A stretch of DNA of 32,788 nucleotides, taken from an uncultured Clostridia bacterium. GTDB taxonomy: Bacteria; Bacillota; Clostridia; Christensenellales; Borkfalkiaceae. The translations under genes were made by a program, and so were the position numbers. The stretch lies in NCBI GenBank assembly GCA_947589085.1, contig CANPZD010000010.1, positions 1-32,788 of the forward strand, given 5' to 3'. Below the pieces are notes generated by a model, which was not told where the DNA came from, did no database searches, and was given only the letters and a program-made list of their open reading frames with translations. How positions within the stretch are numbered: position 1 is the stretch's first letter; every line of letters begins with the position of its first letter. Below are positions 1 through 32,788 of the stretch, one piece after another.

Positions 1-39
1 TAACGGCCCGGGAGGATAGGTAGCTGCCGGATTTCAGAC

Positions 40-70
40 AAAAAACACTTGCAGTTTGCAAGTGTTTTTT
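40..70. terminator. Bidirectional intrinsic terminator
   Basis: A perfect 14-bp inverted repeat (arms 40-53 and 57-70, 3-nt loop) is A-rich on its left edge and ends in six T on its right edge, so it can terminate transcription from either side. It most likely ends an off-window plus-strand gene: all three plus frames meet a stop codon within the first 23 bases, so any gene entering from the left ends there. Confidence 0.85.
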
Positions 71-121
71 CTATGAGAAAGTTTAATTCCGGGCAAGTTC
101 CGTCATTTCGACCGTCCGCAC

Positions 122-261
122 TGTCATTTCGAGCGGAGCGTAGCGAAGTCGAGAAATCTCGGTTTTGAGATTCCTCACATTCGTTCGGAATGACAGGAGG
201 AAACGTTCGGCATGACAGAAGGAAACGTTCGGAATGACAAAAGGAAGCGTTCGGCATGACA
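122..261. repeat. Palindromic intergenic element with 22-bp tandem tail
   Basis: The left end TGTCATTTCGA (122 onward) and the right end TTCGGAATGACA (to 195) are imperfect inverted repeats. Between them GAGAAATCTC and TGAGATTCCTC form an inner inverted pair, so the transcript could fold into a long hairpin. The right end is followed by three 22-bp tandem units (about 196-217, 218-239, 240-261), each ending in a copy of the element terminus CGGAATGACA or CGGCATGACA. Related elements lie near 27000 and at 32138-32788. No coding capacity is seen; short open frames across it are by-products. The stretch 262-457 shows nothing recognisable. Confidence 0.75.
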
Positions 262-457
262 GAAGGAAAAAACGCGGGTATAAGAACGGGCGGAGCGGTC
301 TATCATGCAGAGCGTTTGCACAGCCGCCGCTCCGCAGTGCGCAGTCCGAGCCGAAGAATCTTTCGGCGAAGCGCGGGATCAAGCGTCCCCGACGACCTGT
401 TTTCGCAAAAAAATCGAAAAAAATCTCAACTTTTTCCCAAAACGTATAAAAAAACAG

Positions 458-486
458 TTTACAAAAAAAATAAATACAAATATAAT
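458..486 (+). promoter_or_regulatory. Sigma-A type promoter for the zinc-ribbon gene
   Basis: TTTACA at 458-463 and TATAAT at 481-486 are separated by 17 bp in an A/T-rich tract. The predicted transcription start is near 493, giving a leader of about 37 nt to the ATG at 530, with GGAGGA at 515-520. Confidence 0.85.
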
Positions 487-529
487 TTATTAGCCTATAA
501 CAGGCGATCGGATCGGAGGAAACAATCAG

Positions 530-1024
530 ATGGTGAAATACATGAAATGTCCGCGTTGCGAACTCAATTATATCGATGCGGATCGGCAGGAATTTTGCGA
601 CGTCTGCCTCAAAGAGATGAAGGGGATCCCCAGCGATATCGACGAGATCGAAGAAACGGAGGATGAGCTTCCCACCGAACTTTGTCCTGTGTGCGGGGAA
701 AATATGATGCGGCCCGGCGAAAAGATGTGCGACGAATGCCGCAAGAAGGCCGAATATGAGGAGGAAGCGCCCGATCCCGAAGAGGACGACGAATGGCGCG
801 AATATCTCGACGACGATACGGACGCCGAACTCGATCAGGAGATCGGAGAGATCGACGAATCCTTCGACGAAGAATTCGACAACGAAGAAGAGGATGAGAG
901 CGAGACGTACGAAAACGAGGAGAACGATGACGACGAAGATCTCGAATACGTCACGGGCGACGACGTCTATCTGATCCCCGACGACGATGACGATGACGAC
1001 TCCGACGACGATGACGACTTCTGA
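530..1024 (+). CDS. Acidic double zinc-ribbon protein, unknown function
   Basis: A 164-residue protein with four CxxC knuckles in its first 80 residues (CPRC, CDVC, CPVC, CDEC), consistent with two zinc ribbons. The second half is almost entirely Asp and Glu, ending in runs of Asp. The start at 530 has GGAGGA nine bases upstream; an in-frame ATG at 542 is a weaker choice. It lies just upstream of the ComFC gene in the same direction and is probably co-transcribed from the promoter at 458. Zinc ribbons commonly bind nucleic acid or protein partners, and long acidic tails can mimic DNA or RNA or contact basic proteins, but no specific function can be assigned. I do not recognise a named family. 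Confidence 0.85.
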   Translation: MVKYMKCPRCELNYIDADRQEFCDVCLKEMKGIPSDIDEIEETEDELPTELCPVCGENMMRPGEKMCDECRKKAEYEEEAPDPEEDDEWREYLDDDTDAELDQEIGEIDESFDEEFDNEEEDESETYENEENDDDEDLEYVTGDDVYLIPDDDDDDDSDDDDDF

Positions 1025-1040
1025 TCGAAAGATCTTTTTT

Positions 1041-1062
1041 GATCCGGCGCGCTGCGCCGGAT
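1041..1062 (+). other. GC-rich hairpin between zinc-ribbon gene and comFC
   Basis: ATCCGGCGC and GCGCCGGAT form a near-perfect stem around a 3-nt loop in the short gap before the preferred comFC start. No T-run follows on the plus strand, so it is not a canonical terminator. It could attenuate or stabilise the message, or shield the comFC start region. Confidence 0.45.
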
Positions 1063-1071
1063 AATTTACAA

Positions 1072-1812
1072 ATGAGGCTGTTGAATTTCCTGCGAAAACA
1101 ACTCAAGCGTTACGATGATTCCCACAACTTCACGTGCGACGTCTGCGGCAGGGAAGTGTTCGGAAACGAACGCATCTGCAAAGCGTGCATGGAGCGCCTC
1201 CCGTGGAACGATCTCGAATTCTGCCCGCTTTGCGGGAGAAAGGTGCGCGAACCGGGGATCTGCATCGAATGCAAACAAAAGCCGCTCGGCGTTCTGAAGG
1301 CGCGGTCCGTATTGGTGCACGAGGGAGAAGCGGCGCGGCTCGTCGTGCGGTTCAAACGCGGGGAAAAGTATCTTTACCGAACGCTGACGGAGCAAATGCT
1401 TCCGCTTATGATGCGGGAATTCGAAGAGGAAACCGCGATCACATATGTCCCCATGACGGAAAAGGCCGAAAAGAAACGCGGGTACAATCAATCCCGCCTG
1501 CTCGCGGAAGAGCTTGCCGCGCGCAGCGGAAAGAAGTTTCTTTCTCCGGCCGTCAAGCGCAAGGAGACCGCGTCCCAGAAATTTCTCGGCAGAAGAGACC
1601 GCGAAAGCAATCTGGAAGGCTGTTTTCACGTCGAAAACAGACATGCCGTCAAGGGGGAAAGCATTCTCATCGTCGACGATACGCTCACGACGGGCGCAAC
1701 CGTCTCCGAGCTTGCCGGCGTTTTGCTGCGCGCGGGGGCAAAAACGGTCAGCGCGCTCACGTTTACCGGCGTGGCGAACAAGGCGCCGTTCGGGCTGAAA
1801 TCCGAATCATAA
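1072..1812 (+). CDS. comFC: ComF family phosphoribosyltransferase-like protein (ComFC)
   Basis: A 246-residue ComF-type protein. The N-terminus has a Cys-rich zinc-binding region (C22, C25, C36, C39, then C51, C54, C64, C67). The C-terminal half is a type I phosphoribosyltransferase fold with the PRPP-loop signature ILIVDDTLTTGAT at residues 198-210. ComFC proteins are needed for natural transformation in Bacillus and related bacteria and act with the ComFA helicase; their exact biochemical role is not settled. No comFA is adjacent here. I chose ATG 1072, which has no strong Shine-Dalgarno; an in-frame TTG at 1039 would add 11 residues encoded across the hairpin at 1041-1062. It is probably co-transcribed with the preceding gene and ends just before a strong terminator. 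Confidence 0.88.
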   Translation: MRLLNFLRKQLKRYDDSHNFTCDVCGREVFGNERICKACMERLPWNDLEFCPLCGRKVREPGICIECKQKPLGVLKARSVLVHEGEAARLVVRFKRGEKYLYRTLTEQMLPLMMREFEEETAITYVPMTEKAEKKRGYNQSRLLAEELAARSGKKFLSPAVKRKETASQKFLGRRDRESNLEGCFHVENRHAVKGESILIVDDTLTTGATVSELAGVLLRAGAKTVSALTFTGVANKAPFGLKSES

Positions 1813-1828
1813 CTTCATCGGCAGTACG

Positions 1829-1857
1829 GCCGGTCCCGATCGGGGCCGGTTTTTTTT
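1829..1857 (+). terminator. Intrinsic terminator after comFC
   Basis: A GC stem (CCGGTCCCGA paired with TCGGGGCCGG, one mismatch) is followed by eight T at 1850-1857. It closes the zinc-ribbon/comFC unit. Confidence 0.9.
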
Positions 1858-1999
1858 CATATCGGGACAAAGCGGCGAATATATTTATATCAACGCGGGG
1901 CGCCGGGGAAGCGATGAAAAAACCCCGAAGTCTTTTATTTTTCGGCAAAACTCGCCCGGCAACGCGCGTGAAAAAATGATAGGATTCAGGTAGCATTTC

Positions 2000-2770
2000 A
2001 TGAAGTTCATCACCGTCCGGTTAAAGTCGGTTGCGCTGGCGGCCGCGCTTGCGGCGCTCGTCGCGGCGGGAACGCTCACGGCTTCGGCCGCGGGAGCGGC
2101 GGAAGTCTATTGGAGCGGCGCGCGTTCTCTTCCCATTTACAGCGTCGAGCGGGACGACAATAAAGTCGCACTCTCCTTCGATTGCGCGTGGGGCGTTGAT
2201 TCCACCGACGCCATTCTCGCTTGCCTCGGGGAAAAGAAAGTGCACGTGACCTTTTTCACGGTACAGTTCTGGGCGGAAAAATATCCGGAATATCTCAAAA
2301 AGATCTCCGAACAAGGGCATGAAGTGGGAACGCACAGCGCGACGCATTCGTACATGTCCCGTCTGTCGCAAACGGAGATCGAAGCGGAACTCAAAAACTC
2401 TTCCGCCGCCATCGAGCAGATCACGGGCAAGTCCGTGGAACTGTTCCGCCCGCCCTACGGGGATTACGACAACCTGCTCATCGATACCTCGAACGCGATG
2501 GGACTTTACCCCATTCAGTGGGATGTGGATTCTCTTGATTGGAAAGACCTCTCCGCTTCCGACATCGCGGCCCGCATCGTCGCGCGGACGAGGAGCGGTT
2601 CCATCATACTCATGCACAACAACGGCCTGCATACCGCGGAAGCGCTGCCCATCGTGATCGATACGCTGCGCGCAAACGGATTCGATTTTGTTCCCATCGG
2701 CGAGCTGATTTACCGTGAAAACTTCACGATCGACGCCACCGGCAGGCAGATCCCCAAAGGCAGCGCATAG
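2000..2770 (+). CDS. PdaB-like polysaccharide deacetylase, exported
   Basis: A 256-residue NodB-fold (carbohydrate esterase 4) protein. Residues 1-34 form a signal peptide with a long Ala-rich hydrophobic core. The catalytic domain follows: FDCAWG at 60-65 (motif 1), HSATH at 112-116 (metal-binding His pair), RPPYGD at 150-155, DVDSLDW at 175-181 and LMH at 204-206. Motif 1 has Cys where canonical deacetylases have the second metal-binding Asp; the sporulation protein PdaB of Bacillus has a similar FDxxWG motif, so this belongs with the PdaB branch, where deacetylase activity is not certain. The likely place of action is the cell surface or spore cortex. It has no obvious operon partner: a terminator precedes it and the next gene has its own strong ribosome binding site. 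Its own Shine-Dalgarno (CAGG) is weak. Confidence 0.88.
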   Translation: MKFITVRLKSVALAAALAALVAAGTLTASAAGAAEVYWSGARSLPIYSVERDDNKVALSFDCAWGVDSTDAILACLGEKKVHVTFFTVQFWAEKYPEYLKKISEQGHEVGTHSATHSYMSRLSQTEIEAELKNSSAAIEQITGKSVELFRPPYGDYDNLLIDTSNAMGLYPIQWDVDSLDWKDLSASDIAARIVARTRSGSIILMHNNGLHTAEALPIVIDTLRANGFDFVPIGELIYRENFTIDATGRQIPKGSA

Positions 2771-2812
2771 CAAATAACGTTTGAAAAACCAAATGTATAT
2801 TCGGAGGCACTT

Positions 2813-3499
2813 ATGGATTACAGTACGGAAAAAAACAACAAGGTGTATATCTGCGGGGAGATCGTGTCGGAAGCGACGTTTTCCCATGAGGTTTACGGCG
2901 AGGGATTCTACGAATTTTTTGTAAAGGTCATGCGGCTATCCGGACAGGCGGACATTCTTCCCGTCACCATTTCGGAGCGCTTGATCCAGGGAAGCGATCT
3001 GAAGATCGGCAGCACCCTCTCCGCCGTGGGGCAGTTCCGCAGTTACAACAAGCTCGAAGGCGGCAAGTCGCGGCTCATGCTCACCGTATTCGTGCGCGAG
3101 CTGGTCGAGGCGGGCGAAAATAAAAATCCCAACGGGATCGTCCTTTCGGGATATATCTGCAAGCCGCCCATATACCGTACGACGCCGTTCAACCGGGAGA
3201 TCGCCGATCTGCTTCTCGCCGTCAACCGCGCCTATAACAAGTCGGATTATATCCCCTGTATCGCGTGGGGGCGCAATGCAAGATTCGTGCAGAATCTGAA
3301 AGTCGGAGACCGCGTCGCGCTCTCCGGCAGGATCCAGAGCCGCGAGTATCAGAAGCGTCTCTCGGAAACGGAGGCCGTCACCATGACGGCATACGAGGTA
3401 TCCATATCCAAACTTGCCGCTTTCGAGGACGGGGAAAATTTCGATCTCGACAGCGAGTTCGATCTCTATGCGGTTCCGCGGGACGGGATCGTTTCCTGA
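2813..3499 (+). CDS. Tandem OB-fold, single-stranded DNA-binding-like protein
   Basis: A 228-residue protein that appears to hold two OB-folds. The second half (about 108-205) resembles SSB: GYICKPPIYRTTPFNREIAD, then a segment ending in IPCIAWGRNARF and GDRVALSGRIQSREYQ, matching the SSB pattern of strand 1, a nucleoside-binding loop and the terminal strand. The first half (about 10-95) has a similar but more diverged layout (VYICGEIVSE and VGQFRSYNKL). It lacks the acidic C-terminal tip typical of the housekeeping SSB, so it is probably an accessory protein and not the main SSB. ATG 2813 has GGAGG at 2803-2807. The partner and role are unknown; DNA replication, repair or recombination is likely. 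Confidence 0.75.
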   Translation: MDYSTEKNNKVYICGEIVSEATFSHEVYGEGFYEFFVKVMRLSGQADILPVTISERLIQGSDLKIGSTLSAVGQFRSYNKLEGGKSRLMLTVFVRELVEAGENKNPNGIVLSGYICKPPIYRTTPFNREIADLLLAVNRAYNKSDYIPCIAWGRNARFVQNLKVGDRVALSGRIQSREYQKRLSETEAVTMTAYEVSISKLAAFEDGENFDLDSEFDLYAVPRDGIVS

Positions 3500-3535
3500 A
3501 TGATCGCGGGCGTGCCGTTCCGGGTGCGTCCGCGC

Positions 3536-3564
3536 TTGACATAAGCCGCCCGAGCGTGTATGAT
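3536..3564 (+). promoter_or_regulatory. Sigma-A promoter for the HAD gene
   Basis: TTGACA at 3536-3541 and TATGAT at 3559-3564 are separated by exactly 17 bp. The predicted transcript begins near 3571, upstream of AGGAGG at 3581-3586. This decides the start of the next gene, because an in-frame ATG at 3560 lies inside the -10 box. Confidence 0.88.
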
Positions 3565-3592
3565 AAATACATACGGCGCAAGGAGGCGGAAA

Positions 3593-4309
3593 TTGGAACA
3601 GAAATTGCAAGCGGCGGTCGACGGGGGGACCCTGCGCCTCAATATCGGCGGAATTCCGCACGGATATCAGGCGGTGATCTTCGATTTCGACGGCGTGATC
3701 ATGGATACGGAGCGGTATCACTATCTCGCATGGAACGAGGCGGCGGCGGAATTCGGGTTACGGTTTTCCGAAGAGGAATACTTTCCGCTGCGCAGTACGG
3801 GGAGACCGTATATCGCGAGCGTTCTCGAAAAAAAGCGCAAAAAACCGTTCTCCGAAGAGGAAAGAGAACACCTGTTTGCCAACAAACAGGCAGCGTACGA
3901 GGCCTTGATCGCAGGGCTTTCCGAACGGGATTTTATCGGCGGCGCGGTTGAATTTCTCCGGCTGCTTTCGGGCGCGGGGATGAGGACCGCGATCGCCTCT
4001 TCCGGAACGCTGTCCTCGGTCATGGTGGCGCGCTATTCGCTCGAACGGTACTTTACGGCAATCTTGGGCGCAAGCGATGCGCTTGCCAAAAAACCCGCGC
4101 CGGATATCTTTCTTGCGGCGGCGGAACGCCTGCATGTTCCCGCGCGACAATGCCTTGTATTCGAGGATTCGCCTGCCGGGATCGCGGCGGCGGGCGCGGC
4201 GGGAATGGAGGCGATCGCCGTGGGCGGGCTGAAAACCGACGCCAGCATCCTTTGTATCCGGGATTTTTATCCCGTTCTTTCCGCTTTTCAACCGACCGGC
4301 CCGGGTTGA
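3593..4309 (+). CDS. HAD-family phosphatase / beta-phosphoglucomutase-like
   Basis: A 238-residue haloacid dehalogenase superfamily protein of subclass I. Motif I is DFDGVIMD with D31 as nucleophile and D33 as acid/base. An alpha-helical cap follows (about 45-110). Motif II Ser lies in IASSGT (near 136), motif III Lys in KKPAPD (166-167), and motif IV is EDSPAG (E191, D192). The layout fits beta-phosphoglucomutase or a related sugar-phosphate phosphatase; the substrate cannot be told from sequence. The start is TTG 3593, six bases after AGGAGG; the upstream ATG at 3560 is excluded because it falls in the promoter. It stands alone with its own promoter, and its stop codon overlaps the -35 box of the next gene. 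Confidence 0.88.
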   Translation: MEQKLQAAVDGGTLRLNIGGIPHGYQAVIFDFDGVIMDTERYHYLAWNEAAAEFGLRFSEEEYFPLRSTGRPYIASVLEKKRKKPFSEEEREHLFANKQAAYEALIAGLSERDFIGGAVEFLRLLSGAGMRTAIASSGTLSSVMVARYSLERYFTAILGASDALAKKPAPDIFLAAAERLHVPARQCLVFEDSPAGIAAAGAAGMEAIAVGGLKTDASILCIRDFYPVLSAFQPTGPG

Positions 4310-4334
4310 CGGAACAATCATGATCGGATATACG
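4306..4334 (+). promoter_or_regulatory. Probable promoter overlapping the end of the HAD gene
   Basis: TTGACG at 4306-4311 and TATACG at 4329-4334 are separated by 17 bp. The -35 box overlaps the HAD stop codon. The -10 is imperfect, so this is a moderate call. Confidence 0.55.
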
Positions 4335-4375
4335 TTCCGGTTTGCCCAAACGCAATCGGGACAAGGAGGGAAACC

Positions 4376-5032
4376 GTGGCCATTTGCCGGATATGCAAAC
4401 ACAAGATCCCCGAGGGGGCGGCGTATTGCCCGAATTGCAGAAGGCAGGTCGTAAACAGCTGTTCCGTCTGCGGGACGAAGATCTACAGTGACGAGAAATA
4501 TTGCCCCGGGTGCGGAAAATCGGTCCTTGCGAGTTGCGCGCATTGCGGGGAGACTTTGTACAGCGGCGAACGGTTCTGCCCGTATTGCGGGACGGAAAAC
4601 CTTCCCATCGTCCGTCAGGATTCGTTTTTCGGGCCGTCTCCCTTCTTCGGCCCGTTCCCCGTTCCGTATCTGCTTCCCGCGGCGGCCGGGCCGAGACCTT
4701 TTACCGCGTTTCCCGCGCCGCAGGTCCGTGAAAAACTCGAACGTACGCGCCCGGAGCCGCTCATGGAAAAGGTCGTCGTCAAAGAGACGAAGCGATACGG
4801 CGTCCGTTACGGCGTGCTGGGAGCGATCCTGTCCGTTCTGTCGCTGATCTTGCCGTTTTTATGTTTCTTCGGGATCGCGGTCGGTGCGGTCGGGATCAAA
4901 AAAGACAAGAAAAAGGGCGCTGCGATCGCGGCGATCGTCATCGGGATCTTCGCGCTGCTGGCATGGGTCGCGCTCGCGGTGTGGTTCGGCGCATTCGGCG
5001 GGCGGGAGATGCTCGCAGCGAAGTTCCGGTAA
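4376..5032 (+). CDS. Zinc-ribbon membrane protein, unknown function
   Basis: A 218-residue protein that begins with GTG after AAGGAGGG. Residues 1-80 carry CxxC knuckles arranged as three or more zinc ribbons (CRIC, CPNC, CSVC, CPGC, CAHC, CPYC), a double-zinc-ribbon type. A Pro/Phe-rich linker follows (about 85-120), then a basic stretch and two hydrophobic membrane segments (about 145-168 and 180-205) separated by a Lys-rich loop. Proteins of this kind are common in Clostridia and are mostly uncharacterised. The ribbons probably face the cytoplasm. No partner is evident; it has its own probable promoter and its own terminator. Confidence 0.82.
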   Translation: MAICRICKHKIPEGAAYCPNCRRQVVNSCSVCGTKIYSDEKYCPGCGKSVLASCAHCGETLYSGERFCPYCGTENLPIVRQDSFFGPSPFFGPFPVPYLLPAAAGPRPFTAFPAPQVREKLERTRPEPLMEKVVVKETKRYGVRYGVLGAILSVLSLILPFLCFFGIAVGAVGIKKDKKKGAAIAAIVIGIFALLAWVALAVWFGAFGGREMLAAKFR

Positions 5033-5060
5033 GCAAACGTCAACTTCATTCGATCAAAAA

Positions 5061-5083
5061 AACGGGCGGCGCTGCCCGTTTTT
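5061..5083 (+). terminator. Intrinsic terminator after the zinc-ribbon membrane gene
   Basis: AACGGGC (5061-5067) pairs with GCCCGTT (5074-5080), followed by a T-rich tract. The tail overlaps the -35 box of the following promoter. Confidence 0.8.
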
Positions 5084-5085
5084 AT

Positions 5086-5114
5086 TTGACATCCTTCCGC
5101 GCGAAGAGTAGAAT
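5086..5114 (+). promoter_or_regulatory. Sigma-A promoter for the isochorismatase-family gene
   Basis: TTGACA at 5086-5091 and TAGAAT at 5109-5114 are separated by 17 bp. AGGAGA at 5130-5135 precedes the ATG at 5141. Confidence 0.88.
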
Positions 5115-5140
5115 AAGAGAAAAAACACGAGGAGATTTCC

Positions 5141-5698
5141 ATGGAAAATCAAAAGACGGCGATCCTTGTCGTAGATATGCTCAATGATTTTGTGACGGGC
5201 GCGCTCAAATGCGACAGGGGACTTGCCATTGTTCCCAAAACGGCGCAGCTGCTCAAAGGCGCGCGCAAGGCGGGCGTTCCCGTGATCTTCTGCAACGACG
5301 CGCACATCAAGGGGATCGACCATGAACTCGAATTATGGGGCGATCACGCAATCGCGGGGACAAAGGGCGCCGAAGTCATTCCCGAACTCGAACTCTGCGA
5401 GAAGGACTATGTAGTTCCCAAGCGCAGATACAGCGGATTTTTTCATACCGACCTCGATCTGCTGCTCAAAGAACTCGGCGTCGGCACGGTCGTGATGACC
5501 GGACTTCATGCGCACATGTGCGTGCGCCATACGTCCGCAGACGCATACCAACTCGGCTATAAAGTCGTCGCCGCCATCGACGCAATGGACAGCTTCACCA
5601 AGGAGGACTACGAGTACGGCATCAAGTATCTGCACGATACTTACGGCGCCGAACTCGTGACGGTAGACGATCTTCTCAAGCGCTGGAACGTGAAATAA
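5141..5698 (+). CDS. Isochorismatase-family cysteine hydrolase (nicotinamidase-like)
   Basis: A 185-residue protein with the catalytic triad of the isochorismatase-like hydrolases: D12 in VVDMLNDF, K94 in VPKRRYSGF, and nucleophile C127 in HAHMCVRHT. The family includes nicotinamidase, isochorismatase and N-carbamoylsarcosine hydrolase. The HxxMCV context and size are close to nicotinamidase (PncA), which would place it in NAD salvage in the cytosol, but the substrate is not proven. A nicotinamidase metal site may be formed by D53, H55 and H61, which sit in the expected region (CNDAHIKGIDHE). It is monocistronic, with its own promoter and a probable terminator. Confidence 0.85.
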   Translation: MENQKTAILVVDMLNDFVTGALKCDRGLAIVPKTAQLLKGARKAGVPVIFCNDAHIKGIDHELELWGDHAIAGTKGAEVIPELELCEKDYVVPKRRYSGFFHTDLDLLLKELGVGTVVMTGLHAHMCVRHTSADAYQLGYKVVAAIDAMDSFTKEDYEYGIKYLHDTYGAELVTVDDLLKRWNVK

Positions 5699-5830
5699 AA
5701 ATCAGCGGGAGATCGCGATTTTCTTACCCCATTGCGCTATTTTGAGCTGCGGTTTTTCATGGAAATCATGGAGAATTCGCAGGATGGGGCGGGATTCGGC
5801 AATGGGCGGAACGGAATACGGCTTGCAAAC

Positions 5831-5859
5831 GACGGGGAGATTATTTCCCGCCGTTTTTT
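5831..5859 (+). terminator. Probable terminator before the MarR locus
   Basis: ACGGGGA and TCCCGCCGT form a bulged stem followed by six T (5854-5859). The gap 5699-5830 shows no gene that I would defend. Confidence 0.6.
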
Positions 5860-5881
5860 CTGAAAAAATCCGATCAAACGC

Positions 5882-5910
5882 TTGACAGAAATCCGAAGTC
5901 GTATTATAAT
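5882..5910 (+). promoter_or_regulatory. Consensus promoter of the MarR operon
   Basis: TTGACA at 5882-5887 and TATAAT at 5905-5910 with a 17-bp spacer: a perfect sigma-A consensus. Such a strong promoter is usually held down by a repressor, which fits the operator overlapping it. Confidence 0.92.
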
Positions 5911-5931
5911 TAAAATACGAAATCGGATTTC
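5888..5931. promoter_or_regulatory. Inverted-repeat operator overlapping the MarR promoter
   Basis: Two 17-bp arms (5888-5904 and 5915-5931) are inverted repeats with 15 of 17 matches around a 10-bp A/T centre. The outer half is GAAATCCGA / TCGGATTTC and the inner half TCGTAT / ATACGA. The repeat covers the spacer and -10 box and runs past the predicted start of transcription. Placement and symmetry suggest binding by the adjacent MarR dimer, possibly two dimers. Confidence 0.82.
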
Positions 5932-5941
5932 ATAGGAATGT

Positions 5942-6391
5942 ATGGACGAACGGAACTTTTTTTACCGGCTGGGGAAGCTCGTATACAGGCTCGACGGGGT
6001 GTACGACGAATACGGGCGCAACTTTCATATAGGCTCTCCGAATCTTCTGTGGATCTTATATGCCCTGAACGACGGAGAGCGGCACAGCCAAAAGCAGATC
6101 TGCGAAGATTGGGCGATCCCCAGGAGCACGGCAAACACGATCATCAAAGATTTGGAGAGCAAAAATTACGTTGCGCTTTCTCAAATCAAGGGAGAGCGCC
6201 GGGAATTGTTGGTTTCCCTTACCCCGCGCGGAAAAAAGTATGCGGACGGAATTTTGTCCGATCTCTATCGCCGGGAAGATGAAATCTATTCGGAGCTGAC
6301 AGATCCTGAAGCGTTGCTTTCCGCATTGCGGGACTTATCGGCGAAAATGCAGAAGATCGCCGTGAAAAAAGAGGAAGGAGAAACATCATGA
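5942..6391 (+). CDS. MarR-family transcriptional regulator
   Basis: A 149-residue winged-helix protein of MarR type. Helical N-terminus (1-30) for dimerisation, helix-turn-helix about 50-75 (QKQICEDWAIPRSTANTIIK), wing around 80-100 (ALSQIKGERRELLVSLTPRG), and helical C-terminus. MarR proteins usually repress their own operon and release DNA on binding an aromatic or oxidised ligand, or on cysteine oxidation; C54 is the only cysteine seen, inside the helix-turn-helix. The gene sits ten bases after a large operator and overlaps the following flavodoxin gene by four bases (ATGA), so it is the first gene of an operon that it likely represses. Confidence 0.9.
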   Translation: MDERNFFYRLGKLVYRLDGVYDEYGRNFHIGSPNLLWILYALNDGERHSQKQICEDWAIPRSTANTIIKDLESKNYVALSQIKGERRELLVSLTPRGKKYADGILSDLYRREDEIYSELTDPEALLSALRDLSAKMQKIAVKKEEGETS

Positions 6392-6864
6392 AACGGATTT
6401 TGGTAGCCTATTTTTCGGCAAGCGGCACGACCGCAAAAACGGCAGGCGAGCTGGCGGCGGCGATCGGCGCAGATCTCTATGAGATCAAGCCGAAAGTTCC
6501 CTATACCCGTGCGGATCTCGATTGGACGAACAAGCGCTCGCGGAGCAGCGTCGAGATGAGCGACAAGACGTCCCGTCCCGCGCTTGCGGATACGAACGCC
6601 CCCGTTGCGGCGTACGATACGATCTTTCTGGGTTTTCCCATCTGGTGGTACACGGCGCCCACGATCGTGAACAGCTTTTTGGAAAGCTACGATTTTTCGG
6701 GCAAAAAGATCATTCTCTTTGCAACGAGCGGCGGCAGCGGGTTCGGACGGACGAGAGAGGATCTTTTAAGATCCGCGGGAAAGAACGCGGCCGTGGTCGA
6801 GGGGAAACTTCTGAACGGCGCTTATTCGGCTGCGGAACTCAAAAGCTGGAGCGAAAAGTTTTAA
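6388..6864 (+). CDS. Flavodoxin-family protein
   Basis: A 158-residue flavodoxin-like protein. Phosphate loop FSASGTTAKTA (residues 9-19), the second FMN-binding loop around GFPIWWYTAP and the third around ATSGGSGFG are all present. The Tyr/Trp-rich loop fits stacking on FMN. The closest style is the short-chain flavodoxins annotated with NAD(P)H-quinone or electron-transfer roles in Clostridia. It is translationally coupled to the MarR gene and resembles the lipoprotein flavodoxin at 8017 in several segments (YT..DLD, PIWW, TSGGS). Likely cytosolic; the redox partner is unknown. Confidence 0.88.
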   Translation: MKRILVAYFSASGTTAKTAGELAAAIGADLYEIKPKVPYTRADLDWTNKRSRSSVEMSDKTSRPALADTNAPVAAYDTIFLGFPIWWYTAPTIVNSFLESYDFSGKKIILFATSGGSGFGRTREDLLRSAGKNAAVVEGKLLNGAYSAAELKSWSEKF

Positions 6865-6898
6865 TCGGCGAAAATAATGATTTTCGGAGGGGATCTGA

Positions 6899-7651
6899 AT
6901 GGAAAAGATCACGCAAGACGCGGGAAGAAAGTCGCTCGGGCAGTTTGCTCCCGACTTTGCGCACTATAACGACGACGTTCTCTTCGGCGAGAATTGGAAC
7001 AATCGGGATATCGACCATAAAACGCGCTGCATCATCACGGTCGTGGCGCTCATGGCGTCGGGGATCACCGATTCCTCGCTGAAATACCACCTTGAAAACG
7101 CAAAAAAAGCGGGCGTGACGAAGCGAGAAATTGCCGCCGTCGTCACGCACGTCGCCTTTTATGCGGGGTGGCCCAAGGCGTGGGCGGTATTCAACATGGC
7201 AAAGGAAGTGTGGGCGGAATCGGGCGCGGACACGGAAAGGGCGGCTCACGAAAATCAAATGATATTCCCCATCGGCGCGCCGAACGACGCTTTCAAACAG
7301 TATTTCAGCGGGAAGAGCTATCTTGCGCCCGTTTCCGAAGAGCAAGTGGGGATCTTCAATGTGACGTTCGAGCCGGGTTGCCGCAATCATTGGCATATTC
7401 ATCATGCCGAGAAGGGCGGCGGGCAGATCCTTATTTGCGTCGCGGGGCGCGGATATTATCGGGAATGGGGAAAAGAGGCCGTCGAAATGAAGCCCGGCGA
7501 CGTCGTCAACATTCCCGCGGGCGTGAAGCATTGGCACGGCGCCGCGAAAAACAGTTGGTTTTCCCATCTTGCGGTCGAGGTGCCGGGCGAAAACAGTTCG
7601 AACGAATGGTTGGAGCCTGTCTCGGAGGAAGAATATCGTAAACTTCCGTGA
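6899..7651 (+). CDS. Carboxymuconolactone decarboxylase-like / cupin fusion protein
   Basis: A 250-residue two-domain protein. Residues 1-110 are a carboxymuconolactone decarboxylase/AhpD-like helical domain (TRCIITVVALMASG, then HVAFYAGWPKAW), lacking the AhpD CxxC pair. Residues 125-240 are a cupin: NHWHIHHAEKGGGQ supplies the first metal-binding motif (three His and a distal acid or Gln), and PAGVKHWHGA the second. Such fusions are common next to flavodoxins and reductases in anaerobes and are thought to handle quinones or other reactive small molecules; the reaction is not established. GGAGG lies before ATG 6899. It is the third gene in the MarR operon. Confidence 0.85.
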   Translation: MEKITQDAGRKSLGQFAPDFAHYNDDVLFGENWNNRDIDHKTRCIITVVALMASGITDSSLKYHLENAKKAGVTKREIAAVVTHVAFYAGWPKAWAVFNMAKEVWAESGADTERAAHENQMIFPIGAPNDAFKQYFSGKSYLAPVSEEQVGIFNVTFEPGCRNHWHIHHAEKGGGQILICVAGRGYYREWGKEAVEMKPGDVVNIPAGVKHWHGAAKNSWFSHLAVEVPGENSSNEWLEPVSEEEYRKLP

Positions 7652-7663
7652 TCGAGGTGCGAT

Positions 7664-7963
7664 ATGAGTTTTACGGTCAATATCTACTACACGGGAACAA
7701 ACGGAAACGCGCGCAAATTTGCCGAAGAAATGCAGGCGAGCGGTCTTGCGGATCAAATCCGCGCCGAAGAAGGCAATCTCCGCTATGACTATTTTTTGCC
7801 CATGAACGACAGCGAAACGGTGCTGCTGATCGACGGCTGGGAAAGCGAAGAGGCTCTTGATTTTCACCATAAAAGCCCTATGATGAAAAGGATCGCCGCG
7901 CTCCGCGAGAAATATCGCCTCCAAATGCGGGTGCAGAAATTCATCGAAATAAATCAGAAATGA
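7664..7963 (+). CDS. Small monooxygenase-like protein (ABM / YgiN type)
   Basis: A 99-residue ferredoxin-like alpha/beta protein of the antibiotic biosynthesis monooxygenase family: N-terminal strand VNIYYTG, a helix, EEGNLRYDYF (the typical E.G.L.Y strand), WESEEALDFHHKSP (the W.....L..H.....F region). YgiN-type members oxidise quinols without a cofactor; others have unknown roles. A GAGG lies before ATG 7664, 12 nt after the CMD-cupin gene, so it is clearly co-transcribed. Its company with flavodoxins supports quinone or aromatic-compound handling. Confidence 0.82.
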   Translation: MSFTVNIYYTGTNGNARKFAEEMQASGLADQIRAEEGNLRYDYFLPMNDSETVLLIDGWESEEALDFHHKSPMMKRIAALREKYRLQMRVQKFIEINQK

Positions 7964-8016
7964 TATACGGCGCAAGCAAGGTACATGCCTGCGATGATAT
8001 CATTGAGGAGTCATCA

Positions 8017-8604
8017 ATGAAAAGAATAAAATGGGCGTCAATTCTGCTCGTCGTCATAAGCTGTTTTCTGTTTTCGCTTACGGCTTGCGGCGGCGCCGAC
8101 GAGGAAGGCAAACTTGATGACGCCGATCCGTCAAAAATCCTCGTCGCATATTTTTCTTGTACGGGCAATACCGAGAGGATCGCGGGATTGATCGCGGAAG
8201 TTACGCACGGCACGGAATATGAGATCGAACCGCAAATACCCTATACGCCGGAGGATCTCGATTATAGCGACAGCACGACCCGCGCGACGGCAGAACAAAA
8301 CAATCCCGACGCCCGCCCCGCGATCAGCGGAACGGTGGAAAATATGGCGGAATATGACGTTGTCTATCTCGGCTATCCCATTTGGTGGGGGGAAGCGCCG
8401 AAGATCATCTGCACGTTCCTCGAACGTTACGATTTTGCGGGCAAGACGATCGTTCCTTTCTGCACGTCCGGCGGCAGCGAAATTGCGGCAAGCGTAACAA
8501 CTCTGAAGAAGCTCGATACCGGCGCAACTTGGCGAAACGGCAAGAGGTTCTCTTCCTCGGCGACAAAAAATCAGATCGAAGATTGGGTGAAAAGTTTGTT
8601 TTGA
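8017..8604 (+). CDS. Lipoprotein flavodoxin
   Basis: A 195-residue protein with an N-terminal lipoprotein signal (lipobox LTAC, C24 as the lipidated Cys), a short acidic linker, then a flavodoxin domain: FSCTGNTERIAG at 46-57 as phosphate loop, LGYPIWWGEAPK and FCTSGGSEIA as flavin loops. ATG 8017 is chosen because GAGGAG lies six bases upstream and because the signal begins there; an earlier in-frame start at 7960 would spoil it. The flavin domain should face the outside of the membrane. Related in sequence to the cytosolic flavodoxin at 6388. The pair suggests electron transfer on both sides of the membrane. Confidence 0.87.
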   Translation: MKRIKWASILLVVISCFLFSLTACGGADEEGKLDDADPSKILVAYFSCTGNTERIAGLIAEVTHGTEYEIEPQIPYTPEDLDYSDSTTRATAEQNNPDARPAISGTVENMAEYDVVYLGYPIWWGEAPKIICTFLERYDFAGKTIVPFCTSGGSEIAASVTTLKKLDTGATWRNGKRFSSSATKNQIEDWVKSLF

Positions 8605-8660
8605 TCATTGTAAGACCGAACGGTTTTGATATTGCAAGGTCAGAGACGCAGTCTGAAAAA

Positions 8661-8694
8661 AATCCGCGGTTCGGCGTTTGCCGAACCGCGGATT
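8661..8694. terminator. Strong bidirectional terminator between convergent operons
   Basis: A perfect 15-bp stem (8661-8675 with 8680-8694, 4-nt loop). Reading the minus strand, it is followed by a run of seven T, so it is a classical terminator for glyQS; on the plus strand it is followed by a weaker T-rich tract and probably also ends the MarR operon. Confidence 0.92.
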
Positions 8695-8721
8695 TAGATT
8701 TCGGTTGAATCCGGAGTTTTT

Positions 8722-10098
8722 TCAGAATGCGCACTTTTCCGCCAAAAAGGAGATCACTTCGTCGGGCGAAAGGCGGATCTGTTCCATGGTATCGCGGTCG
8801 CGCACGGTCACGGTGCCGTTTTCGAGCGTATCGAAGTCGATCGTCAGGCAGTACGGCGTGCCGATCTCATCCTGCCGGCGGTACCGTTTGCCGATGGATC
8901 CGGCCTCGTCGTAGGTCACGGAGAAGCGCTTTTTGAGTTTTGCAAGCAGTTCCTTTGCCTGCGGCGCGAGATTCTTTTGAAGAGGCAGTACGGCGGCCTT
9001 ATACGCCGCGATCGCGGGATGAAAATGCATGACGTTGCGCGTTTCGCCGTTTTCCAGCGTCTCCTCGTCGTATGCTTCGGTGAGCACGGCGAGCATGAGA
9101 CGGTCCGCGCCGATGGAATATTCGATCACATAGGGGATATACCGTTCTCCGCTTACGGGATCCACATAGGTAAGCGTCTTGCCCGAGTATTCCTGATGGC
9201 GGGAAAGGTCGTAATCCGAGCGATTGTGAATGCCGTTCAGTTCCTGCCAACCCATGGGATAGAGATACTGAATATCGCATGCCGCGCGCGCATAGTGAGC
9301 GAGCTTGTCGTGATCGTGGAAGCGCAGATGTTCTCTCTTGAACCCGAGATCGAGCAGGAAATCAAACGCCTTTTGTTTGAATTCATTGTAATAGGCTTCG
9401 TCGGTGCCTTCTTTGCAGAACCACTGGTGCTCCATTTGTTCGAATTCGATCGTGCGGAAAATAAAGTTGCCGGGGGTGATCTCATTCCGGAAGGCCTTGC
9501 CGATCTGCGCGATGCCGAAGGGAACTTTCGCGCGCGTTGTGCGCTGCACGTTGAGGAAGTTGACAAATTCGCCTTGCGCCGTCTCGGGGCGCAGATAGAT
9601 CTTGTTCTGGCTCTCGTCCGTTACGCCGCGGGAAGTTTCGAACATGAGATTGAACGTGCGGATCGGCGTCCAGTTGAATTGGCCGCAGACGGGGCAGTTC
9701 ACATGGTGTTCTTCGATGTATTTTTGCATCTCCTCGTTGGACATGGTATCGGGATTTACCGTCCCTTTGCTGTGCGATTCGATGAGAGTATCGGCGCGGT
9801 GGCGCGTCTTGCAGGACTTGCAGTCCATTTTGGGATCGGAGAACGACGTGGTATGTCCGCTCGCTTCCCACACGCGGGAATTCATGAGGATCGCCGCGTC
9901 CACGCCGAAAGAATTGTCGCTCTCGGCGACGAACCGCTTCCACCAGGCGCGTTTGATATTGTTCTTGATCTCCACGCCCACGGGGCCGTAGTCCCAGGTG
10001 TTGCCCATTCCGCCGTAGATCTCGCTGCCGGGGAAAACGATCCCGCGCGCCTTGCAGAGCGCAACGAGTTTTTCCATTGTGACCGCATTTTCTGCCAT
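8722..10098 (-). CDS. glyQS: Glycyl-tRNA synthetase, dimeric type
   Basis: A 458-residue class II aminoacyl-tRNA synthetase that charges tRNA-Gly. Signature parts: GGMGNTWDYGPVG near the N-terminus, a CxxC...CxxC insertion (C93, C96, C135, C138), the glycine-specific RPETAQ at 170-175, motif 2 (IGKAFRNE, 199-206) and motif 3 (GADR, 330-333), followed by the anticodon-binding domain. This is the alpha2 form found in Thermus and many Clostridia, unlike the alpha2beta2 form of Bacillus subtilis. AAGGATGG precedes the ATG at 10098. Its promoter starts transcription only some 25 nt upstream, so there is no room for a T-box leader. Monocistronic, ended by the hairpin at 8661-8694. Confidence 0.97.
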   Translation of the reverse strand: MAENAVTMEKLVALCKARGIVFPGSEIYGGMGNTWDYGPVGVEIKNNIKRAWWKRFVAESDNSFGVDAAILMNSRVWEASGHTTSFSDPKMDCKSCKTRHRADTLIESHSKGTVNPDTMSNEEMQKYIEEHHVNCPVCGQFNWTPIRTFNLMFETSRGVTDESQNKIYLRPETAQGEFVNFLNVQRTTRAKVPFGIAQIGKAFRNEITPGNFIFRTIEFEQMEHQWFCKEGTDEAYYNEFKQKAFDFLLDLGFKREHLRFHDHDKLAHYARAACDIQYLYPMGWQELNGIHNRSDYDLSRHQEYSGKTLTYVDPVSGERYIPYVIEYSIGADRLMLAVLTEAYDEETLENGETRNVMHFHPAIAAYKAAVLPLQKNLAPQAKELLAKLKKRFSVTYDEAGSIGKRYRRQDEIGTPYCLTIDFDTLENGTVTVRDRDTMEQIRLSPDEVISFLAEKCAF

Positions 10099-10129
10099 AT
10101 TCTGCCATCCTTACGATTTGTTCTTGAAT

Positions 10130-10158
10130 ATTATAGTCAAACGCATGGGATCCGTCAA
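10130..10158 (-). promoter_or_regulatory. Sigma-A promoter of glyQS
   Basis: On the minus strand, TTGACG (10158-10153) and TATAAT (10135-10130) are separated by 17 bp. Just upstream of the -35 is an A/T-rich inverted repeat (10159-10176, GCAAATT paired with AATTTGC), which could act as an UP-type element or as the end of the upstream transcript. Confidence 0.88.
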
Positions 10159-10291
10159 GCAAATTTTTTAATTTGCGGAGAAGCGAGTGAAATTTGCGCC
10201 GTCAAAAAACATGAAAAAATTTTTGAGAAAAAGAGAGCTTTGTTGCGCAAGAGCGGCCGTTGCATGTCTTTTCTTTCAAAGATGAGGCCGT

Positions 10292-11143
10292 TTATATTTT
10301 GAAAAGTTTGAACAGGGCGTTTGCGCCCAGCGTGGCCGCGCCCGCAAGAAGGAACCATTTTAAAAAGTAAAGTCCGTCGATCTCGGGGATAAAGAGGAAA
10401 ACGGCGTATACCATGCCCGCGCACAGGGCGCCGACGGGGATACGCGCAAGCCGTTTGAGTCCCGCGGGCGCTTCGTATCGGAGCAGAGCCGTAAGGGGGA
10501 GAAATACGGCGCCGCCGCAGAGCAGCGCGGCGGTCATGAGGAAGTCCTCTCCCGGAAAGATCCCGACGAGCGGGATCAGAACGATCGCAAGTCCGCAGAG
10601 GATCATATACCGCAATTCGTACGCATAGCGGAAAATCAGATCCCATGCGATCGCAAAGATAAGTCCGAACGAAAATCCGGCCAATACGTCGGAAAAATAA
10701 TGCACGCCGAAATAGAGCCGGGAGCAGGCGATCAAAAAAATCAGAACGGGCGCGGCGATGCGCAGCCAAAGGCGTTTACAGCGCGCGCAGCCCGCCGCCA
10801 GAGCGGAAGTGGAAGCCTGCATATGTCCGCTGGGAAAGGAGAGATTGTCGCCCAGACCCACGGTGGAGAAGAGGGGCGTATCGATCAGAATGCGGTCTTG
10901 CAGCAAGCCGGGAACGGTATATGGTCTGGGGCGCAGGGCGGTCGTCTTGATGAGGCTGTTCACGGCAGCGGAGGAGATCGCGGTAAAGAAGAGCTGTTCT
11001 CCGGCTTTTCCCCACAGCCAATAGAGCAGAATGACGACGCCGGCTACCGTAATGCCTTCGCCCAAAAACGAGAAAAAACCGAAGATATAGGTGAGCGGAG
11101 CGCAGTGCAGCCGCTCGAAAAAACGCAGGATCGATTGTTCCAT
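10292..11143 (-). CDS. PAP2-family membrane phosphatase
   Basis: A 283-residue integral membrane protein. The three phosphatase motifs of the PAP2 (phosphatidic acid phosphatase type 2) superfamily are present: K66 to R73-P74 (Kx6RP), SFPSGH with PSGH at 104-107, and S141-R142 x5 H148 x3 D152 (SRx5Hx3D). About six membrane helices surround them, and the C-terminal third (180-283) adds further helices. Likely substrate: a lipid phosphate such as phosphatidic acid or undecaprenyl pyrophosphate. ATG 11143 is preferred over 11161 because the -10 element lies between the two. There is no Shine-Dalgarno and the predicted message starts at or near the ATG. Confidence 0.88.
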   Translation of the reverse strand: MEQSILRFFERLHCAPLTYIFGFFSFLGEGITVAGVVILLYWLWGKAGEQLFFTAISSAAVNSLIKTTALRPRPYTVPGLLQDRILIDTPLFSTVGLGDNLSFPSGHMQASTSALAAGCARCKRLWLRIAAPVLIFLIACSRLYFGVHYFSDVLAGFSFGLIFAIAWDLIFRYAYELRYMILCGLAIVLIPLVGIFPGEDFLMTAALLCGGAVFLPLTALLRYEAPAGLKRLARIPVGALCAGMVYAVFLFIPEIDGLYFLKWFLLAGAATLGANALFKLFKI

Positions 11144-11149
11144 GTCCGA

Positions 11150-11158
11150 ATTATAGCA
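11150..11158 (-). promoter_or_regulatory. Extended -10 promoter of the PAP2 gene
   Basis: On the minus strand TGCTATAAT (11158-11150) is an extended -10 element. No good -35 is seen at the usual distance. Transcription would start close to 11143, the A of the ATG, which suggests a leaderless message. Confidence 0.6.
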
Positions 11159-11206
11159 CATTTTGCGAAAAAGCGCGCCAAAAAAGTATCATTTTCGGAA
11201 AGAATA

Positions 11207-11215
11207 TGGTATAAT
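11207..11215 (+). promoter_or_regulatory. Extended -10 promoter of glnS
   Basis: TGGTATAAT at 11207-11215 is an extended -10. The -35 region (around 11187) is poor, as expected for extended -10 promoters. The predicted leader is about 60 nt. It is divergent from the PAP2 promoter some 50 bp away. Confidence 0.65.
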
Positions 11216-11284
11216 TGATTCGTCATTGTATTTTACTGCCCTCATATTCGGTACAAAAAATTGCGGAGGGCGCAGGGAGACGCT

Positions 11285-12913
11285 ATGGCGGAGGCGGAAA
11301 ACTTTATTCAGGCGATCATCGAGGAGGATCTGGCGTCGGGGAAGATCTCGGCGGTTCAGACGCGTTTTCCTCCCGAACCCAACGGGTATCTGCACATCGG
11401 GCATGCAAAGAGCATGTACGTCAATTTCGGGACCGCATTGAAATACGGCGGCAAGTGCAATCTGTATTTCGACGATACGAATCCCTCGAAGGAAAAGACG
11501 GAGTACGTCGACGCGATCCGCCGCGATATCGAATGGCTGGGGTATCATTGGGAAAAAGAGACGTATGCCTCCGATTTTTTTGACGTGATCTACGATTACG
11601 CGGAACGGTTGATCCGCGAAGGAAAAGCGTACGTGTGCGATCTCTCGGCAGACGAGATCCGCGAGACGCGCGGCACGCTGACCGAACCGGGGGTCGACAG
11701 TCCGTATCGCAACAGGACTTGCGAGGAGAATCTCCGCCTGTTCCGCGAAATGCGCGACGGCAAATATGCCGACGGCGAAAAATGTCTGCGCGCGAAGATC
11801 GACATGGCGTCGCCCAACCTGAACCTGCGCGATCCCGTGATCTACCGCATTCTGCATGCGGAGCATCACCGCACGGGCAACAAGTGGTGCATCTATCCCA
11901 TGTACGATTACGCTCACCCCATTGCGGATTATCTGCAGGGCGTGACGCATTCGCTCTGCACGCTCGAATTCGAGGATCACCGTCCGCTGTACGACTGGGT
12001 GGGGATCGAACTCGGATTCTCTCCGAAGCCGCGGCAGATCGAATTCGCAAGGCTGAATCTTACCAACCTCGTCATGAGCAAGCGGTATCTCAAAAAGCTC
12101 GTCGAAGAGCATTCCGTCCGCGGGTGGGACGATCCGAGAATGCCCACGCTTGCAGGCCTCAGAAACCGCGGGATCCCCGCGGAAGCGATCCTCGATTTCT
12201 GCGCCCGCGCCGGCGTGGCGAAGGCGAACTCGGAATGCGAGATCGGGTATTTCGAAGCGGTCGTGCGCGATTATCTGAATGCGCGCGTTCCCCGGGCGAT
12301 GGCCGTCGTGGATCCTCTGAAACTCACGATCGTCAATTACGAGGGGAGCGAGGAAGTCGATTTTGCGATCAACCAGCTCGACGAAGCGGCCGGCACGCGC
12401 AAGATCAGATTCGGCAAGACGCTCTATATCGAGAGATCGGATTTTTCCATAGATCCGCCTCCGAAGTATCACAGGCTCAAACCGGGCGGCTATGCGCGCC
12501 TCAAAAACGCCTATATCGTGCGTGCGGACGAGGCCGTCGTCGACGAAAAGGGGGAGGTGACGGAGATCCGTTGTACGTATTTCCCCGAGAGCCACAGCGG
12601 AGCCGATACGAGCGGCATCAAGGCGAAGGGAGTGCTGCATTGGGTGAACGCCGAAACGTGCGTAGACGCGGAATTGCGCAAATACGACCATCTTCTCCGC
12701 GACGCCGAATACAGCGGACAGGATTTTTCCGAGCGGATCAATCTCGACAGCGAACATATTTTTTCCGCAAAGGCGGAACCGTACCTTGCCGAAGCGGAGG
12801 AAAATACGGCGTTCCAGCTCATGCGCACGGGATATTACAAAAAATGCACGGAGAACGGCAAACTTATTCTCTCCGAGATCGTGTCGCTGAAAGACAGCTT
12901 CAATAAGTCGTAA
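11285..12913 (+). CDS. glnS: Glutaminyl-tRNA synthetase
   Basis: A 542-residue class I aminoacyl-tRNA synthetase, close in length to E. coli GlnS (554). RFPPEPNGYLHIGHAKS carries the HIGH motif (37-40); VMSKRYL holds the KMSKS-type loop (MSKR, 264-267). The active-site domain has YDYAHPIADYLQGVTHSLCT, and the C-terminal half holds the two beta-barrel anticodon-binding domains. It charges tRNA-Gln directly. Many Firmicutes lack GlnRS and instead amidate Glu-tRNA-Gln with GatCAB, so its presence is a useful phylogenetic marker. GGGAGA lies just before ATG 11285; an earlier in-frame ATG at 11261 is less well placed. The CvpA-like gene follows after 13 nt. Confidence 0.97.
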   Translation: MAEAENFIQAIIEEDLASGKISAVQTRFPPEPNGYLHIGHAKSMYVNFGTALKYGGKCNLYFDDTNPSKEKTEYVDAIRRDIEWLGYHWEKETYASDFFDVIYDYAERLIREGKAYVCDLSADEIRETRGTLTEPGVDSPYRNRTCEENLRLFREMRDGKYADGEKCLRAKIDMASPNLNLRDPVIYRILHAEHHRTGNKWCIYPMYDYAHPIADYLQGVTHSLCTLEFEDHRPLYDWVGIELGFSPKPRQIEFARLNLTNLVMSKRYLKKLVEEHSVRGWDDPRMPTLAGLRNRGIPAEAILDFCARAGVAKANSECEIGYFEAVVRDYLNARVPRAMAVVDPLKLTIVNYEGSEEVDFAINQLDEAAGTRKIRFGKTLYIERSDFSIDPPPKYHRLKPGGYARLKNAYIVRADEAVVDEKGEVTEIRCTYFPESHSGADTSGIKAKGVLHWVNAETCVDAELRKYDHLLRDAEYSGQDFSERINLDSEHIFSAKAEPYLAEAEENTAFQLMRTGYYKKCTENGKLILSEIVSLKDSFNKS

Positions 12914-12926
12914 GTAGGGGGTTTTT

Positions 12927-14021
12927 ATGCGTACGGAGAATCTTCTGATTTCTTCTCAGGCTACGATGGCGATCATTATCGCCGCCGCGTGCGTGTTTTT
13001 CCTTGCGCTCTTTTTCTACGGAATTTTTCGGAAATTCACACAGATGGGTTGGCTTCCGTGGCAGATCCCGATCATCTTCGGGATCGTCTATCTCATCGAT
13101 TACGTGCCGAAAGATCTCAATCCGAACGCGCGTTATTTCATTTCGCTCTCCATCTTTCTTTTGGGCGCGGCGGCCGTTCTCGGGATCGGCGCGCTCGTTC
13201 GTTTTTTCATTCACAGGCGCATGCGCCCCGCGTCCGCGATCGTTTCCGTGTTCAACCGTTTGCTCGGCGGGATCACGGCGATGCTCGGATTTGCGGTCAT
13301 TGTGCTTGCGATCGCCTGTTTTGCGCTCCCGCTCTGCGAATACTGCATTCCTCCCGCGCAGGGGATCCTCTCGGTCGTATTCGAGAATCCCATATGGAAG
13401 GCCGTTTCCGGCCATGCGTTCGATTTCTTCCTCGTGGCCGTCTTTACCTGCGCCGTGCAGGCCGGATACCGCGTGGGATTCGGAAGGGGCCTGCTCACGC
13501 TGTTCATGTGCGCCGGCACGCTGGCGTCTCTGGTCCTCGCCCTGTTTCTCACGGTGCGCGTGCCGTTTCTTCACTCCATCGCGCATTCCTTCGAGCGGGC
13601 GATCGCCGGCACGGCGAATGCCGTCGTCGCCAAGATCTGCGCCTACGGGCTTGTGGCATTGCTGTTGTTTCTCCTGCTGTTTACGGTGCTCTCGCTCATC
13701 GGATTTCTGCTGCATAAGCTCATCCGGCGATGCAGGTATGTGCGCGTGCTCGGATTCATCGACGGCGCGCTTTGCTCCGTTTTGTTCTTTGCGATCGTGC
13801 TCGCGCTGGCTTCCGGGATCGACTATGCGGTCGGCTGGCTCGCATACGGAGGACTGCGCAATGCGGTCGGAGAGGGAAGTTTGGACGGCATCGTCCGCTC
13901 CGTCGAGACGTATGCGGGTTCGGTGGCGCAGCTGTTCCGCGCTTCGCCGTTTTCCCGCGTGCTCTTCGATTGCAACCTTTTGAACGCATTCGGAAAATAC
14001 ACGCCGCCCGCCGGTGCATGA
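12927..14021 (+). CDS. Multispanning membrane protein with CvpA-like repeats
   Basis: A 364-residue protein with about seven or eight hydrophobic segments (roughly 15-34, 47-61, 70-90, 114-136, 168-186, 193-213, 233-262, 280-305). Two internal segments look alike: RLLGGITAMLGFAVIVLAIA and the later GFIDGALCSVLFFAIVLALA, each preceded by a basic stretch; GYRVGFGRGLLTLFMCAGT resembles the first part of CvpA. This suggests a duplicated CvpA (colicin V production) domain, though similarity by eye is weak. CvpA proteins have been linked to envelope homeostasis. It lies 13 nt after glnS and 33 nt before a small anchored protein gene, all in one direction. Function not known. Confidence 0.7.
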   Translation: MRTENLLISSQATMAIIIAAACVFFLALFFYGIFRKFTQMGWLPWQIPIIFGIVYLIDYVPKDLNPNARYFISLSIFLLGAAAVLGIGALVRFFIHRRMRPASAIVSVFNRLLGGITAMLGFAVIVLAIACFALPLCEYCIPPAQGILSVVFENPIWKAVSGHAFDFFLVAVFTCAVQAGYRVGFGRGLLTLFMCAGTLASLVLALFLTVRVPFLHSIAHSFERAIAGTANAVVAKICAYGLVALLLFLLLFTVLSLIGFLLHKLIRRCRYVRVLGFIDGALCSVLFFAIVLALASGIDYAVGWLAYGGLRNAVGEGSLDGIVRSVETYAGSVAQLFRASPFSRVLFDCNLLNAFGKYTPPAGA

Positions 14022-14054
14022 TTTTGCGCGCTGCGCGCATACTGCACGCGGACT

Positions 14055-14414
14055 ATGTTGGACGAAATTTCGGGTGCGCTGCTCGCCGCGCTCAACGAAT
14101 ATTGCGAGGGCGGCGGCTTCAAAATCGTGGAAGAGGCCGACCTTTTGCGTCTTGTTCCCGCCACGCAGGAGGAACTTTCGAGGCGGATGTCCTATCTTGA
14201 GGACAAGCGCTTCATCGAGTTGAGATATGCCGAGGACGGGGCGTACTGCGTGCGCATTCTTCCCGCCGGCAGAGGGTACGGCTTACAGGTCAAGCGCGAG
14301 CAGGCGGAAAAAACGCGCAGCCGCCGCGATCTGTTTTTCGCGTCGGCGCTCGGCGCTTTTGCGGGCGGCGCGCTCTCCGGAACGATCGTCCTTCTCTTGT
14401 CCCTATTGGTGTGA
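14055..14414 (+). CDS. Small membrane-anchored protein A, possible winged-helix domain
   Basis: A 119-residue protein. Residues 1-75 are a small alpha/beta domain (EEADLLRLVPATQEELSRRM, then LEDKRFIELRYAEDGAYCVR) that reads like a winged helix: helices, a basic helix, and a two-strand wing. Residues 93-117 form a single hydrophobic helix at the C-terminus after a basic patch (KTRSRRD), so the soluble domain should be cytoplasmic. Translation from ATG 14055 has little Shine-Dalgarno support. Its stop is followed two bases later by the start of the gene at 14416, whose product has the same layout. No named family is recognised. Confidence 0.72.
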   Translation: MLDEISGALLAALNEYCEGGGFKIVEEADLLRLVPATQEELSRRMSYLEDKRFIELRYAEDGAYCVRILPAGRGYGLQVKREQAEKTRSRRDLFFASALGAFAGGALSGTIVLLLSLLV

Positions 14415-14415
14415 T

Positions 14416-14787
14416 ATGCGCAGCGACAAACTCACAAGGCGGGAGAATGCGGTCATGGGCGCCGTGTTTACGCTCTCGCAGGGCAAGACGCGCTTTCTCG
14501 TAGCGCCCTATGAGATCCTTGCCATTCTTCCCGAAAAGGCGAAATTCGACGAACAGACCCTGGAACGGGTCATGCATTCCCTTGAGATCGACGGGTATTT
14601 CGAACTCGTTTTTTCCGACCGGAAGGGAGAAAAAACGTACTGCATTCATATGCGCGAAGCGGGGTTGGCTTTCCGGAGACAGGATATTCAGCGCAAGCGC
14701 GATACCGTAGTGCGATTGCTTTTTGCGGGGGTATGCGGCCTGCTTTCCGCGGTGATCGGCCTCCTTTTGAAAGCGATCCTTTCCTGA
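14416..14787 (+). CDS. Small membrane-anchored protein B, related to protein A
   Basis: A 123-residue protein: possible winged-helix domain (residues 8-75, with EQTLERVMHSLEIDGYFELVF as core) and a C-terminal hydrophobic helix (about 98-120) after a basic stretch (RRQDIQRKRDT). ATG 14416 starts two bases after the previous stop and so is probably translated by coupling; the frame continues upstream but that part overlaps the previous gene. Aligned by eye with protein A, both share the helix-Leu-Glu-[DK]-[KG]-F-x-E-L core, a basic linker and a Leu-rich anchor, so they look like a tandem duplication. Function unknown; signalling at the membrane is a guess. Confidence 0.72.
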   Translation: MRSDKLTRRENAVMGAVFTLSQGKTRFLVAPYEILAILPEKAKFDEQTLERVMHSLEIDGYFELVFSDRKGEKTYCIHMREAGLAFRRQDIQRKRDTVVRLLFAGVCGLLSAVIGLLLKAILS

Positions 14788-14805
14788 ATGTTTTCCCGCA
14801 AACGC

Positions 14806-14835
14806 TTGACAAATGTTGAGCGTTTGTGTTATAAT
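14806..14835 (+). promoter_or_regulatory. Promoter of uvrB
   Basis: TTGACA at 14806-14811 and TATAAT at 14830-14835, 18 bp apart, with TGT just before the -10 (extended -10). A strong promoter, expected to be controlled (see the LexA-like box). Confidence 0.9.
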
Positions 14836-14836
14836 C

Positions 14837-14850
14837 AAAACAAATGTTTG
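14837..14850. promoter_or_regulatory. LexA-like (SOS) box at uvrB
   Basis: The 14-mer AAAACAAATGTTTG agrees at 12 of 14 positions with the Gram-positive LexA consensus CGAACRNRYGTTYG and lies one base after the -10. A second, weaker copy of its core (ACAAATGTT) overlaps the -35 at 14809-14817. uvrB is a standard SOS gene in Bacillus, which supports the call. Confidence 0.6.
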
Positions 14851-14873
14851 AAACATAGCAGGGCATCCGACCT

Positions 14874-16835
14874 ATGGAACACTTCGAATTCAAATTGCAT
14901 GCGCCGTTTGCCCCGACGGGAGATCAGCCGGAGGCGATCGAAAAGCTCACGGAGGGCGTGAAGGACGGGATCCGCACGCAGGTCCTCGTCGGCGTTACGG
15001 GCAGCGGCAAGACGTTCACGATGGCCAACGTCATCCGGAACGTGGGGCGGCCCGCGCTGGTGATCGCCCACAATAAGACGCTTGCCGCGCAGCTCTGCAA
15101 TGAATTCCGCGAATTTTTCCCCGAAAACCGCGTGGAATATTTCGTCTCGTATTACGACTACTATCAGCCCGAGAGCTATATTCCGTCGACGGACACGTAT
15201 ATCGAAAAAGACATGTCGGTCAACGACGAGATCGACAAGCTTCGAAACGCCGCGACCTGTTCTCTGGGCGAGCGGGACGACGTGATCGTCGTGTCGTCCG
15301 TGAGCTGTATCTACGGACTGGGCGCGCCCGAAGAATTTTTCCGTCTCGGCGTCTCCCTGCGGCCGGGACAGGCCATGGAGCGCAACGAACTGCTTGCGCG
15401 GCTGGTGGATATCCATTATGCGCGCAACGATACCGATTTCAAGCGTTCGACGTTCCGCGTGCGGGGGGACGTGGTGGAAATTTTCCCCGCAAGCAATTCC
15501 GAAGTGGCGATCCGCGTGGAATTTTTCGGCGACGAGATCGACCGGATCTGCGAAGAGGACGTCGTCACGGGGAAAATCGTATCGGAACTCAAACACACCG
15601 TGATCTTCCCGGCGAGCCATTATGCCGTCGGAAGCGAAAAGCTCGAGCATGCGCTTGCAGCGATCGCGGAAGATCTTGAGGGCGAGGTGGCCGTTTTCGA
15701 GCGCGAGGGGAAGCTCCTCGAAGCGCAGCGGCTTCGTCAGCGCACCGAGCACGATCTCGAGATGATGCGCGAGATCGGCTATTGTTCGGGGATCGAGAAC
15801 TATTCGCGATACTTCGACGGCCGCTCTCCGGGCGAACCCTCGTTCACGCTGTTGGACTATTTTCCCCGCAATTTTCTCGTCTTTATCGACGAAAGCCATA
15901 TGACGATCCCGCAGATCCGCGCGATGTACAACGGCGACAGGGCGCGCAAGATCAATCTCGTGGAGTACGGATTCCGCATGCGGTCCGCCTACGACAACCG
16001 TCCGCTCACTTTCGAAGAGTTCGACGCGCGCGTCCCCCAGCTGGTGTGCGTTTCCGCCACGCCGGCGCCGTACGAGCTTGAACAGGCGGGGCAGGTCGTG
16101 GAACAGCTCATCCGTCCGACGGGCCTTCTGGATCCGCTCGTGACGGTGAAGCCCACGAAGGGCCAGATCGACGATCTTCTCTCCGAAGTCCGCGCAACGG
16201 TTTCCGGCGGCGGGCGCGTGCTCGTGACCACGCTCACCAAGCGGATGGCGGAGTCCCTTACGGACTACATGAAGGAAAACGGCGTCAAAGTGCGCTACAT
16301 GCACTCGGATATCGATACATTGGAGCGGATCGATATCGTCAACGGACTGCGTTCGGGCGAATTCGACGTGCTGTGCGGCATCAATCTTCTTCGGGAGGGT
16401 TTGGATCTGCCCGAAGTCAAGCTCGTGGCCATTCTCGACGCGGATAAAGAGGGATTCCTGCGCAGCGAGACCTCTCTCGTGCAGACGATCGGCAGGGCCG
16501 CGCGCAACGCGGAAGGACGGGTCGTGATGTATGCCGACGTCATGACGGGCAGCATGGAGCGCGCGATCTCGGAGACGAACCGCCGCCGCGCCAAACAGGA
16601 GGCCTATAACCGCGCGCACGGGATCGTTCCCAAGACGATCATCAAGGAAGTGAAATCCACGCTGAATATCACGGGGAAGGCCGGAAAGAACACGGAGATC
16701 GCCGCAAAAGATATTCCCGAAGAGATCGAAAAGCTCAAAACGCTCATGCGGATCGCGGCGAACGCGCTCGACTACGAGAGGGCGATCGAGATCCGTGAGA
16801 TGATCAACGAGTTGAGAAAACGAATGAGGAAATGA
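14874..16835 (+). CDS. uvrB: Excinuclease ABC subunit B
   Basis: A 653-residue UvrB, the damage-verification helicase of nucleotide excision repair. It takes over from UvrA at the lesion and recruits UvrC. Walker A is GVTGSGKT (40-47); the beta-hairpin that inserts between strands is at 93-104 ([12 protein letters not shown]); the DEAD-like box is DESH at 339-342 (followed by Met where most have Val); helicase motifs V and VI are in the 500s ([16 protein letters not shown]); the UVR domain that contacts UvrC ends the protein (about 616-651). The length is usual. The upstream promoter has LexA-like boxes. A HAD gene and uvrA follow with short gaps. Confidence 0.98.
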
Positions 16836-16874
16836 GTTTCCGGACCGAATTCCGGAACGGAGCGAGGTATACCA

Positions 16875-17486
16875 ATGAAAATCGCAGTAGATATCGACGA
16901 TACTCTGAATATCGTGGATCGGGTGGGGCGCGCTTCGGCCTATATCGAGCGGAACCACCTGCCGTTCAAGCTCGTCAACGACCGCTCCTGCGCCTTTGCG
17001 GAGACGTTTGATTGGAAATATCAGGACGTCCTCGAATTTATCCGTGCGGGCGGGATCGTCGCCTTTACGGACGCCGAGGCGCGCAAATGGGCGAGGGAAG
17101 TGCTTGAAGGCTGGCGAAGAGACGGACATGAGGTCGTCATTGTCACCGCGCGCATGAAGGAATGGTTCGGAAATCCCGAAAAGGTTTCCCGCGATTGGCT
17201 GGAAAAGCGGCATATCCCGTACGACGAACTCGTCGCGGATATTCCTTTCAAAGAAAAGGGAAAATACTGCGCGGAGCACGGGATCTCCGTTCTCGTGGAC
17301 GACAGCGTCGAGGCCTGCCTGAACGCGCAGGAAAACGGCGTGCGCGCCGTGCTGGCCGTGGGGCGGCACAACGTGGAACGCGCAAAGGAGATCCGTTACG
17401 GCGGCGCGAACTGGAAGCAGATCGACATGGCGGTGCGGCACATTTTCTCACTTGCGCAGGAAGAATTTCCATACGCAAAATCGTAA
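16875..17486 (+). CDS. HAD-superfamily 5'-nucleotidase-like protein (NT5C type)
   Basis: A 203-residue HAD protein. VDIDDTL near the N-terminus supplies D6 and D8 as catalytic pair; VTARMKEW (about residues 91-98) resembles motif II; K at about 133 lies in FKEKGKY; and LVDDS (140-144) is motif IV. The layout fits the 5'(3')-deoxyribonucleotidase/NT5C group and the related uncharacterised clostridial nucleotidases. It lies between uvrB (39 nt upstream) and uvrA (18 nt downstream), so all three are probably co-transcribed. A role in trimming nucleotides released during repair is attractive but unproven. Confidence 0.8.
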   Translation: MKIAVDIDDTLNIVDRVGRASAYIERNHLPFKLVNDRSCAFAETFDWKYQDVLEFIRAGGIVAFTDAEARKWAREVLEGWRRDGHEVVIVTARMKEWFGNPEKVSRDWLEKRHIPYDELVADIPFKEKGKYCAEHGISVLVDDSVEACLNAQENGVRAVLAVGRHNVERAKEIRYGGANWKQIDMAVRHIFSLAQEEFPYAKS

Positions 17487-17504
17487 CGTTCGGACGCATA
17501 ATTT

Positions 17505-20318
17505 ATGAAAGATGAAATCTATGTAAAAGGCGCCAAAGAAAACAATCTGAAAAATATCGACGTGCACATTCCGCGGGGGTCGCTCACCGTATTTACCGGG
17601 CTTTCGGGCAGCGGAAAGAGCACGCTCGCATTCGATACCATCTTTGCGGAAGGGCAGAGGCGGTACATGGAGAGCCTCTCTTCGTACGCAAGGCAATTCC
17701 TCGGAATGATGGAAAAGCCGGACGTGGAGAGCATCGACGGCCTTTCGCCGGCGATCTCCATCGATCAGAAAACGACATCGCACAACCCCCGCTCCACGGT
17801 GGGAACGGTGACGGAGATCTACGATTATCTCCGTCTCCTTTTTGCGCGTGCCGGTACGCCGCACTGCCCGCAGTGCGGACGGGAGATCCGGCGGCAGACG
17901 GTGGACGAGATCGCCGACCGCGTGATGGAACTGCCCGCGGGGAGCAAGATCCTCGTCACCGCGCCCGTGATCCGCGGCAAAAAGGGCGAATACAAGAAGG
18001 AACTCGCCGGTTACCGTAAGAGCGGCTATGCGCGCGTGAAGATCGACGGGATCGTGTACGATCTGCAGGAAGAAATTTCTCTTGAAAAGAACGTAAAACA
18101 TAATATCTCCGTCGTGATCGACCGCCTTGTCGTCAAAGAGGGCGTCATCAAACGTCTCACCGAATCTCTGGAAACGGCGCTGCGGCTTGCCGACGGACTT
18201 GTCGTCGTCGATCGCGAGGGGGAGGAGACGCTGTATTCTTCGCGCTATGCCTGCCCGGATTGCGGGATCTCCATCGAGGAGATCGAACCCCGCCTCTTTT
18301 CGTTCAATACGGTCTGGGGCGCGTGTTCGACGTGTTCGGGACTCGGCTTTACCCAAAAGGTCGACGCCGATCTCATCTGCCCCGACCGCACCAAGACGCT
18401 GCGCGAGGGGGCGATCCGCATCAGCGGCTGGAATCTCGATTCCTCCGCCGTCACGCAGACCTATCTGCTCGCGCTATCCCGCCGCTACGGTTTTTCCATG
18501 GATACGCCCGTCAAAGACCTTCCGGAAGAGGTTTTCAATCTTCTGATGTATGGCAACGACGGGGAAAAGATCGATCTCGAATACAATACCAAGACCTTTC
18601 ATTCCAGCTACAAAGCGGCATGGGAGGGGTTTGTCTGCAACCTCGAACGGAGATATGCGCAGACCTCTTCCGTCAGCGTAAAGTGGGATATCGAGCGGTA
18701 TATGCGCACGTCGCCCTGTCCCGATTGCAGGGGCAGACGGCTCAAAAAGGAAGCGCTTGCGGTCACGGTGGGGGGCAAGAACATTGCGGAAGTGTGCGAA
18801 ATGCCCGTGCGCGACGTCGCCGGGTTTTTGAACGCGCTCGAACTCACGCCCACGCAGCATGCTATCGCGGATGTGATCCTCAAAGAGATCCGCGCGCGGC
18901 TGAGTTTTTTATCGGGGGTGGGGCTGGATTATCTCACGCTTGCGCGCAACGCCGCCACGCTCTCGGGCGGAGAAAGCCAGCGGATCCGCCTTGCCACGCA
19001 GATCGGCAGCGCGCTGTCCGGCGTTCTGTACATTCTCGACGAGCCGTCCATCGGCCTGCACCAGCGGGATAACGAAAAACTGCTCGCTTCCCTGAAAGGT
19101 CTGCGCGATCTGGGCAACACGCTCATCGTCGTCGAGCACGACGAGGACACCATGCGGGCGGCGGATTACATCGTCGATATCGGCCCCATGGCGGGGATCC
19201 ACGGAGGCGAAGTGATCGCGACGGGGACGGCGGAAGATATCATGAACGAGCCGCGCTCGATCACGGGCGATTTTTTGGCGGGCAGAAGAAAGATCGAAGT
19301 CCCGGCCGTGCGCAAGAAACCGGACGGGAGATCGCTGCGCGTGTACGGCTGCAGGCAGAACAATCTGAAGGGCATCGACGTCGAGATCCCGGCGGGACTG
19401 ATCACGGTCGTCACGGGCGTGAGCGGCTCGGGGAAAAGTTCGCTCGTCAACGAGATCATTCTTCCCATTCTTTCGAATGCGCTCAACGGATCCCGCCTTC
19501 CGACGGGCAAGAGCGATTCGTGCGAGGGACTCGAGTATTTCGACAAGGCGATCGCCGTCGATCAGTCTCCCATCGGCCGCACGCCGCGCTCCAATCCCGC
19601 CACATATACGGGGGTATTCACTGCGATCCGCGATCTGTTTGCCGCCACGACGGACGCCAAAACCATGGGATTTAAGTCGGGCAGATTTTCCTTCAACATT
19701 CCCGGGGGCAGGTGCGAAAACTGTCAGGGCGACGGGATCATGAAGATCGAAATGAATTTCTTGCCCGATGTATACGTGCCCTGCGAGGTGTGCGGGGGAA
19801 AACGGTACAACCGCGAAACGTTGGACGTAAAATACAAGGGCCGTTCCATTGCCGACGTTCTCGACATGACGGTGGAGGAGGCCTGCGACTTTTTCAAGAG
19901 CCATCCCTCGATCTACAACAAAATTTCCACGCTCAACGAGGTGGGACTGGGATATATCAAGCTGGGCCAGAGTTCGACGACGCTTTCCGGCGGCGAGGCG
20001 CAGCGCGTAAAACTTGCGACCGAGCTTGCAAAACGCTCGACGGGCAAGACGGTGTATATTCTCGACGAACCCACGACGGGGCTGCACAGTTACGATGTGG
20101 AAAAACTCGTGAAGATCTTGCTGCGGCTGCGCGAGGGCGGGAATACGGTCATCGTGATCGAGCACAATCTCGATGTGATCAAAGTTGCCGACCATATCAT
20201 CGACCTCGGTCCCGAAGGCGGAGACGGGGGCGGCGAGATCGTCGCGACGGGCACGCCGGAAGAGATCGCGAAGGCCGAAAATTCATACACGGGTCTCTTT
20301 TTGAAGAAAGTATTGTGA
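17505..20318 (+). CDS. uvrA: Excinuclease ABC subunit A
   Basis: A 937-residue UvrA, the damage-sensing ATPase of nucleotide excision repair. Two ABC modules: Walker A at 31-40 ([10 protein letters not shown]) and 638-646 (GVSGSGKSS); signature loops LSGGESQR (486-493) and LSGGEAQR (827-834). Zinc-binding CxxC pairs flank the first insertion (CPQCG, CPDCG, CSTCSG) and the second zinc finger lies at CENCQG ... CEVCGG. Length and order match the family. The ATG at 17505 has only a weak upstream Shine-Dalgarno. It follows the HAD gene and precedes an aminotransferase gene, which has its own ribosome binding site after a GC hairpin (20320-20336). Confidence 0.98.
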
Positions 20319-20352
20319 TCCGCCGCGCCGCGGCGGTACCGAGGAGGTCGTC

Positions 20353-21534
20353 ATGTTCAACCGTACCATGCAATCGTTGGGAGAGACGCGTTCGGCGATC
20401 CGGGAACTGTACGAATACGGACGGGCGCGCAAACGGGAGATCGGAGAGGAAAACGTATTCGATTTTTCCATCGGGAATCCCAATGTTCCCGCGCCCGCCT
20501 GCGTAGAGGAGGCGGCGCTTCGCTGTTTTCGGGAGATTTCGCCCGAAACCCTGCATGCCTATACTTCGGCGGCGGGGCTGGACGAAGTTCGCCGCGCCGT
20601 GGCCGCCCATCTTTCCGTGCGATCCGGGCTCGAATGCTCGGAGCGATTCGTCTATATGACGTGCGGCGCGTCCGCCTCTCTTGCGATTGCACTCTCGGCC
20701 ATTCTGAACGCGGGCGAGGAAGTGATCGTTCCCGCGCCGTATTTTCCCGAATATCGGATCTTTACGGAACAGGCGGGCGGAAAGCTCGTACCCGTCCCCG
20801 TAAAACGCGATTTTCATCTCGACCCCGACGCCGTCGCGCGCGCCGTTACGGAAAAGACGAAGGCGGTGCTCGTCAATTCGCCGAACAATCCCACGGGCGC
20901 CGTGTATACGCAGGAGGAAATGCGCGCGCTCGGGGCGGCGCTTCGCGAAAAGAGCGCGTCGAGGGGCGCGCCGATCTGGCTGCTTGCCGATGAGCCTTAC
21001 CGCGAGATCTGCTATGGAGTTCCGCCCGTTTCTCCGTTTACGGTCTATGAAAATACGATGATTTTATATTCGTTTTCCAAATCCCTGTCGCTTGCGGGCG
21101 AACGGATCGGATATATCGCGCTTTCTCCGCAGTGCGCCAACGCCGAGGCGCTGTTTTCCGCGATCTGCGGCGCGGGCAGGAGCCACGGTTACGTCTGTGC
21201 GCCCGCGCTCTTCCAACGGGTGGCGGCAAGCTGCTTGGGACGATCCGCCGATATAGAGCGCTACCGCGCCAACCGCGATCTTTTGTACGGGGCGCTTGCG
21301 GACATGGGGTATCGCTGCGCGGTCCCGGAGGGCGCGTTCTATCTGTTTGCGGAGGCTTTGGAGCCGGACGCGGAAGCGTTTTGCCGTCGGGCGCAAGCGC
21401 GCGAACTTCTGCTTGTGCCCTCGGATTCTTTCGGCGTGAAGGGATATGTAAGGATCTCTTACTGCGTCGCCCGCGAGACGATCGAGCGCAGCCTGCCCGC
21501 ATTCCGCGCGCTGATCGGAGAGTATCGCAAATAA
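20353..21534 (+). CDS. Class I aminotransferase, PLP-dependent
   Basis: A 393-residue fold-type I aminotransferase. IGNPNVPAP and NSPNNPTGAVY are the typical substrate and PLP-contact segments, DEPYRE holds the Asp that pairs with the PLP nitrogen, and K243 in SFSKSLSLAGERIGY forms the Schiff base. Overall this is close to the aspartate/aromatic/alanine-type aminotransferases (AspC/PatA branch); the substrate is not clear. GAGGAGG precedes ATG 20353. It lies 34 nt after uvrA and may share its transcript; no terminator is clear between them. Confidence 0.92.
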   Translation: MFNRTMQSLGETRSAIRELYEYGRARKREIGEENVFDFSIGNPNVPAPACVEEAALRCFREISPETLHAYTSAAGLDEVRRAVAAHLSVRSGLECSERFVYMTCGASASLAIALSAILNAGEEVIVPAPYFPEYRIFTEQAGGKLVPVPVKRDFHLDPDAVARAVTEKTKAVLVNSPNNPTGAVYTQEEMRALGAALREKSASRGAPIWLLADEPYREICYGVPPVSPFTVYENTMILYSFSKSLSLAGERIGYIALSPQCANAEALFSAICGAGRSHGYVCAPALFQRVAASCLGRSADIERYRANRDLLYGALADMGYRCAVPEGAFYLFAEALEPDAEAFCRRAQARELLLVPSDSFGVKGYVRISYCVARETIERSLPAFRALIGEYRK

Positions 21535-21638
21535 AATAAGGAAAGCCGAACGGCCCTGCGGCCGGACCATCTGCGCAAAGAAATACGCATAGATAATGGG
21601 CGGAACGCGATCGCACGACTTCCGCATAATAATTTCTC

Positions 21639-21667
21639 ACCTCCGCATAATGAAGTTATACGGAGGT
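21639..21667 (+). promoter_or_regulatory. Hairpin sequestering the spoVT Shine-Dalgarno
   Basis: ACCTCCGCATAA (21639-21650) and TTATACGGAGGT (21656-21667) pair over 12 positions with one mismatch and a 5-nt loop. The right arm contains GGAGG (21662-21666), the Shine-Dalgarno of spoVT, and the left arm is its anti-sequence. TCCGCATAAT also occurs 21 bp upstream (21621-21630), giving a direct repeat two helical turns apart that could be a DNA operator. Confidence 0.75.
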
Positions 21668-21676
21668 TTATTTTAT

Positions 21677-22222
21677 ATGAAAGCAACGGGAATCGTGAGA
21701 AGGATCGACGAGCTTGGAAGAGTCGTCATTCCCAAGGAGATCAGGCGCACGCTGCGCATCCGGGAGGGCGATCCTTTGGAGCTGTTTACCGACCGCGACG
21801 AGCTTATGTTGAAAAAATATTCGCCGATCGCTTCGGTGGAGCGCTTTGCGGAGGGAACGGCGAAGTCTCTGAACGAGCAGAGCGGATATCTTGCCGCGAT
21901 CTGCGATAACGACGTGATCCTCTCGGCCGCCGGCGGTGGCAAAAAGAACATTGTCGGGAAAACGGTATCCGAAAAAGTGACGGAGGTCATGCTGTCCAGA
22001 AGAAGTTACCTTGCGAGCAAGGCGGAGAGCGGGGAAGTCTTTCCCGTGGTTGCGGAGGAGGGCGGCGAATTTACGGCGCAGATCATCGTTCCCATCGTTT
22101 CCAACGGCGATTGTCTCGGCGCAGTGATCCTGCTGTCTGCCGAAGAGGGCGCCGTCATGGAAGGCTCGGCCGTGAAACTTGCCCGTCTTACGGCGGATAT
22201 CATCGCAAACCAGTTCGAATAA
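21677..22222 (+). CDS. spoVT: AbrB-family regulator SpoVT
   Basis: A 181-residue protein, close to the 178 residues of B. subtilis SpoVT. Residues 1-50 form the AbrB swapped-hairpin DNA-binding domain (MKATGIVRRIDELGRVVIPK, then EIRRTLRIREGDPLELF). Residues 56-181 are a GAF-like domain (GGKKNIVG, LASKAESGEVFPVV, FTAQIIVPIVSNGDCLGAVI). SpoVT modulates forespore genes under sigma-G. ATG 21677 is chosen because the AbrB domain begins there and GGAGG lies ten bases upstream; a longer frame from 21596 is not supported. The next genes, a YabM-like flippase and a YabN-like fusion, follow in the same order as in Bacillus. Confidence 0.93.
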   Translation: MKATGIVRRIDELGRVVIPKEIRRTLRIREGDPLELFTDRDELMLKKYSPIASVERFAEGTAKSLNEQSGYLAAICDNDVILSAAGGGKKNIVGKTVSEKVTEVMLSRRSYLASKAESGEVFPVVAEEGGEFTAQIIVPIVSNGDCLGAVILLSAEEGAVMEGSAVKLARLTADIIANQFE

Positions 22223-22232
22223 AAACGATCCT

Positions 22233-22263
22233 GCCGCCGAACGGCCGCGCGCTCTTCGGCGGC
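22233..22263. other. Stem-loop between spoVT and the flippase gene
   Basis: GCCGCCGAA (22233-22241) and TTCGGCGGC (22255-22263) form a perfect 9-bp stem. No T-run follows on the plus strand, so it may reduce read-through or protect the spoVT message more than end it. Confidence 0.5.
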
Positions 22264-22286
22264 GCCGACGGACAGGCCCTTACATA

Positions 22287-23717
22287 ATGAAGCATTCGAC
22301 CTTTCTCAAAAGCGTAGCGGTCATCACGGTGGGAGGACTGGCGGCCAAGGGGATCGGAGCGCTGTACCGGATCCCTCTCATGGGACTTCTGGGCGGATAC
22401 GGCATGGGACTGTATCAGATGGCATATCCGCTCTTTTGCGTACTGCTTACCTTCTCGTCGGCGGGGATCCCGTCGGCGTTTTCGCGTATCATCGCGCGGG
22501 AGAGCGCGCGGGGAAGAGAGGACGGGACCACCGTAAAAACCGCGCTCAAGCTGTTTGCCTTGCTCGGCCTTGCGGGAACGGCGCTCATGTGCCTGTTTGC
22601 GCCGCACATGGCGGCTCTGCAGGGAGACGGCAATCTGCTTCCGTGCTATCTTTTGCTGGCGCCGTCCGTATTTTTCGTCGCGCTCATCGCCGTATTCCGC
22701 GGATATTTTCAGGGAAAAAACGATATGATCCCCACGGCGGCGTCCGAGATCGTCGAACAGATCTTCAAGGCGGCGGCGGGACTTTTTTTCGCGTACAGAT
22801 TCCGTGCGGAGCCGGGGAAAGCCGTGGCGTTTACGCTGCTTTCCGTAACGATCTCCGAGATCTGCGCGCTCACGTATCTTTCCTGCCGTTACCGCGGCGA
22901 ATGGCGGAAAAAACTTCTGCGGGCGGATTCGCCGAACGGGACGGAAATTCTCGCGTCGGCGTTCCCCGTGATGGCGGCGGCCGCGCTGCTTCCGCTCTCT
23001 CAGACGCTGGACAGCATTGTGATCGTGCGGCTGTTGTCCCGCCATACGTCGCGCGCGGTTTCGCTTTACGGCCTGTTTGCGGGCGGGGCGGTCTCGCTCG
23101 TCAATCTTCCGGCAACGCTGTGTTACGGCCTTGCGGCGGCGTCGGTGCCGGCCGTTTCGGCATGTTTTGCAGGCGGCAGAGAGGAAGAGGGAAGAAAGCG
23201 GGCCGTATATGCGCTTGCGCTCACGCTGGGGCTGGCCGTGCCGTGTGCGGCGGGACTGTTTGTGCTTGCGCGGCCGATCGTGAGCCTCTTATATCCCTCG
23301 CTCTCCGCGGAGGACGGAGCGACGCTCGTCTCGCTCATCCGTCTTTCTTCGGTTTCGGCAGCCACGCTGGCGGGCACGGATACGCTGTCGGCATGTCTTA
23401 CGGGGATGGGGCGGGCGAAGCGGGCCGCGTATTCCATGCTTGCGGCGGTGGTCGTGAAACTTGCGCTTGAATTTCTTCTGGTCTCCGATCCGCGTTACGG
23501 CGTTGCGGGGGCGGCGGTCGCTTCGAATGTCTGTTATTTGATTGCTTTTTTCCTCGATCTGGTTTATACTGTAAAAAAAGGGAAAAGGCAGGGAGCATAT
23601 GATCACGATCGTAAGTCTCGGCGTGCAGCCGGGCGATCTCACGCTGAAGGGGTTAAGAGCATTGAGAGCGGCGGACGAGGTTCTCGTTCGGACGAGCGAA
23701 CTTTCCTCGGCGCTTGA
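22287..23717 (+). CDS. Lipid/oligosaccharide flippase, SpoVB/YabM-like
   Basis: A 476-residue MOP-superfamily (MATE-like/MurJ-related) membrane protein with about twelve hydrophobic segments. The N-terminus (GGLAAKGIGALYRIPLMGLL, then GLYQMAYPLFCVLLTFSSAG and IPSAFSRIIA) matches the SpoVB/YabM branch. Members move lipid-linked precursors; SpoVB serves the spore cortex, while the position after spoVT fits Bacillus YabM. ATG 22287 is used; the frame runs further upstream to 22179 inside spoVT but without support. The C-terminal 40 or so residues are basic and hydrophilic and are encoded across the start of the next gene (overlap 23599-23717), which is unusual and suggests a lost stop codon. Confidence 0.9.
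   Translation: MKHSTFLKSVAVITVGGLAAKGIGALYRIPLMGLLGGYGMGLYQMAYPLFCVLLTFSSAGIPSAFSRIIARESARGREDGTTVKTALKLFALLGLAGTALMCLFAPHMAALQGDGNLLPCYLLLAPSVFFVALIAVFRGYFQGKNDMIPTAASEIVEQIFKAAAGLFFAYRFRAEPGKAVAFTLLSVTISEICALTYLSCRYRGEWRKKLLRADSPNGTEILASAFPVMAAAALLPLSQTLDSIVIVRLLSRHTSRAVSLYGLFAGGAVSLVNLPATLCYGLAAASVPAVSACFAGGREEEGRKRAVYALALTLGLAVPCAAGLFVLARPIVSLLYPSLSAEDGATLVSLIRLSSVSAATLAGTDTLSACLTGMGRAKRAAYSMLAAVVVKLALEFLLVSDPRYGVAGAAVASNVCYLIAFFLDLVYTVKKGKRQGAYDHDRKSRRAAGRSHAEGVKSIESGGRGSRSDERTFLGA
23542..23570 (+). promoter_or_regulatory. Possible internal promoter for the MazG-fusion gene
   Basis: TTGCTT at 23542-23547 and TATACT at 23565-23570 are separated by 17 bp, inside the flippase coding sequence and 28 nt before the next start. 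The -35 is weak, and A/T-rich codons for membrane residues can produce this by chance. Confidence 0.35.
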
Positions 23718-24996
23718 AGAGGAAAAGATCCCGTACATCTCGCTGGATCACGTCTATGAAAAGAGCAGGAACTATGATACGCTTGCGAAGAATCTGGCCG
23801 CAGAAGTCAAGCGCCGCGCGAAGGGCAAGAACGTTTGTTATTGCGTAGACGGCGGAGTGACGGAGGATGCGGCGGCGGCAATTTTATTGCGCGGAAGGGG
23901 AGTCTGCGCCGTCGAGGGGAAGTCCAAGGCGGCGCATTTTGCTGCGCTGGCGGGGATATACGGTGGATATACTGCGGTTTCGGCGTTTGAGCTGCCGGGC
24001 CGCAAGACGGCGCTGCCGCTGATCGTATACGATATCACGCCGGACAATGCGGGGGATATCAAATTGCATCTTGCGGAAGAATACGGCGACGAAGCGCCCT
24101 GTCTGTTTCTGGGCGCGGGCGGGGCGCGGGCGCTTCCGCTCTATGAGATCGACCGGCAGCCGTGGAAACCTTTCTGCGGACTTGTAATCTGCGAGACGCC
24201 GCTGCTTGAAAAGAAGCGATTTGATTTCGAAGATTTTGTTGCGATCCTCAAGCGGCTGCGTGCGCCGGACGGCTGTCCGTGGGACAGGGCGCAGACGCAC
24301 GAGAGCATTCGGATCAACTGCATCGAGGAGGCGTACGAGCTTGTGGACGCGATCGACCGCGACGATCCCGAGCGCATGTGCGAAGAGGCGGGCGATGTTC
24401 TGATGCAGGCGGTATTTCACGCGCTGATCGAGGAAGAGCGCGGCGGTTTTTCGGTGAGAGACATGGTGACGGGGGTGTGCGAAAAGCTGATTTCGCGTCA
24501 TACGCACGTATTCGGGCAGGATCGTGCGGCGGGGGCGGACGGGGCGCTTTCGGTGTGGGAAAAGAACAAGATGGCGGAAAAGCATCAGGAAACGTATTCC
24601 GACGCGGTCAACGACGTGCCCGCATGTTTTCCCGCGCTGCTCCGTGCGCAGAAGATCGCCAAGCGGATGGAAAAGGGCGGCTGGGACAAGGCGACGTTCG
24701 AAAATTTCGAGAAGAAGTTCCGTGAGGAATACGGGGAACTGCGTGCGGCGATCGCGGCGGGAGAAGCGGCGCACACGGCGGAGGAACTCGGCGACGTGCT
24801 GTTCTGTGCGGTGGAACTTGGCCGTGCGGCGGGGGTGGACTGCGAGATGGCGCTGCTCGAGGCGGCGAAGAAAATGCAGAAGCGGTATACGGCGTACGAG
24901 ACGCTTGTGCGGGCGGACGGAAAGGATGTAAACGCGCTCACGCCGGAGGAGCGGGAGCGGTATTACGAGAGGGCGAAGCATGATCCATGCGCTTGA
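23599..24996 (+). CDS. YabN-like SAM-methylase / MazG nucleotide pyrophosphohydrolase fusion
   Basis: A 465-residue fusion (Bacillus YabN is 489). Residues 1-200 resemble the tetrapyrrole (SAM-dependent) methylase domain (VSLGVQPGDLTLKGLRAL at the start), probably degenerate. From about 215 onward are two MazG-type helical units: LRAPDGCPWDRAQTHESIR, then IEEAYELVDAI and EEAGDVLMQAVFHA with the metal-binding EExxE and ExxD pattern, and a second unit with FREEYGELRAAI and EELGDVLFCAV. MazG enzymes hydrolyse nucleoside triphosphates to monophosphates and pyrophosphate, often non-canonical ones. GGGAG lies before ATG 23599. It overlaps the flippase gene by 119 nt and the next gene by 17 nt. Confidence 0.9.
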   Translation: MITIVSLGVQPGDLTLKGLRALRAADEVLVRTSELSSALEEEKIPYISLDHVYEKSRNYDTLAKNLAAEVKRRAKGKNVCYCVDGGVTEDAAAAILLRGRGVCAVEGKSKAAHFAALAGIYGGYTAVSAFELPGRKTALPLIVYDITPDNAGDIKLHLAEEYGDEAPCLFLGAGGARALPLYEIDRQPWKPFCGLVICETPLLEKKRFDFEDFVAILKRLRAPDGCPWDRAQTHESIRINCIEEAYELVDAIDRDDPERMCEEAGDVLMQAVFHALIEEERGGFSVRDMVTGVCEKLISRHTHVFGQDRAAGADGALSVWEKNKMAEKHQETYSDAVNDVPACFPALLRAQKIAKRMEKGGWDKATFENFEKKFREEYGELRAAIAAGEAAHTAEELGDVLFCAVELGRAAGVDCEMALLEAAKKMQKRYTAYETLVRADGKDVNALTPEERERYYERAKHDPCA

Positions 24997-25909
24997 GATT
25001 GCGGGCATGGTATGCCCGAACAACGTATTTTTGGCGCCGCTTGCGGGATACACGAACTATCCGTTCCGCAAGATGTGCATAAAATTCGGCGCGGGGCTTA
25101 CGTTCACGGAGATGGTGAGCGCGAAGGGGCTGCATTACGGCAACGAAGAGACGAAGAAGCTGCTTTTATGCGGAGACGAATCCCCCAAGGCGGCGCAGAT
25201 CTTCGGTTCGGACCCCGAGATCATGCGCGAAGCGTGCGAGAGCGAGGCGTTATCGCCCTACGACCTCGTCGATATCAACATGGGTTGTCCGATGCCGAAG
25301 ATCGTAAAAAACGGAGATGGGGGTGCGCTTTCCGAAAATTTTCCGCTTGCGGAGCGGGTAATTTCGGCGTGCGTGAAGAGCGGGAAGCGGATCTCTGTAA
25401 AATTCCGGATCGGGACGGACGGCATGCACAAGAACGCGGCGGAATTTGCGCGGTTGTGCGAGGGCGCGGGGGCGTGCATGATCGAAGTGCACGGCCGAAC
25501 GCGGGAGCAGTTATATTCGGGTTCGGTGGACTATCTGCAGATCGCGGCGGCGAAGGCGGCGGTACGGATCCCCGTGATTGCGAACGGCGGGATCTGGAAC
25601 GAGCGCGACGTCCGCAAAATGCTGGAGCGGACGGGAGCGGACGGCGTAATGCTGGGGCGGGCGGCGCTGTTTCGGCCGCAGACGTTCTGCGACATTCTCA
25701 AGACCGAGGCGCCGCCCGAGCGGGAGACGTTTTTCGAGCAGCTGAACGAGACGGAGGCGCTGTACGGCGAGAGGTTTGCGTGCGTATACATGCGGAAGAT
25801 GGCGGCGTTTTACATCAAGGGGCGAGCGAATGCGAACCGCTACAAGCGGGCGTTATTTGCGGCGGAGAGCACGCAAGCGTTGAGAGCGCTGGCCGAAGAG
25901 ATATTCTGA
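24980..25909 (+). CDS. tRNA-dihydrouridine synthase (DusB-like)
   Basis: A 309-residue FMN-dependent TIM-barrel enzyme that reduces specific uridines in tRNA. Signature: LAPLAGYTNYPFR near the N-terminus, INMGCPMPKIVKNGDGGAL with catalytic C103, KFRIGTDG, VHGRTREQLYSG, PVIANGGI and GADGVMLGRAAL (phosphate-binding end of the barrel). The C-terminal helices (about 240-309) fit the tRNA-binding domain. The start lies 17 nt inside the preceding gene, so it is translationally coupled. In Bacillus dus1 sits elsewhere, so the neighbour is a lineage feature. A perfect terminator follows. Confidence 0.95.
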   Translation: MIHALEIAGMVCPNNVFLAPLAGYTNYPFRKMCIKFGAGLTFTEMVSAKGLHYGNEETKKLLLCGDESPKAAQIFGSDPEIMREACESEALSPYDLVDINMGCPMPKIVKNGDGGALSENFPLAERVISACVKSGKRISVKFRIGTDGMHKNAAEFARLCEGAGACMIEVHGRTREQLYSGSVDYLQIAAAKAAVRIPVIANGGIWNERDVRKMLERTGADGVMLGRAALFRPQTFCDILKTEAPPERETFFEQLNETEALYGERFACVYMRKMAAFYIKGRANANRYKRALFAAESTQALRALAEEIF

Positions 25910-25921
25910 ACCCCTGTATCG

Positions 25922-25945
25922 ATCCCCCGAACGGGGGATTTTTTT
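25922..25945 (+). terminator. Intrinsic terminator after the dus gene
   Basis: ATCCCCC (25922-25928) pairs with GGGGGAT (25933-25939) with a 4-nt loop, followed by a T-run to 25945. It ends the spoVT - flippase - MazG - dus unit. Confidence 0.93.
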
Positions 25946-26007
25946 ATGCAAAGCGCGGGGGGCACAGCGTGGGGTGTGATTGGAAAAAAGCGGAAAAAAA
26001 TTAGAGG

Positions 26008-26036
26008 TTGACAAGAGAAGAAAAGCGTGATATAAT
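26008..26036 (+). promoter_or_regulatory. Consensus promoter of the ECF sigma gene
   Basis: TTGACA at 26008-26013 and TATAAT at 26031-26036, 17 bp apart: perfect sigma-A boxes. The ECF sigma gene is thus probably made from the vegetative promoter and not from its own sigma-type site. Confidence 0.92.
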
Positions 26037-26092
26037 CAAAAGCGGTTGGGGTGGTATTCAAGCCGGGGAGCTTGGATACGGGAAGAAAAGGA

Positions 26093-26593
26093 ATGGAAGC
26101 ACATAAATTTAATAGGTTGCTGAGCAGAATCAGCTGCGACAAAGAGGCTTTCGAGCTGTTGTATGGGGAGTACTATCTGAAAATGAAGTTACACATACGG
26201 CGGCGCTGGGGGAATCTGGTTGCGGCGGAGGATATTGTTCAGGACGTATTCGTGAAGTTGATGGAGCGCAAGCCCAAGGAATACGTCTCATATCCCACGT
26301 CGTGGCTGTATCGGATGGCGGATAATTACGTCAAAGATATCCTTCGGTCGAGCCATACGGCGGAAAGCGCGATCACGGAGACGTCGGAATCTTTCGACCT
26401 GGACGCAGTCATTATCAATGCGGACGTGCGGGAGGCTCTGCGCACTCTTGACGAGACGTCGCAAAAAATCATCTATATGAATATTTGGGAAGGGCTCACA
26501 TTCAAAGAAATTGCCGACGAAATGAGCGTTTCCTATGGGAGCGTGCGCACGAAGGCCAGTCGGGCATATAAAAAATTGAGGCCTATCATTTGA
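26093..26593 (+). CDS. ECF-type RNA polymerase sigma factor
   Basis: A 166-residue sigma-70 family protein of extracytoplasmic-function size. Region 2 (about 10-75) has AAEDIVQDVFVKLMERK for core and -10 recognition; region 4 (about 112-166) has LDETSQKIIYMNIWEGLTFK, then EIADEMSVSYGSVRTKASRA, a typical -35-binding helix-turn-helix. Regions 1 and 3 are absent. ATG 26093 is preferred; an in-frame GTG at 26051 would add 14 residues but starts only about eight bases from the predicted transcription start. No anti-sigma gene with a transmembrane helix follows; the next gene is a 53-residue charged protein. The regulon is unknown. Confidence 0.9.
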   Translation: MEAHKFNRLLSRISCDKEAFELLYGEYYLKMKLHIRRRWGNLVAAEDIVQDVFVKLMERKPKEYVSYPTSWLYRMADNYVKDILRSSHTAESAITETSESFDLDAVIINADVREALRTLDETSQKIIYMNIWEGLTFKEIADEMSVSYGSVRTKASRAYKKLRPII

Positions 26594-26605
26594 GCGCGGT
26601 CACGA

Positions 26606-26767
26606 ATGAGAGGGATATCAGTAAAACGGTATTTGATCCGCAAGGCGAAGCAAGACAGGGCGTCTGCGGAGACGGAAGAGGATCGCAAATTTTTCAAAGC
26701 GGCGAGCGAAGAGGCTGAGCGGCGGGAAAAGGCTCTGAAAGAGGGCGGCGATCCGGAGAAGGAATAG
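26606..26767 (+). CDS. Small charged protein downstream of the ECF sigma gene
   Basis: A 53-residue frame beginning at ATG 26606, 12 nt after the sigma stop codon, ending at TAG 26765-26767. The N-terminus is basic (MRGISVKRYLIRKAKQDR) and the rest mostly Glu, Lys, Ala and Arg, consistent with one or two amphipathic helices. No Shine-Dalgarno is strong; coupling with the sigma gene is possible. It may be a small regulator or stabiliser of the sigma factor, or a non-functional frame. No family recognised. Confidence 0.45.
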   Translation: MRGISVKRYLIRKAKQDRASAETEEDRKFFKAASEEAERREKALKEGGDPEKE

Positions 26768-26853
26768 CGGAAGCCGAAGAAGGTTTTCGCGGAATTTCCG
26801 CAAGCGAGAAACCGAGAATATAATTTAGCGAAAAAAGAGAATATTGTTTAGTG

Positions 26854-26884
26854 AAAAAAGAGCGCTTTAAGCGCTCTTTTTTTT
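26854..26884. terminator. Bidirectional intrinsic terminator
   Basis: GAGCGCT and AGCGCTC form a perfect stem with a 3-nt loop, flanked by six A on the left and eight T on the right, so it works in either direction. It probably ends the ECF sigma transcript. Confidence 0.88.
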
Positions 26885-26919
26885 GCTCTGTCATTTTGCC
26901 TTTATTCTTGGCGCCCCCT

Positions 26920-27348
26920 CGAGGGGACAGCGAGAGTATAACAGTGGGGGCGGGCGGCCCCTGCTCCTCACGTCATCCTGAGCCGTGCGCCCGCCGTGAA
27001 GCGGCGGGCGCACTACCCTGTCATTTCGAGGGAAGCGCAGCGACGAGAAATCTCATTCTCAATACGTCATGTTGCCGTGAAGCGGCGGGCGCACTACCCT
27101 GTCATTTCGTCCCGCGCGAGGCTTCTATTGATTCTCCAAGCGCGGCACGAGCGCATAGCGCGAAGTAGCCGGAGCGCATGCGACGAGAAATCTTGCTGTC
27201 CCCTCGAGGGGAAAGTGGCGTGCCGCAATGCGGCACGCCGAAAGGGGTGGCGTACGCAATTCAAACAACACCCCCTCCGTCTCGGCTTCGCCTCGACAGC
27301 TCCCCCTCAAAGGGGGCGCCGAGTGTGGGGGCGGGCGGCCCCCGCTCC
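26920..27348. repeat. Mosaic of degenerate intergenic repeat elements
   Basis: No gene is supported here. Pieces: a pair of related GC segments with GGGGGCGGGCGGCCCC near 26945-26961 and 27326-27342; a hairpin GTGCGCCCGCCG / CGGCGGGCGCAC (26985-27013); the element left arm with GTCATTTCGAGGGAAGCGCA and GAGAAATCTCATTCTC (27020-27060); a second partial copy (27074-27196) ending with GAGAAATCT; a 10-bp stem GGCGTGCCGC / GCGGCACGCC (27217-27239); and a stretch with CTCGGCTTCGCCTCGACAGC (27280-27300), a type seen widely in clostridial intergenic DNA. The order differs from the complete copies at 32138-32788, so this looks like rearranged remains. 27349-27461 shows only A/T-rich sequence. Confidence 0.65.
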
Positions 27349-27461
27349 CACGATTTTTGTCACGCAGAAACAAAGAGCGTTGGGGGGCTTATTTTTTATC
27401 TCTGAAAAAATAAAATTTTATGACACAATTTGAAAAAATTTTTCGTCTGTATATTTGGGAA

Positions 27462-27486
27462 GCAATAGTAAACTTATCACTATTGC
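27462..27486. promoter_or_regulatory. Inverted repeat upstream of the lipoprotein gene
   Basis: GCAATAGT (27462-27469) and ACTATTGC (27479-27486) form a perfect 8-bp inverted repeat with a 9-nt centre, 30 nt before the start. No convincing promoter boxes were found around it. It could be an operator, or a 5' mRNA hairpin just before the GGGAGGT ribosome binding site (27504-27510). Confidence 0.5.
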
Positions 27487-27516
27487 AAAGGGAAAAAATT
27501 ATTGGGAGGTAACAAA

Positions 27517-30500
27517 ATGAAGGCAAAAAAGTGGCTGATCGTTGTTTTTTCGCTTGTCATGGCGATGTGTGTCGGTCTCGGCGTAGCTGCGTGCAAGAAC
27601 GAGCCGAAGAAGCACGTGCATGATTACAGCGAATGGGCATACGACGGCGCTGAGCACTGGAAGGAGTGTCCGGTGGACGAAGCGGCGGACGAGAGCACGC
27701 GTGAAGAACACACGATGGTAGACGGCAAGTGTACGGTGTGTCCTTATCAGGAAGCTCCTGCCGCGCATGTACATAAGTACACCAAGCTCGTTTCGGACGC
27801 GACGAATCACTGGTATGAGTGCCCGGACGACAACGATTACATCACGCAGTTCGGTCATGTTTATGAAAACGGCAAGTGTATCGTATGCGGCAAGGAGGGC
27901 ACGGCGCCTGCAGACGTCGAGCTTGACGAACGCAAATGGTACGTCGTCGGCAACGGCGCGGGTTCGCTTCTCAGCATTACGTGGGAAAAACTCACCGGCG
28001 AATTGACGAAGGCGACGCAGCCGGATTCCAACGGCTACACGGTGTACACCCGCACGCTTGATCTGTACGCGGGCGACCAATTCAAATTCGTGCAGGACCT
28101 CGACTGGGACGAAGGTCTCGGCTATTACAGCCTGAGCGAAGTTGCCAACACCGCGGGCGTATTCCAGGACGGCGGCACGGGCAACATCAAGCTCATGGCG
28201 GGGCAAGACGGCACATACCAATTCATCATCCGCACGAAGCCGGATCTCGGCCCGACGTCGGTCATGGTGGAGTTCCGTCTCGTCGAAGCGCTTGAACCGC
28301 TGAATGTGGAAGAGCAGTTCGATATGTACATCATCGGGCACCTTCATTGCACGGGCGCGTTGGATAACAACACGCAGTGGAGCAAGGATCCCGGGTACAT
28401 GGTGAAGATGAACCTCATGGCAGACGGCGAAACGTTCTACACGGTCGTCGAGCTGTACAGCAACGACGAGTTCAAGGTATACAACCTCAGAACGAACGCG
28501 TACTTCCCAGACGGCACGGGTAACAACCTGAAACCTCCCAAGACGACGCTCTATGTCGTTACATGGAAGATCGGCGACGCAAGCCCGGTATGGGAAGAAT
28601 ATCATCACGTCCATAACTATTCCGAATACAAGCACGACGCGAACGAACACTGGTGCGTGTGCGTGCAGGACGGCGAAATGGACGAAACGCACGGAAAAGC
28701 GGCGCACGAGTTCGGAGACGACAACTTCTGCGACGTGTGCGGCTATGAAAAGGCAGAGAAACCGGAGTGCGAAACGCATACTTGGGGTACGGATAACGTG
28801 TGCACGGTGTGCGGCCGTCACTGGGTCTATACCGAGGGATTGAGATATCGGATCAACGAGAAGAAAGACGGCTACTATGTGGTCGGCGTGCACGAGGATA
28901 CCGACCCCGCCACGATCAAAGAGCTTGTGATCCCGCAATACTACAACGGCAAACCCGTCGTCGGGATCCTCGACAAGGCATTCTACGACGGAACGGCGAC
29001 CAATCCCACGTACAGCGGGATCACGAAGGTCGTGCTTCCCGACACGGTCAAGACGATCGGTCAGGACGCGTTCCGCAAACTTGTGAATCTCACCTCGCTG
29101 AAGTTGGGCGCAGGGCTTGAAGAGATCGGCGACAGCGCGTTCCGCGAATGCAGATACGCCCGCGCGATCAATCTTCCCGAAGGGCTGAAAACGATCGGCG
29201 CGAACGCATTCAGCAACATCTGGTTCACCGAAATCACGGTGCCCGCGTCGGTCACGGCGATCGGCAACAATGCGTTCGAAGCGACGTATCTCACCGATCT
29301 GAAGTTCGCGGAAGGCAGCAAACTTGCAACGATCGGCGCCTCCGCATTCTCGGGCTGCGCCTATCTCAAAGAGGTCGCGCTTCCCGAAACGGTGACGAGC
29401 GTCGGCGCAAGCGCGTTTGCAGGCTGCAGCTCTCTCACGTCCCTCACGCTGCCGACGGCGGCGCCTTGGAAGTATGCGGCAAGCACGTCTACGGCGGATT
29501 GGATCGCGCTCGGCGATACCGCGGCGGATCCCGCGGCGGCCGCGACATGGATCAAGGCGCATGCGGCGAACTATCTCATGATCACGGAAGCGCACGAGCA
29601 CAACTTCAAGCTCGGCTTCAACGGCACGCAGCACTGGTACCGCTGCACGATCTGCGACGCGCTCGAAGCGGCGAAGCAGGCGCACAAGATCTTCGATATG
29701 CAGTGCTCCGTCTGCGGATTCGAGCACACGGAACACACGTACAGCACCACGAGCTGGGCGAGCGACGAAACCGGCCACTGGCGCGCATGCCCGCTGGACG
29801 GCGCGGTGGAGCCGGGCACGAAGGTGGCGCATACGTGGAATACTGCCGGCACGATGTGCACGGTTTGCAGATTCCGTCACACGCATACCTATGCCGATAA
29901 TTGGTCGTACGACGAGACCAACCACTGGAAAGACGCGACCTGCGGCCACGAAGTGAAGAACGGCAATGCGGCGCACAGATTCAACGATGAAAACGTCTGC
30001 CCGACGTGCGGCTATGAGCGCATCGTGCAGGGCGAGAACAACGGCACCCCGAATCTTGCGTTCGAATTCAACGAAGACTACACGGGCCTCATCGTCACGG
30101 GCTTCAAAGAAGCTCCCGCGAGCCTGACCGTGATCGAGATCCCCGCAAAGTGCGGCAACTGGCCGGTCGTGGAACTCGGCGACAGTGCGGCGGCCGCGTT
30201 CAAGCCGTTCGCTTCCACCGTCACGAAGGTCGTCATTCCCGATACGGTGAAAGTGGTCCGCGCGAAGATGTTCCAGAACTTCACGGTTCTCAGCGATCTT
30301 ACGATCGGTTCGAGCGTGTACAAGATGGGCGACTATGTGTTCCAGGGCTGCACGTCGCTGCAAAGCGTTGCGCTGCCCGAGAGCCTGTATCAGATCGGTG
30401 CGTACGCGTTCGACGGCTGCACGGCGCTCAAGACGATCAACCTCGAAAATCTCACGAAGATCGGCGATTACGGCTTCCGGAAGTGCTCGCAGCTCGACAA

Positions 30501-31956
30501 CATCAAGTTCAATGAGGGACTCAAGCAGCTCGGCGGCTACACCTTCCAGAACTGCACGGCCCTCAAACATGCGGATTTCAGCGCGCTGAAGGAATTGGAG
30601 CTTGGTAGCTTCGTACAGCTCGCTCCCGGCGTCACGACGTCTGCGGGCCAGGTATTCGAGAACTGCGGATTCGAAACGCTCACCCTGCCCGATAACCTCG
30701 TGGCAAGCACAAGAAGTAACTTTAAGGGCTGCGCGAGCCTCAAGAGCGTCACCTTCGGCAAGAACACGCGGTTTACGTCGGAGGACACATTCAAGGATTG
30801 CGTATTGCTCGACACGATCAACCTCGAGAATATTTCGATCATCTATAGCGGTACATTCGACAACTGCGCCTTCACGACCCTGACGTTCGACTTCGACGCA
30901 TTCACGAATCTCTACGGCAGCGGCTTCTTCACGAACTGCAAACAGCTCAAGACGGTGACGATCAAGGGTACGTACAGCAAGTCGCCGAACCAGTGGAACT
31001 ACTTCTGCCAGGGTTGCACCGCGCTCACATCTGTGACCCTGCCCGACAGTCTCACGGCGATCCCGACCGGCTTCTTCTCCGGCTGCACGTCGCTCACGCA
31101 GTTCACGATCCCCGCGAACTTCACGGCGATCGGAGCGTACGCGTTCCAGAATTGCTCGAAGATCACGACGATCGCGATCCCCGCAAAGGTCACGACGATC
31201 GGCAACTACACGTTCAACGGCTGCTCGCTCCTTGCAACGGTCGACTTCGGAACCGCGCAGATCACATCGATCGGCAACTATGCGTTCCAGAACTGCGCTG
31301 TCCTCAAAACGCTCGCGATCCCCGCAACCGTAACGTCGATCGGCACCTATGCGTTCAAGGGCTGTTCGCTGCTCGACGGGATCACGCTTCCCGCGGGCCT
31401 CACATCGCTCGGCAACTATGCGTTCCAGAACTGCACGTCGCTGAAATCGATCGCGATCCCCGAAAAGGTCGCTTCGATCGGCAACTATACGTTCGACGGC
31501 TGCACGTCGCTCGCGACGGTAGACCTCAGCAAGGCGACGATCAAGTCGATCGGCCAGTATGCGTTCCAGAGCTGCGCCCTTACGACGGTCACGATCCCCG
31601 ATACGGTCACGACGATCGATACCCGCGCATTCTCGAAGTGCGCAAGCCTTGCAACCGTCAACCTCGGCGCAGGCGTCAAGACGATCGGCCAGTACGCGTT
31701 CAACGGCTGCACGTCGCTCACGCAGATCACGATCCCCGCACAGGTGAAGACGATCAGCGTCACGGCGTTCAGAGAGACCGGCCTTACGAGCGTAACGTTT
31801 GTGGATAAAGAGGATTGGTTCCTTGCAACCTCTTCGTCCGGAACAACGACCTTGCCGCTTCCCGGCGACATTTCGGATCCCGCAGCAGCAGCGGCGCTCC
31901 TGAAAGACAACACCGAGTCCACAAGCAGGTATTTCATGAAAGTGCCTCAGGCATGA
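27517..31956 (+). CDS. Giant modular surface lipoprotein with BspA-type leucine-rich repeats
   Basis: A 1479-residue protein from ATG 27517 after GGGAGGT. Residues 1-26 are a lipoprotein signal (VAAC, C26 lipidated). Then: two His/Trp/Cys repeats (about 33-77 and 85-125; pattern HxHxY...HW..C...H...C..C), two beta-rich domains (about 138-265 and 269-360; WYVVG..., MYIIG...) that resemble starch-binding or pullulanase-like modules, a third repeat (363-415) and a partial one (about 418-440), a first LRR_5/BspA array (about 443-645), a cap with DPAAAATW, three more His/Trp/Cys repeats (about 692-841), and a second long LRR array (848-1440) with a similar cap (DPAAAAALL). It should be anchored outside the membrane. 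BspA-type repeats mediate adhesion or host and matrix binding in other organisms; the His/Cys repeats may bind metal. Ligands unknown. Confidence 0.9.
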   Translation: MKAKKWLIVVFSLVMAMCVGLGVAACKNEPKKHVHDYSEWAYDGAEHWKECPVDEAADESTREEHTMVDGKCTVCPYQEAPAAHVHKYTKLVSDATNHWYECPDDNDYITQFGHVYENGKCIVCGKEGTAPADVELDERKWYVVGNGAGSLLSITWEKLTGELTKATQPDSNGYTVYTRTLDLYAGDQFKFVQDLDWDEGLGYYSLSEVANTAGVFQDGGTGNIKLMAGQDGTYQFIIRTKPDLGPTSVMVEFRLVEALEPLNVEEQFDMYIIGHLHCTGALDNNTQWSKDPGYMVKMNLMADGETFYTVVELYSNDEFKVYNLRTNAYFPDGTGNNLKPPKTTLYVVTWKIGDASPVWEEYHHVHNYSEYKHDANEHWCVCVQDGEMDETHGKAAHEFGDDNFCDVCGYEKAEKPECETHTWGTDNVCTVCGRHWVYTEGLRYRINEKKDGYYVVGVHEDTDPATIKELVIPQYYNGKPVVGILDKAFYDGTATNPTYSGITKVVLPDTVKTIGQDAFRKLVNLTSLKLGAGLEEIGDSAFRECRYARAINLPEGLKTIGANAFSNIWFTEITVPASVTAIGNNAFEATYLTDLKFAEGSKLATIGASAFSGCAYLKEVALPETVTSVGASAFAGCSSLTSLTLPTAAPWKYAASTSTADWIALGDTAADPAAAATWIKAHAANYLMITEAHEHNFKLGFNGTQHWYRCTICDALEAAKQAHKIFDMQCSVCGFEHTEHTYSTTSWASDETGHWRACPLDGAVEPGTKVAHTWNTAGTMCTVCRFRHTHTYADNWSYDETNHWKDATCGHEVKNGNAAHRFNDENVCPTCGYERIVQGENNGTPNLAFEFNEDYTGLIVTGFKEAPASLTVIEIPAKCGNWPVVELGDSAAAAFKPFASTVTKVVIPDTVKVVRAKMFQNFTVLSDLTIGSSVYKMGDYVFQGCTSLQSVALPESLYQIGAYAFDGCTALKTINLENLTKIGDYGFRKCSQLDNIKFNEGLKQLGGYTFQNCTALKHADFSALKELELGSFVQLAPGVTTSAGQVFENCGFETLTLPDNLVASTRSNFKGCASLKSVTFGKNTRFTSEDTFKDCVLLDTINLENISIIYSGTFDNCAFTTLTFDFDAFTNLYGSGFFTNCKQLKTVTIKGTYSKSPNQWNYFCQGCTALTSVTLPDSLTAIPTGFFSGCTSLTQFTIPANFTAIGAYAFQNCSKITTIAIPAKVTTIGNYTFNGCSLLATVDFGTAQITSIGNYAFQNCAVLKTLAIPATVTSIGTYAFKGCSLLDGITLPAGLTSLGNYAFQNCTSLKSIAIPEKVASIGNYTFDGCTSLATVDLSKATIKSIGQYAFQSCALTTVTIPDTVTTIDTRAFSKCASLATVNLGAGVKTIGQYAFNGCTSLTQITIPAQVKTISVTAFRETGLTSVTFVDKEDWFLATSSSGTTTLPLPGDISDPAAAAALLKDNTESTSRYFMKVPQA
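31021..31790 (+). repeat. Tandem 23-residue leucine-rich repeats, DNA units about 69 bp
   Basis: Within the lipoprotein gene, about eleven consecutive repeats follow the pattern LxxVTIPxxVTxIGxYAFxxC(T/S)S. Neighbouring units share long identical DNA stretches (for example ATCGGCAACTATGCGTTCCA recurs near 31271 and a close match near 31410), which suggests recent growth by unequal recombination. The array may vary in length between strains and may be prone to misassembly. Confidence 0.8.
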
Positions 31957-32055
31957 TCCTTCCCGAATAAAAGGATCTTATCTCCCCCAAGCCGTCCCCT
32001 CCTCTTTCCGCCACGGAGGAGGACGGGGATGTGCCGAGAGACCGATGAATCAAAC

Positions 32056-32092
32056 GCCGCACGCGAACTTTCGCGTGCGGCTGTTTTGTTGT
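32056..32092 (+). terminator. Terminator of the lipoprotein gene
   Basis: GCCGCACGCGAA (32056-32067) and TTCGCGTGCGGC (32070-32081) form a perfect 12-bp stem followed by TGTTTTGTTGT. Between the stop codon and this, 31957-32055 holds a C/T-rich stretch with a partial stem (CGTCCCCTCCTC with GAGGAGGACG) and no gene. Confidence 0.75.
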
Positions 32093-32137
32093 TGGTTTCA
32101 GTGGGGGAGAGGGGACAGCAAGTCCCTTTTTTTTCCT

Positions 32138-32378
32138 GTCATTTCGAGGGAAGCGCAGCGACGAGAAATCTCATTCTCAATACGCTGTTCGCGCGCAGCG
32201 CACTCCCCATACGTCATCCTGAGCCGTGCGCCCGCCGTGAAACGGCGGGCGCACGTGTCGAAGGATCTCATCCTTAAAACACGACGAGATTTCTCACTTC
32301 GTTCGAAATGACGGAAGAGGCGGCTCGAAATGACGGAAGAGGCGGGGCGAAATGACGGAAGAGGGCGGCTCGAAATGA
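32138..32378. repeat. Complete nested palindromic element, copy 1
   Basis: Outer arms GTCATTTCGA (32138) and TCGAAATGAC (to 32312) enclose GAGAAATCTC and GAGATTTCTC in inverted order. In the middle sits a second palindrome that starts GTCATCCTGAG and ends CGAAGGATCTCATCC, with its own 12-bp hairpin (GTGCGCCCGCCG 32226-32237 with CGGCGGGCGCAC 32243-32254). Three 22-23 bp tandem units (32312-32333, 32334-32355, 32356-32378) that copy the right terminus follow. No coding capacity. Confidence 0.8.
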
Positions 32379-32418
32379 CAATAGGGGGAGGGGAATGCGC
32401 ACTCGTTTCTTTTTCCAC

Positions 32419-32788
32419 GTCATTTCGAGGGAAGCGCAGCGACGAGAAATCTCATTCTCAATACGCCGTTCGCGCGCAGCGCACTCCCCACACGTCATCC
32501 TGAGCCGTGCGCCCGCCGTTCGCGCGCAGCGCACTCCCCACACGTCATCCTGAGCCGTGCGCCCGCCGTGCGCGCAGCGCACCCCCCACACGTCATCCTG
32601 AGCCGTGCGCCCGCCGTTCGCGTGCAGCGCACTCCCCACACGTCATCCTGAGCCGTGCGCCCGCCGTGAAACGGCGGGCGCACGTGTCGAAGGATCTCAT
32701 CCTTAAAACACGACGAGATTTCTCACTTCGTTCGAAATGACGGAAGAGGGCGGGGCGAAATGACGGAAGAGGCGGCTCGAAATGACAG
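32419..32788. repeat. Nested palindromic element, copy 2, with tandem expansion
   Basis: Same organisation as copy 1: left arm GTCATTTCGA (32419 onward), inner hairpin (32655-32683), right arm with GAGATTTCTC and TCGAAATGAC (near 32711-32741), then terminal tandem units that run into the window edge. The segment leading into the inner hairpin is repeated in tandem (see the next entry). The element may continue past 32788. Confidence 0.8.
32467..32664. repeat. Four tandem 50-bp units inside element copy 2
   Basis: Units at 32467-32516, 32517-32566, 32567-32614 (48 bp) and 32615-32664 each contain GCGCAGCGCAC, CACACGTCATCCTGAG and end in CGTGCGCCCGC. The units are nearly identical, so the expansion is recent. 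Copy 1 has a single unit at the same place. Confidence 0.85.

Follow-up and report, generated by a model that had tools for sequence, protein, structure and literature searches.

A MarR-headed five-gene operon of a gut Clostridia bacterium with a conserved operator-like site pair and a predicted extracytosolic flavodoxin

A stretch of 32,788 nucleotides from an uncultured gut Clostridia bacterium (the window) carries five co-directional + strand genes with terminator-like hairpins at both ends. The five genes are real, and the one-direction set proposed in the initial annotation was confirmed by matches of all five products to known families. Taken as a whole, the genes are best explained as an autorepressed electrophile/carbonyl-stress operon, a reading which we consider fairly probable. 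Its components are all of known kinds, the unusual one being a flavodoxin (FldL) which is predicted to lie outside the cell and to lack the covalent flavin link reported for other flavodoxins in that position.

Operon layout and operator-like sites

The features of the operon are as follows.
5833..5850, + strand: intrinsic-terminator-like site between the upstream isochorismatase-family gene and the operon; folding z −3.3
5882..5910, + strand: promoter-like TTGACA-17-TATAAT, with similar boxes upstream of relatives
5888..5931, + strand: 44-nt inverted repeat (19/22 pairs) with two tandem 16-bp sites, absent from the initial annotation
5890..5905, + strand: operator-like site 1, AATCCGAAGTCGTATT, within the promoter spacer; exact match to the site pattern
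5914..5929, + strand: operator-like site 2, AATACGAAATCGGATT, directly past the −10 box; exact match to the site pattern
5942..6391, + strand: MarR-family regulator, 149 aa; PF12802; Cys54 in the helix-turn-helix region
6388..6864, + strand: FldC, Flavodoxin_4 protein without a signal, 158 aa; PF12682, E 3.8e-69
6899..7651, + strand: CMD-cupin protein, 250 aa; PF02627 and PF07883
7664..7963, + strand: ABM-family protein, 99 aa; PF03992
8017..8604, + strand: FldL, Flavodoxin_4 protein with a lipoprotein-like signal, 195 aa; lipobox LTAC, uninterrupted FMN loop; E 9.5e-54
8660..8695, no strand assigned: strong hairpin separating the operon from the convergent gene 8722–10098, with a T-run on its − strand side

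The MarR and FldC genes overlap by 4 nt. The hairpin past the operon reaches −35.3 kcal/mol (63-nt stretch; z −7.6), and the convergent gene presumably encodes glycyl-tRNA synthetase. The reading frame from 7960 which had been taken for the lipoprotein flavodoxin is probably not the gene, since ATG 8017 is preceded by GAGGAG; this start lies 53 nt past the ABM gene and gives the 195-aa protein with its lipobox.

The perfect promoter noted earlier does fit the TTGACA-17-TATAAT pattern at 12/12 positions. The match as such is weak, because eight promoter-like sites were found in the scanned 6 kb compared with 3.6 expected in shuffled sequence. For the analysis of conservation, seven of the 27 MarR-cluster genes were removed (four cut by the locus end and three duplicates), which left 20 distinct upstream regions. 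Of these 20, 16 retain TATAAT and 17 TTGAC, one TTGAC (L054) being out of register.

Two tandem MarR-type operator-like 16-bp sites overlie the promoter. Site 2 is found with at most three mismatches in all 20 distinct upstream regions, and the pair, at a spacing of 23–24 nt, in 17 of them and in none of 10,000 shuffles, a test which is not blind because the pattern was drawn from these same sequences, related by descent. The only two exact matches genome-wide are both at this promoter: the genome scan for a larger regulon found no exact copy elsewhere, and the two other places with one mismatch both lie within coding DNA. Since the pair stands at 17/20 distinct relatives' promoters and no exact copy occurs elsewhere in the genome, this operon is probably the only one that the MarR protein represses. 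The MarR domain (29.6 bits against PF12802, cut-off 27) and a conserved palindromic site over the gene's own promoter together are the arrangement of a MarR-autoregulated operon, for which binding and induction are predicted. The earlier proposal of a single MarR-headed unit is upheld, with a conserved operator-like pair and a conserved gene set. Against autorepression counts that, scored as one long palindrome, the repeat did better than every one of 100 shuffles in no more than 12 of 23 upstream regions.

The operon would be kept off by MarR bound to the two tandem sites, whose positions take in the promoter spacer and the start region; a reactive small molecule would release the protein, either as a ligand or by reaction with Cys54, which is kept in 23 of 24 distinct orthologues. 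FldC with FMN would donate or accept electrons in the cytosol, while the metal-binding CMD-cupin and the ABM protein may rework a carbonyl- or quinone-type compound. FldL would carry non-covalent FMN on the outward-facing side of the membrane and reduce the same class of compounds outside, or relay electrons to them.

Gene neighbourhoods in relatives

The relatives, the best 80 of 583 loci, were chosen by the CMD-cupin alone and are biased to near relatives; 78 were kept, and L049 and L053, where the CMD-cupin was not called, were dropped. Gene families were defined as single-linkage blastp clusters of our own gene calls, with representatives scanned by profile. MarR and the CMD-cupin share a run in 15 of 81 loci (the window and the best 80 of 583), and these 15 runs hold ABM in every case, FldC in 10 and, also in 10, a flavodoxin of lipoprotein or N-terminally extended type. 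Five of the MarR-type runs have no FldC and five no FldL-type gene, and therefore neither is indispensable, which counts against the autorepressed operon as a whole; L034, counted as lacking FldL, has a fused ORF that includes a flavodoxin domain. Among the best 80 of 583, a flavodoxin-cluster gene occurs in the CMD-cupin run at 51/78 loci (47/78 if loop-verified only), and cytosolic and extracytosolic types occur together at only 13/78 (11 loop-verified), another count against this reading. The recurrence of the five-gene order looked for in relatives was borne out in part: gene order is conserved, and the strict order without insertion is rare, being found in the window, L013 and L037 only among the loci listed (the window plus L005–L113).

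MarR, CMD-cupin and ABM stay together in relatives; the flavodoxins vary, as do aldo/keto reductases (AKR), Fe-alcohol dehydrogenases (Fe-ADH) and NmlR-like or HxlR regulators. In-run companions of the CMD-cupin at the 78 loci kept from the best 80 of 583 include AKR (26), FMN reductase (13), alpha/beta hydrolase (12) and Fe-ADH (3), and L151 has a flavodoxin–AKR fusion. An NmlR-like MerR gene is divergent from the CMD-cupin gene in L063, L070, L071, L090 and L095. NmlR was the best model for the two scanned, those of L063 and L095 (E 2e-19 and 4e-21), at 70–75 bits under a cut-off of 175, a shortfall which counts against the preferred reading. An HxlR gene lies near the CMD-cupin in three loci (one scanned). 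Because these reductases and regulators come and go around the MarR/CMD-cupin/ABM core, we favour a role in electrophile/carbonyl defence. Of the quinone- or electrophile-responsive electron-transfer module suggested in the initial annotation, the electrophile/carbonyl context is supported; an electron-transfer module, electron exchange between the two flavodoxins and quinones as the inducer are conjecture, and none of four redox families of membrane or extracytosolic kind gave a match in the genome. In L066 a putative ECF-type transporter follows FldL, with members of its cluster also in L010 and, after ABM, in L012; at 22.1 bits it fell short of the Pfam cut-off of 30.7 and was not used as evidence.

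In the CMD-cupin, H166, H168, Q176 and H211 are invariant, and we take them to be the cupin metal ligands. The CxxC pair is the AhpD peroxidase motif; the CMD domain lacks a conserved CxxC, the conserved Cys of the protein standing at 44, 161 and 180 only. The (R)-mandelonitrile lyase identity was rejected, residues 131–248 scoring 111.9 bits against a cut-off of 140. The label YgiN-like is too specific for the fourth product, which may or may not be kin to YgiN: its assignment to the ABM family holds, with two PDB matches (4ZOS and 1X7V) and no NCBIfam model at E 0.001.

The two flavodoxins and their possible partners

The two flavodoxins scored 231.6 and 181.5 bits against the Flavodoxin_4 profile (cut-off 24). 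Their predicted positions on both sides of the membrane agree with what was proposed earlier, FldC having no signal and FldL a lipoprotein-like one, and they belong to distinct lineages: 39 of 40 cytosolic forms share one clade in the tree of flavodoxin domains, so that FldC and FldL are not a recent duplication. To assign the lipoprotein type we used a home-made rule based on lipobox and hydrophobicity; the 40 scored genes of this type make up 33 distinct rows of the domain tree. In FldL and in 40/40 of these genes the FMN loop is uninterrupted, and the strand 1–helix 1 insertion that holds the covalent flavin is absent. Ten of the 102 flavodoxin-cluster genes lack the strand-1 pattern and were left out, among them L032_0 and L109_4, whose N-termini are lipoprotein-like, and four further genes, one "extended" and three "cytosolic", failed the loop test.

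ApbE had no match in the window's genome (96.4% complete), the same search being positive in 7 of 14 control genomes, and it was not found among the called genes of the 81 loci. FMN_bind, DUF4405 and DsbD_TM likewise had no match in the genome, and these negatives count against the autorepressed-operon reading with respect to a donor for FldL. Within the genus, ApbE occurs in 0/13 genomes with a CMD-cupin of at least 83% identity (one of them a contig-edge piece) versus 4/6 others. This apparent incompatibility of the operon with ApbE was not kept as a rule, as G025, G040, G110 and G149, members of genus g8, carry both. FldL is a candidate non-covalent, ApbE-independent extracytosolic flavodoxin.

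In relatives, a DUF4405-cluster gene lies in the run at 4/78 loci (best 80 of 583), and a DUF4405-FGE-Flavodoxin_4 fusion occurs at two further loci, L062 and L107, the L107 copy ending inside the flavodoxin domain. A hydropathy count of the L062 fusion gave five peaks; its flavodoxin would lie outside the cell. A single-sequence fold of this fusion (pLDDT 37.5) was discarded. Tentatively, gut Clostridia may carry a subfamily of surface flavodoxins with non-covalent FMN, induced as ApbE-independent extracytosolic electron carriers against reactive compounds, some wired to a DUF4405 cytochrome, even in one polypeptide, and others to another donor.

Alternative explanations and known systems

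HpaR-type MarR proteins sense aromatic or lactone compounds, and the operon could be catabolic, MarR sensing such a compound, CMD-cupin and ABM degrading it and the flavodoxins serving as electron donors. MarR does match HpaR (22.5 bits) and Saro_0803 (24.6 bits) weakly among the NCBIfam models, the CMD domain matches PcaC at E 7e-17, and an amidohydrolase (PF04909) is in the run at 3/78 relatives (best 80 of 583). However, the PcaC score of 61.7 bits is under the cut-off of 155.7, by which the decarboxylase identity was rejected, the cupin is under that for mandelonitrile lyase, and reductases and regulators make up most of the companions identified, with no ring-opening genes among the identified recurrent run families (unlabelled genes remain). 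We regard a catabolic operon as unlikely.

That FldL is no redox carrier and instead binds or scavenges FMN at the surface, or is a passive paralogue preserved through linkage, appears similarly improbable. The genome's lack of matches to the four redox families, the five of 15 MarR-type runs in which no FldL-type gene was counted and the existence of surface-type fusions with BspA-type LRR repeats would fit it; the gap-free alignment of the flavodoxin core to 3KLB, the strong sorting of cytosolic and extracytosolic types in the tree and the joining of DUF4405 and flavodoxin in one protein in other clusters speak against it. A transmembrane relay from the membrane through FldL to the outside, as may happen in DUF4405-cytochrome clusters, is a more specific form of the stress-operon reading and compatible with it. 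It draws on the in-run DUF4405 genes and the two fusions, and on excerpts of PMC11334425, by which DUF4405 is a heme b binder and flavinylated Flavodoxin_4 is frequent in apbE-DUF4405 clusters. With no DUF4405 match in the window's genome, a relay here would need another donor, and we view it as rather doubtful.

The known systems closest to the proposed stress operon are the following. The BilQRS bilirubin-reductase operon, as excerpted (PMC10769871), also combines MarR with a flavodoxin-like protein in gut Clostridia; the window's operon encodes MarR, two Flavodoxin_4 proteins, CMD-cupin and ABM, and no BilR-type reductase. Membership was rejected on this ground and on the scores for BilQ (20.8 bits, cut-off 125) and BilS (20.9, cut-off 155). 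In Bacillus subtilis, AdhR (NmlR) up-regulates the gamma-CMD protein YraC on methylglyoxal or formaldehyde, and the regulon (AdhR, AdhA, YraC) thus links a CMD-family protein and an alcohol dehydrogenase to aldehyde stress (PMC4776306, in excerpt). The likeness is that an NmlR-like MerR adjoins the same CMD-cupin in the window's relatives, whereas the window itself has MarR, the CMD-cupin fusion, ABM and flavodoxins. The cupin half matched, by fold or sequence, Mn-dependent hydroxynitrile lyase (4BIF) and TM1010 (2F4P), with the conserved HxH, Q and H in common, and the CMD half matched 2AF7 and 4G9Q; unlike these four, the window's protein joins both domains in one chain.

In the excerpted text of Huang et al. 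2024 (PMC11334425), signs of flavinylation set flavodoxins outside the cytosol apart from those within it, the flavinylated Ser/Thr of Flavodoxin_4 sits in the strand 1–helix 1 insertion, and covalent attachment is explained as a guard against flavin loss. FldL is of the same Pfam family, is predicted outside the cytosol in Firmicutes and has DUF4405 in some cluster relatives; it differs in lacking the insertion with its flavinylation motif and in the absence of an ApbE match in the genome, and was not assigned to the ApbE-flavinylated forms. The defined operator-like pair offers a handle on which reactive compounds gut Clostridia encounter and on how these are dealt with at the cell surface. 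3KLB of Bacteroides fragilis, a Flavodoxin_4 protein with non-covalent FMN according to the same excerpts, aligns with FldL gap-free over the whole domain (residues 39–193, E 2.9e-44), while FldL carries an additional N-terminal stretch, its lipoprotein-like signal. Lipoprotein-type flavodoxins that recur as a subfamily with a plain non-covalent site, in part in genomes that gave no ApbE match, would be a counter-case to the covalent rule as given in those excerpts, and one protein preparation could test it.

The operon and its promoter region

The host genome is a 1.38-Mb assembly in 28 contigs (96.4% complete), whose closest named relatives, among the matches listed, are Clostridia MAGs labelled Lapin, probably from rabbit gut. 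The five-gene operon with a MarR regulator and two flavodoxins described in the initial annotation was confirmed for all five genes and their strand:

5942 to 8604, + strand: MarR, Flavodoxin_4 without signal (FldC), CMD-cupin, ABM, lipoprotein-type Flavodoxin_4 (FldL)

Most of these parts are ordinary. FldL starts at 8017, with GAGGAG just 5' of the start; in an alternative ORF from 7960 an acidic stretch would precede its signal peptide. The operon is flanked by a terminator-like site at the 5' side and a very strong hairpin at the 3' side.

The promoter-like sequence (12/12 match) carries two 16-bp operator-like sites, the second starting 24 nt after the first: site 1, AATCCGAAGTCGTATT, within the promoter spacer, and site 2, AATACGAAATCGGATT, 3' of the −10 box. 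Together they form a 44-nt inverted repeat. Among 20 distinct upstreams of at least 80 nt, taken from 27 MarR-cluster genes, site 2 was found in all (≤3 mismatches) and site 1 in 17 (≤2 mismatches), being absent from the relatives' loci L005, L013 and L034. The pair at 23–24 nt spacing occurred in 17/20 upstreams versus 0/10,000 dinucleotide shuffles, which is a measure of conservation and not a blind test since the pattern was derived after viewing these related upstreams. When each upstream was scored as a single long palindrome, only 12 of 23, including that of the window, beat all 100 shuffles. Exact matches to the pattern in the whole genome were confined to sites 1 and 2; allowing up to two mismatches gave 26 rows, compared with 3 when the control was the reversed pattern (each palindromic place counting as two), and the two other one-mismatch places both lie within coding ORFs. 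Cys54 of MarR, which 23 of 24 distinct orthologues share, may act as a sensor.

Gene set in relatives

The relatives' loci were the best 80 of 583 from a CMD-cupin protein scan, 78 of them with a called CMD-cupin gene. The CMD-cupin run (same strand, gaps ≤250 nt) included a flavodoxin-cluster gene at 51 of the 78 loci: a form without signal at 32, a lipoprotein or N-terminally extended form at 32 and both at 13. With verified FMN loops only, these counts are 47, 27, 31 and 11, respectively. The other partners were AKR (26), ABM (20), TetR (16), MarR (14), FMN reductase (13), alpha/beta hydrolase (12), cyclophilin-like (10), LysR and flavin reductase (8 each), DUF362 (6), ArsP_1 (5), DUF4405, MerR and MaaAcT (4 each), and Fe-ADH and amidohydrolase (3 each). 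All 15 MarR-type runs, the window included, contain ABM; FldC is present in 10, as is a lipoprotein or extended flavodoxin. The gene order, which the initial annotation had proposed to search for, is thus conserved but modular, with CMD-cupin fixed and regulators and reductases varying; among the loci listed (the window and L005–L113), the strict five-gene order without insertion was found in the window, L013 and L037. A single ORF, L034:5525-7333, has amidohydrolase, LRR and Flavodoxin_4 domains and may represent either a genuine fusion or a join created by assembly or deletion. Lipoprotein-like DUF362 genes paired with an ArsP_1 permease lie near the CMD-cupin cluster at L072:8756-10754 (scanned) and L107:6763-8762.

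The predicted CMD-cupin structure is a good model (pLDDT 85.8). The cupin half has matches in TM1010 and the Mn hydroxynitrile lyase 4BIF, the CMD half a weaker one in 2AF7. H166, H168, Q176 and H211, which we take to be metal ligands, align with identical residues in 4BIF and 2F4P. As the orthologue comparison revealed no conserved CxxC in the CMD half, AhpD-type peroxidase chemistry is unlikely.

A proposed role in electrophile or carbonyl defence

NmlR-like MerR genes, distinct from the four MerR-cluster genes within runs, are divergent from CMD-cupin at L063, L070, L071, L090 and L095; in the two scanned, NmlR was the best model (70–75 bits, below its cut-off of 175). An HxlR gene is close to CMD-cupin at three loci (one scanned); YodB, for example, is a quinone-sensing relative of HxlR. 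CMD-cupin is further accompanied by AKR, Fe-ADH and flavin reductases, and in one relative Flavodoxin_4 is fused 5' of an aldo/keto reductase (L151:674-2134, − strand). In the B. subtilis AdhR regulon, a gamma-CMD protein responds to methylglyoxal or formaldehyde (PMC4776306). Taken together, these gene contexts and this precedent point to a putative role of the operon in electrophile or carbonyl defence. The quinone- or electrophile-responsive electron-transfer module proposed in the initial annotation is supported in part, quinone being one candidate inducer among several.

In relatives, a DUF4405-cluster gene, a candidate electron source there, is in the CMD-cupin run at 4/78 loci (one scanned). 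DUF4405, FGE-sulfatase-like and Flavodoxin_4 domains form one polypeptide in L062:7546-9810 and L107:9525-11504, both 3' of CMD-cupin and a lipoprotein-type flavodoxin; the L107 copy terminates within the flavodoxin domain. At least one of 291 class genomes has a near-full-length match to this fusion (G292, query 20-751, 75% identity). Among the matches listed, DUF4405 and flavodoxin are adjacent in some genomes, such as G396 (29 nt apart) and G351 (21 nt apart), where both DUF4405 matches cross a stop.

In a cluster of 11 lipoprotein-like genes from relatives (including L054:3848-5368 and L042:4117-5457), eight have the flavodoxin loop. The L054 member has BspA-type leucine-rich and Listeria-Bacteroides repeats followed by a C-terminal Flavodoxin_4; the L066 member has repeats and no flavodoxin match. 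The window also encodes a 1479-aa protein, mostly of BspA-type leucine-rich repeats (27517-31956).

The lipoprotein-type flavodoxin

FldC and FldL share 39% identity. In a tree of 78 flavodoxin domains (unrooted, with long branches and 10 of 75 inner branches open), 39 of 40 forms without signal made up one clade (100/99), the lipoprotein forms fell into more than one, and the three labels required 5 changes versus 29.4 in shuffles. FldC and FldL therefore do not stem from a recent duplication.

The FldL domain aligns gap-free to 3KLB. The FMN loop was uninterrupted in 40/40 scored lipoprotein-type genes and in seven of eight other extended forms, the exception (L080_2) resulting from a false motif place; these counts exclude ten rows that lack the strand-1 pattern. 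ApbE, FMN_bind, DUF4405 and DsbD_TM had no match in the window's genome, nor did a search of the called genes at 81 loci turn up an ApbE-like one. In selected stretches of 13 ApbE-negative genus genomes (our own and 12 others), a lipoprotein-type flavodoxin was found in six (own, G009, G042, G055, G084 and G140), all with a plain FMN loop. Of the family's 151 genomes, 77 carry ApbE, including some that also have CMD-cupin, so a lack of ApbE does not hold as a rule.

No published description of the five-gene operon or of a non-covalent lipoprotein Flavodoxin_4 was found in a search that lacked bioRxiv and most subscription literature. The feature worth testing is the lipoprotein-type flavodoxin, which lacks the insertion for flavinylation. 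According to Huang et al. (2024, PMC11334425), extracytosolic flavodoxins show signs of flavinylation, and in ApbE-associated Flavodoxin_4 an insertion at that FMN loop bears the flavinylated residue. FldL differs from these published proteins in having no such insertion.
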